Source of the DNA: a virus
Length of the DNA stretch: 41,104 nt
Direction: 5' to 3' (one strand)
Virus record (IMG/VR): IMGVR_UViG_3300035698_004487
Span: 1 to 41,104 of that record
The stretch's first letter is position 1; each line of letters opens with the position of its first letter. Positions 1 to 41,104 of the stretch are shown here, piece by piece. The translations under genes and the position numbers were made by a program. The notes under the pieces are model-generated. The model was given only the letters and a program-made list of their open reading frames with translations, was not told the DNA's origin and did no database searches.

Positions 1-214
1 GTCTAAACGATTTGTAACCGCAAGAATTAACCTACTGAAGAAGTCCAACAGCATGGACGCTATCAGCAAAGGCATAAACGAATTACAACCACTATTCGCT
101 GCCCGTAAGAAGGATGAAGATAAAGATCCGACGGAAGTAGTAGTGCACGTAGTACCGCACAATACAACTATGAAGGAAGTATTGGATGCAATAACAAAAC
201 AAAACACAATTTAG
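1..214 (+). CDS. C-terminal part of junction-spanning HNH/RHH protein
   Basis: The frame is open from the first base (codons start at base 2) and stops at TAG 212-214. It has no start of its own. The last 8 bases of the window (gtctaaac) equal the first 8; merging that overlap continues the frame of the gene starting at 40618 and gives a 230-residue protein. This part begins SKRFVTARINLLKK, which looks like the second helix of a ribbon-helix-helix domain whose strand and first helix lie at the other end of the window. The rest is a charged tail with no recognised motif. SSB follows after 9 bases with a good ribosome binding site. If the ends were simply abutted without merging, a stop would come within a few codons. 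Confidence 0.75.
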   Translation, partial: SKRFVTARINLLKKSNSMDAISKGINELQPLFAARKKDEDKDPTEVVVHVVPHNTTMKEVLDAITKQNTI

Positions 215-223
215 AGGAACACC

Positions 224-640
224 ATGACTATGGAACAACAAGGAGTAAGCGTAAAGGGGCAACTTATCGTAAAGAATGACGGTAAGCAGCAACTACATTT
301 AAGGGTAGTGGATCCAGTAACTGGTAGAGTAGATAAATACTTAGCCAACATTAATGCATTCCCACAACCTAAGGCACATAATGTAAAGATTAGTGGAGTA
401 GATACACATATTGGTCAAGTAGTGGCAGCTATCACAGGCTACCATAAAGGATCAAAGAACTTAGCTGACGTATCAAGTCAGACTGTTAAGTTTGCACCAC
501 TAGTAGTAGCCTTTACATTTCCAGAGAAGGCAGTAACAGCATCGTTTGCACAGCCAGCACCTACAGCATTTGTAGCAGCTCCTGCCGCCGCAACAGCAGC
601 GCCGACTAACACAGTTGGAGATGATGAAATCCCGTTTTAG
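224..640 (+). CDS. ssb: Single-stranded DNA-binding protein
   Basis: Predicted 138-residue SSB that coats single-stranded DNA at the fork and in recombination. The diagnostic feature is the C-terminal acidic tip GDDEIPF, almost the bacterial SSB tip (DDDIPF) that docks partner proteins. It follows an Ala/Pro/Thr-rich flexible linker (about residues 105-132), as in bacterial SSBs. The N-terminal part (about 1-100) alternates short strands, consistent with an OB fold, though I cannot align it residue by residue. The start at 224 has GAGG a few bases upstream; the next ATG, two codons in, is possible. It precedes an HNH gene and lies upstream of the exonuclease, polymerase and primase-helicase, fitting a replication role. 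Confidence 0.82.
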   Translation: MTMEQQGVSVKGQLIVKNDGKQQLHLRVVDPVTGRVDKYLANINAFPQPKAHNVKISGVDTHIGQVVAAITGYHKGSKNLADVSSQTVKFAPLVVAFTFPEKAVTASFAQPAPTAFVAAPAAATAAPTNTVGDDEIPF

Positions 641-649
641 AGGTACTAA

Positions 650-736
650 ATGATTAAGATATCAAAAATAGAATACTACCTACTGTGGACAACAGTTATA
701 CTGTCCCTAATTAATTCAGTATTAGGATGGATATAA
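650..736 (+). CDS. 28-residue single-span membrane peptide
   Basis: A short frame with one hydrophobic stretch (residues 9-26, with LLWTTVILSLI) that could cross the membrane. It starts 9 bases after the SSB stop, with AGAGG upstream, and overlaps the HNH start (727) by 10 bases, an arrangement typical of translational coupling. No function is recognisable. It is short enough to be fortuitous, but position and ribosome binding site favour a real gene. Confidence 0.45.
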   Translation: MIKISKIEYYLLWTTVILSLINSVLGWI

Positions 737-1068
737 AGACACGTAGTATTATTATCAACATGATGAAGCGGGCATCAATTAAGTGGCACCCGCGATATAA
801 TACTATGAACATTAATAAACTGGATAGAGGAAAGTATATGTGTGAGAAGTGTAAACACATTGGGCCTCAGAAAGATATGCAAGTAGATCATAAAGATCCT
901 GTGATACCTATCACGGGGTTTATTGATTGGAACCACTTTGTACCACAACTATTCTGCATGGAGTCTAATTTGCAATTGCTATGTAAGCCGTGCCACAAAG
1001 AGAAATCTACTGAAGAAAATAAATTACGTAGAGAACATAAAAAAAGTTTGACAGACGTGAAAGAGTAG
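727..1068 (+). CDS. HNH endonuclease with two CxxC zinc knuckles
   Basis: A 113-residue protein with the HNH core: CEKC near residues 38-41, VDHKDP near 53-58 (metal-binding His), Asn in SNLQLLC, and CKPCH near 86-90. The paired CxxC motifs would hold a structural zinc, as in McrA-type and phage HNH enzymes. It likely nicks or cuts DNA. T7-like phages often carry stand-alone HNH enzymes, either as homing endonucleases or as packaging/recombination helpers; which applies here is not visible. Its last codons overlap the -35 box of the next promoter, so it ends a transcription unit or is read through. Confidence 0.85.
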   Translation: MDIKTRSIIINMMKRASIKWHPRYNTMNINKLDRGKYMCEKCKHIGPQKDMQVDHKDPVIPITGFIDWNHFVPQLFCMESNLQLLCKPCHKEKSTEENKLRREHKKSLTDVKE

Positions 1069-1076
1069 AGTATAAT
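1048..1076 (+). promoter_or_regulatory. Perfect sigma70 consensus promoter
   Basis: TTGACA at 1048-1053, a 17-base spacer, and TATAAT at 1071-1076: both boxes match consensus exactly. The -35 box lies in the end of the HNH gene. Predicted transcription start is about 1083, immediately before a stable hairpin. It would drive 1139 onward, including the exonuclease and replication genes. Confidence 0.88.
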
Positions 1077-1083
1077 AAATGTA

Positions 1084-1111
1084 GGGCCGTTTTTCTCCAA
1101 ATTTACGGCCC
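1084..1111 (+). promoter_or_regulatory. 5' leader hairpin with GGGCCGT/ACGGCCC stem
   Basis: A perfect 7-bp stem (1084-1090 with 1105-1111) around a 14-base loop beginning TTTTCTCCAAA. It sits directly at the predicted RNA 5' end of the promoter at 1048. A near copy with one compensatory base-pair change follows the promoter at 12881. No T-run follows the 3' arm, so it is not an ordinary terminator. It may protect the 5' end, bind a regulator, or act in attenuation. Confidence 0.7.
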
Positions 1112-1138
1112 GACTATAAACAACTAAAGGAGGAAATG

Positions 1139-1330
1139 ATGGATAAGACAGAGATAACTATAGGCTCAAACACACTTGTGCTCAGCGAATACGATTTACG
1201 AATTTCTGACACTGAGAACATGGGGCAGGTCTTTGTGCCTATTGGAGACGTAAAGAAACTAGCTAAAGCGCTTCAAGATATACAAGTACAAGAAATACAA
1301 ACTATAGCGTACGTATTTAAAAGTAAATAA
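1139..1330 (+). CDS. Hypothetical 63-residue protein
   Basis: First gene of the transcription unit behind the perfect promoter, with a strong AGGAGG at 1128-1133. Of two tandem ATGs (1136, 1139) I chose 1139 because it gives 5-base spacing. The protein alternates strands and helices and has a middle stretch VFVPIGDVKKLAKALQDI. No family is recognised and there are no membrane segments or cysteines. Confidence 0.7.
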   Translation: MDKTEITIGSNTLVLSEYDLRISDTENMGQVFVPIGDVKKLAKALQDIQVQEIQTIAYVFKSK

Positions 1331-1342
1331 AAGGAGGTAATT

Positions 1343-1576
1343 ATGGATAAGACAATATTCTTAAATAGATTAGAAGATCTAAACTTTCCTATTGAGGTAG
1401 TAAATGGGATTAAACGTATCCGCAACCTAACATACAATTTTGACATAGTTACTTGGGAAGCAGGATTTAAGGAATACTCGTACTATAAAAAGTATACTTC
1501 TAATGGGACAGAGTATTATAATATCTACATTGGAACATTACAAGATGATGGAGTATTTTACGAAACAGTTGCATAA
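1343..1576 (+). CDS. Hypothetical 77-residue protein
   Basis: Starts 12 bases after the preceding gene with a very good AAGGAGG ribosome binding site. The protein is soluble and aromatic-rich, with eight tyrosines in the second half (EYSYYKKYTSNGTEYYNIY). No conserved motif is recognised. It is probably part of the same operon as its neighbours. Confidence 0.7.
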   Translation: MDKTIFLNRLEDLNFPIEVVNGIKRIRNLTYNFDIVTWEAGFKEYSYYKKYTSNGTEYYNIYIGTLQDDGVFYETVA

Positions 1577-1597
1577 TAATTAATAGAGAGGGAAACA

Positions 1598-1810
1598 ATG
1601 GCTAATTATACAGACAAAGAGATTAAGGCATTCCAGCTGAATAATTATGTGTCACAAACACAGACAATAACTAACTGTGCTGTACAGGTGGCAATACATA
1701 ATAGTAAGGATGGAGTAGTTACAGAGGAAATTTTTATGGATGCATTCCTTATAGTAGGAAAAACTTTCCATAAAGTTGTAGATAAGAAGAAAGCTGAATT
1801 AGGGGTATAA
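1598..1810 (+). CDS. Hypothetical 70-residue protein
   Basis: A small soluble protein ending KKKAELGV, preceded by GAGAGGGA. Its end lies in a 17-base joint (TTAGGGGTATAATATGA) that also carries the next gene's ribosome binding site and start, and that recurs exactly at two other gene joints. No function is recognised. Confidence 0.65.
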   Translation: MANYTDKEIKAFQLNNYVSQTQTITNCAVQVAIHNSKDGVVTEEIFMDAFLIVGKTFHKVVDKKKAELGV

Positions 1811-1811
1811 T

Positions 1812-2006
1812 ATGACTAATGATAAACTTAAAGTAATACTGCATGATTTAGGTAAATGTAAGTACACGTTAGAGTTAAGGCCCAGCGTGTCCGCCAAGAG
1901 AGTCTTTAGTAATTTAACGCAAGACCAGTTAGCAGATCTATCATTTGCACTTAATACGCATTTAGATAAAGATACTTGTTGTGGTGATGTGTGTGATTTT
2001 AGTTAG
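1812..2006 (+). CDS. Hypothetical 64-residue protein with C-terminal cysteines
   Basis: Starts one base after the previous stop. The middle has a charged amphipathic helix, and the C-terminus carries a cluster, DTCCGDVCDF, that could bind metal or form disulfides. No known family is recognised. It directly precedes the exonuclease gene by 7 bases. Confidence 0.62.
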   Translation: MTNDKLKVILHDLGKCKYTLELRPSVSAKRVFSNLTQDQLADLSFALNTHLDKDTCCGDVCDFS

Positions 2007-2013
2007 GTAAACA

Positions 2014-2736
2014 ATGACAGTATATTATTTTAAAGCAGATTGCGAGGAATGGCATAAGTTACGTTCAGAACATGTTACAGGATCTGATCTAGCCAGCCTA
2101 TTCGGGCTCAACATACAAAGACCAATAGAGAAAGTACTCGCAGAGAAGTTCATGCAAGAGAAGTTTAATCTTCCAGACATTTTAGAACTGTATCTATATA
2201 GAGGGAGGATTATGGAATCTTCGCATTTCATAGTACTAGCAGAAAGAGGATATACCGTATATGACGCTGCACCATTTCTAGAAGTAAAGTATGTAACTCA
2301 TGACAAATGTAAGTTGGCCGTGAGTATGGATGGCATACTTAAAGAAGATGGTGTAGAATATCCACTAGAGGTCAAGACTACTGGCAAGAGTAAATGGAAA
2401 GAATTACATCTACCTTCGTCGAGGAGAGTCTTTTTCATGCAGAACATCGCACAATCAATGTGTACAAGAGTAGATAGAGGGTTTTTAAATTGTCTTCAAG
2501 CAATATTTCCACACAACAATAAAATGTACGGTACCTCTGTTACGAGAGAAATGGATAAATTAATTGTAGATACCGTTAACCGATTCTGGAAAGAGAAGAT
2601 GGACTTTAAAGTTAATAAGGAAGATAAGGCAGCAGTAGTAAAGCTATTGAAAACAGACACCGGGACTATATACGAAACAGAATTTACCAACCCACATCCA
2701 CAGAAATGCCCGCATTGTAAAGGACTTGTGGAATAA
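2014..2736 (+). CDS. YqaJ/lambda-exonuclease-family recombination nuclease
   Basis: A 240-residue protein of the YqaJ viral recombinase (PD-(D/E)XK, lambda Exo-like) type. The N-terminus has EEWHKLRSEHVTGSDLASLF, the usual W...R...(T/G)xSD signature. Glu of a GRIMES helix follows near residue 70. The catalytic core is SMDGIL (Asp near 108) then PLEVKTTGKSKW (E-V-K near 119-121). The C-terminus has a CPHC knuckle. It would resect 5' ends of double-stranded DNA for annealing-type recombination or host DNA turnover, probably with the upstream SSB. I see no Beta/Erf-type annealase nearby, so SSB or another unrecognised protein may fill that role. Confidence 0.8.
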   Translation: MTVYYFKADCEEWHKLRSEHVTGSDLASLFGLNIQRPIEKVLAEKFMQEKFNLPDILELYLYRGRIMESSHFIVLAERGYTVYDAAPFLEVKYVTHDKCKLAVSMDGILKEDGVEYPLEVKTTGKSKWKELHLPSSRRVFFMQNIAQSMCTRVDRGFLNCLQAIFPHNNKMYGTSVTREMDKLIVDTVNRFWKEKMDFKVNKEDKAAVVKLLKTDTGTIYETEFTNPHPQKCPHCKGLVE

Positions 2737-2753
2737 ATTTAAAGAGAGGAAAT

Positions 2754-2921
2754 ATGAAAACAAGTATGAGAAATCAAATCACATCCCACAGTATTAGTGA
2801 GCAGATTTACAACCATAAAGAACTATATAAAGGAATTATATTCCAAGCTCAGCTAGATAAGGATAAAGAATTTTTCGAGTCAGCTATCTATATAGCAATT
2901 AAAGAAATCATAGAGGAGTAA
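2754..2921 (+). CDS. Hypothetical 55-residue helical protein
   Basis: A short helical, charged protein with a good AGAGAGGA ribosome binding site and its stop one base before the polymerase start. No motif is recognised. The tight spacing on both sides and clean reading frame support a real gene. Confidence 0.6.
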   Translation: MKTSMRNQITSHSISEQIYNHKELYKGIIFQAQLDKDKEFFESAIYIAIKEIIEE

Positions 2922-2922
2922 A

Positions 2923-4767
2923 ATGGAGAGGATACTATATATAGATTTTGAAACGCAAGACGACGCTATATCTAGTGATCTAGGTGCTGGCTGGGCATAC
3001 AAGGATAAGCTTGAAGTGCTCGGCTACTCATATGCGGAGAATAATGCGGAGATTAAATGGTCATCTAATATAGATAAACTAAAAGAATTGGTTGCATGGT
3101 CCGATACTATTGTAGCTCATCATGCGACATATGAGATAGGATGCCTAAGTTTTCTTAATATAGACTATAAGGATAAGTTAATTGTATGCACTAAGTTGCA
3201 GGCTGTACTACATAATAACAATCTAATGTCATACAGTTTGAATGATTTAGCTAAGAGATACCTAGGGGAATCCAAAACATCTGATGAGTTAGGTGAGTGC
3301 GCCAAAGAATTAGGATTGGCGAAACCTAAGGCAAAGAATGCTAATAAGATTGCCATGAGCCATATGAAAGAAATTTATAGAGCATATCCAGACATAATTA
3401 TTAAATATGCTATACAAGATACAGAACTATGTCGACAACTATTTAAGAAAGTATATCAAGAAGGGTTCGACTGGTTAGGTGATTTAATTAAGTCTGTAGT
3501 GGACAGTAGATGCAACGGAGTCTTAGTTGATGTCGCGGAATTGAGAATTCAAAAGAGAAGACTTGCATTGAGACTAGAAGGTCTAAATACTAAACTAGCT
3601 CCATATCTACAAGGAAGAAATATCGCCAGCCCTAAACAATTGGCAGAAGCACTAAAGGATGAGGGATATGAACTTCCACTAACGGAGAAAGGAAATCCTA
3701 GTACAGGAAAGGATACGCTAAAGGCTCTTACAGGGGAATTCCCTACTCTAATTGGAGAGTATAGAAAGATATCCAAACTAGAGAAAGATTTCTTAACCGC
3801 CACACTAGTAAGGATTACAAAGATTTATGGGGTTTGTCCACTGGTAGGTAAGTTTAAGATCTACCCAGAGATAAACATATTTGGCGCAGCTAAGACAGGA
3901 AGGTTCAGTTCAACTAAACCCAACATACAACAAATTCCAAAGAGAACTCCAGAAGGTAAAGATGTACGTAAGATATTTGCCGCAGAAGAAGGAGAAGCTT
4001 GGTATTGTTTAGATTTCTCCGCACAGGAGCCACGCATGCAAGTACACTTCGCAGCAAAGATTAACTCATTGGCTGGACTAGAGATGGCACAAGACTGGAG
4101 AGATGACCCTACCTATGATATGCATACAGCAGTAGCTAATATGTTGAACTTAGATATGGAACCAAAAGAAGCCAGAGATATTGCCAAGGTAATTAACTTA
4201 GGACTATCTTATGGAATGGGTTCAGGTAAATTAGCCTCCGCTTTAGGACTACCAACACACACTAAAATATTTAATAATAAGGATGGATCACAGACAGCCG
4301 TACTATTGGGCGGTCCCGAGACTATAGAACTGAAAGAACGCTATTTAAGTAGAGCAACGTACATAAAAGATTTGACAGAAATAGCAAAACAAGTTATACT
4401 TGATAGGGGATATATTAAAACCATTAGCGGACGTAAGCTGATGAAGGATAAAACAATGACATTTAATGGTAGAGAACAAGACTTTAGTTATAAGGCTATC
4501 AATAAATTAATTCAAGGATCCAGCGCCGATCAAACTATGATGGCTATGGTAGAAGCATACAGAAGAGGGATTACAATACTGTTTCCAGTACATGATGAAT
4601 TATGTATATCCACTAAGGATGTAAATAAAGTATGGGAACTTAAACACATAATGGAACATTCGCTAGAACTATTAGTACCTTCACAATCAGAGGTTACAGT
4701 AGGATCTAACTTTGGAGACCAGGAACAATTATTGAGGGAGCATGAAGCAAATATTAGAAAAGTATAG
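2923..4767 (+). CDS. Family A DNA polymerase (T7 gp5-like) with 3'-5' exonuclease domain
   Basis: A 614-residue replicative polymerase. The N-terminal proofreading domain has Exo I YIDFET (Asp8, Glu10), an Exo II-like VAHHATYEIG with Glu in place of the usual Asp, and Exo III YAIQDTELC. The polymerase domain has motif A CLDFSAQEPR (Asp364), motif B RDIAKVINLGLSYG (about 418-431) and motif C VHDEL (Asp558). The length is slightly shorter than T7 gp5 (704). There is no 5' nuclease domain, as expected for phage enzymes. It heads a tightly packed replication block and its end overlaps the primase-helicase by 26 bases. A perfect-looking promoter sequence lies within its 3' third (4372-4400). Confidence 0.95.
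   Translation: MERILYIDFETQDDAISSDLGAGWAYKDKLEVLGYSYAENNAEIKWSSNIDKLKELVAWSDTIVAHHATYEIGCLSFLNIDYKDKLIVCTKLQAVLHNNNLMSYSLNDLAKRYLGESKTSDELGECAKELGLAKPKAKNANKIAMSHMKEIYRAYPDIIIKYAIQDTELCRQLFKKVYQEGFDWLGDLIKSVVDSRCNGVLVDVAELRIQKRRLALRLEGLNTKLAPYLQGRNIASPKQLAEALKDEGYELPLTEKGNPSTGKDTLKALTGEFPTLIGEYRKISKLEKDFLTATLVRITKIYGVCPLVGKFKIYPEINIFGAAKTGRFSSTKPNIQQIPKRTPEGKDVRKIFAAEEGEAWYCLDFSAQEPRMQVHFAAKINSLAGLEMAQDWRDDPTYDMHTAVANMLNLDMEPKEARDIAKVINLGLSYGMGSGKLASALGLPTHTKIFNNKDGSQTAVLLGGPETIELKERYLSRATYIKDLTEIAKQVILDRGYIKTISGRKLMKDKTMTFNGREQDFSYKAINKLIQGSSADQTMMAMVEAYRRGITILFPVHDELCISTKDVNKVWELKHIMEHSLELLVPSQSEVTVGSNFGDQEQLLREHEANIRKV
4372..4400 (+). promoter_or_regulatory. Possible internal promoter inside DNA polymerase gene
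   Basis: TTGACA 4372-4377, exactly 17 bases, then TATACT 4395-4400, the same pattern as the intergenic promoters of this genome. It lies within coding sequence for the polymerase and could boost the primase-helicase and phosphoesterase. Chance occurrence cannot be excluded because the codons are also ordinary. Confidence 0.4.
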
Positions 4768-6454
4768 TATCGAGTACCAGGATGAATCCAAGTACAATGT
4801 TACTTGTCCTAACTGTAGCGCAGATAGGGAGAAAGGAGATCAGAAATGTCTTCAGGTATTTAACGAGGAAGCTGATAACCTAATCATTTGGCAGTGTCAT
4901 CACCCGGACTGTGAATGGAGTGAGAGACAGGTACACAGTACAAAGAAAACTACTACGGCAAAGACCTCAACTAAGAAAAAGTCTTTACATAAGCCCTGGT
5001 CAGATAAAGGTGAATGGAATGATGGATTGAAGAATCTGTTTGACGATTGCACTAAGTATAAGTACTACAACAAAGATGAGCAGCTATGGTTCTACATACT
5101 ACGAAGAGGGGAAGGACAAGATAAAGATTTCTACCCTATTAGTTACATGTCAGACAATACATACTCTATGACTCGACCATCTAAGAACCTAATGCCGTAT
5201 AGGATTGAGAAGTTTGATCCCGCTAAGCCTGTACTAATAGTTGAAGGGGAGAAGGCAGCAGACTATGCAGCATCTATAGCTAAGACATATAATGTACTAA
5301 CATGGGCAGGAGGAGCTAAGAATATACACCATACTGACTGGGAGATGTTAGATGGATGTGAAGTTACATTCTGGCCAGATGCAGATGAGGCAGGTTCCGC
5401 GTCCTTTGATAAGTTTAAGATGCTATGTGTACCTTCCAAACTATATAGGATTGATGTATCAGACCTAGCAGAAAAGACAGGGATAGATGATATAGATAAG
5501 GCAGATCTTAAACAGTACTTTAAGGATAGAGAAGAGATTGAATTAGATGTAGGACTTATAGGAGAACTAGATCCTAGTAAATTGCAGGACTTACATAAGA
5601 CATCATATGAATACTACAAGACAGGGTTTTCTAACATGGATAAGTTTGTTAGATTACCAAGTACAGGTCTAGTAGTAGTGAGTGGACGTACCGGACATGG
5701 TAAGACCAATTGGATGATCAACTTAGCCCTCAATTTAGCTAAGCAAGGAGATCTTACAGTTATCTACCTATCATATGAATTCCCGCTAACAGAACTTAAC
5801 GTAAGGATGGTTAAGAGTTTAGATGGGGTTGCTAGGGCCGATACGGGCTGGGAAGGAGATATAATAATTGATGATGCCATTAAGAACATGTCCCTACCTG
5901 CCGCCAAAGAGTACCAAGAACTACTAACCTCTCGTAAGCTTAGGGTTGCAGATGAACAGACATCTCTTAAGGAAGTTCTATCTACAATGAATAGACTTAA
6001 GGCACTTAAGAAGAAGGTTGTAGTATTTATCGATTACCTACAAGTTATTCCGATTAAGGGCGACAGTAGTAAGAGTAGATACTTAGAACTTAAAGAGCTA
6101 GTAGAGAGTATTAGACTGGTTGCCAATAAGAATAATCAACTATTAGTTGGAGGATCCCAGTTAACCGCAGGAGAGAAAGGATATCAAGATACCGTGAGGG
6201 AGTCTAAAGATATCGAATTTACATCAACACTACATTTAAAAGTATGGAATAAAGCACGAGGGATGGAGAAAAAAGATAGTACTTATGAAGATACTGCAGG
6301 AGAAACCATTGTTATTGTAGAGAAATCTAGACAAGGTGGAAGTTGTACAGGTAGAAAGTTCGGGTTTGATAGTGTCAATGGATGCGACCTAACCCCAGTA
6401 ATATTTAACTACGAAGCCCTATCCGGGGAAACTGAATCAAAAGGTAAGAAATGA
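4742..6454 (+). CDS. Primase-helicase (T7 gp4-like)
   Basis: A 570-residue bifunctional replisome protein, nearly the length of T7 gp4A (566). The N-terminal zinc site uses CPNC (Cys22, Cys25) and Cys52/Cys57 in CHHPDC, for reading primase sites. The TOPRIM primase core has VLIVEGEKAADYA and FWPDADEAG. A RecA-like helicase follows, with Walker A SGRTGHGKTN at about 313-322, Walker B VVVFIDYLQV, and a glutamine switch region GGSQLTAG. It would synthesise primers and drive the fork 5' to 3' together with the overlapping upstream polymerase. The start at 4742 lies inside the polymerase gene, with GAGGG just upstream. The stop overlaps the next ATG. Confidence 0.94.
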   Translation: MKQILEKYSIEYQDESKYNVTCPNCSADREKGDQKCLQVFNEEADNLIIWQCHHPDCEWSERQVHSTKKTTTAKTSTKKKSLHKPWSDKGEWNDGLKNLFDDCTKYKYYNKDEQLWFYILRRGEGQDKDFYPISYMSDNTYSMTRPSKNLMPYRIEKFDPAKPVLIVEGEKAADYAASIAKTYNVLTWAGGAKNIHHTDWEMLDGCEVTFWPDADEAGSASFDKFKMLCVPSKLYRIDVSDLAEKTGIDDIDKADLKQYFKDREEIELDVGLIGELDPSKLQDLHKTSYEYYKTGFSNMDKFVRLPSTGLVVVSGRTGHGKTNWMINLALNLAKQGDLTVIYLSYEFPLTELNVRMVKSLDGVARADTGWEGDIIIDDAIKNMSLPAAKEYQELLTSRKLRVADEQTSLKEVLSTMNRLKALKKKVVVFIDYLQVIPIKGDSSKSRYLELKELVESIRLVANKNNQLLVGGSQLTAGEKGYQDTVRESKDIEFTSTLHLKVWNKARGMEKKDSTYEDTAGETIVIVEKSRQGGSCTGRKFGFDSVNGCDLTPVIFNYEALSGETESKGKK

Positions 6455-7617
6455 CTACATGGAATAAAGAATTTATCTCAAAGATTGCTACATTAAGATC
6501 GGAGGGTATGACATGGGCAGAAGTTAAACTTAAATTAGATTATGCAGGTAACATTAAATATTTGCGCGAAACCTTTAGTAGTAAGGCAACTCATTTTGAT
6601 ATGCCCATCAATGCTATTAAGGCTAAGAATGTTGCACAGAAGAGAGCTAAGCTAGCAAGTAAGGTTAGTACTATGGCACTCAATGACATCGTTAAGAAGG
6701 AAGATCTAGTAGATCAACTTAAAGAGCGCATGAAGACAGTAGAGGTTGTATATAAGTACAAGAAGTTTACAGACAAAGCTAAATCCAGTCCGATGATATG
6801 CGAAGCCCTACTATCAGATTTACAGATTGGTAAGGTAACTCCCGACTTCAATACTAAGATAGCTGAGAAGCGCCTAGAGAAGTATGGAGATAGTTTAATA
6901 TATAAAATTAGGCAACATCAAAAGAATGGATATAAGTTTGACAAAATCATTCTAGCAATACTGGGAGACATTATTGAATCCTCTGAGAAGGCCGCCCTTA
7001 AGAACAGTGCCCTGTCAGTAGACACTCACACGAATGAGCAGATCATTAACTCAGTAGAATACATCTACAAGTACGTAATAGCTCCACTGCAGGAACTCAA
7101 GATACCTCTAGAGATTGTATGTGTTGCAGGTAACCATGATAACAGACAAAATGGTATGCCTATGGATAGACCAGGGATCTTAAGTGATAGTTGGGTTATC
7201 TATCATATGTTAGAGATGCTATCAAATAAGAAGATCTGTACATATAAGATTGCTTCTGGAGTCTATGAAACTGCCGATCTATATGGACATACAGTAGTGT
7301 ATGAACACGGATACGGTATTCCAGTAGTTGAGAAGAGACTATTAGAAAGACTTAATCAACGTACTAGACAGGAGAAGAAACATATTACATACTTCCGTAT
7401 GGGCGACAAACATAACATCAGTAGGTTCAATGAGGATACCCTTGTAGTTAATGGTGCCTTCTTTGGGAACTGTCCGAGCGATAAGGGACATGACTACTCC
7501 AGTGCAATGGGGTACAGTGCACACGCTGCCCAATTAGTATTCTTCCACGTACCCAGGAAAGATGAACGGCTGCCCTGCTATGACAGCTTTGTAATACAAT
7601 TAAATCATATTAAATAA
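6451..7617 (+). CDS. Calcineurin-like metallophosphoesterase with N-terminal extension
   Basis: A 388-residue protein coupled to the helicase by an ATGA overlap. Residues 1-110 are helical and basic, beginning with a helix-turn-helix-like LRSEGMTWAEVKLKL. The phosphoesterase domain follows: LLSDLQIGK (about 118-126), LGDIIES (about 170-176), GNHDNR (about 227-232), EHGYG and GDKHN near the C-terminus. Motif 1 has DxQ rather than DxH and the last motif is GDxH rather than GHxH, so metal binding may be altered. Position in the replication block suggests a DNA-processing nuclease or phosphatase (SbcD/Mre11-like in fold), but the substrate is not evident. Confidence 0.82.
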   Translation: MTTWNKEFISKIATLRSEGMTWAEVKLKLDYAGNIKYLRETFSSKATHFDMPINAIKAKNVAQKRAKLASKVSTMALNDIVKKEDLVDQLKERMKTVEVVYKYKKFTDKAKSSPMICEALLSDLQIGKVTPDFNTKIAEKRLEKYGDSLIYKIRQHQKNGYKFDKIILAILGDIIESSEKAALKNSALSVDTHTNEQIINSVEYIYKYVIAPLQELKIPLEIVCVAGNHDNRQNGMPMDRPGILSDSWVIYHMLEMLSNKKICTYKIASGVYETADLYGHTVVYEHGYGIPVVEKRLLERLNQRTRQEKKHITYFRMGDKHNISRFNEDTLVVNGAFFGNCPSDKGHDYSSAMGYSAHAAQLVFFHVPRKDERLPCYDSFVIQLNHIK

Positions 7618-7620
7618 TTA

Positions 7621-7649
7621 TTGACACGTCCTTCGGGACGTGCTATTCT
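7621..7649 (+). promoter_or_regulatory. Promoter whose spacer is a UUCG hairpin
   Basis: TTGACA 7621-7626, 17 bases, TATTCT 7644-7649. The spacer almost exactly forms CACGTCC-TTCG-GGACGTG (7625-7642), a 7-bp stem with a very stable cUUCGg loop. Read from upstream, the same bases would form an RNA hairpin followed by CTATTCTT, a weak terminator. It could therefore end the replication transcript and start the accessory transcript. Confidence 0.7.
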
Positions 7650-7650
7650 T
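7625..7650 (+). terminator. Possible weak intrinsic terminator overlapping the promoter
   Basis: Perfect 7-bp stem 7625-7631/7636-7642 with UUCG loop, directly downstream of the phosphoesterase stop, followed by only a partial T-run (CTATTCTT). The stem is strong but the U-tract is poor, so termination is probably partial. Confidence 0.45.
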
Positions 7651-7668
7651 AGATAGATAGGAGGGATT

Positions 7669-7737
7669 ATGACAATAGAAGAATTTGAAACACTAGAAGC
7701 CATTTGGCCACACTATATAAAAGGGGAAATAGCATGA
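7669..7737 (+). CDS. 22-residue leader-like peptide
   Basis: First frame after the promoter at 7621, with GGAGGG upstream, overlapping the next ATG by four bases (ATGA). The peptide is acidic (MTIEEFETLEAIWPHYIKGEIA). It may be a leader peptide that couples translation to the next gene, or a tiny protein. No homology is recognised. Confidence 0.5.
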   Translation: MTIEEFETLEAIWPHYIKGEIA

Positions 7738-7898
7738 ATATTATAGATAAAATTGCACTAGGGTGCTACGTAACATTAATACCACTATTTGTTTCAGTAC
7801 AATTAATTGCTACACGGTTTGATCCAGTTATGATTGATGGTACATATAGATTTTGGTTTATAATACGCGAACTGTTTAAAATGATATTAGGGGTATAA
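7734..7898 (+). CDS. 54-residue membrane protein
   Basis: A small protein with a hydrophobic segment (about residues 5-25, IALGCYVTLIPLFVSVQLIA) and a second moderately hydrophobic one near the C-terminus. I take the ATG at 7734, with AAGGGG upstream, rather than an upstream TTG. It ends ILGV in the recurring 17-base gene joint, one base before the ankyrin gene. Confidence 0.6.
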   Translation: MNIIDKIALGCYVTLIPLFVSVQLIATRFDPVMIDGTYRFWFIIRELFKMILGV

Positions 7899-7899
7899 T

Positions 7900-8190
7900 A
7901 TGAATAAGAAGGAATTTTATAAAAATACGGATTTAAATCAGGCATGCTACCTTGGAGATATCCAAGCAGTAAAATACTGTATTGGTCGGGGAGACAAGAT
8001 CAATATCCCTAATAAGGCAGGTAACTATCCGATCCACGGGGCGACGCTGAACAACGAAATGGAAATAGTGAAACTACTATTAGCCGCAGGGGCAAACGTA
8101 TCCGTACTAAACCGCAACGGCGAGGAAGCAGTAGCGCTAGCACAACATCATTTGTACGAAGAACTTGTACAACTATTATTAACAGATTAG
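7900..8190 (+). CDS. Ankyrin-repeat protein
   Basis: A 96-residue protein made almost wholly of ankyrin repeats. LNQACYLGDIQAVKYCIGRG is a degenerate first repeat, then a canonical one (GNYPIHGATLNNEMEIVKLL followed by LAAGANVSV), then a capping repeat NGEEAVALAQHHLYEELVQL. Ankyrin repeats bind proteins and have no enzymatic role. Such small stand-alone versions are unusual in phages and suggest interaction with, or mimicry of, a host protein. The central part has visibly higher G+C (by eye) than its neighbours, consistent with recent transfer. It lies directly before the membrane-anchored ClpP-like protease; both joints carry the 17-base repeat. Confidence 0.88.
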   Translation: MNKKEFYKNTDLNQACYLGDIQAVKYCIGRGDKINIPNKAGNYPIHGATLNNEMEIVKLLLAAGANVSVLNRNGEEAVALAQHHLYEELVQLLLTD

Positions 8191-8199
8191 GGGTATAAT

Positions 8200-8928
8200 A
8201 TGATTAAAACAATAATAGTAGGGGGATTACTCTTAGGAGCGTTCCTATTACCTACACAACTAAGTACAGTAACATTTGATAAGGGAGTTACAGGAACATC
8301 CATTAGCTTACTTATAGCTAAGATGGAACTCAATGAGGATGTAACCTTACACGTAAATAGTGGAGGTGGGTCTGCTACAGCAATGAAGACATTTATGTTA
8401 TATATGAGATATAGTGATAAAACATTTGATACTTATACGAGTAGGAATGCAGCAAGCGCAGGAGCCTTGTTATGGACTATGGGTAAAACCCGAGCTATTG
8501 AGCATGATGCAGTCATCTTATACCATGGTGCCCATTTAGGTAACTATGGATTGACTCAAGATACTTTGTGTAAATCAAGTACCTTTATCTCTACAGCAAG
8601 AGGACAAGAACTATTCTCTTATGTAATTTCTAATGGTATAGCTGACACAGTGAAGGATAAGAAGTTAGCTTGGAAGGAAATTAAAAAATTAGAAACAGCT
8701 ATGACTATAGGCCGAAGCGATGGTGTAGCAGGTTTAGAACAAACCTTAGATACACTGTGTAAAAGCCTAACTACGTCTAATGATATGCAAGTGAATATAA
8801 TTATGAAGCACACAGGCTTATCAGAAGGGTATGTCAGACAGGTACTACTGGGGAACTTCAAGAAAGATATGAGATTCACTGGACAGGAATTGTATGATAT
8901 GGGAATTGCACACAAATTGGGGAGGTAA
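8200..8928 (+). CDS. Membrane-anchored ClpP/SppA-like serine protease
   Basis: 242 residues. The N-terminus IKTIIVGGLLLGAFLLP is a signal anchor or signal peptide. The rest has ClpP-fold landmarks: HVNSGGGSATA (about 51-61, oxyanion strand), NAASAGALL with probable nucleophile Ser86, ILYHGAH with candidate His109, and near the end KKDMRFTGQELYDMGIAHKL, matching the ClpP segment that carries the catalytic Asp before the final helix. An insert of about 90 residues separates His from Asp. It probably degrades membrane or periplasmic proteins, or acts in lysis or exclusion. It may equally be cytoplasmic-facing and tethered. Its neighbours are small membrane proteins, which could be partners or substrates. 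Confidence 0.8.
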   Translation: MIKTIIVGGLLLGAFLLPTQLSTVTFDKGVTGTSISLLIAKMELNEDVTLHVNSGGGSATAMKTFMLYMRYSDKTFDTYTSRNAASAGALLWTMGKTRAIEHDAVILYHGAHLGNYGLTQDTLCKSSTFISTARGQELFSYVISNGIADTVKDKKLAWKEIKKLETAMTIGRSDGVAGLEQTLDTLCKSLTTSNDMQVNIIMKHTGLSEGYVRQVLLGNFKKDMRFTGQELYDMGIAHKLGR

Positions 8929-8930
8929 GT

Positions 8931-9134
8931 ATGTTTAGTAGAATCATGGATAAAGTAACCACAGTATTTTTAGTGCTGGCAGCAGTAATACTAGTAGTCT
9001 TGTTTGGCGCGATTATTTACCAAGTACTCTACTTTGTACTAGGATTGTTCCTTTCTGCAGCTGCTACAGAGGTACTTACTTTCTTAGCAACAATAACTAC
9101 AGTATCTATAAGTTTAATTTTAATAGGAGGATAA
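8931..9134 (+). CDS. 67-residue two-span membrane protein
   Basis: Two strongly hydrophobic spans (about residues 10-42 and 48-66) in a protein with few charges outside the first eight residues. Starts two bases after the ClpP-like protease with GGGGAGG as ribosome binding site, so the two are probably co-translated. Could be a partner of the anchored protease, a holin-like pore or a superinfection-exclusion protein; the sequence does not decide. Confidence 0.68.
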   Translation: MFSRIMDKVTTVFLVLAAVILVVLFGAIIYQVLYFVLGLFLSAAATEVLTFLATITTVSISLILIGG

Positions 9135-9135
9135 T

Positions 9136-9255
9136 ATGTTTAATTTAATAGAATTTCAAATGAATACGGTAAAAACTATTTTACTTTATCAACAAAGTAT
9201 GTTAGAATTAATGATGAACAAAGATAACCACGGTAAATACAATAAAATTAAATAG
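9136..9255 (+). CDS. Hypothetical 39-residue protein
   Basis: A short helical frame starting one base after the previous stop with AGGAGG upstream. It begins with an amphipathic helix rich in Met, Leu and Gln and ends in a basic tail. No family is recognised. Confidence 0.5.
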   Translation: MFNLIEFQMNTVKTILLYQQSMLELMMNKDNHGKYNKIK

Positions 9256-9263
9256 GGGTAAGT

Positions 9264-9497
9264 ATGAATAATATAAGAATAGAAGGATACGTTTTAGGGA
9301 GACTAGAAAGTCTTCAGACCAATAAAGGAATACGATATGAGGCTAAGGATGGCCTACTAGGTCCACTAACAATAATAGATTCAGTAGGGACACTGCACGA
9401 GCTTTATGCTTTTGACCTCGATGTTTCTGAAGATTTTATATTGGCGGGAGCTAGACTAACTTTCGATATTTTAGAAGAGGAGGTAAGTTATGCGTAA
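9264..9497 (+). CDS. Hypothetical 77-residue protein
   Basis: A soluble acidic protein with predicted strands (EGYVLGRLESL, GPLTIIDSVGTLHELYAF). Its 3' end overlaps the next start by 8 bases and supplies its GAGGAGG ribosome binding site. No family is recognised. Confidence 0.62.
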   Translation: MNNIRIEGYVLGRLESLQTNKGIRYEAKDGLLGPLTIIDSVGTLHELYAFDLDVSEDFILAGARLTFDILEEEVSYA

Positions 9498-9681
9498 ATT
9501 TGCACTAAGTATTTTAGCCATAATAGGGTTGCCTATCGTCGCACTAGGAGGCATAGGATTCTATACCCTGAATTACTATCTGTTCAGTATGTTTGTAACT
9601 TCAGGGAACTGTCTTGAAGCTCTATCGCTAGCAATTACTTTAATAGTTATAGTAGTAATAGGAACAATTTTAGAGAGGTAA
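9490..9681 (+). CDS. 63-residue two-span membrane protein
   Basis: Two hydrophobic spans (about 5-25 and 43-61) joined by a short aromatic loop with one Cys. MRK at the N-terminus suggests an inside-facing N-terminus. Translationally coupled to the preceding gene and three bases before the HD nucleotidase. Function unknown. Confidence 0.62.
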   Translation: MRKFALSILAIIGLPIVALGGIGFYTLNYYLFSMFVTSGNCLEALSLAITLIVIVVIGTILER

Positions 9682-9684
9682 ATA

Positions 9685-10179
9685 ATGATATTAGATATTT
9701 TACATTTTGCAGGAGGGGTTGCTAGGTATCATGGAAGGGTCGGTGTTAGAACACAAACTAATGCAGATCACAGTTGGGGAGTAGGTGTTATTATGCAATA
9801 CTTCTATCCAGAATGTAGTAAGGAGATGTTACTCTCTTGTCTATATCATGATATACCTGAGTACATTACAGGAGATGTACCTGGCCCGCTTAAGAAGAAA
9901 CATCCAGCGCTCAAGGCAGAGATAGTTAAGATTGAGAGAGGAGTCTTTAAGCAACTTGGCATTCAGTTTAAAATGTCCAAGAAGGAAGAAAAGATTTTAA
10001 AGGTTTGCGATCTATTAGAATTGATACTATACTTAGAGATGTTACATAAAGAAGGTAACACATTAGTTGTACCGATGATATGTAAGAGCACAGGATTTAT
10101 GTGGGAACTTAGAAGATACTTTAGCCCCACACTAAAAACATACTTCAACAACAACTTGAAACACTATTTAGAGGACTAA
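9685..10179 (+). CDS. HD-domain phosphohydrolase, YfbR-like 5'-nucleotidase
   Basis: A 164-residue protein with the HD signature: ADHSWGVGVI (metal His near 30), LYHDIPEYITGDVPGPLKKK (His-Asp doublet near 56-57, then E and GDxPxPxK), and a later KVCDLLELI carrying the distal Asp. The EYITGDVP element is typical of the YfbR group, which dephosphorylates deoxynucleoside monophosphates. It may recycle host nucleotides for phage DNA synthesis together with the dNMP kinase at 11550, though the two act in opposite directions. Confidence 0.83.
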   Translation: MILDILHFAGGVARYHGRVGVRTQTNADHSWGVGVIMQYFYPECSKEMLLSCLYHDIPEYITGDVPGPLKKKHPALKAEIVKIERGVFKQLGIQFKMSKKEEKILKVCDLLELILYLEMLHKEGNTLVVPMICKSTGFMWELRRYFSPTLKTYFNNNLKHYLED

Positions 10180-10180
10180 C

Positions 10181-10396
10181 ATGAAACATCAAGAGCTAAT
10201 ATTCGACAGAATGATTGAAATAGAAAAGTACGGTATCTCATACGAGGTAAAGGAGGATACTCTATACGTCCGGGAAGATGCGAATACATTTCATGCAGCT
10301 ATGTGCATACTTAATATAAGTAAGTTAAGTAAATCAGAACTTAATAAACACTTAGATGGAATGGTGAGCGAATTGGAGGAACGATATGGAGCATAG
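10181..10396 (+). CDS. Hypothetical 71-residue protein
   Basis: A charged soluble protein starting one base after the nucleotidase stop. It has an apparent strand-helix pattern (YGISYEVKEDTLYVR, then FHAAMCILNI) and an acidic C-terminal helix. Its end overlaps the next start by 11 bases. No family is recognised. Confidence 0.6.
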   Translation: MKHQELIFDRMIEIEKYGISYEVKEDTLYVREDANTFHAAMCILNISKLSKSELNKHLDGMVSELEERYGA

Positions 10397-10538
10397 AAAA
10401 ATGAAGTTAACTAAAGAAGAATTCGAGGCACTAAGTAGTGAAGCTAAGACTGAAGCATATTTGGCCGCACTAGACGGCATGCGTACACTAGAAAAGATTG
10501 TAAGTGACAAAGTAAAAAAGGAACATAATATTAAATGA
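10386..10538 (+). CDS. Hypothetical 50-residue helical protein
   Basis: Starts inside the end of the preceding gene with GGAGGA upstream. Highly charged and probably all-helical (KEEFEALSSEAKTEAYLAAL). No motif is recognised. Confidence 0.55.
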   Translation: MEHRKMKLTKEEFEALSSEAKTEAYLAALDGMRTLEKIVSDKVKKEHNIK

Positions 10539-10547
10539 TGGGGATTT

Positions 10548-10727
10548 ATGAGCAAAGCTACGAGAAGTAAACAGAAAGCATTGGAAAAGCAGTTTATGGC
10601 AATTGCTTCGATCAAGTCTTTACACGACTCGCATATGGTATGTACATATGATACCCTAATAGATATAGTGAATAGACTACAAGAACTAGAAAAGGCCAGA
10701 ATAATTAATGGGGAGATTTATGAGTAA
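10548..10727 (+). CDS. Hypothetical 59-residue helical protein
   Basis: Basic N-terminus, then helices. Its start context (ATGGGGATTTATGAGCAAA) closely resembles that of the next gene (ATGGGGAGATTTATGAGTAAA), hinting at a duplicated translation start region. The end overlaps the ClpP gene by 8 bases. Confidence 0.58.
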   Translation: MSKATRSKQKALEKQFMAIASIKSLHDSHMVCTYDTLIDIVNRLQELEKARIINGEIYE

Positions 10728-11322
10728 ATTAATGGAACAATTATTTCACGAGATACAAGCTAATCAACCACATAAACTTAAGGATCAACGAATCATTATG
10801 GTTTGTGAGCAGATAGATGATGAATCTGCGGAACGCATTAGTAAAGATTTATTAGAAATGGACCAAAAAGAAAACTCTGATATTATAATGTACATCAATT
10901 CACCAGGAGGATGTGTACATAGCGGGTTTCAAATTATAGATACTATGAACTTTATTGACTCAGACGTGATTACTATTAATACTGGCATGGCCGCATCTAT
11001 GGGATTTTGTATACTAGTTAATGGAGCAAAGGGGAAACGTTTCTCACTACCTCATTCCCAGGCTATGGCGCACCAGGTGAGCAGCGGCACGAGTGGAATG
11101 GTAGTAGACCAAGAGATTAGATTAGAGCACTCTAAGCGCATAAACAAGGTCTTAATGCAAATCATATCCAAGTCTATTGGTAAATCTTTAGTTGAGGTTA
11201 TGGAGATTGTAGATAGGGATGCATGGTTCAATGCAAAAGAAATGTTGAAGTTAGGTGGGGTTGATGCTATACTTAAAACTAAGGATGACCTATTTAAACA
11301 TTTTGAAAAGAAAGGTAAGTAA
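10720..11322 (+). CDS. clpP: ClpP-family serine protease
   Basis: 200 residues, the usual ClpP size. Landmarks: IIMYINSPGGCVHSG (about 55-69, oxyanion region), TGMAASMGFCIL with nucleophile Ser93, LPHSQAMAHQ with His118, and DRDAWFNAKEMLKLGGVDAI with Asp167, giving a complete Ser-His-Asp triad. The N-terminus lacks the usual (A)LVPxVIE axial-gate sequence and instead reads SKLMEQLFHEIQANQP. ClpP degrades unfolded chains fed by an AAA+ partner, and a ClpX-like unfoldase lies 1.6 kb downstream. The ATG at 10720 is preferred over 10708 because GGGGAG lies at the right distance. Soluble; no signal sequence. Alternative role: capsid or scaffold protease, but its distance from the head genes argues against that. 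Confidence 0.93.
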   Translation: MSKLMEQLFHEIQANQPHKLKDQRIIMVCEQIDDESAERISKDLLEMDQKENSDIIMYINSPGGCVHSGFQIIDTMNFIDSDVITINTGMAASMGFCILVNGAKGKRFSLPHSQAMAHQVSSGTSGMVVDQEIRLEHSKRINKVLMQIISKSIGKSLVEVMEIVDRDAWFNAKEMLKLGGVDAILKTKDDLFKHFEKKGK

Positions 11323-11537
11323 TGTTATATTGGATCGGCACATTATGTATAGTATCAACAATGCTATGTCAAACAATAAGTACTAAGTACATGGTATGGT
11401 CGTTCTACTTCATGGTACTAGGTTCAAGTATAAATCTTATTCATGGACTTATGACTGGACAAGGGCCGCTCGTACTATTAAATGTTGTGGCAGTTATATT
11501 GGCGATTAGAGGGATAGTAATCTGGAGGAAGAAATAA
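11322..11537 (+). CDS. 71-residue membrane protein, probably 3 spans
   Basis: Starts on the last base of the ClpP stop codon. Hydrophobic spans at about 3-17, 24-43 and 49-67, with a basic end IWRKK. Translational coupling to ClpP is evident. Function unknown; candidate membrane partner or target of the protease, or simply an accessory membrane protein. Confidence 0.65.
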   Translation: MLYWIGTLCIVSTMLCQTISTKYMVWSFYFMVLGSSINLIHGLMTGQGPLVLLNVVAVILAIRGIVIWRKK

Positions 11538-11549
11538 TAGAGGTACCAA

Positions 11550-12338
11550 ATGACTAAAACAATTATACTATTAAGTGGAAAGCAAAGAAGCGGTAAAGAT
11601 ACTGTGGCAGATATACTTAAGGAAGATGGATTTAAGAGAGTAGCTTTTGCAGATAAGCTTAAGTTTGAGGTGGCTAGAGCATATGGGCTTACATTAGAGA
11701 ACTTAGAGGAATTAAAGAACACTACTGCGGAATATAGAGGTCTACTTATTGCATGGGCTAAATGTAGAACCCTAGAAAATCCAACATACTTTGTAGAGCA
11801 ATCGCTTAAGATGGTAGATGCGGAAGATAGGATAATTGTTACGGATTTTAGGTTTCCTAAGGAATATGATGTACTGAAGAAACTATATCCAGAAGCCACC
11901 ATTACTACAGTTAGGGTGGAATGTTCTGAAGAAATAAGAAAGACTAGAGGAACTATCTCCAATTCTACAGATGCCTCTGAAATATCTTTAGATCAATATA
12001 AATTTGATCGGACGATATATAATGAAGGTACCTTAGATGAACTTATTGCAGATGTTAAGTTAGAAGATATAGCTAGTAAGCTACTTTCACATGAAGAAGT
12101 ATGGGAGCAAGAATTATTAGCTGCACTAGAGAGAGATGAATTTGAAATGATCCATTTGGATCCGGAGACAGGGGAACATATGCCGACAACCCCGGGTTGC
12201 ATAGTAAATACTTGGGATGTATGTTCTACAGAGGAATATATAAAAATGATTGACAAGGATCCTTTATTGACTCACAATGAGAAGAAGAGTAAGTTACATA
12301 AAGCACTTACGGGTTTAATTAATTTGGAGGTAAGTTAA
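11550..12338 (+). CDS. Deoxynucleoside monophosphate kinase (T4 gp1-like) with C-terminal extension
   Basis: 262 residues. P-loop at the N-terminus (LLSGKQRSGKDTVADIL), followed by the dNMP-kinase hallmark GFKRVAFADKLK, an IVTDFRFPKEYD segment (Walker B/lid region) and a TVRVECSEE strand. This matches the T4 gp1/phage dNMP kinase family, which converts dNMPs to dNDPs to recycle host DNA. The kinase part ends near residue 175; about 85 acidic residues follow, rich in Glu and Leu, which are not part of the usual fold and may be a fused unknown domain. The stop overlaps the next ATG (TAATG). Confidence 0.85.
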   Translation: MTKTIILLSGKQRSGKDTVADILKEDGFKRVAFADKLKFEVARAYGLTLENLEELKNTTAEYRGLLIAWAKCRTLENPTYFVEQSLKMVDAEDRIIVTDFRFPKEYDVLKKLYPEATITTVRVECSEEIRKTRGTISNSTDASEISLDQYKFDRTIYNEGTLDELIADVKLEDIASKLLSHEEVWEQELLAALERDEFEMIHLDPETGEHMPTTPGCIVNTWDVCSTEEYIKMIDKDPLLTHNEKKSKLHKALTGLINLEVS

Positions 12339-12610
12339 TGAGCACACAGTACACAATATACCTGCAGCGCGATACTGGAGATTATGTAGAAATAGAGGAG
12401 TTTGATTGGAAGTGCCCTCTATCAGATCACATGAGAACTAAGTATGGGGGAGATATAATAAACCAAATGCATGCAGTAGAAATAGAGGTAGAGGATATAA
12501 ATATTTTGATTGGTACAGAATATCATTCTAAAGCACAAAGACTTATAGAGATAATAGAATACTGTTCTCCTCTTCTACCTGACCACAAATTTATTTATAT
12601 GGAAGTTTAA
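12338..12610 (+). CDS. Hypothetical 90-residue acidic protein
   Basis: Translationally coupled to the dNMP kinase, with GGAGG upstream. Strand-rich start (QYTIYLQRDTGDYVEI) and acidic throughout. No family is recognised. Confidence 0.62.
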   Translation: MSTQYTIYLQRDTGDYVEIEEFDWKCPLSDHMRTKYGGDIINQMHAVEIEVEDINILIGTEYHSKAQRLIEIIEYCSPLLPDHKFIYMEV

Positions 12611-12626
12611 TTAATTTAGAGATATA

Positions 12627-12872
12627 ATGCAGGAATATATAAAAATAATAAAAGCTTATGATAATGTACAGAGTGTAGAGCTAGAAGATAGTGGTAGCAT
12701 TTATGTTATAGTAGATAGGCATGATACCCATCTAGGGCTTTATGAAACTTGTTTTAGGCTTCTTCCTAAAGACTTAAGAACCAAGAAAATGTTTATGAAG
12801 AAATTGGAGAAAGCATATAATCCATTTAAACATCTATCTAAAGAAAAACTTTCTGAAAATTCAATTATATAA
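12627..12872 (+). CDS. Hypothetical 81-residue protein
   Basis: Starts 16 bases after the previous stop, with AGAGA as a weak ribosome binding site. An acidic strand-rich half is followed by a basic helical half (KKMFMKKLEKAYN). It ends 8 bases before the promoter at 12881. No family is recognised. Confidence 0.58.
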   Translation: MQEYIKIIKAYDNVQSVELEDSGSIYVIVDRHDTHLGLYETCFRLLPKDLRTKKMFMKKLEKAYNPFKHLSKEKLSENSII

Positions 12873-12880
12873 CTTAGGTA

Positions 12881-12909
12881 TTGACTAAGCCTCGAAAATA
12901 TGCTATAAT
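12881..12909 (+). promoter_or_regulatory. Sigma70 promoter of the AAA+ unfoldase gene
   Basis: TTGACT 12881-12886, 17-base spacer, TATAAT 12904-12909. The spacer and flanks (AGCCTCGAAAATATG) are nearly identical to the minus-strand promoter at 33336-33364. A hairpin begins at the predicted RNA start. Confidence 0.85.
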
Positions 12910-12916
12910 ATATATA

Positions 12917-12949
12917 GGGCTGTTTTTTCTTCAAAATTTTTTACAGCCC
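12917..12949 (+). promoter_or_regulatory. 5' leader hairpin with GGGCTGT/ACAGCCC stem
   Basis: 7-bp stem 12917-12923/12943-12949 around a loop starting TTTTTTCTTCAAAA. It mirrors the hairpin at 1084-1111, with a T-A pair where that one has C-G, a compensatory change that supports RNA structure. The unfoldase ATG is 21 bases downstream. Confidence 0.68.
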
Positions 12950-12970
12950 GAAATCACATATAGGTTCAGG

Positions 12971-14152
12971 ATGAATGTCAAGGAAATCATTGCTAAGTTA
13001 GATATAACTGTCTATGGACAGAAAGAAGCAAAGAAAGCATTGGCATCCGCAGCACACCTATGGTCACTTCAAACATATAAGACATTCAATCATCAATTAT
13101 ACAGTAACATATTAATTACAGGCCCAAGTGGTAGTGGTAAAACACTTATGACTAGAGAGCTTGCTAAGATATTAGATGTAGAGTGCTATGAGACCGATGC
13201 AAGTAAATTAACTCCAGAAGGATATATTGGAGTAACTCTCTCTGAGGAGATTGGTAATGTCATGAAATTCTTTAAAGTTAAGAATATGTCTGATATTAGG
13301 GGCATTGTATTTCTAGATGAAATAGATAAGCTAACCTCTGCTAGAGGGGATGATAGAGGATTTAAGGCCCAGGTGCAGGGACAGATGCTAAAGATTATTG
13401 AGGACAGTCCTAATATATTGTGGGTATTGTCTGGTAACTACTCTGAGATTCGTGCCACAAGGAAAACAATTGGTATAGGTAAGAAGTTAGTAGAGAAGGT
13501 TCACGTGGATAGCATTCCGGAGTCGTTGGAAAATATTGGCGTTTCTTCACAATTACTAGGAAGGATAAGGTACTATGCTGCGTTAGAGAAATTTACAGAG
13601 AAAGATTACATCAATATACTAAAAAACCCTAAATATGTTATGGGGCCCTACTTAAATACTTCTAAAGGATTAGGGATTAAGTTTGATATAACTAAGGATC
13701 AAATCAAAGAGATAGCTAAAGAATGTGCTACAGGAGATACAGGAGCTAGAAAATTAGCTCAAGAGTTAAATAAGATCTTTACAGAGGAGATTAAGAACAT
13801 TGCTTTCTCAAGCCCGGACATATCCATTAAAAAATCTAGTGGAAAGGTGGAGATAGATTATGACAACATTGCTAAGTTCCTTGGAGCAGGCGGTAAAGTT
13901 AAAACTAAAGATCTCTGGGAGCGAGTTCATCTTGCTGAAGAGAAATCTGAAATGTACAAGAAGAAACTATCTAATGTAAGACGTAGTCCTAAGTGGCATA
14001 TATTTAAGGCGTTCTATGCTGAAGCCAATAGAAAGAGAGAAGATGAAATGGAGGAAGTGAGAGAGCTCCACCAGAAGAACATTCGCATTGCCAACAAAAT
14101 AAAAGAAGGTGGATTTTTTGCTTACATGAAGGCTTGGATGATTAGTGATTGA
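12971..14152 (+). CDS. ClpX/HslU-like AAA+ protein unfoldase
   Basis: 393 residues from the ATG at 12971 (the frame is open upstream through the promoter, so the shorter form is preferred). Walker A GPSGSGKT (51-58), pore loop GYIG (84-87), Walker B IVFLDEIDK (112-120), sensor 1 Asn156, arginine finger in LLGRIRYYAALEKF (Arg188) and sensor 2 GDTGARKLAQEL. Between sensor 1 and the Arg finger, TIGIG (166-170) sits where ClpX has the ClpP-docking IGF loop. The ClpX zinc-binding N-domain is absent. After about residue 300 there is an approximately 90-residue basic, coiled-coil-like extension ending GGFFAYMKAWMISD, unlike ClpX. With the phage ClpP upstream it probably forms a protease, either on its own or also with host ClpP. 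Confidence 0.88.
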   Translation: MNVKEIIAKLDITVYGQKEAKKALASAAHLWSLQTYKTFNHQLYSNILITGPSGSGKTLMTRELAKILDVECYETDASKLTPEGYIGVTLSEEIGNVMKFFKVKNMSDIRGIVFLDEIDKLTSARGDDRGFKAQVQGQMLKIIEDSPNILWVLSGNYSEIRATRKTIGIGKKLVEKVHVDSIPESLENIGVSSQLLGRIRYYAALEKFTEKDYINILKNPKYVMGPYLNTSKGLGIKFDITKDQIKEIAKECATGDTGARKLAQELNKIFTEEIKNIAFSSPDISIKKSSGKVEIDYDNIAKFLGAGGKVKTKDLWERVHLAEEKSEMYKKKLSNVRRSPKWHIFKAFYAEANRKREDEMEEVRELHQKNIRIANKIKEGGFFAYMKAWMISD

Positions 14153-14177
14153 CTTCTAGATTCATCCATGGTACAAT
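14149..14177 (+). promoter_or_regulatory. Promoter with AACAACAAT initial region
   Basis: TTGACT 14149-14154, 17 bases, TACAAT 14172-14177, followed by TGAAGATGAACAACAATG. This downstream part matches the early promoters at 35833, 36326, 37103 and 38518. The -35 box starts in the unfoldase's final Asp codon and runs through its stop. Confidence 0.78.
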
Positions 14178-14204
14178 TGAAGATGAACAACAATGGGGGT
14201 TACT

Positions 14205-14564
14205 ATGATAGATATTAAAAAAATAGATAAGAACATGACTGAATACAGCTACATTTATTCTGTGATACAGGATCAAGTCAGACTCTTAGGTAAGGCAGCC
14301 AAATTTGATTACATGGATGAGAAGGGCTTGAAAAACTACATTGACTGTAGAGATTGTGTAGATGCGGTAACTCTGGAAGGACTTAAGCACCTGGTTGAGG
14401 TATTAGATGGTGATACCATTCGTTATATTAACTTGAGTTACAAGGTTAGTACCCGTGGATATGCCGATACATGCGCTACGATGTACATATCATTTGAAGG
14501 TAGGCGAGCACCTATCTACGTGCATGCGTATGTCACAGGAGAAATTAAGATGCGCGACTATTAA
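14205..14564 (+). CDS. Hypothetical 119-residue protein
   Basis: Start at 14205, with GGGGG a few bases upstream, rather than the in-frame ATG at 14193 that would sit on the ribosome binding site. Soluble; N-terminal helices, a CRDC motif near the middle, then strands (GDTIRYINLSYKVST, YVHAYVTGEIKM). First gene after its own promoter. No family is recognised. Confidence 0.68.
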   Translation: MIDIKKIDKNMTEYSYIYSVIQDQVRLLGKAAKFDYMDEKGLKNYIDCRDCVDAVTLEGLKHLVEVLDGDTIRYINLSYKVSTRGYADTCATMYISFEGRRAPIYVHAYVTGEIKMRDY

Positions 14565-14585
14565 TCTAAAATATGGAAGGGAATT

Positions 14586-14816
14586 ATGTGCGATACAATG
14601 ACAGCAGGGAAAAGGGCTTACGGTATTGGGGAATGGCAAGTAGAGAATACTGTAACCACCCTGGATAGAAAGAAGCAACTAGAATTGAAAATACCAGAAT
14701 ATGAGAAGTATGATTTGGCAGACTATGAGAATCGGGTGCATCTTGCAGAGATTCGTTTGAATGAATCAAGAAATTATCTACAATCACTTAAGGATGAATT
14801 GAAGGGGATGCAATGA
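14586..14816 (+). CDS. Hypothetical 76-residue coiled-coil protein
   Basis: Short Cys-containing start, then a long charged helix of coiled-coil character (ENRVHLAEIRLNESRNYL). GAAGGGAA upstream of the start. Overlaps the P-loop gene by four bases (ATGA). No family is recognised. Confidence 0.62.
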   Translation: MCDTMTAGKRAYGIGEWQVENTVTTLDRKKQLELKIPEYEKYDLADYENRVHLAEIRLNESRNYLQSLKDELKGMQ

Positions 14817-15310
14817 AAGTGTTGATTAACTTATATGGTGGGCCAGGGTCTGGTAAGACAACCTCAGCCCATGGTCTTATGTACCACCTTAAATCTAAAG
14901 GTACCTTAGTAGAATATTTTAGAGAGGCAGTTAAAGATAGTGCCTATACCGGAACTATACGTACAGACTGGACAGATGTATCTATACTGGAATATAACTT
15001 AACTAACATTGAATTTTATTTAAAATACGTAGATATAGTTATAACAGATTTTCCAATAAAACTTCACAGGTATTATAATCCGGAACTTATTATTCCAGAG
15101 GTCGATGTAGCGCAGATAGATATATTTGTAAGAAGAACAAAAAAGTATGAGGTTGTAGGCAGGTATCAAAACGAAACCGAGGCCGGAGCTGCATCTAAAA
15201 AAATATCTACTCTCTGTGGTCCATTTACATTATATGTTGATGGGAATGATTCAGGACTGTCTCAGGTTCTCGAATATATCATTGACTATATTGCCCACAA
15301 AGGGAACTAA
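14813..15310 (+). CDS. P-loop NTPase, probable nucleotide or small-molecule kinase
   Basis: 165 residues with Walker A LYGGPGSGKTTSAHGL (about 7-22) and a hydrophobic strand ending in Asp, VDIVITDFPI (about 73-82), as Walker B. Size and architecture resemble phage AAA_28-type ATPases or adenylate/thymidylate-type kinases. I cannot assign a substrate. Last gene of the rightward operon, ending 26 bases before the A-tract of the bidirectional terminator. Confidence 0.72.
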   Translation: MKVLINLYGGPGSGKTTSAHGLMYHLKSKGTLVEYFREAVKDSAYTGTIRTDWTDVSILEYNLTNIEFYLKYVDIVITDFPIKLHRYYNPELIIPEVDVAQIDIFVRRTKKYEVVGRYQNETEAGAASKKISTLCGPFTLYVDGNDSGLSQVLEYIIDYIAHKGN

Positions 15311-15335
15311 TCGGAAATACCGAACAGTCCATATT

Positions 15336-15380
15336 AAAAAAGGCTCTCAGATGCGTTCTAAGGGCCCTTCTTTTTGTTTT
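15336..15380. terminator. Bidirectional intrinsic terminator between convergent operons
   Basis: Stem GGCTCT (15342-15347) with AGGGCC (15361-15366), one G-U pair, loop of 13 bases. Flanked by AAAAAA on the left (a U-run for leftward RNA) and CTTCTTTTTGTTTT on the right (for rightward RNA). It sits exactly between the last rightward and last leftward genes. Confidence 0.82.
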
Positions 15381-15390
15381 AGTAGCTAGA

Positions 15391-15837
15391 CTATCTCTTT
15401 TTCTTTGCTCTAATATCAATTAGTTCTTTCTTAACTTCCCGTATCTTGGCAATATCTTTAGGCTGTGCTGATAGAGATTTAATCTGCATACGTCCACCAA
15501 AGTAAAATACAATGATAACTGCTAATACGCCCCATAGGTTCTCAGGGACTGCTTGATATGCAACCATTATTTCTAAGAATAGATCTATATTGTTATAGGG
15601 TAAATATCCAATTAGCCAAAATACATAAGCTACAAATCCTATTCTAGGTAGTCTGTTTAGTGCGTTTATAAGAGAATCAAATAGTGTGTTACCTGAGCTA
15701 TCGAATTCAGACTTAAATTGTTCTTGAACGGCCTTATCTATTAGACCGTCTGATGCGTCTCTTGCGGCTTTAGATCCAAATACAGTTTTCACTAGATTGT
15801 TTACTGATCCAAATACCCCTATTATTGATGTCCACAT
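15391..15837 (-). CDS. Three-span holin (GTA/3TM holin-like)
   Basis: 148 residues, last gene of the late operon. The central half has FDSLINALNRLPRIGFVAYV, then hydrophobic spans (about 68-82, 85-97 and 103-116), an aromatic WGVLAVIIVFYFGGRM segment and a very basic tail ending RAKKKR. The ...NRLPR...lP..lW.vl..ii.FYFGgR pattern matches the 3TM holins of gene-transfer agents and many podophages. It would trigger lysis by opening the inner membrane to endolysin. The endolysin lies far away at 39773 on the other strand. Confidence 0.75.
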   Translation of the reverse strand: MWTSIIGVFGSVNNLVKTVFGSKAARDASDGLIDKAVQEQFKSEFDSSGNTLFDSLINALNRLPRIGFVAYVFWLIGYLPYNNIDLFLEIMVAYQAVPENLWGVLAVIIVFYFGGRMQIKSLSAQPKDIAKIREVKKELIDIRAKKKR

Positions 15838-15838
15838 A

Positions 15839-16288
15839 TTATATCTTTATCGCTCCTAATTTCTTTAGTATTTCTATGGTTGCCATATCATTAACTTTAC
15901 CTACTGTATCAACAGCTTTTAATTGATCCGTTAGGTTTCGTAGTCTCTCCTTCTCTTTCTTTATTTCAGTAAGATCCTGACCTTCTTCTATTGCTACAAG
16001 AGATTTTCTATCCATCTCTTCTAGTTTTTTATTCCTTTTATCCCTGAGGATACTTAACTGTTTACTTTTGACTTTATCTAGATCAATATCTACCTTAGTA
16101 CCCGCGGTTACATTAGTCCAGGCATCTCTATGCTCCCTATCTAAAGGAAGATCCTCTACAGTTATCTTCTCTACTAGAGTAAAATCTTTTATTGATACAT
16201 CTTGTTTAGCTAATTCACTATATATATCTCCTTTAACTATTGTCATAATAGCTATGGTTCCGTCTTTGTTTACTAGTTTATACATCAT
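15839..16288 (-). CDS. Tail-fibre-associated / fibre assembly-like protein
   Basis: 149 residues from the tandem ATGs at 16288/16285; an upstream TTG is possible but poor. N-terminal strands, then LPLDREHRDAWTN and a long helical region (QLSILRDKRNKKLEEMDRKS) with ALEEGQ-like spacing. This DReFRDAW plus helix pattern is common in proteins next to phage tail fibres and resembles the C-terminal part of fibre-assembly proteins. It sits between the fibre gene and the holin. Confidence 0.6.
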   Translation of the reverse strand: MMYKLVNKDGTIAIMTIVKGDIYSELAKQDVSIKDFTLVEKITVEDLPLDREHRDAWTNVTAGTKVDIDLDKVKSKQLSILRDKRNKKLEEMDRKSLVAIEEGQDLTEIKKEKERLRNLTDQLKAVDTVGKVNDMATIEILKKLGAIKI

Positions 16289-16289
16289 A

Positions 16290-17084
16290 TTATAAATCTC
16301 CAAATATAGTTACTGAGGTGTCTGCATAGTCTGTTATTGAAGCTGCAAAACTGTATGTTTGTATTCTCACACTACCAGTAGCCTTAGTTGTCGGGAAATC
16401 TATCCCTAAGGAACTAGTTGCTACAGCGTAGTTTACACTTGACATAGCTGTTGTGAAGTTCACTGTAGTATCCCCTACACCATTGTCTGTCAAAGAAGAT
16501 ACGTTGTAAGAGGATAAAATAGCAGTAGTGGTTATTGTTGTAAAGCTCACCCACATCTTAGCTGCACTCTCATGGTAATGTTGAGTAGCTGGTGCCACAT
16601 ATTTAGCAGCTTCTGTTCCAGTTTCTTGCTCTGCCTGAGAAGCCGCTGGGGCTCCGCCTCCCGCTGCTGCTTGAAATGTTGGTGCTGCGCCTGCCCCATT
16701 AGATGTAAGTATCTGTGTGGCTGTACCTACTGCTACTGTAGCCGGGTTTCCTGAAGCATCCCAAGTTATCAGTTCTCCATCAGTTCCTGCTGACAGGTCT
16801 GCTACATCTACATTAGATAAACTATTGCCAGTTCCATTAGCATCAAAGGTCTTGTTAGTTAATGTTAGTGTGTCGGAAGCTATAGCAGCATCTTGAGTAT
16901 CTACATAAGCTTTCGTACTTTGTTGTGTGGGGGCTTTAACTGCACTATCACTTACTAAATCATCTTCATCTAGTAAGTCGGATGTAGTTAGTACTTGTTC
17001 TTCCTTGGCTGCAGCATCATATACAGAAGACTTCATATCTCCGCTATCTGCTATATTACCTTTTAAATCTATATAAGTTGTCAT
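16290..17084 (-). CDS. Tail fibre protein
   Basis: 264 residues. Typical fibre features: TQQSTKAYVDTQDAA, TLTNKTFDANGTGNSLSNV (triple-strand shaft repeat type), a Gly/Ala-rich hinge, then a C-terminal head with SYNVSSLTDNGVGDTTVNF, a module found at the tips of many phage fibres. It probably contacts the host surface. Low-complexity Ser/Thr/Ala composition. Two larger fibre-like proteins lie upstream in the operon. Confidence 0.78.
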   Translation of the reverse strand: MTTYIDLKGNIADSGDMKSSVYDAAAKEEQVLTTSDLLDEDDLVSDSAVKAPTQQSTKAYVDTQDAAIASDTLTLTNKTFDANGTGNSLSNVDVADLSAGTDGELITWDASGNPATVAVGTATQILTSNGAGAAPTFQAAAGGGAPAASQAEQETGTEAAKYVAPATQHYHESAAKMWVSFTTITTTAILSSYNVSSLTDNGVGDTTVNFTTAMSSVNYAVATSSLGIDFPTTKATGSVRIQTYSFAASITDYADTSVTIFGDL

Positions 17085-17323
17085 TACATACCTAAATATT
17101 TTGTTATGAAAATGTACCCTACTGTTATAGCTGTTGTAGCTATAGGTATAAGGATTATAGAGGCACCTTTTACTTTGTCTATTAAATGCTCTACCACTTC
17201 TAGTCTGTTCTCTATTTCTACCATTTTCTTAGTACGTTTCTCAATATGTTGGAGGTCATTTTTAATAACCGCCAAGCTCACTGAAATATCTATTAAAGTT
17301 TCATTTATTTTCTTATTGTTCAT
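17084..17323 (-). CDS. XhlA-like coiled-coil protein with C-terminal membrane span
   Basis: 79 residues. Residues 1-50 form a charged helix (NDLQHIEKRTKKMVEIENRL) of coiled-coil character; residues 54-75 (ASIILIPIATTAITVGYIF) are one membrane span. This layout is that of XhlA/hemolysin-type lysis helpers and some spanin-like proteins. The overlap with the fibre gene and the position 1.2 kb from the holin support a lysis role. Weak alternative: a tail membrane-contact protein. Confidence 0.62.
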   Translation of the reverse strand: MNNKKINETLIDISVSLAVIKNDLQHIEKRTKKMVEIENRLEVVEHLIDKVKGASIILIPIATTAITVGYIFITKYLGM

Positions 17324-17324
17324 A

Positions 17325-18263
17325 TTAAATCCCTTCTATTTCATATACAGCTAGTTGAGACACTCCTGCTTTAAATCTAATATTACTCAATAGTGACCTG
17401 GATTGATTTATCCATACATCTTGAGTACTACTATTTTCCTGACTACCTTGTAATTTTATAGTCGTTGCAGAAGTAGATCCAGAGTCAACTATGTAGAAAA
17501 ATGGAATTGCATTTACAAAGTTATTAACCTGCTCCCCCAACATAGACGCTGGTTCTCTGCTTCCTGCAGTAGCCCCTACTAGTATATCAGATGCGTCTCT
17601 ATCAAATTTAAACACTGGAGCATAGCCTGCGCTGTATCCAGATGCGTTAATAGTACCTACTATTAGAAGTTTGCTCGTAGCAGACGTAGGTGTGATTGTA
17701 GCGCTTAGTCCCGTATCAAACCAGGTACCTGCTGTAGCAGAAATGTTTGAAGAAGTTGTCAATGTACTTATGACAGGGGCCTGCAATAATCCTCCTCCAA
17801 TTGTCATAGATAAAGCCATTATCATAGATTGTGTAGCAAAGTTTATATCTGACGTTGCTGCAGTATCAGAGTTAGCTCTCCAAGTTCCTGTGACATTACT
17901 TGCGCCAATGTTCTGCATTCCTCCACCAATAGTATATTCTGATATTGATGTAGAAGCTCCTGAGGAGTAGGCCCCGGAGGAGTGAAACCTACTGGTATTA
18001 TTCCCAAACATCATAGATAGACTAGCTCCAGGGGCATCATGTGTGTACATAGGAGAGCCGTTTTCATTTATGTTCAGTGCCATTCCATTACTGCAGTTAC
18101 CATTGATTGTCGCAAGAACTAGATCGTACGTGGTGCCCGCAGGCTTAGTACAGTTTAATCTTTCTGGTATGAAGTAAGGTGTCAGCGAGGTCTGACTTCC
18201 AATGTCAGCAGAGCCCCAAACTTCTAACTTACTGTAGCGGATATAATTAAGTGTGTTTTTCAT
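17325..18263 (-). CDS. Tail fibre or tip protein
   Basis: 312 residues, Ser/Thr/Gly-rich. The C-terminal half has TWFDTGLSATITPTSATSKL and a strand-rich jelly-roll-like remainder. The same module appears in divergent form at the C-terminus of the neighbouring 405-residue fibre (YSDVTGVTQTITPTSINSRF), indicating duplication. Probable receptor-binding or trimerising tip. Confidence 0.7.
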   Translation of the reverse strand: MKNTLNYIRYSKLEVWGSADIGSQTSLTPYFIPERLNCTKPAGTTYDLVLATINGNCSNGMALNINENGSPMYTHDAPGASLSMMFGNNTSRFHSSGAYSSGASTSISEYTIGGGMQNIGASNVTGTWRANSDTAATSDINFATQSMIMALSMTIGGGLLQAPVISTLTTSSNISATAGTWFDTGLSATITPTSATSKLLIVGTINASGYSAGYAPVFKFDRDASDILVGATAGSREPASMLGEQVNNFVNAIPFFYIVDSGSTSATTIKLQGSQENSSTQDVWINQSRSLLSNIRFKAGVSQLAVYEIEGI

Positions 18264-18273
18264 TCTGTTTACC

Positions 18274-19491
18274 TTATAGTATTTCTATTATGTTGAATTG
18301 TGAGAACATTCTCGGATTATTTACATTGTCTGTATCTGCGTATGTGGCATTAGTTGTTAATGTGGATGTAGTGTTTGAAGTTGCCATAACTTTAATTGTA
18401 AATTCTTTTACAGAGTTTGGTTCGTAAATCTCCATCATAAAACTACTTTGTATGTCCTGCGTATAAGTCCAAGAAGAGTTACCCATTCCATCTGGTTTCT
18501 TCAATACGTCCTGAAAAGATTTTGATATGGGTCTACCATCAACAAAGAAGTCTAATATTACATGGGCGGACGAAGAAGTAATACTTCCCATGTAGACTAC
18601 TAAAAACCTAGAGTTTATAGAAGTAGGTGTTATTGTTTGCGTTACTCCCGTTACATCCGAATAGACATTTGCTGTTAGGGCTATAGACGACTTGTCATCT
18701 TTGTTAACAGTATAGATATTTTTTATAGTTCCATCTGCTCCGCCTGCTCCAATACCTAAATTAGTTTGTATTGTAGCTAAGTCTGGGGCTGATATTGAAG
18801 TAAGTCCTAGTAGACCTGCTTCTACAATGTTAGTTATAGTAGCTTTAAATGGAGCTGTTCCAGAAACATCATAGAAAGGTAAGTGATCTCCTCCTGCTAA
18901 TGTAGTGGAAGCTGTAAGTGCGCTTATATCGAATGCTGCAGCAGATACTAAAGATCCAATAGTTGCAAATTCTAGTGCTGTTGCACCTGCGTTCCATTTC
19001 CATAGACCATCTGCTAGAGGACTTCCTACTTCAAGACTTCCTAAGTCATTTGTATCTGCTAACTGTACTGCTTGAACACCTTGTGCTGAACTTAGTAGTT
19101 GAGCTATTAGCATCTGTCTGTCTGCCATAGTAGTGATACTATCTAGATTTAGACTGCCTGTGGCATTGAAGTTAGTACCTTGTACAAGTTGTATGTCGTT
19201 AATTAGATAGACATTAGTTCCTGTAGCAGGTGCTGTGTTGAATGTTATATTAGCAAGTGCTGGGGATGTTCCCGTAAGGGTTACTGTATATCCTGTAGCT
19301 CCTGCGCCATTCTCCACTAAGGTTACTTCTACATCTGTAGCTACTATCTTAGTCTTTACTATCATCTCATGTGTACTGGCAGTAGCTGCGAACACTAAGA
19401 ACGCTTTGCTTCCACTATCTGTAGAGAAGACCGTTGTTGAATCATTTCCTGCGTAGGTTACAATCTTATCGTATGTTGTGCCTATTGTCAT
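18274..19491 (-). CDS. Tail fibre, T7 gp17-like attachment domain
   Basis: 405 residues. The N-terminus (about 1-150) follows the T7 gp17 attachment-domain pattern: repeated strands (VEVTLVENGAGATGYTVTL), an IQLVQGTNFNATGSLNLDS stretch and DRQMLIAQLLSSAQ, equivalent to the T7-type ..tdf.....f....le.alDr..m..Q. sequence that plugs into the tail. The C-terminus carries the ITPTS module shared with the next protein. It directly follows the gp16-like internal protein, the T7 gene order. Confidence 0.82.
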   Translation of the reverse strand: MTIGTTYDKIVTYAGNDSTTVFSTDSGSKAFLVFAATASTHEMIVKTKIVATDVEVTLVENGAGATGYTVTLTGTSPALANITFNTAPATGTNVYLINDIQLVQGTNFNATGSLNLDSITTMADRQMLIAQLLSSAQGVQAVQLADTNDLGSLEVGSPLADGLWKWNAGATALEFATIGSLVSAAAFDISALTASTTLAGGDHLPFYDVSGTAPFKATITNIVEAGLLGLTSISAPDLATIQTNLGIGAGGADGTIKNIYTVNKDDKSSIALTANVYSDVTGVTQTITPTSINSRFLVVYMGSITSSSAHVILDFFVDGRPISKSFQDVLKKPDGMGNSSWTYTQDIQSSFMMEIYEPNSVKEFTIKVMATSNTTSTLTTNATYADTDNVNNPRMFSQFNIIEIL

Positions 19492-19495
19492 TTTA

Positions 19496-22400
19496 TTACT
19501 CCGTTAATTGTTCAAGTGGGTACATTACGTACTTCTGGTTCATTGTGGCTGTTGCGGCTGCTATAAACGCTGCATCCTTAGCGGTCATTTTACCATCAAC
19601 TGCCTTATTAATTATTTTGTTGAGGTTTTGAAATACTGATGCAGACGGTCCGACGAGCTGGTTAATTAGTGTTGTGTTCCCGTTATAGTATCTGCCTCCA
19701 CCTTTTTCGGCGTTTACTAGTGATCTAAGACCTAAACCAAACTGATCTGCTGTCTCCACTAGGTAATCTACTCCTGCGAAACTCCCTGAACGTGAGAAAG
19801 CTTCTGCAACTAGGTTGCCTGGATCAAAGTTAGGTCCATCTTCTCGCATACTTGCTTTAAGGGTGTATGCAATTGCACCTAACATCATTCTTCCCACTAC
19901 TCTAGATCCTCCTCTAGCTCCTGATTTAAGATCTCTTCCAGCATACCTAGATATACCTCCAAGCATAAATCCTTTAAGCATCGCGAAAGGTTGTAGTAAT
20001 GGATTATCTAATAGGAATGGTTTATCTCCGATACCTGGCTCGATAACTGAAAACTCTGAAGTGTTTTGTTTAATCTTTGCCGTAATATCATCTACAATTC
20101 GTGTATTCCAAGTGCTGATATCGGGATTGTTTTTATATTCCTTGTATATTGCTTTTAGTTTAGTTTCGTTTAAAGCTAATCTATCTAAGAATTCTGTACT
20201 CTCTTCTGTTATTTTACCTATTCCGCCTTCGTCAGCTATTTTTCCTAGGTTAACTATAGATACCATGTTTTCTTTAAAAGCTACCCCTTTAAGTCCATTA
20301 TTCCATCCTGTCATACCATTTGCGGTAAAGAACACTGATTGTGCCCATCTAAGGTACTCAGAAGCCTTTTTAGGGGTTACTCCGAATATAGCTCCTCTAT
20401 CAGCTGCATTCATGGATAGATCTACTGAATCTCCGTGCATTTTAGCTACACGACTATCTAGACCTGTAAGTTGTTTAATTCCCATTCTCTTGAAGAACTT
20501 ATTGTTAAGTCCTAACTCCTCTGGGTTTGTAATTCCTTTTACGCCTGGCTGCATACGTCCGAATGAAGTGAACATCAAATCATCTAGGAAGTTAACTAGA
20601 TCGGTAACCTGAGCGATAATACCTGCAGGAAGTAGTGCAACGTTTACTGCAACCCTTAGAGATTCTACTCCAGTTTCTACCCAACCATATGACCTATTGC
20701 CATCCGACCTTAGACCATTTGCTCTGTTCATTATTCCTTGACCGTTCTCTAATTGAGCTAGCATTTCTTGCTTTTCTGCAATTACTTGATCTTTAGTCAT
20801 AAGTTTTATTCTTTCTTTGAATTCAGATCTAATCTGCTCATCAAATTGTTTCATTGGATCATGAGTTCCAAATCTTCTATGTGTTTCCTGTCTAGTTACT
20901 ATCCCACGAATAGATTTGGTGGTAGAGCTAGCGTAATCAGTATCCATTACTGGAGCCAATACAGCCCAGTCTACATTATGTCCTGACTTGCCAATCTTGC
21001 CTGTAGTATGTTTAGCAAAATGATCTTTAGTTTTTCCTGCTAATATATCTTCACCAAACTTCTCTGCCTGTCTTGCATAGCTTTTTTTAACTAGTGTTGC
21101 ATTAGTTCTAAAGTTATCAAAGTTCTCTGAGATTGTTTTAGGGTCTTTAGCAAAGCTTAAATATTCATCTAACATTTCTTCACCTTTAGTTCCTTTAACG
21201 GCTTCTCTGAACTCATCCAGATTTTTAGCCATTAGCTTCCCGGACTTAGTTATTTTAAATCCTAGATGTTTCAATTGAGATTCTATTTCTACGAATCTTG
21301 CAGATTTCTTGACATCGGCAGATCTAAACGCTCTTTCGAACATTTTATTGCCTCCCTGTATGTCATCCATATACTTGTCTGCAGATATAGTTTTATTTGG
21401 TGCCCATCCTTTCTCTAGATCAACCCCTTCAATGTCTCCGTTAAGTTTAGATCTCTGACCTATTTCTTTATATGTAGGTCTAGTTACTGTTTTGTAAAAA
21501 TCATCTACTTCATCTATTCCACTAGAAATGAAATCATTAAGCAATCTACCTTCATTAGCAACTTCCAATTCTCTTAACTTAGTAGAAAATCCTTCTAAAT
21601 CTAGGTCGCCTCCTCTAGCCTTGTAGTTAGGGAAGTGATTATCTGAGAAACTATTTAATAGTCCATCATACCGTATAGATACTGTTTCAATAGAAGATTC
21701 AAGGGATGCTGGGCTTCCACCTTTAACTAGCTTAAATGCAGTACCAGATAATTTATTGACGAAGTCACTTGCGGCACTATAGACTGATGTTGCCATTCTG
21801 GTTCTAGGGTTAAGTTTACCTACTGTCTTATCATATACTGGAGATAGGTGTTTAGTTATAAACCCTTCTGGGTCTTGAATTCTATTGCCTGGAATGAAAT
21901 CATCTACTAAGCTATCTTCAACTAAATCATCCTGTACCTTTTTAACTACATTGCTGGGAAGGTTGGCCAACTTCTTAGCTTTACCAAAATCTACCATTGT
22001 ATGTACAAATCCACCAAATAGTCCTGCAAGAGCTACCTGAGGTATAATCTCCTCCATAGGCCTACTCCAAACTGTCTGTCCTGAGATTTCTCTAAGGGCC
22101 TCTGCAGATCCGAACTGTGCAGTACCTGATGCTAGTGATAACATCTTAGCAGAGCGTATGTAGTCTGAACTTAGATTCTTAGCTCTATCCGCAGTCTTTA
22201 ACGCTTGTGCCATCTTCTTGGCTACTATAAATGATTTTATGGGAATGGCGGTAGATATATCAAATACTCCACCTGCTATAGAACCAATCACTGCTGCGAA
22301 ATCGTTTGCATCATAGTCAGGATCAAAGATTCTATCTTCTATTTCTTTTTGTTGATTAAGTCTAAGTAGTGTATCTGTAGCGTGTTGCTCATTTCTAAGT

Positions 22401-22735
22401 CCTGAAAAGTCAGACATAAATCTTTTTCTGAATTCTGGATCTTGACTTAAGAACGTTTGAGATTGTGTACCACTAAACCCTTCTTCTCTTTCGTATATGA
22501 ATGGATTTGTTATGGCTTCCACAATACCTGTAGCTGTTTGATTGATACCTGCATACTGTGCATAGTCACTAACATCACTAAAGAATGTTTGTTGAGGCTC
22601 TCCGGTAAATGTAGCTCCCGTCTCTATACCTGAAACCACTGGGGCAGTATCAAACTGAGGTGCTACCTGAACTTCCTGGTTAGCTGTCCCATCTTGATAT
22701 TTATTCATTATCGCTAGTAAATCCTTATCTTTCAT
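19496..22735 (-). CDS. Large internal virion / DNA-ejection protein (T7 gp16 position)
   Basis: 1079 residues (T7 gp16 has 1318). Mostly helical, with hydrophobic Gly/Ala patches such as VIGSIAGGVFDISTAI (about 145-160) and VALAGLFGGFVHTM that could insert into membranes during ejection. I see no clear transglycosylase motif of the kind T7 gp16 has at its N-terminus. Function is assigned from size, order (after gp14- and gp15-like genes, before the fibre) and composition. Long opposite-strand frames here are shadows. Confidence 0.75.
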   Translation of the reverse strand: MKDKDLLAIMNKYQDGTANQEVQVAPQFDTAPVVSGIETGATFTGEPQQTFFSDVSDYAQYAGINQTATGIVEAITNPFIYEREEGFSGTQSQTFLSQDPEFRKRFMSDFSGLRNEQHATDTLLRLNQQKEIEDRIFDPDYDANDFAAVIGSIAGGVFDISTAIPIKSFIVAKKMAQALKTADRAKNLSSDYIRSAKMLSLASGTAQFGSAEALREISGQTVWSRPMEEIIPQVALAGLFGGFVHTMVDFGKAKKLANLPSNVVKKVQDDLVEDSLVDDFIPGNRIQDPEGFITKHLSPVYDKTVGKLNPRTRMATSVYSAASDFVNKLSGTAFKLVKGGSPASLESSIETVSIRYDGLLNSFSDNHFPNYKARGGDLDLEGFSTKLRELEVANEGRLLNDFISSGIDEVDDFYKTVTRPTYKEIGQRSKLNGDIEGVDLEKGWAPNKTISADKYMDDIQGGNKMFERAFRSADVKKSARFVEIESQLKHLGFKITKSGKLMAKNLDEFREAVKGTKGEEMLDEYLSFAKDPKTISENFDNFRTNATLVKKSYARQAEKFGEDILAGKTKDHFAKHTTGKIGKSGHNVDWAVLAPVMDTDYASSTTKSIRGIVTRQETHRRFGTHDPMKQFDEQIRSEFKERIKLMTKDQVIAEKQEMLAQLENGQGIMNRANGLRSDGNRSYGWVETGVESLRVAVNVALLPAGIIAQVTDLVNFLDDLMFTSFGRMQPGVKGITNPEELGLNNKFFKRMGIKQLTGLDSRVAKMHGDSVDLSMNAADRGAIFGVTPKKASEYLRWAQSVFFTANGMTGWNNGLKGVAFKENMVSIVNLGKIADEGGIGKITEESTEFLDRLALNETKLKAIYKEYKNNPDISTWNTRIVDDITAKIKQNTSEFSVIEPGIGDKPFLLDNPLLQPFAMLKGFMLGGISRYAGRDLKSGARGGSRVVGRMMLGAIAYTLKASMREDGPNFDPGNLVAEAFSRSGSFAGVDYLVETADQFGLGLRSLVNAEKGGGRYYNGNTTLINQLVGPSASVFQNLNKIINKAVDGKMTAKDAAFIAAATATMNQKYVMYPLEQLTE

Positions 22736-22736
22736 A

Positions 22737-24959
22737 TTACTTATCCCCTAATTCGTCAATTTGTTGATCTGTAGCATCTCTATTTATATCATTGCGTGAC
22801 TGGTTCTTAGATGCAAGAGCTACCAACATTAGATCAAACTTACTTAGATTCTTCTTGCCTTCAACTTTACTACGTACAATTGAATTTAACATTCCTGTGA
22901 TGTTGGTGTCATTTTCATTGTCTATACCCTGAGACTTAAGTACTGTATTAAGTACAAACTGCTGCCAGTTGCCTCTCTCAGTATATGACTTACGTTCTTT
23001 AGTTAGTGCGAATTCCTTAGCTGCCTTATGGTTAACTACTAGGAGAGCTGTTTGCTCATATCCATTTACATTTTCCTTAACTGGTAGTCCACTACCTTCA
23101 TTGTAGATGGCGTATCTCACCTTATCTCCTTCTCTGGAGTGGAAATGATATTTAACTTTATCTGCAATTCCTTTTTCTCTTAGTTGTACTGTTTTTGCAT
23201 CTGCAACTTGATCAAAATATTCTTTGTCTGATCCCTGGAAGATACTTTCTGGAGCATTATACTTAACTACTTCATTACCTTCACCATCTAGTACGATAGC
23301 CATTTCTGCTTGTATTAGTGCTTTAGCTCCTGAAATTGCTGTAGCATGGTCGCCAGTTTGCATATACATATCTTTTAGTGCCTGGTTGTATGCAACTTTA
23401 ATCTTATCTGCTGCTGCATCGTCCATGTCTGTTCCGGGTCTGCCTATAGTAAAGTACTGATCTAAATGCTCATATACAGAATCCACTGTCTTTTGTGCAT
23501 CCTTATTGAACTCTTCTGAAAGAGCTCCGGTACTAGTGCCTGCGACAGCTCTATCTATAACACTTGTTCTAGTTTCCATAGTACGCCCATCTTGATTTCT
23601 ATTAGATAGAGTATCAAATGCTGCGAATGCCTTCTCTGGAGACTGACCTAAAATTCTAGTTTGCGTATCTAGGTAAGATGCTTTAGCGATTGCTTCATCA
23701 CTATATCCCTTAAACTTATTTAATGTTTCTGGATTCTTAGATAGACTCATGATATATGAAGATTCGGAGATAGCCGATACAGGATCAACAGCTCCTATGA
23801 TTCGTGCCTCACTTGCCTGGATCTCACTTTCCGGAATGAACGCAGAGGATTTGGCAAATGTTATTTTAGCATTTACATATGCGTTAGCTCTTTCTTGAGG
23901 ATTCTCAATTCTAGATACTTGTTGCATGATACTGTTATGGGTATCTGAGAACATTTGACCTAAGAACTTCTTATGTGCTGGATTTCCTTCACTCAACTGA
24001 CCTGCTTCGAATTGCTTATGTAACCTAGACTTCTGTTCCCCATCTCTTATATCTCCCCACTGCCCTTTACCTTGGTTGTACCATTGACTTACATATTGTT
24101 GTAGCTTCTGTGGGCTCATGTCTGAAGTGTATGTATCGTCGCTTAATAATCTCTTGGCTTCTCCTAAGTTATTCTTCTGTAGGTAGCCTTCTACTCTTTT
24201 AGCTTTAGTAGCTTGAACAAATTTCTCTCTTCTATTGTCAATAGCTTCTTTACCTACACCTTGTGCAGAAAGATTAGCTGCTATAGCATCAAACTCACTT
24301 TCAATATTTGCTGCAGAAGGATCTAGGAATAGTCTGTTAAGTACATCATTTTCTGATTTACTAACTTGTTGACTTAAGAATGCATCTTTCTTCTGTGCTG
24401 CAACTGAAATAGAATCTGCCAATGCTGCTGTCTTACTTGATTGAAATACTGATAGAGCATCTAGTTTAGCTGATTCAGAAGGGGCATTATCTACTATTTC
24501 CTTCTCCTTAGCATCCCACCATTCTTTAGTTTTGTCGAATAGTCCTGCACCGTCTGGTCCTGTGCCTTCTGCGATATCTTGAATGGATTGCATATACTCT
24601 AGTTGAGTACTGTTCTTAGTCTCCATTTGATAGGCTTTGGCTTCTTTTGATTCTTGTTGGCGTCTAACTCCTTCTTGAACACCTAGTAATGTATTAAGAG
24701 TACCTAGTTGAGCTCTCTGAATGTTTCGAGCTGCTTCAGGTATAGCTAGATCTAATAGTCTTTTCTTCTCACTGGCTAGTTGTGCTAAAGCCTTAGAATC
24801 CCTTTCCTTCTTATCAAAGGTTCTCATACTACTTTCAAACTTAGCTCCTGCTACTTCTATAGCTTTATCTGTCATACCAATGACTGCTTTTCTCCCAGAC
24901 TGATCTGGAGATAGGAAAGCTGTTGCACTGCTAGTTGATAGGAAACGATCTCTAGACAT
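22737..24959 (-). CDS. Internal virion protein (T7 gp15 position)
   Basis: 740 residues, close to T7 gp15 (747), largely helical and charged with Gln/Lys/Ala-rich stretches. No catalytic motif is visible. It is flanked by gp14-like and gp16-like genes with almost no spacing, and in T7 this protein forms the periplasmic ejection tube. Assigned from synteny and length. Confidence 0.72.
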   Translation of the reverse strand: MSRDRFLSTSSATAFLSPDQSGRKAVIGMTDKAIEVAGAKFESSMRTFDKKERDSKALAQLASEKKRLLDLAIPEAARNIQRAQLGTLNTLLGVQEGVRRQQESKEAKAYQMETKNSTQLEYMQSIQDIAEGTGPDGAGLFDKTKEWWDAKEKEIVDNAPSESAKLDALSVFQSSKTAALADSISVAAQKKDAFLSQQVSKSENDVLNRLFLDPSAANIESEFDAIAANLSAQGVGKEAIDNRREKFVQATKAKRVEGYLQKNNLGEAKRLLSDDTYTSDMSPQKLQQYVSQWYNQGKGQWGDIRDGEQKSRLHKQFEAGQLSEGNPAHKKFLGQMFSDTHNSIMQQVSRIENPQERANAYVNAKITFAKSSAFIPESEIQASEARIIGAVDPVSAISESSYIMSLSKNPETLNKFKGYSDEAIAKASYLDTQTRILGQSPEKAFAAFDTLSNRNQDGRTMETRTSVIDRAVAGTSTGALSEEFNKDAQKTVDSVYEHLDQYFTIGRPGTDMDDAAADKIKVAYNQALKDMYMQTGDHATAISGAKALIQAEMAIVLDGEGNEVVKYNAPESIFQGSDKEYFDQVADAKTVQLREKGIADKVKYHFHSREGDKVRYAIYNEGSGLPVKENVNGYEQTALLVVNHKAAKEFALTKERKSYTERGNWQQFVLNTVLKSQGIDNENDTNITGMLNSIVRSKVEGKKNLSKFDLMLVALASKNQSRNDINRDATDQQIDELGDK

Positions 24960-25579
24960 TATATAAACCTCAATCTACGTGTTAGTTCATCTATGTTAAA
25001 GTTAATCTGAGTATCTACATTAAAGTTAGATAGTATCTGAGTGGCCTTAACATTCAACATTTCTTCTTGACCTTGTAGTAGTCTAGAGTAGCTGGTTTTG
25101 AATTGGTTTGTTGTATCTCTTTGGGATTCAGCTAGAGTGAAGTTAATCATATCTTGTGCAGAGCCTTGTGAAGCTACTACACCAGATGCTGCTGCACCTG
25201 CCTTAACTGATCCTGCTCTCTTAGCTGCTACCTTATCTCCAGTTTCTAAGTCCTGGCGGATAGATCTCTCAAAGTTTATTTTGTTCTGTGCTAATCCAAA
25301 ATATTCTCTATCGTATTGAGCATTTCTAAAATCTTGGATTTCTTTAGTTATATCTATTTGAGCTTGTTGATTCTTTATTGCGTCTCTAGATAGTAGAAAC
25401 TTCTCTAATAGAGATTGTTGTGCAGACAGGTTACTCTGTTGAGCATTGTTTCTCTGCTGTTGTAAATCGAATTGTGTACCTTGTATAGTGAGATTCAACG
25501 CTTGAAGCGCAATCTGCTGCTGTGCATCTGCAAACGTAAGTCCGCTGGTACTGTTTAGCATTGTGTTAAAATCTGCCAT
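24959..25579 (-). CDS. Internal virion protein (T7 gp14 position)
   Basis: 206 residues (T7 gp14 has 196), strongly helical and Gln/Asn-rich (QQQIALQALNLTIQGTQFDL), with a short Ala/Gly segment GSVKAGAAASGVVASQGSAQ, common in gp14-type proteins, that could insert into the outer membrane. Start and stop share a base or are adjacent with both neighbours. Assigned by position and composition. Confidence 0.72.
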   Translation of the reverse strand: MADFNTMLNSTSGLTFADAQQQIALQALNLTIQGTQFDLQQQRNNAQQSNLSAQQSLLEKFLLSRDAIKNQQAQIDITKEIQDFRNAQYDREYFGLAQNKINFERSIRQDLETGDKVAAKRAGSVKAGAAASGVVASQGSAQDMINFTLAESQRDTTNQFKTSYSRLLQGQEEMLNVKATQILSNFNVDTQINFNIDELTRRLRFI

Positions 25580-27822
25580 TATCTAATGTCTCCTACTAAT
25601 GTGATACTGAGTATCGTTTGAGGTAGAGGATATGGTTGTTCTATTCTAACTGACATACCTCTAGTTATACTTCCTTCTGTGAATATTTCTTTGATGCCTG
25701 TGAAGAGTGGATTTACTGATCCATCTGTTAGCGCACCATCCCTAAAGTTTTGTTCTTGCATGGAGTCGTTCCCCATAAACTTAATTTTTAATCCGTCTGT
25801 TTCATACATCTCTACGAAAGCTTTAATGCCTGTAGCGTATAAATTCTTAGCCGGTCCTTTGTTAGATCCGAAATCCTGTACTAATGTTTCAAAATACCTA
25901 TCGTAAATTAACCCAACTGTGGCTTTAGTCACTGATGCTGGAGTAATGTCGATCTGTCCACTGGCTACTACGTATGTGCCTGCATATCCGCCATCTCCGT
26001 TAACTTCTACTGTCTCTCCTTCTAGATGTCCTAAGCCAGAAATAACTGCTGTAGCTGATCCAGAGTATGTTAGGTATGAATCCGAGAAGGTTGCATCCTC
26101 TTTACTATCTTGATAGAAGAAATTATGTAGACATTCTACTGATCTATAAGTTGCACTATCTATAGTTCTACTTACTACTGCCCATACCTCAGACTTATTG
26201 TCGTTTGGGATGGTGGCTATAGATTCTACTACAACATCAGTTCCTCCAACGGTAATATCTACCCAAGACTGTAACTTAATGTCTCCTTTATATGTACATG
26301 CATATAGTTTACCTTCCAGGGTTCTCACAAGGATTATTGGAAAAGGTCTTTCGATCATGTAGATTTCTTCTATTGGACTAGTTTCGAATAGATCATCTGC
26401 AAGAATATTGACAGTGTTTGGTTGATAGCTATTACTTTGGAAGTCAAACTTTGCACTATATAACGTTTTTCTTTGTTGATCTGTGAATATTATTTCATTT
26501 TTATTTACTATAGGTTTAACTGCAGAACATATTGTCCCATCTTCTGGAAGTACCAGTAGAGGAGATGTTACTAAGGTTCCACCTTTACCAATTGACTTTA
26601 ATCCTTCTCCACCTAACATTAAGATGTTTAGGCCTTCCATGAACTCAATTGTGTTAATTCCTGCAACTACTGCTGAGCCGCCTGTGTCGTCATCTATTTG
26701 ACCTTTGTTGAATACATTATCTATGCTGAAGTTATAGAAGTTTTCTATTTGTGAGTACCATACTCTATCTGGATCTGTTACAGTATTTGCGATGAATAGT
26801 CTTCCTTGATAGAAAGCTATCTTACTTGGATATCCTGTAGTATCGGACCATGCACCTAATCTCCAATCACTTGAAGCATTGGTACCACCTAACTCTTGTT
26901 CTACTGTGACTGTTACAATTGTAGCGGAGGTATATCCTGTAATAGTTGCCCATCCCCACTGTCCTGAACCGGTATATTTTTCTTGTACTGCTAATTTTTC
27001 ACCTGCTAGTAACGCTGTATTTAATTCAACTTGCTCATCTACGATGCGGAATTCTCCTGCTGAAGGGGCTCCAGCCGTGTATGTCTGTTCTGTCTTACTT
27101 CCATCCGCCGCTATAAGGAATACTTCTACGTCTACACTAGTTTGTGGGAAGAATGTTATATTAAAGAATTTTTCTGCTGTACTCGCGTTGAGATATGTTA
27201 TAGAATTAGTTTCGTCAGGCCCTGATTTAAATCTAATTGCTCTACCAACATCTGTACTTGCAAAGATTCCAGTTGAAGCGGTACAAGAAACACCTGAACC
27301 AGTGACTGCTCCAAATGTAAGGGTTGTAGTTGTAGCGTTAATATCTAACCATGCTGCCTCTTCGAAGTCCATTACTGTTAGTGTCCAGTTTGTATCTGTG
27401 ATACGTGCTAACTCTCTTGGAGCGTAGCTAGGATGTACTATGAAGATTTTATCAAACTTCTGTACATATCTAAGGTTTGGGATGTCTGCTACTGCATATG
27501 GAGTGACGAGCTCGTACGCTCCTCCCCCAGATTGAACTTGAGCTCTATCCTCGTAGACCCTCATTACTAGGTTTGTGAACTCTAGTATATAAGTGTCTGT
27601 GGTTGAATATTTAAATGGGATAAGGTAGCTTTTAACTGAGCTACTTTTAACTTCTGCAATGTGTTGAAATCCTGGACGAACAGACGCATATCCATATAAG
27701 CCTATTATATAATTGTTAGCTTCTTTTAGTGCAGTTTGATACCCAGCAAAGGATGTATTACCTTGTCCTCGTGGAGAAATCTTACCTGTACTAAATCCTG
27801 GAATTTTTATATGTACTTGCAT
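25579..27822 (-). CDS. Tail tubular protein B (T7 gp12-like)
   Basis: 747 residues (T7 gp12 has 794). The N-terminus has the family pattern GFSTGKISPRGQGNTSFAGYQTAL broken here to KISPRG...YQTAL...LYGYASVRPGFQHIAEVK, followed by an early YILEFTNLVMRVYEDR strand pair and a long beta-rich body with GRLFIANT and WYSQIENFYNF, characteristic of the nozzle protein. It forms the distal tail below the gp11 ring. Confidence 0.88.
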   Translation of the reverse strand: MQVHIKIPGFSTGKISPRGQGNTSFAGYQTALKEANNYIIGLYGYASVRPGFQHIAEVKSSSVKSYLIPFKYSTTDTYILEFTNLVMRVYEDRAQVQSGGGAYELVTPYAVADIPNLRYVQKFDKIFIVHPSYAPRELARITDTNWTLTVMDFEEAAWLDINATTTTLTFGAVTGSGVSCTASTGIFASTDVGRAIRFKSGPDETNSITYLNASTAEKFFNITFFPQTSVDVEVFLIAADGSKTEQTYTAGAPSAGEFRIVDEQVELNTALLAGEKLAVQEKYTGSGQWGWATITGYTSATIVTVTVEQELGGTNASSDWRLGAWSDTTGYPSKIAFYQGRLFIANTVTDPDRVWYSQIENFYNFSIDNVFNKGQIDDDTGGSAVVAGINTIEFMEGLNILMLGGEGLKSIGKGGTLVTSPLLVLPEDGTICSAVKPIVNKNEIIFTDQQRKTLYSAKFDFQSNSYQPNTVNILADDLFETSPIEEIYMIERPFPIILVRTLEGKLYACTYKGDIKLQSWVDITVGGTDVVVESIATIPNDNKSEVWAVVSRTIDSATYRSVECLHNFFYQDSKEDATFSDSYLTYSGSATAVISGLGHLEGETVEVNGDGGYAGTYVVASGQIDITPASVTKATVGLIYDRYFETLVQDFGSNKGPAKNLYATGIKAFVEMYETDGLKIKFMGNDSMQEQNFRDGALTDGSVNPLFTGIKEIFTEGSITRGMSVRIEQPYPLPQTILSITLVGDIR

Positions 27823-28397
27823 TAATCCTCTGAGTTTTCATGTCTGTTCCAATATGTATCAATAAATTTAGTATTGATTACTGCTGCTTGCTTTGCGTCA
27901 CTCTTCTTGGCATCTCTAAATAGTCTCTCTCTTTCTTGCATCATCTGCTGTCTTGCGGATGCAGTAATTAGTGCAGAGCTTCCTGAAGCCAGTGCTAAAT
28001 CGTACGCTAATACCATTGCAAAGCCGGGGGAAAATTTAGTTGTGTCTGTTATATCTGCCAGGTATTCTATCTTCATAATTTCGCTATTACTAAGTATACC
28101 ATCATTTTCTATTTCATGCAAGTCAATATTATAAATATCTTTTAAAACTATGAAATCCGCTGGTTTAGTATGCTTATAGAGCCATTCATCGTCCGCTGGT
28201 GTATCTGCAGATAGGGCTAAGTTTGCTCTTTTAATGGCAAAATCCCAATATACTTTAGATAGTAGGTTACGTCTGAGTAGGTTATAATTGTTTCGCATTG
28301 AAGCTAGACCCATTGCTGTACCATCTATATTATCGACAGGACTTGTTCCTAGTTGTCCTAGTGCCATATTGAAGATGTCTAATTTTGATGTTGTCAT
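27822..28397 (-). CDS. Tail tubular protein A (T7 gp11-like)
   Basis: 191 residues (T7 gp11 has 196). N-terminal DIFNMALGQLGTSPV and a downstream RNNYNLLRRNLLSKVYWDFA match the gp11/connector pattern (iN.aL..LG...i......a......y...r...L....W.fa). It forms the adaptor ring between portal and nozzle. Followed directly by the gp12-like gene. Confidence 0.88.
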   Translation of the reverse strand: MTTSKLDIFNMALGQLGTSPVDNIDGTAMGLASMRNNYNLLRRNLLSKVYWDFAIKRANLALSADTPADDEWLYKHTKPADFIVLKDIYNIDLHEIENDGILSNSEIMKIEYLADITDTTKFSPGFAMVLAYDLALASGSSALITASARQQMMQERERLFRDAKKSDAKQAAVINTKFIDTYWNRHENSED

Positions 28398-28418
28398 GTT
28401 GCTCCTTTATATTTTAGT

Positions 28419-28447
28419 GCAGTTGCCCGGAAATACCAGACAACTGC
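28419..28447 (-). promoter_or_regulatory. 12-bp stem-loop in the late operon
   Basis: 28419-28430 pairs with 28436-28447 (two wobble pairs on the transcribed strand) around a 5-base loop. It lies between the capsid-region gene and the gp11-like gene. No U-run follows in the transcribed direction, so it is more likely an RNA-processing or stability element, or a weak terminator, than a full stop. Confidence 0.6.
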
Positions 28448-28455
28448 CGTTTCGG

Positions 28456-28863
28456 TTACTTATAAAGTACTAATACTTTAATAGTTCCCGTAATATTTGC
28501 ACCACCAGTGGTGATGAGAATATCTGTATCTCCGGTAAATTCATACCCTTGACCAGCTATTACATTTAGGTCACGTCTACCTGCGGCAGAAGATGCTGCT
28601 GCAACGATAAATCTATCGTCGTCGCCCGCGTCTCCTACTTTTAATGTAGATGATCCACCTAAAGCGTCATTCCAAAGAACGATATCGATGATTTTCTCAC
28701 CTGCTTTAAATGTTTTACCTATTTTGATGTCAGAACCTGACGCTAGCGCACTAGCCTCGTATAGATCTTCAAAAAACTTCACGCCGCCTAGCTCTTGTGC
28801 TGGGATCTTTGTGCCGTCTCCTAAGTCTATAATGGTTCTATTTACGCCTTTCACTGAAGCCAT
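28456..28863 (-). CDS. Small capsid-region virion protein, possible head decoration
   Basis: 135 residues, beta-rich with Gly/Ala (LASGSDIKIGKTFKAGEKII, DILITTGGANITGTIKVLVL), a composition common to head decoration and small beta-sandwich virion proteins. It lies between the major capsid and gp11-like genes. The function is inferred only from position and fold-like composition. Confidence 0.55.
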   Translation of the reverse strand: MASVKGVNRTIIDLGDGTKIPAQELGGVKFFEDLYEASALASGSDIKIGKTFKAGEKIIDIVLWNDALGGSSTLKVGDAGDDDRFIVAAASSAAGRRDLNVIAGQGYEFTGDTDILITTGGANITGTIKVLVLYK

Positions 28864-28884
28864 AATGTTTACTCCTTATTAAGA

Positions 28885-29736
28885 TTACGTGTATAGAACA
28901 CTTACGATTAGCTTCTCTTCCATTCTTACTGCACCAAACGAGTGTCTAATATAGACCTGGTTGCTGTAGTTCAATTCTGGAAGTTCATCAGCCTTAACCA
29001 TCATACTGTCGCCTTTAGCTAGTTTAATAGCTTCTGGTGTCCAGATTAACGCTTGGTTGTCACTTCCATCTAATGGAACACGACTTGAAAATATTACTTT
29101 CATTCCCATGATAGTATTAACTTCACCAGCAATTAATGCTTTGATTGTCTGATAATCACCACTAGTGGCTTTCTCATCGTTAAGTAGATCTTCAATGCCT
29201 TCTTCAGTTACAAACATAGTTAAACCACCTTCGTAGTCGTTACCTAAGAATTTCTTCTTTGCTGTAATTAATTTAGTCATTGTTAGACCTGTACCGCCTG
29301 CTGCAATTTGCTGACCTGAAGTATCAAACGCTACGCTTGTACCTCCGTCTACTCCTGCTTTAGCTGTGCCTACTGCTGCTGTAAATACTACATCATCAAT
29401 CTCACGTCCCATTGCATTAGCTAATTTAACAGCATATGCGTTAGTTGGATCGATTAAGATACGTATATCATCAGTATGATCAAGTAGAACGGCGCCTGCC
29501 TTATCTACCATTGTAACCATACGTCTGTTGTGTACAGCATCTTGTCTTGGTGTTGGCGAATGTCTAGATACAACATCCGAAATTACTAGCGAGCCTAATG
29601 TCTCGTAGAATGCCTTATCGCCATTTTGTGATACCACATCCACGTGTCCCATCGTCTTTGAGCCGTTTTGCTCCAGAAGGTGGTGTAGATTTGCGGAAAA
29701 CTGGCTGACAAAAGCTTTATCAATAGTTTGTGCCAT
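28885..29736 (-). CDS. Major capsid protein
   Basis: 283 residues. HK97-type podophage capsid features: a helical N-arm (KAFVSQFSANLHHLLEQNGS), RHSPTPRQDAVHNRRMV, an RILIDPTNAYAVKLANAMGR helix, a Gly-rich loop, ADDYEGG-like NDYEGGLTMFVTEEG, and the C-terminal strand pair VYIRHSFGAVRMEEKLIVSV. Located between scaffold and tail genes. Has a 124-base upstream leader (29737-29860), the second-longest gap in this operon, which may carry expression signals; I find no clear promoter there. Confidence 0.88.
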   Translation of the reverse strand: MAQTIDKAFVSQFSANLHHLLEQNGSKTMGHVDVVSQNGDKAFYETLGSLVISDVVSRHSPTPRQDAVHNRRMVTMVDKAGAVLLDHTDDIRILIDPTNAYAVKLANAMGREIDDVVFTAAVGTAKAGVDGGTSVAFDTSGQQIAAGGTGLTMTKLITAKKKFLGNDYEGGLTMFVTEEGIEDLLNDEKATSGDYQTIKALIAGEVNTIMGMKVIFSSRVPLDGSDNQALIWTPEAIKLAKGDSMMVKADELPELNYSNQVYIRHSFGAVRMEEKLIVSVLYT

Positions 29737-29860
29737 TGTTAGTTACCTTTATTAAGTTAAAATAGTTTTTCCTTCGTATTGCTTGTCCTTTCGGGGCACC
29801 ACTATTATTTACGTTAATTACTCGGCACTGTTAGTATGGAACCTGTGCAGGGCTTACCCA

Positions 29861-30577
29861 TTACTGGTGAGCTACTTGATGTAGACCACTCATTTTTGCT
29901 ACAGCTTCGTTATGTCCTTCCGCACGTTTATCGTAGTATGCTGCCATAAATTCCTTATCAAGATAAAGAGATTTAATTTTAGCATCTGCCTCGGCAGGAC
30001 TTTGTTTGCGTTCTACGTAATCACTACCTACTGTAGTGTGCTTTAGAACTGCTGTATTAATTTTGTCGAAGAATTTCATAAATACTGGGTTCTCGAATGC
30101 GGAAAGTTCTTTTAACTTCTCCGTCATATCTTCACCTGCGTACTTAGTACTTAGTTCTTCAAATTCCTTTTTTCGATCTTCAAATGCTTCTCCAAAGATG
30201 CTCTCTAGTTCTGCTTGTCTATCTACTATAGCTTTGTCTGCTAATGCTTTAGACTGGCTAGTAGAACTTCTACCATCTTCAATTAGTACATCCGCGATTT
30301 CCTTCATTTGATCTTGAGTTATATTTAACTCTTTAGCTTTACCTAGTAAGGCATCTTTACTCGCTAAATTGAATTCCTCGGGTAGTACATACTGCTCGGG
30401 AGCTGTAGGTGCTTTCTTGCCGATAAGTTTCTCTGCATTTTGGTGCATTTTAATTAGATCGTCTACTGACTTATCTTTATACTTATCATCTGATGTGACT
30501 GTATCCACTATCGCTTCAACAGTTGTGTTTTCTTCAGCTACTGCTGTGTCTAACGCTGTTTTATTTTCTTCAGTCAT
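29861..30577 (-). CDS. Capsid scaffold protein
   Basis: 238 residues, acidic and helical, with a low-complexity Thr/Val/Glu start and a motif PEQYVLPEEFNLASKDAL often seen in podophage scaffolds, then long charged helices. Position between portal and capsid genes is the scaffold slot. It would guide procapsid assembly and then leave. No protease domain is present. Confidence 0.83.
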   Translation of the reverse strand: MTEENKTALDTAVAEENTTVEAIVDTVTSDDKYKDKSVDDLIKMHQNAEKLIGKKAPTAPEQYVLPEEFNLASKDALLGKAKELNITQDQMKEIADVLIEDGRSSTSQSKALADKAIVDRQAELESIFGEAFEDRKKEFEELSTKYAGEDMTEKLKELSAFENPVFMKFFDKINTAVLKHTTVGSDYVERKQSPAEADAKIKSLYLDKEFMAAYYDKRAEGHNEAVAKMSGLHQVAHQ

Positions 30578-30802
30578 TTACTCTCCGTATTTAATAACAT
30601 TTTTAAGTTTCTCTATCCCACTCTCGTCCATTCCTATTTCGTTAAGTAAATGCCTAATTACACTCTTCTGTCCTAGTTCGACATACATTGCATTGGCGTT
30701 ATCTACATTAACCTTACTGTCTGCAACTTTATACTTATTGATTAAGTATCCTAGTAGTTGCTTACCAGCTTCTGTATTTAGTACGTTTAATTCCTTATCC
30801 AT
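30578..30802 (-). CDS. Bbp19-like small protein between portal and scaffold
   Basis: 74 residues. The pattern LNTEAGKQLLGYLINKY ... ELGQKSVIRHLLNEIGM resembles Bbp19-like phage proteins (t..G...L..L.......e.Grr.v...i), which occur between portal and scaffold genes in podophages. Role in virions is not known to me. Confidence 0.65.
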   Translation of the reverse strand: MDKELNVLNTEAGKQLLGYLINKYKVADSKVNVDNANAMYVELGQKSVIRHLLNEIGMDESGIEKLKNVIKYGE

Positions 30803-30804
30803 TC

Positions 30805-32376
30805 TTATACCTGCGTATTTTTAAATGCTTCACTGCTGTTCTTAGCTATTTCAGACTGTGCTTGCTGATTCTGTATGTTAGCTGCTTCTTGCTGTGCTTG
30901 TAAGATTTCTTGTACTTTTTCATCTGATCTCATAGCTGCTATAGGAGTACCTGTAGCTTCTTGTAAAATCTTAAGACATTGAGGTACATCGATGCTTGCA
31001 GCGTCTTGTGGGCTTATGTTAATGAACCCTAGAGCCATCTGTAAGAACGTATTAAGCGCTCTTGCATCTTCCATTTTAAGTTGTCTAGCTAGTGGAGATA
31101 AGAACTCTATGTCTAAATCTTTCAGTTCAATATCAAAATCTTTAAATTTGCCATGCTCTTGCATGATACTCAATACAGTAAGAATTATATTCTTGATTCC
31201 CATCTCTAGATTAGATATGAATGGGGCTAAGTACTTGACTTCTTCCCTTTGTATTGCAGCAACTTCAAATGCTGTACGTCTAGTGGAGTCTTGAGGAAGC
31301 TGGATCTTATCAATGAAGAACGCTCTTTTCAAGTTGTCTTGCTCTAACGTATAGAATGCACTAGCTGCACTAATGTTTCCCGCAGGAGAAAGTAGCTGAA
31401 CTTGTGGTTGATTGTCTACAAGTCCTCCAGGAATTATAACACCTGGCTTGATGGGATTACTTTGAGATCCGCCTTTCAAATTGTTTAAGGCTCTCATTTC
31501 GTCGCTTGTAAGCATCGCAGGACTTCCTGACCATCTGATCATGTTACCTGTTTCAGCTCTAGCTCCTGTAGTTGCTCTCATAAATCCTAGAGCAAGTTTT
31601 CCTTGACCGTGTCCATATGTCTCACCGGCATGCTTTGCCCATCTAAGAACTTGGAAGTCTAGATGTTTTTCTGTGTATTTTTCTAGTTCTGCTTCATACT
31701 CTGGAATTAAATAGCAATATTCATATCTCTTAGTTCCTTCTAGAGGCCATGCAGCATGTACTACTTCAACCATCTCTTCAGGACTTTTGTCTAATATTTT
31801 ATCAAACTGTTCATGGGTAAATGTAGGCCACTTCTGTCTGATTTGTCTAGCTGTAAGTTTGAATTTTCTAACTACTGTATCAATATCGCCTTCATAGTTT
31901 TCTGCAACTGCAACTTGAGAAATCGGGATAGCCTTAAATATGACCCCCTTAGAGGTAGAATAGTCAATGCCCATAACTCCTGGACCAAATGCCGTACATG
32001 ACTCTAGTACACTGAACATCTGACTACTGAAGCTACTTGCAGGTTTAACGAACTCATCTAGTACGATATCTCCTAACTTAGCTATTTCTATTTTAGATTC
32101 ATGAGAGGCTTGCTCATCTTTAAATTTGAATTGAAACCATCTAGTACCTGGGGAGACTAGACCATTAAAGATAGTTGTTGCCAACTCTTTATTATACATT
32201 GCTGGGCTGTTATCTACATTTCTAGGTATGTTTGCATTGTACATAGAAGTAGTTGTGAAATCTTGATATCCTGGCATAGCATAATCTGAAATTTCCTGCC
32301 AATCTGTTTTCTTAGTTTGAAGTTCCATGTTTCCAAATAGAGCTTCAACTCTTTCAATTTTAAACTGTATACTCAT
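30805..32376 (-). CDS. Portal (head-tail connector) protein
   Basis: 523 residues (T7 gp8 has 536). N-terminal WQEISDYAMPGYQDF, then NKELATTIFNGLVSPGTRWF, characteristic of T7-type portals (a.....laa.l.~~ltpp..rWF). An acidic/Gln-rich C-terminus (QAQQEAANIQNQQAQSEIA) is typical as well. Forms the dodecameric packaging vertex with the terminase. Confidence 0.92.
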   Translation of the reverse strand: MSIQFKIERVEALFGNMELQTKKTDWQEISDYAMPGYQDFTTTSMYNANIPRNVDNSPAMYNKELATTIFNGLVSPGTRWFQFKFKDEQASHESKIEIAKLGDIVLDEFVKPASSFSSQMFSVLESCTAFGPGVMGIDYSTSKGVIFKAIPISQVAVAENYEGDIDTVVRKFKLTARQIRQKWPTFTHEQFDKILDKSPEEMVEVVHAAWPLEGTKRYEYCYLIPEYEAELEKYTEKHLDFQVLRWAKHAGETYGHGQGKLALGFMRATTGARAETGNMIRWSGSPAMLTSDEMRALNNLKGGSQSNPIKPGVIIPGGLVDNQPQVQLLSPAGNISAASAFYTLEQDNLKRAFFIDKIQLPQDSTRRTAFEVAAIQREEVKYLAPFISNLEMGIKNIILTVLSIMQEHGKFKDFDIELKDLDIEFLSPLARQLKMEDARALNTFLQMALGFINISPQDAASIDVPQCLKILQEATGTPIAAMRSDEKVQEILQAQQEAANIQNQQAQSEIAKNSSEAFKNTQV

Positions 32377-33309
32377 TTAGAATAACTCCGGGGATTTAAG
32401 CGCTCCTTGAACACTATTGTTTTCATGTACTTTTGTAGAGGCTGTGCCCCTTCCTTGCTTTTTAAGTCTTTCTTGTCTGATAAAATTCTGTCCTAATCCC
32501 AAGTCTGACTTCTCAAAATTGCTTGAAAATAGGTTAGATAGTAAATCTGTTAAATCTCCTATCTCGGATTTCTGTCCTACTAGTGCATCAAGTTCTGTAT
32601 TCTTCAACCCTTGTTGGTTAAAACTTTGTCTACCTAGTATATCTATTTGTGTCTGTACTGCTCTATCTGCGGTACTTCCCGTACCTGAAGATATCTGTGG
32701 TGCAGTAACAGAAGAACCTCCGGAAGAGCTCCCTGATCCTGTAGAGGACCCAGCGTTTGCGGCTCCTCCTGTGCTTGAAGTGGAACCACCATCGAGAGAG
32801 GGGGTCGAGGTTTGATCGCTAGGCGAGGTTCCACCAATTCCTAATTGATTATCTAATTCTACTACTGGATCTGTTTCATCAATTGTTATTCCTAATATTT
32901 GATCTAGTGCTTGGTCAATATCTGCATCGTCTTCAGCTATGTCAGCAATATTTAAATCATCTCCTAAGATATCATCTAAGGCTGCATTCTCTTCTGCATC
33001 ATCATTTGCTATATCGGCTATGTCTTGATCTGTTAGTTCAGGGTTTATAATTCCTTCTATACTTTCTGCACTTAGTCCTTCCTCTGTGAAAGAATCCTCT
33101 AGTGCTCCAGAATTTAGCTGCTCTAGAAAATCTTCTCCAAAGAGACCTTTAGCTAGTGCATCGAACTCTGAACTGCCATTACCATGAGTATTTGTTTGTC
33201 TTCCGCCTCCTGCAAAAATATCGAACCCGGTACCTGTAGAACCACGGATTATTCTTGCATCCCCGAATCCTAAAAGTCTATCGATATTTTTTTGTGTTTT
33301 TGAAGCCAA
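32377..33309 (-). CDS. Low-complexity acidic virion-operon protein
   Basis: 310 residues. Residues about 90-143 hold two imperfect tandem units of about 25 residues (DIADIANDDAEENAALDDIL, then NIADIAEDDADIDQALDQIL). A Ser/Gly/Thr-rich linker (about 157-215) follows, and a charged C-terminus with Arg/Lys runs. No recognisable enzyme. It is the first gene behind the promoter at 33336 and lies between terminase and portal, a place where some podophages carry head-completion or internal proteins. Not recognised further. Confidence 0.7.
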   Translation of the reverse strand: MASKTQKNIDRLLGFGDARIIRGSTGTGFDIFAGGGRQTNTHGNGSSEFDALAKGLFGEDFLEQLNSGALEDSFTEEGLSAESIEGIINPELTDQDIADIANDDAEENAALDDILGDDLNIADIAEDDADIDQALDQILGITIDETDPVVELDNQLGIGGTSPSDQTSTPSLDGGSTSSTGGAANAGSSTGSGSSSGGSSVTAPQISSGTGSTADRAVQTQIDILGRQSFNQQGLKNTELDALVGQKSEIGDLTDLLSNLFSSNFEKSDLGLGQNFIRQERLKKQGRGTASTKVHENNSVQGALKSPELF

Positions 33310-33335
33310 TTTTGTTCCTCTATTGTACTATATAT

Positions 33336-33364
33336 AGTGTATCATATTTTCGAGGCTATGTCAA
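33336..33364 (-). promoter_or_regulatory. Late-operon internal promoter (minus strand)
   Basis: Read on the minus strand: TTGACA (33364-33359), 17 bases, TACACT (33341-33336), then ATATATAG. Spacer AGCCTCGAAAATATG is shared with the plus-strand promoter at 12881. It would add transcripts of portal, scaffold and capsid, separate from terminase. Confidence 0.83.
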
Positions 33365-33396
33365 GGGGTAAGTGCATATAATGTCAAGTTTTTTAT

Positions 33397-34812
33397 TTAC
33401 CATTCAGGATCTTGGCTATATTCAAAGATTTTAGTGCTGCTGTACAGGTCACTATTGGCCCCCATACCGTTTGGATCGATCTTATGCTCTAGTAGTGCAA
33501 AGGTCTGTAAGCTGTCTGCTGAGTGCTGTGCCCAGCTCTTCTCTGGTACTGTTGAGGTAGTTTGTGTCTTGGGATTCCACTTTGAACCGAATAGGTTTAG
33601 TGCATGTATTAGTCTCTTAGCTGTTATGGAGTTAATTGAGCATTTAGCTAATGTCTCCCTTGTTTTAGTATATGCTGCTTCTTTACCCATAGTATTACCG
33701 GGGTTTTGTGCCACTAGGGCTATAACGCCTGGAAATGCTCTTCTAAGGATGTCTACGAAACTTCCACTAGTGTGGCCGCCAGTTTTCGATATCGCGTCGT
33801 GAGGGGTCAAAAAATAGGCGTATTGATATGGTTTAGTAGATATCTCCTTTACGATGACTGTGTTCAAAGTTTTAGTCCAATACTGGTAATCAATGATATG
33901 ATATCTATGATCGTAATACTGATAGTATATGGCAACGGTTTCATCCGTATACCCCAAATCAAAAGAAACTAATACTTTATATGCTGGATTGTAGTTTGCT
34001 ACTTTATCCCCTATAAATCCTTCTCCCATTAGCTCGTATAGTACTTCACCGTAATAGGAACCCTTTCCTGGAGAATGGGCGTTATTCATAAAGTATTTCT
34101 CAAACTCGGACTTTAGCATCCCTTTACGTAGTCTGTCTATCGCGGCTAGTGCTTTATCTCCGGTTTGATCTCCTAGTCTATTAGTATCAGTAATTTTGAT
34201 GTCAAAGCGTTTATAGATACTGTCAGGCTTATCCCCTTCCCTATCCCACAACTCCTGCCAATATCCGAGACCTGCGGTACCAGTAAGTATAGCCCAACCT
34301 CCACGACCCTCGATCATAGGGAAAATAGATCCTTCCCATGCTTCTGCGGTTTGCTCTTCCATCTCATCAATAACTACTCCATCGTAATACCCACCTTTCA
34401 AGGCACTACCCATTCCATCTGCACCGGAACCTAGTAGTCTAATTGTGCGCTCACCATACCCATCGTGCCAGTTGAACTTAATCTCCATTGGCTCTTCCGT
34501 TATTTTAACTCCAGGTATATGCTTGGCCACCATCTTCATAGTATCCCATACGTTCTTATAACCCTGGTTTAGTTTTGGAAAGATGTATGCGAACACGGGA
34601 GCTCTCTTCTTGGCCATCATTGCAGACAGTATCAACTTTTGACAGCAGATATATGATTTTCCCCATCTTCGATGTGCTCTCAACAATATGTATTTGGATT
34701 TTTCGGTAAGTACATCATCCTGGATTGGATATAGTTCCAACGGATAGATTACGTGTAACGTTCCATCAACTTGAAACGGTTTGGCGTATTTGACCTTATC
34801 TGTGATTGACAT
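33397..34812 (-). CDS. Terminase large subunit
   Basis: 471 residues. ATPase: Walker A HRRWGKS (47-53), Walker B VVIDE (146-150), coupling motif LTGTAG (176-181). Nuclease: LVSFDLGYTD (281-290, metal Asp285) with later acidic residues. It cuts and pumps DNA into procapsids through the portal. It opens the late operon, unlike T7, where terminase is last. No recognisable small subunit sits next to it; the junction HNH/RHH protein is a speculative candidate helper. Confidence 0.93.
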   Translation of the reverse strand: MSITDKVKYAKPFQVDGTLHVIYPLELYPIQDDVLTEKSKYILLRAHRRWGKSYICCQKLILSAMMAKKRAPVFAYIFPKLNQGYKNVWDTMKMVAKHIPGVKITEEPMEIKFNWHDGYGERTIRLLGSGADGMGSALKGGYYDGVVIDEMEEQTAEAWEGSIFPMIEGRGGWAILTGTAGLGYWQELWDREGDKPDSIYKRFDIKITDTNRLGDQTGDKALAAIDRLRKGMLKSEFEKYFMNNAHSPGKGSYYGEVLYELMGEGFIGDKVANYNPAYKVLVSFDLGYTDETVAIYYQYYDHRYHIIDYQYWTKTLNTVIVKEISTKPYQYAYFLTPHDAISKTGGHTSGSFVDILRRAFPGVIALVAQNPGNTMGKEAAYTKTRETLAKCSINSITAKRLIHALNLFGSKWNPKTQTTSTVPEKSWAQHSADSLQTFALLEHKIDPNGMGANSDLYSSTKIFEYSQDPEW

Positions 34813-34893
34813 TGATTCCCCTTTTCGTACTGCTACCTCTAAGTAGCTAGTACACTTATATAATTATATAGACTTAAGTAAGTATATGTTTTT

Positions 34894-34933
34894 TGTGCCG
34901 AAGGCTTAATCCTTATGTGCCTTTGGCTTAATC
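34894..34933 (-). repeat. Tandem TGTGCCnnnGGCTTAATC mini-hairpin repeats
   Basis: TGTGCCGAAGGCTTAATC (34894-34911) and TGTGCCTTTGGCTTAATC (34916-34933) differ only in the triloop. A third relative, ATGCCTTCGGCTTAATA, is at 35536-35552. Each unit carries a GCC/GGC triloop stem. They fall in the 5' leader of the promoter at 34946, ahead of terminase. Confidence 0.7.
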
Positions 34934-34945
34934 AGTTATAGCTTT

Positions 34946-34974
34946 ATTGTAGCACAAAAAAATCTCCAAGTCAA
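34946..34974 (-). promoter_or_regulatory. Promoter upstream of terminase (minus strand)
   Basis: Minus-strand TTGACT (34974-34969), 17 bases containing a T-run, TACAAT (34951-34946). Nearest promoter to the late operon's first gene, with a leader of roughly 125 bases. Confidence 0.8.
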
Positions 34975-35027
34975 GACCAAAAGCCCCTTAACTGAAAAAT
35001 AATTGCAAATAAGTGATATTAACTTCT

Positions 35028-35056
35028 ATTATGATGTAATTTTCGGTATAAGTCAA
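35028..35056 (-). promoter_or_regulatory. Second leftward promoter
   Basis: Minus-strand TTGACT (35056-35051), 17 bases, CATAAT (35033-35028). It is slightly weaker at the first -10 base. A 6-bp hairpin adjoins the -35 box. Probably a tandem promoter for the late operon. Confidence 0.65.
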
Positions 35057-35473
35057 GTATTAAGAAATACTGTCGAACAAGTTCTCCATGGTCGAGCTAT
35101 TGCTCTTCCTTCACATCATCTTATTCTTCTTTAATCCGGCGGATTTGTTTTATTGTAGTAATACGTCAACTTGTACAGTCCGGCGTAAATATCCCTGGTT
35201 GTCGCAGTTGCTTCTGATTGTCGAATGCTTCTCCTGTTAATTGAAAAACACTTATAAATTTATATAGCTAGTTACTATAAACAAATAAACATGTGAATGG
35301 GGGTACGGGGGGTATGTTTGTGCAGGAATAGGCCCCCCCTATGCAATCTGCACCTTATTGTGCACTGCAACATGCTTGTTTCCTGTAGATTATGTAAATT
35401 GGCCTACCTTTTGTATGGTTAGTTAGCTATATTAGGTATATATTTGTGCATCTTCCCGATATCACCGCATGAA

Positions 35474-35665
35474 GGAGCGCCTCTAAGCGCGACTATTGAG
35501 CAAAGAAAAGAAGATACCAGAGCACATAGTGCGATATGCCTTCGGCTTAATACTATTGGTTGGTTTGTGCCAGAGGCACTCAGTAAGTGCATAGGCTGTA
35601 AGCCCAGTAAACATGGGCGTTCCGCAGTAGATGATGTTCTTTTGTTCTTGTCTACGACGTAGTCA
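35474..35665 (-). ncRNA. Candidate structured RNA downstream of a perfect leftward promoter
   Basis: Transcription from 35673-35701 on the minus strand would start near 35666 and run at once into at least five short stems (35618-35602, 35604-35594, 35590-35576, 35579-35567, 35532-35522). Several share an arm (GGCAC 35575-35579; AGCC 35601-35604), so alternative folds are possible. The segment is richer in G+C than its surroundings and has no credible gene on either strand. It may be a stand-alone RNA or a long late leader; I see no clear terminator. Confidence 0.38.
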
Positions 35666-35672
35666 CACGACT

Positions 35673-35701
35673 ATTATATCACGAATTTGGTATGTTGTCA
35701 A
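35673..35701 (-). promoter_or_regulatory. Perfect consensus leftward promoter
   Basis: Minus-strand TTGACA (35701-35696), 17 bases, TATAAT (35678-35673): exact sigma70 consensus. It lies about 860 bases upstream of terminase, so its first product is non-coding leader or an RNA. Confidence 0.85.
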
Positions 35702-35832
35702 CACATTTTGTTACTTATTATGCAATTAATATGAGGAGTCTTAGGCAACAATAACGGAGAGGTCTCCTCGACATGCAATATACTATGATAGACCGGCTAT
35801 ATAGGTAGGTTGATGCCAGATAATATTCCTGC

Positions 35833-35861
35833 TTGACAACCTGATATATATGCAGTATACT
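35833..35861 (+). promoter_or_regulatory. First early rightward promoter
   Basis: TTGACA 35833-35838, 17 bases, TATACT 35856-35861, followed by TAAAGATAGGACAACAATC. It shares the -10 extension and CAACAA initial region with promoters at 36326, 37103, 38518 and 14149. It drives the first early genes. Confidence 0.87.
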
Positions 35862-35895
35862 TAAAGATAGGACAACAATCAATAGAAGGAATACT

Positions 35896-36072
35896 ATGTT
35901 ATACTGTAAGAAATGTGAATCAAGTACTGTTCAAGTAGAATTAGGTAGTAAATCAACACTACTATGTTTAACTTGTTATAAGCGTACAGATAGTGAGCAA
36001 TCATTTGAAGCTAATAAGAAAGAAGACAGCGCAGCAATGCGTGAAATGAGAGCCAAGGGGTTATTAGTATGA
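35896..36072 (+). CDS. 58-residue zinc-ribbon-like early protein
   Basis: First early gene. Two CxxC pairs, YCKKC (4-7) and LCLTC (24-27), form a probable zinc ribbon, followed by a charged helix (SEQSFEANKKEDSAAMREM). Small zinc-binding early phage proteins often modulate host proteins, but no specific family is recognised. GAAGGA lies upstream of the start; the stop overlaps the next ATG. Confidence 0.7.
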   Translation: MLYCKKCESSTVQVELGSKSTLLCLTCYKRTDSEQSFEANKKEDSAAMREMRAKGLLV

Positions 36073-36134
36073 TAGAATTATATTTAAGTTTTCTAATACT
36101 TGTAATGATTTACACACTTTATTTATTGAGGTAG
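36069..36134 (+). CDS. 21-residue membrane peptide
   Basis: A tiny hydrophobic frame (ELYLSFLILVMIYTLYLL) coupled to the zinc protein by ATGA and two bases before the next gene. One membrane span fills it. It could be a genuine micro-protein or a translational bridge. Confidence 0.42.
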   Translation: MIELYLSFLILVMIYTLYLLR

Positions 36135-36136
36135 TT

Positions 36137-36322
36137 ATGTTTAATGTAATAGTAATACTCACCATCATACTTATTTTCGCGCTTGTACTCTTCTTAGTAC
36201 TGGCCACAGGAGATCACTGTAGTAAATGTATTAATAATGTATCACATAGTAAGTGTGACAATCATAAGGACAGCTACATAGATAGAGTCGAAAAGGATAA
36301 CAATGACGATTTTATGAAGTAA
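36137..36322 (+). CDS. 61-residue membrane protein with Cys/His-rich tail
   Basis: One membrane span (about residues 3-24) then DHCSKC...HSKCDNH, four metal-type ligands or disulfide cysteines, and an acidic end. No family is recognised. It ends directly before the next promoter. Confidence 0.6.
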   Translation: MFNVIVILTIILIFALVLFLVLATGDHCSKCINNVSHSKCDNHKDSYIDRVEKDNNDDFMK

Positions 36323-36325
36323 TAG

Positions 36326-36354
36326 TTGCAATTAGTTTTTGCTAGACCTATACT
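36326..36354 (+). promoter_or_regulatory. Early rightward promoter
   Basis: TTGCAA 36326-36331, 17 bases, TATACT 36349-36354, then TAAAGATAAGCAACAATTGG. The -35 is weaker than in its relatives but the -10 and initial region are the same. Confidence 0.72.
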
Positions 36355-36384
36355 TAAAGATAAGCAACAATTGGGAGGAGTATT

Positions 36385-36699
36385 ATGATACAGAAGTTTA
36401 TAAAAGAATATAAGACGGAAAGATTGTCAAAAGAGTATGGTAGAATAGACTATATAGAAGGTATTAAGGACCTAGAAAGCCTACCTACAAATTTAGACAT
36501 TAAGGACATATATATGATTAGTACAGATTCAGTAGACATATTAATAAATAATGGCATAATACTTAGTTATGACCTAGATTATAGAGTGGCTACTTTATAC
36601 TTATGTGAAAATAATATGTCTGTCGATGCAGGACAAGGATCTAGTCGGTACTCAGGAGACATTAAAGAAGCAATTAGAATAATAAATAATATGGAGTAA
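36385..36699 (+). CDS. Hypothetical 104-residue early protein
   Basis: Soluble, N-terminal basic helix, then a strand-rich middle (SVDILINNGIILSYDLDYRV) and acidic end. Good GGGAGGAG ribosome binding site. No family is recognised. Confidence 0.68.
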   Translation: MIQKFIKEYKTERLSKEYGRIDYIEGIKDLESLPTNLDIKDIYMISTDSVDILINNGIILSYDLDYRVATLYLCENNMSVDAGQGSSRYSGDIKEAIRIINNME

Positions 36700-36703
36700 T
36701 GTT

Positions 36704-36910
36704 ATGATAGGATTAACTAAAGAAGAGCTGACGGAAGCTATTAATAAGGTGGAGAAGGCAGTTACCAACCTTGATCCATTCAATTCTAAGGGATCTGTTC
36801 CTGCCGGCGATGATTATAGTCCTGGATATATGATTGGAAATGATGAGGCATCACATGCTAAACTACTTAGCACTATAGAACAGCTAAAAAATTTAGTTAA
36901 GGAAGGATAA
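36704..36910 (+). CDS. Hypothetical 68-residue early protein
   Basis: Two helices (TKEELTEAINKVEKAV; SHAKLLSTIEQLKNLVKEG) joined by a Gly/Pro loop. Stop and start are 4 and 1 bases from its neighbours. No family is recognised. Confidence 0.62.
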   Translation: MIGLTKEELTEAINKVEKAVTNLDPFNSKGSVPAGDDYSPGYMIGNDEASHAKLLSTIEQLKNLVKEG

Positions 36911-36911
36911 T

Positions 36912-37082
36912 ATGAGTAAGGGAGTGAAGGTAGATATAAGTACCATGACTGAGACTGCATTAAAAGCACTACTTAGGTACATGGATGAGAATGAGGTAGA
37001 CTATGTGGAGTCTCAAGGGCGCGCATTAGGGATACGAACCATACGCAAGTATATTCAATATAGTGATGGAACTATTAACTAA
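36912..37082 (+). CDS. Hypothetical 56-residue early protein
   Basis: Helical, with AAGGA upstream. The C-terminal half (GRALGIRTIRKYIQY) is basic and could contact nucleic acid. No family is recognised. Followed by the promoter at 37103. Confidence 0.58.
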   Translation: MSKGVKVDISTMTETALKALLRYMDENEVDYVESQGRALGIRTIRKYIQYSDGTIN

Positions 37083-37102
37083 ACAGTGTTATTTTATTGT
37101 TA

Positions 37103-37131
37103 TTGATAGACGAATGAAGTGAGGATATACT
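37103..37131 (+). promoter_or_regulatory. Early rightward promoter
   Basis: TTGATA 37103-37108, 17 bases, TATACT 37126-37131, then TAAAGTAAGGTCAACAAAC. Same downstream motif family as the other early promoters. Confidence 0.75.
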
Positions 37132-37163
37132 TAAAGTAAGGTCAACAAACAAAGAAGGTTAAT

Positions 37164-37283
37164 ATGACATATACAGATAAATTAATATTAAGAATTATCA
37201 CGATACTAACAACTATATCTATAGGTGCATGTATTGTAAGTGTCATAAACAACTGGGAAGCAATTTTAACTTTATTAGGGTAG
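37164..37283 (+). CDS. 39-residue single-span membrane protein
   Basis: One hydrophobic span (about 8-28) with a single Cys; GAAGG upstream. First gene behind the promoter at 37103. No function is recognised. Confidence 0.5.
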   Translation: MTYTDKLILRIITILTTISIGACIVSVINNWEAILTLLG

Positions 37284-37287
37284 TATC

Positions 37288-37416
37288 ATGAATACAACTA
37301 GAATGAAAGAATTATTAGATGAGCAGATGAGAACTAATAAATCTATATTAGAGCTACTCACTAAAGAAGAACGACTTAAACTATTTGAAACTAATACGGT
37401 AGCTGACAATGAATAG
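37288..37416 (+). CDS. 42-residue helical protein
   Basis: Charged helical protein (RMKELLDEQMRTNKSILELL) overlapping the next start by 8 bases. No recognisable motif. Confidence 0.5.
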   Translation: MNTTRMKELLDEQMRTNKSILELLTKEERLKLFETNTVADNE

Positions 37417-37666
37417 GGATTATACAGGAAGGAAAGCTCCCTATGGTGGAGCACAATTCAAGGAAGACTTAGTAGGGGATTATAATCTATGGGTATTCCA
37501 TGCATACATACCACATTCCGCATACGAGCTGGGAGTCGAAACAATATCCACGGATAAATGGTGTGATGTTGAGCTTGAGTGGGTAACAACAGTAAAGACT
37601 ATCCCAGTACTAGGGCACTGTAGTTGGTATGATTTTAATGTAAATGAAGGTAATAACGATGACTAG
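37409..37666 (+). CDS. Hypothetical 85-residue protein
   Basis: Aromatic- and Gly-rich soluble protein with four Trp residues, suggestive of a small beta-rich fold. It ends in an acidic NEGNNDD. Overlaps both neighbours by 8 bases. No family is recognised. Confidence 0.6.
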   Translation: MNRDYTGRKAPYGGAQFKEDLVGDYNLWVFHAYIPHSAYELGVETISTDKWCDVELEWVTTVKTIPVLGHCSWYDFNVNEGNNDD

Positions 37667-37877
37667 TTTAATACAAATACCTTTCAATAAGGCCAACCAA
37701 TACGAAAATCAGCTACCCGGGAGTAGTAAGATCGTTAATGTTGGCGTGAAAACATCAAAAATGAAGCGAATTAAGATACTAAACAGTGATCAGTACGAAT
37801 ATACCAAGGGTTTTGTAACTATTACAGACAAATCCATTAGCTTAGGTACTGGTGACTTCATATTTATAGAGGGTTAG
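37659..37877 (+). CDS. Hypothetical 72-residue protein
   Basis: I chose ATG 37659 (GAAGGT eight to thirteen bases upstream) over 37644. Basic, strand-rich protein (KMKRIKILNSDQYEYTKG). It is immediately followed by the next ATG. No family is recognised. Confidence 0.58.
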   Translation: MTSLIQIPFNKANQYENQLPGSSKIVNVGVKTSKMKRIKILNSDQYEYTKGFVTITDKSISLGTGDFIFIEG

Positions 37878-38204
37878 ATGGGTAAAGTACAAGAATTTGA
37901 ATCCGTAGCCACTCAACAACTACGTAAAATAGCAGAGAAATATAAAGTTGAGGTCCGCACACACCTTGAATATGATGAAGAGGTAGATGGAACGATGTTT
38001 ATTATAGGTGACAAAGAAGCTACAGTAGTATATTTCAGGGAGGCCGGCGGAAAGAGTGAAGTTAGTGCATATATAACCTTTCTAGGTAATGAGCACGGGA
38101 CAAACATCATGAAAGGGAGGGACTATTTGACAGATGATGAACTCCTTACTGTGGAAGCCATTATACGCAAGGACTTCCTACACTTAAATAATATAGAGGG
38201 ATAA
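37878..38204 (+). CDS. Hypothetical 108-residue protein
   Basis: N-terminal helix with QQLRKIAEKYKVEVRTH, then alternating strands (GTMFIIGDKEATVVYF, SEVSAYITFLG), then a helix. An alpha/beta fold is likely but no family is recognised. Next start is one base after its stop. Confidence 0.66.
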   Translation: MGKVQEFESVATQQLRKIAEKYKVEVRTHLEYDEEVDGTMFIIGDKEATVVYFREAGGKSEVSAYITFLGNEHGTNIMKGRDYLTDDELLTVEAIIRKDFLHLNNIEG

Positions 38205-38205
38205 T

Positions 38206-38508
38206 ATGGACATTCAGGAAATAGCACAAGAAGTACATGAATTACATGAAGCTGTAATAATTGAGCACATACTTAAGGAACAACTGCTTAAGCCAGGTAA
38301 AGAATTAGAGTCGGTACAACATTGCCACGAAAATCTAGGTAGGTTTATGGTCTTTCCAGAAACAGGAGGATACGACGATCAGTACTTATTGAGAGTATTA
38401 TTCCTGGTAGAGGGCTCAATACATAGACATTTCCGCGAACATAAGACATTTAAGGCCAATAATAAGAAAATTAAGTGCTTAAGAGCTAAAATAAGTGAAA
38501 TTAGTTGA
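38206..38508 (+). CDS. Early protein, paralogue A with HRHF motif
   Basis: 100 residues, helical. The C-terminal half LRVLFLVEGSIHRHFREH plus a following basic helix matches the protein at 39487 (EQMIFIAKGHVHRHFNSTSH) in motif and spacing to the end. This suggests an old duplication and a conserved I-H-R-H-F functional centre. No outside family is recognised. Confidence 0.68.
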   Translation: MDIQEIAQEVHELHEAVIIEHILKEQLLKPGKELESVQHCHENLGRFMVFPETGGYDDQYLLRVLFLVEGSIHRHFREHKTFKANNKKIKCLRAKISEIS

Positions 38509-38517
38509 CTATAGGGG

Positions 38518-38546
38518 TTGACTAAGCCTATTTTATACTGTATAAT
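38518..38546 (+). promoter_or_regulatory. Early rightward promoter
   Basis: TTGACT 38518-38523, 17 bases, TATAAT 38541-38546, then TAAAGGTAACAACAATTAG. A second TTGACT at 38505 lies 13 bases upstream. The start AAGCC of the spacer resembles the 12881 promoter. Confidence 0.83.
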
Positions 38547-38574
38547 TAAAGGTAACAACAATTAGAGGAACGTT

Positions 38575-38712
38575 ATGATTACATTTACACTAGGATTTTT
38601 ATTGGGAGTAGGAACTGTAGTAGGTTTACTTCTAGTAGTTAAAAAACACGCTAAGAAAATTAAAACTTTCATTAAAAAAGCGAAGAAAGCTAATAAAATC
38701 ATTAAAAAATAG
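38575..38712 (+). CDS. 45-residue membrane peptide with lysine-rich tail
   Basis: Residues 2-22 form one span with Gly every 4-6 positions (GFLLGVGTVVG), a glycine-zipper-like face for helix packing. Residues 23-45 are about half lysine. This resembles membrane-active or small holin/antiholin-type peptides, but no family is recognised. AGAGGAAC upstream; first gene after the promoter at 38518. Confidence 0.58.
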   Translation: MITFTLGFLLGVGTVVGLLLVVKKHAKKIKTFIKKAKKANKIIKK

Positions 38713-38717
38713 CTAAC

Positions 38718-38733
38718 GGGAGGTTCGCCTCCC
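38718..38733 (+). promoter_or_regulatory. GGGAGG-TTCG-CCTCCC hairpin
   Basis: Perfect 6-bp G+C-rich stem with TTCG loop, 5 bases after the membrane-peptide stop. No T-run follows on the plus strand. It may protect the upstream message or attenuate transcription. Confidence 0.65.
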
Positions 38734-38751
38734 TAAAACATCAGGGGAATT

Positions 38752-39063
38752 ATGATATTCAACAATCCTACAGTAACAGAACTTAATGACATGTGTGCTC
38801 ACGTGCTCAGAAGAGAAGTTTACATTAAAGGCAATGAAATTGGAGTACAAGTTGAAGGCCGGAGTGGAGAAATGTGGGAAATGTGGGCAGTAATGTTAGA
38901 TGGAGTAGTAATTGACGCAAATGAACCTCATTATGACATCCCAGTTGAATCAGTAGACGAATTTAGAGATTATCTTGGGGAATTAGAGACGATATATGTG
39001 GAAATAGTAGATATACTTGACCCACTGGCACATAACGACAACAAAGAAAGGGGGACATCATGA
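38752..39063 (+). CDS. Hypothetical 103-residue protein
   Basis: Acidic soluble protein with repeated strand patches (NEIGVQVEGRSGEMWEMW). Its stop overlaps the next start. No family is recognised. Confidence 0.65.
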   Translation: MIFNNPTVTELNDMCAHVLRREVYIKGNEIGVQVEGRSGEMWEMWAVMLDGVVIDANEPHYDIPVESVDEFRDYLGELETIYVEIVDILDPLAHNDNKERGTS

Positions 39064-39278
39064 CAATAATCAATAAAATCAATGTAGACTCAGGTCTATC
39101 TATGGTAATCAGACTTAATAATGATAAATCATATACGGTTATGGTAATAGATGACGTTACGGAGTCTATAATCAGCCGCAAGTTCACTACAAAAGGAGAA
39201 GTAGAGCAGTTTACCATCAAATTAGGTGGATTGGCCGACGAATTGGCATTTGAGCATCTATCAATGATGGACAGTTAA
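39060..39278 (+). CDS. Hypothetical 72-residue protein
   Basis: Strand-rich N-terminal half then a helix (GEVEQFTIKLGGLADELAF). The layout resembles the following 69-residue protein (strands then a helix with YKLSEL), hinting at weak relatedness. No family is recognised. Confidence 0.6.
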   Translation: MTIINKINVDSGLSMVIRLNNDKSYTVMVIDDVTESIISRKFTTKGEVEQFTIKLGGLADELAFEHLSMMDS

Positions 39279-39293
39279 TAGAGGGGGGATAGT

Positions 39294-39503
39294 ATGACTA
39301 CAGTTTTTACAACAAATATCACTAAAGACACCAAAATTAACGTTACTAAGTTAGATGGCGGTAAATATAGAGTAGTATTAATGAGTAAGGACCAAGCATT
39401 TAGTCTAGACGCCGATAATTATGCCGAGTTAACACAAATTGCATATAAACTATCCGAACTTGAGACAAATATATTAGGGGGTCTTGATGATAATATTAGA
39501 TAG
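39294..39503 (+). CDS. Hypothetical 69-residue protein
   Basis: Strands followed by a helix (YAELTQIAYKLSELETNIL). GGGGGG ribosome binding site. Overlaps the next gene by 17 bases. No family is recognised. Confidence 0.6.
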   Translation: MTTVFTTNITKDTKINVTKLDGGKYRVVLMSKDQAFSLDADNYAELTQIAYKLSELETNILGGLDDNIR

Positions 39504-39786
39504 ATTCGCTCAGACAGTAGAAGGAGTAATACATTTACTACGATTAGAATTGCCGGCTATTAAAGATAAGAAAAAACAGGAAAGTATTAGAAATACCGTA
39601 GAAATACTAAGTAAAATTCTGCGAGAAGTTAACGGAACAGCTGCACTAGATGCACTAAGACTAGAACAAATGATTTTTATTGCAAAAGGGCACGTACATA
39701 GACACTTCAATAGTACTAGCCATGAAAGACAGAGAATTATTAAGATGCTATCTGCAATCAAAGAGGTATATGATGAAGCCGAGTAA
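39487..39786 (+). CDS. Early protein, paralogue B with HRHF motif
   Basis: 99 residues; ATG 39487 with AGGGGG at 5-base spacing is preferred over the TTG at 39484. Helical, with MIFIAKGHVHRHFNSTSHER near the C-terminus, the counterpart of the motif in the protein at 38206. Overlaps the endolysin start by 14 bases. Confidence 0.68.
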   Translation: MIILDRFAQTVEGVIHLLRLELPAIKDKKKQESIRNTVEILSKILREVNGTAALDALRLEQMIFIAKGHVHRHFNSTSHERQRIIKMLSAIKEVYDEAE

Positions 39787-40369
39787 AGCATTGCTGCAAT
39801 TCATTAAGACAGTCGAGGGAGTGAGCTCCACAGTATATCTAGACACGGCAGGTAAGATGACTATTGGATATGGTCACCTAATTAATGGTAGACGCGACAT
39901 ATATATCGAGACAGTATTGGGTGGAGAGTATGATTTGGAGTCTTTAAAATTAACCCAGGAACAGATGGAAAAATTATACGTACTGAAGAAAAGAGATCTA
40001 TTAATAGGACTATCTCAAACACTCAGTGCAAATCAAATTGAGGTCACACAGGTCCAGTACGACGCTTTAGCTAGCTTTGTATTCAACCTAGGGGTAGGGG
40101 CCTTTCGTCGCTCTAGTGTACTAAAAAACCTCCTTAAAGGGGACTATAGTGAAGCAGCTAAGTCCATATTACTATGGAATAAATCTGGTAGACCGCTAAG
40201 ATTTGATCAAGGCGTAATGAACAGAAGAATAATGGAGATGAATATATTCAATACAACAAAAGCTTGTGATGGTATAATCATTCCTACAGATATGACGCGA
40301 CAGTCAGATAGAAATTACATCCAAGATGTAGTACTTAAGTATAAAATTAACATTAAAGGAGAGATTTAA
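39773..40369 (+). CDS. Endolysin, T4-type lysozyme (GH24 muramidase)
   Basis: 198 residues from ATG 39773 (6-base spacing to GAGG) rather than 39770. The muramidase core begins KTVEGVSSTVYLDTAGKMTI and continues GYGHLI: catalytic Glu near residue 13, then Asp and Thr in the T4 E-8-D-5-T-like arrangement. Later VQYDALASFVFNLGVGAF and NRRIMEMNIF match GH24. No signal peptide or SAR helix, so it needs a holin. The last about 40 residues are extra to the catalytic fold. It lies among early genes, on the opposite strand to the holin at 15391. Confidence 0.92.
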   Translation: MKPSKALLQFIKTVEGVSSTVYLDTAGKMTIGYGHLINGRRDIYIETVLGGEYDLESLKLTQEQMEKLYVLKKRDLLIGLSQTLSANQIEVTQVQYDALASFVFNLGVGAFRRSSVLKNLLKGDYSEAAKSILLWNKSGRPLRFDQGVMNRRIMEMNIFNTTKACDGIIIPTDMTRQSDRNYIQDVVLKYKINIKGEI

Positions 40370-40370
40370 T

Positions 40371-40634
40371 ATGAGTAACTTTAAACAACTAGAGAAAGAA
40401 CTTAAAAAGAACAAGATCCCATATAGTATTATTCATGGAGAGGATGAAAGTAAGATTCAATTCTCTGGAGAAACTTTAGGTATATCTTTTGGCATTTCAA
40501 TTGCAGACCGCACAAGGTACAGTAAAAGTAATGTACTAGGGGAAGAATTTACAGTGGAAATGTTACAGAAGTTTCTAGTTCTTAGGGACGCACTGAAAAA
40601 ATTGATAGGTAAGAAAGATGTCAACAAAGGATAA
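40371..40634 (+). CDS. Hypothetical 87-residue protein
   Basis: N-terminal basic helix, a strand-rich middle (SKIQFSGETLGISFGISIAD), then helices. GGAGA upstream, one base after the endolysin stop; overlaps the HNH start at 40618 by 17 bases. No family is recognised. Confidence 0.62.
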   Translation: MSNFKQLEKELKKNKIPYSIIHGEDESKIQFSGETLGISFGISIADRTRYSKSNVLGEEFTVEMLQKFLVLRDALKKLIGKKDVNKG

Positions 40635-41104
40635 GAGTAGAAATCGCAGAGACATGATTCGTTTGGCCACGCCAGAGGATCAGTCTCCCGAAGATAAGTT
40701 TACTATTAAGGCCATGTATGACTGGGTTTCTGCAGCTAACGACATGTATGAATCTAGAGGTAAGGAGATACGCTATGAAGTAGACCATGTAACTCCCCTA
40801 ACATCATCCGGCAAGCATACGCCCGACAACCTACAAGTTATCACTATGGAGCAGAACCGTAAGAAAGGTACTGACAATGTAGAAGGTAAGAGAGAAAAGA
40901 ATGCCATTAAGTTAGAACGTATACTTAATTGGATTAAAGTTAAAGACTCTCGCAATACAGATGGTACAGTTAAGAAAGGTGTCAGTGGTAACGCTGGCGG
41001 CCGCCCACCTAGTATAAAAAAGATAACTGTAGAAGTAGATGAAGATGTAATCAAATGGTTAGATGATATCGCTGCGTCGTATGACGGTTCAGTAGAGTCT
41101 AAAC
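40618..41104 (+). CDS. HNH endonuclease fused to ribbon-helix-helix domain (N-terminal part)
   Basis: Open to the window end and continuing in frame at base 9 once the 8-base terminal overlap is merged; the full protein is 230 residues. The HNH core is RYEVDHVTPLTSSGKHTPDN (near 52-71) then LQVITMEQNRKKG. A GNAGGRPPS hinge (about 125-133) precedes KITVEVDEDVIKWLDDIA, the strand and first helix of a ribbon-helix-helix DNA-binding domain. It may be a site-directed nicking or homing enzyme. HNH proteins are also found as terminase partners, so a packaging role is possible but unproven. Confidence 0.85.
   Translation, partial: MSTKDKSRNRRDMIRLATPEDQSPEDKFTIKAMYDWVSAANDMYESRGKEIRYEVDHVTPLTSSGKHTPDNLQVITMEQNRKKGTDNVEGKREKNAIKLERILNWIKVKDSRNTDGTVKKGVSGNAGGRPPSIKKITVEVDEDVIKWLDDIAASYDGSVESK

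Follow-up and report, generated by a model that had tools for sequence, protein, structure and literature searches.

Does a small phage that carries genes for both a ClpP peptidase and a ClpX-like AAA+ protein make its own ATP-dependent protease, and what would that protease degrade? Both genes lie in a single viral record of 41,104 bases, analysed here over its whole length (the window). Comparison of the two proteins with characterised homologues suggests, with a probability that we put at roughly 60%, that an ATP-dependent, ClpXP-like protease is encoded by the phage itself and acts on substrates without the ssrA tag. The window is of podophage type and complete, or close to it; its termini have 8 nt in common, and a 233-aa frame continues through the joined ends. 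Its structural genes are on the minus strand, including a capsid protein that shares ~40% identity with the one in the pelagiphage HTVC010P group and has a weaker likeness to vibriophage capsids. Between 224 and about 15,300 the plus strand holds replication, nucleotide-metabolism and small genes. Both clpP and the AAA+ gene are in this plus-strand early cluster, 1.6 kb apart with nucleotide-metabolism genes inside the interval, which encodes a small membrane protein, a dNMP kinase and two small ORFs.

The peptidase, of 200 aa, is encoded at 10720..11322 (+) within an ORF spanning 10708-11322, where the ATG at 10720, with GGGGAG just 5' of it, is a likelier start than the alternative ATG at 10708. 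It matches PF00574 at E=2.5e-49 and 168 bits (cut-off 20.2), placing it within the Pfam family, and scores 147.3 bits against the ClpP equivalog TIGR00493, below the cut-off of 308.6. An AlphaFold (AF2) model reached a pLDDT of 85.6, and its top PDB fold matches were all ClpP. In the alignment with E. coli ClpP, Ser93, His118 and Asp167 fall on S97, H122 and D171, confirming the intact triad proposed by an earlier, sequence-only reading of this DNA. The alignment also shows that residues of the docking cleft are largely kept (Y62, F82, I90, F112, L114 and L189), with substitutions of M92 by T, Y60 by I and R192 by K; phage G ClpP likewise has K at the position equivalent to R192, suggesting that this change may be tolerated. 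The N-terminal axial collar sequence, canonical in other ClpPs, is not conserved.

The partner gene (12971..14152, +) encodes a ClpX-like AAA+ unfoldase of 393 aa. A longer frame of 423 aa starting at TTG 12881 was rejected, as that TTG lies inside a -35 hexamer and is the first base of the promoter, leaving ATG 12971 as the start. This promoter (12881..12909, +) is of the sigma-70 type, TTGACT-17-TATAAT with an extended TG; at 11/12 it is the best among 41 matches in the 8.5 kb scanned, in agreement with the proposal that the unfoldase has a promoter of its own. The promoter block recurs at 33328-33373 (-) and 38512-38546 (+). Between promoter and start codon, the 5' leader contains a GGGCTGT/ACAGCCC hairpin (12917..12949, +) whose predicted stability is no better than that of shuffled sequences (z -0.89). 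The motifs of an unfoldase are present by alignment: Walker A (51-58) and Walker B (112-117), as well as those previously proposed, a GYIG pore loop (84-87), the Arg finger (Arg198), the sensor-2 GAR (258-260) and an IGIG motif (167-170).

To which family the protein belongs is less simple. Its closest named relatives are ClpX proteins (PDB sequence search, E=1.3e-23), and ClpX is its top NCBIfam family, at 117.8 bits compared with 77.9 for HslU. It stays under both ClpX equivalog cut-offs (117.8 and 107.8 bits against 359 and 370.75) and is not an HslU, with 77.9 bits against a cut-off of 362.45 and an IGF-type insertion present. The predicted fold is nearest ClpX, a match that is partly expected of a model built on a ClpX-rich alignment. 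In a tree with very long branches, the protein pairs with a homologue on another phage contig (L024, IMGVR_UViG_3300006919_000937), outside both ClpX and HslU (SH-aLRT 89). We file it as ClpX-like rather than ClpX because its equivalog score is too low and two features of ClpX are missing. The PHROG assignment was uninformative, phrog_4339 being a mixture of ClpX-, HslU- and L024-like proteins. No relatives emerged when viral contigs were scanned with single sequences of the AAA+, ClpP and capsid proteins, and an AAA+ alignment of 9 sequences was too diverse to serve as a scan query. A genome contig scan found bacterial relatives only, at 27-32% identity, and no closer cellular source.

The two missing features bear on substrate choice. 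The protein opens directly with its AAA+ core, with neither a C4 zinc-binding N-terminus nor a PF06689 match (phage G gp258, used as a control, does match), so that the zinc-domain loss proposed earlier holds. The RKH loop is absent as well, its segment appearing as a gap when the protein is aligned with E. coli ClpX, which the earlier reading had overlooked; the pore-2 loop is shortened and mostly lost in the same alignment. The ClpX zinc domain binds adaptors and substrates. The RKH and pore-2 loops of E. coli ClpX participate in ssrA recognition (PMC7112951, PMC9035409). With neither zinc domain nor RKH loop, the protein is unlikely to take ordinary ssrA-tagged or adaptor-delivered clients. 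What the protein has instead is a C-terminal extension (residues 281-393; 13811..14149, +), modelled as a low-confidence linker followed by long helices at 312-335 and 342-392. The extension was expected to be new and basic; it exists, but its basic character is only mild (25 K+R, 18 D+E). We found no family for it, with no Pfam match over the cut-off, and tblastn against the phage collection returned nothing.

Whether the two proteins work together turns on the IGF-type ClpP-docking loop, which the alignment places at residues 163-178 (TRKTIGIGKKLVEKVH; 13457..13504, +) and which the structure model shows as a low-confidence coil (pLDDT about 60) within an otherwise confident core. The segment from sensor 1 to the Arg finger measures 37 residues, compared with 11 in HslU, 19 in N4-like phages and 44-52 in ClpX. 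In the loop, I167, I169 and L173 of TIGIGKKL align with I268, F270 and V274 of E. coli ClpX, whose three side chains are packed into ClpP (PMC7112951); it is an IGF-type loop with I instead of F as its third residue. The equivalent stretch in phage G, RRATKSTLGF, is similar to IRATRKTIGIG of the window protein. In E. coli, docking is strongly impaired both by F270L in the IGF loop and by R192K in ClpP (PMC7112951), and the strongest doubt about docking arises because both interface-breaking changes have counterparts here, an I at the F270 equivalent and a K at the R192 equivalent. A compensated, private ClpX-ClpP interface in this phage is possible. Our belief in docking rests chiefly on the survival of the loop and its hydrophobic contact positions through the loss of neighbouring ClpX parts, and on the way in which loop presence follows ClpP presence among phages.

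This co-occurrence is observed at the level of the family. ClpP is found in 7/8 loop-bearing named phages or fragments (Atu_ph07, SCTP-2, PA5oct, phage G, Lak-B5, Phosso and one gut fragment; none was seen in a second gut fragment with a loop-bearing ClpX), compared with 0/5 clear loop-less phages (KPP21, LUZ7, KpCHEMY26, phi50-12 and Simmy50), while a loop-less Proteus phage gave a single weak ClpP match. Among viral contigs of at least 100 kb, ClpP is present in 23/30 that bear the loop and 0/3 that do not. In a size-matched comparison, 7/30 loop-bearing contigs of 9-36 kb have ClpP, compared with 0/42 contigs of the capsid clade to which the window phage belongs (Fisher p=0.0014, indicative only, as the records are related to one another). 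No ClpP is seen in 53/95 loop-bearing viral contigs, most of which are fragments, and some ClpX contigs (L027, L028 and L083) encode a protein close to that of E. coli and could be flanking host DNA. Homologues of the AAA+ protein that never occurred with ClpP would have spoken against a pair, as the sequence-only reading pointed out; the ClpX-type phage homologues do co-occur with it, and in L024 the two genes overlap. That reading was wrong in holding an unfoldase matched to ClpP in one phage genome to be unusual, as such pairs are common in large phages and already published (PMC6102473, PMC7824862). The pair is unusual only for a small podophage: none of 8 relatives and none of 42 contigs related by capsid protein carries ClpP, and essentially none has the AAA+ protein.

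We propose, conditionally, the following mechanism. Six copies of the AAA+ protein would assemble as a ring, whose GYIG pore loops would grip a substrate, unfold it at the expense of ATP and thread it into the chamber of the phage ClpP, with the TIGIGKKL loops docked in the peptidase's hydrophobic clefts. Substrates would probably be selected by the helical C-terminal extension or by a phage adaptor, and would most likely be host or phage proteins degraded during the early or replication phase.

The AAA+ protein could instead be a ClpP-independent unfoldase or a chaperone that remodels, for example, replication or virion proteins, with the loop as a relic. N4-like, T5-like and Agrican-type phages commonly carry ClpX/HslU-like AAA+ proteins without the loop, almost always with no ClpP partner, and the replacement of the docking residue F270 by I fits such a role. 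We regard this as unlikely, given that loop length is kept and the three contact positions are hydrophobic despite the other ClpX losses, that ClpP is present in the window, and that L024 pairs the same AAA+ type with ClpP. Docking on host ClpP, which would be redirected while the phage ClpP worked separately or in mixed rings, is quite improbable; some zinc-less, loop-bearing viral ClpX proteins do occur in contigs without ClpP (e.g., L026, 61 kb), but this phage supplies a ClpP of its own, in which the cleft is largely intact, and since F270L alone weakens docking in E. coli (PMC7112951), an IGI loop may suit host ClpP poorly. That the ClpP is a head-maturation protease and the AAA+ protein unrelated is very improbable: although its top PHROGs label is head maturation protease, canonical ClpP is labelled identically (phrog_94 mixes both), clpP is distant from the capsid operon and on the opposite strand, relatives of the capsid protein lack ClpP, a scaffold-like gene already adjoins the window capsid gene, and the NCBIfam scores are 58.5 bits for NF045542 (cut-off 120) and 169.7 for ATP-dependent ClpP.

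For similar reasons the suggestion that the pair degrades scaffold is unlikely, as relatives with the same capsid module have no ClpP, ClpP is in the early cluster and the head-protease score is below its cut-off. Of the sequence-only reading as a whole, the unfoldase-peptidase pair, the ClpX-type docking loop, the zinc-domain loss and the separate promoter stand, while the rarity of phage pairs is not upheld and the scaffold role is unlikely.

Phage-encoded ClpX and ClpP together are a known kind of system, of which the window holds a divergent, stripped variant in a small phage. In Bacillus phage G, gp257 (ClpP) and gp258 (ClpX) are adjacent and annotated as such; Agrobacterium phage Atu_ph07 has ClpX as gp2 and a Clp proteolytic subunit as gp676 (PMC6102473), and phage ClpP and ClpX are named in a survey of jumbo phages (PMC7824862). 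Phage G and Atu_ph07 resemble the window in encoding both proteins in a single genome, but their ClpX proteins keep the zinc-binding N-terminus and the RKH motif, in genomes of about 0.5 Mb rather than 41 kb. E. coli ClpXP shares the AAA+ core, the GYVG-type pore loop, the IGF-type loop, sensor 2, the ClpP triad and most cleft residues; the window proteins differ from it by the absence of the zinc domain and RKH loop, the shorter pore-2 loop, IGI in place of IGF and the long helical C-terminal extension in the unfoldase, and by the absence of a canonical N-terminal collar and the K at R192 in ClpP. HslU and the loop-less phage proteins (Erwinia phage Simmy50 gp119 and N4-like KPP21 ORF075) have a Clp/Hsp100-type AAA+ core in common with the window protein but no IGF-type insertion, and the Simmy50 and KPP21 genomes have no ClpP match. 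A literature search of partial coverage found no description of a stripped ClpX of this form in a small phage. A working pair would be a natural, pared-down ClpXP, showing how much drift is tolerated in the ClpX-ClpP interface and in ssrA-type substrate choice; it would offer a direct route to asking which proteins a small phage degrades in takeover and may supply an orthogonal degradation machine without cross-talk to host ClpXP.

The nearest relative of the AAA+ protein, at only about 30% identity, is encoded by L024, a phage contig of 16 kb that also has genes for DNA polymerase A and a tail fibre. There, a contiguous operon encodes a membrane-anchored Clp-fold protein of 239 aa, a zinc-less ClpX-like protein of 330 aa with a IRAERDKKQAPTMGF loop, and a canonical ClpP; the stop of the second gene and the start of the third overlap by 4 nt. 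The same three-part set is present in the window, but dispersed, and its AAA+ protein differs from that of L024, which keeps an RKH-like loop and MGF and lacks the C-terminal extension. With the L024 membrane protein as query, we recovered only itself and one fragment, and nothing in named phages. We hold only tentatively, and with more doubt than belief, that distantly related small phages repeatedly carry a module of membrane-anchored Clp-fold protease, zinc-less unfoldase and soluble ClpP, that the window pair has co-evolved a private interface (IGI loop, collar-less ClpP, shortened pore-2 loop) excluding host ClpX and ClpP, and that the new C-terminal domain reprograms substrate choice.

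The possible third component in the window is a second Clp-fold serine protease of 242 aa (8200..8928, +; PF00574, 1.9e-8), which retains Ser and His in the alignment and has an N-terminal hydrophobic segment, with peak hydropathy at residues 1-17, as in a signal or membrane anchor. It weakly resembles the L024 protein encoded at 1753-2472 (5e-5), and may represent an independent gain of the Clp fold relative to the L024 gene. This ClpP-like gene had been overlooked in the earlier reading.

Viral ClpX proteins of 375–387 aa form a clade (L019, L021, L026, L029, L034, L036, L039, L040, L055 and L060) in which the zinc domain is missing and the IGF-type loop is intact. ClpP was not found in those contigs of the clade that were searched, and its members are candidate hijackers of host ClpP. 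N4-like, T5-like and Agrican-type phages encode ClpX/HslU-like AAA+ proteins that lack this docking loop (L003, 3917–4759; L010, 2498–3310; L012, 1480–3189; and L015, 1426–2277, from a Proteus phage). ClpP is absent in three of these four phages, the Proteus phage having one weak ClpP match, and the loop-less proteins are probably ClpP-independent remodellers.

The early cluster of the window phage encodes a second Clp-fold serine protease (8200–8928), with an N-terminal hydrophobic segment; a gene for a 67-aa membrane protein (8931–9134) follows. An extended promoter block occurs upstream of the AAA+ gene (12872–12917), on the minus strand behind the terminase gene inside the structural operon (33328–33373), and upstream of a gene at the right end (38512–38546). 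Within a promoter-like element, TTGACA-17-TATTCT (7621–7649), the perfect inverted repeat CACGTCCTTCGGGACGTG overlaps the -35 and could be an operator. Near-identical copies of a 22-nt block, ATTAGGGGTATAATATGA, lie at several gene starts (1798–1819, 7886–7907 and 8186–8207). Both window ends share GTCTAAAC (1–8 and 41097–41104), and a 233-aa HNH-like frame stays open across their join, which together suggest that the record is a complete circular assembly.
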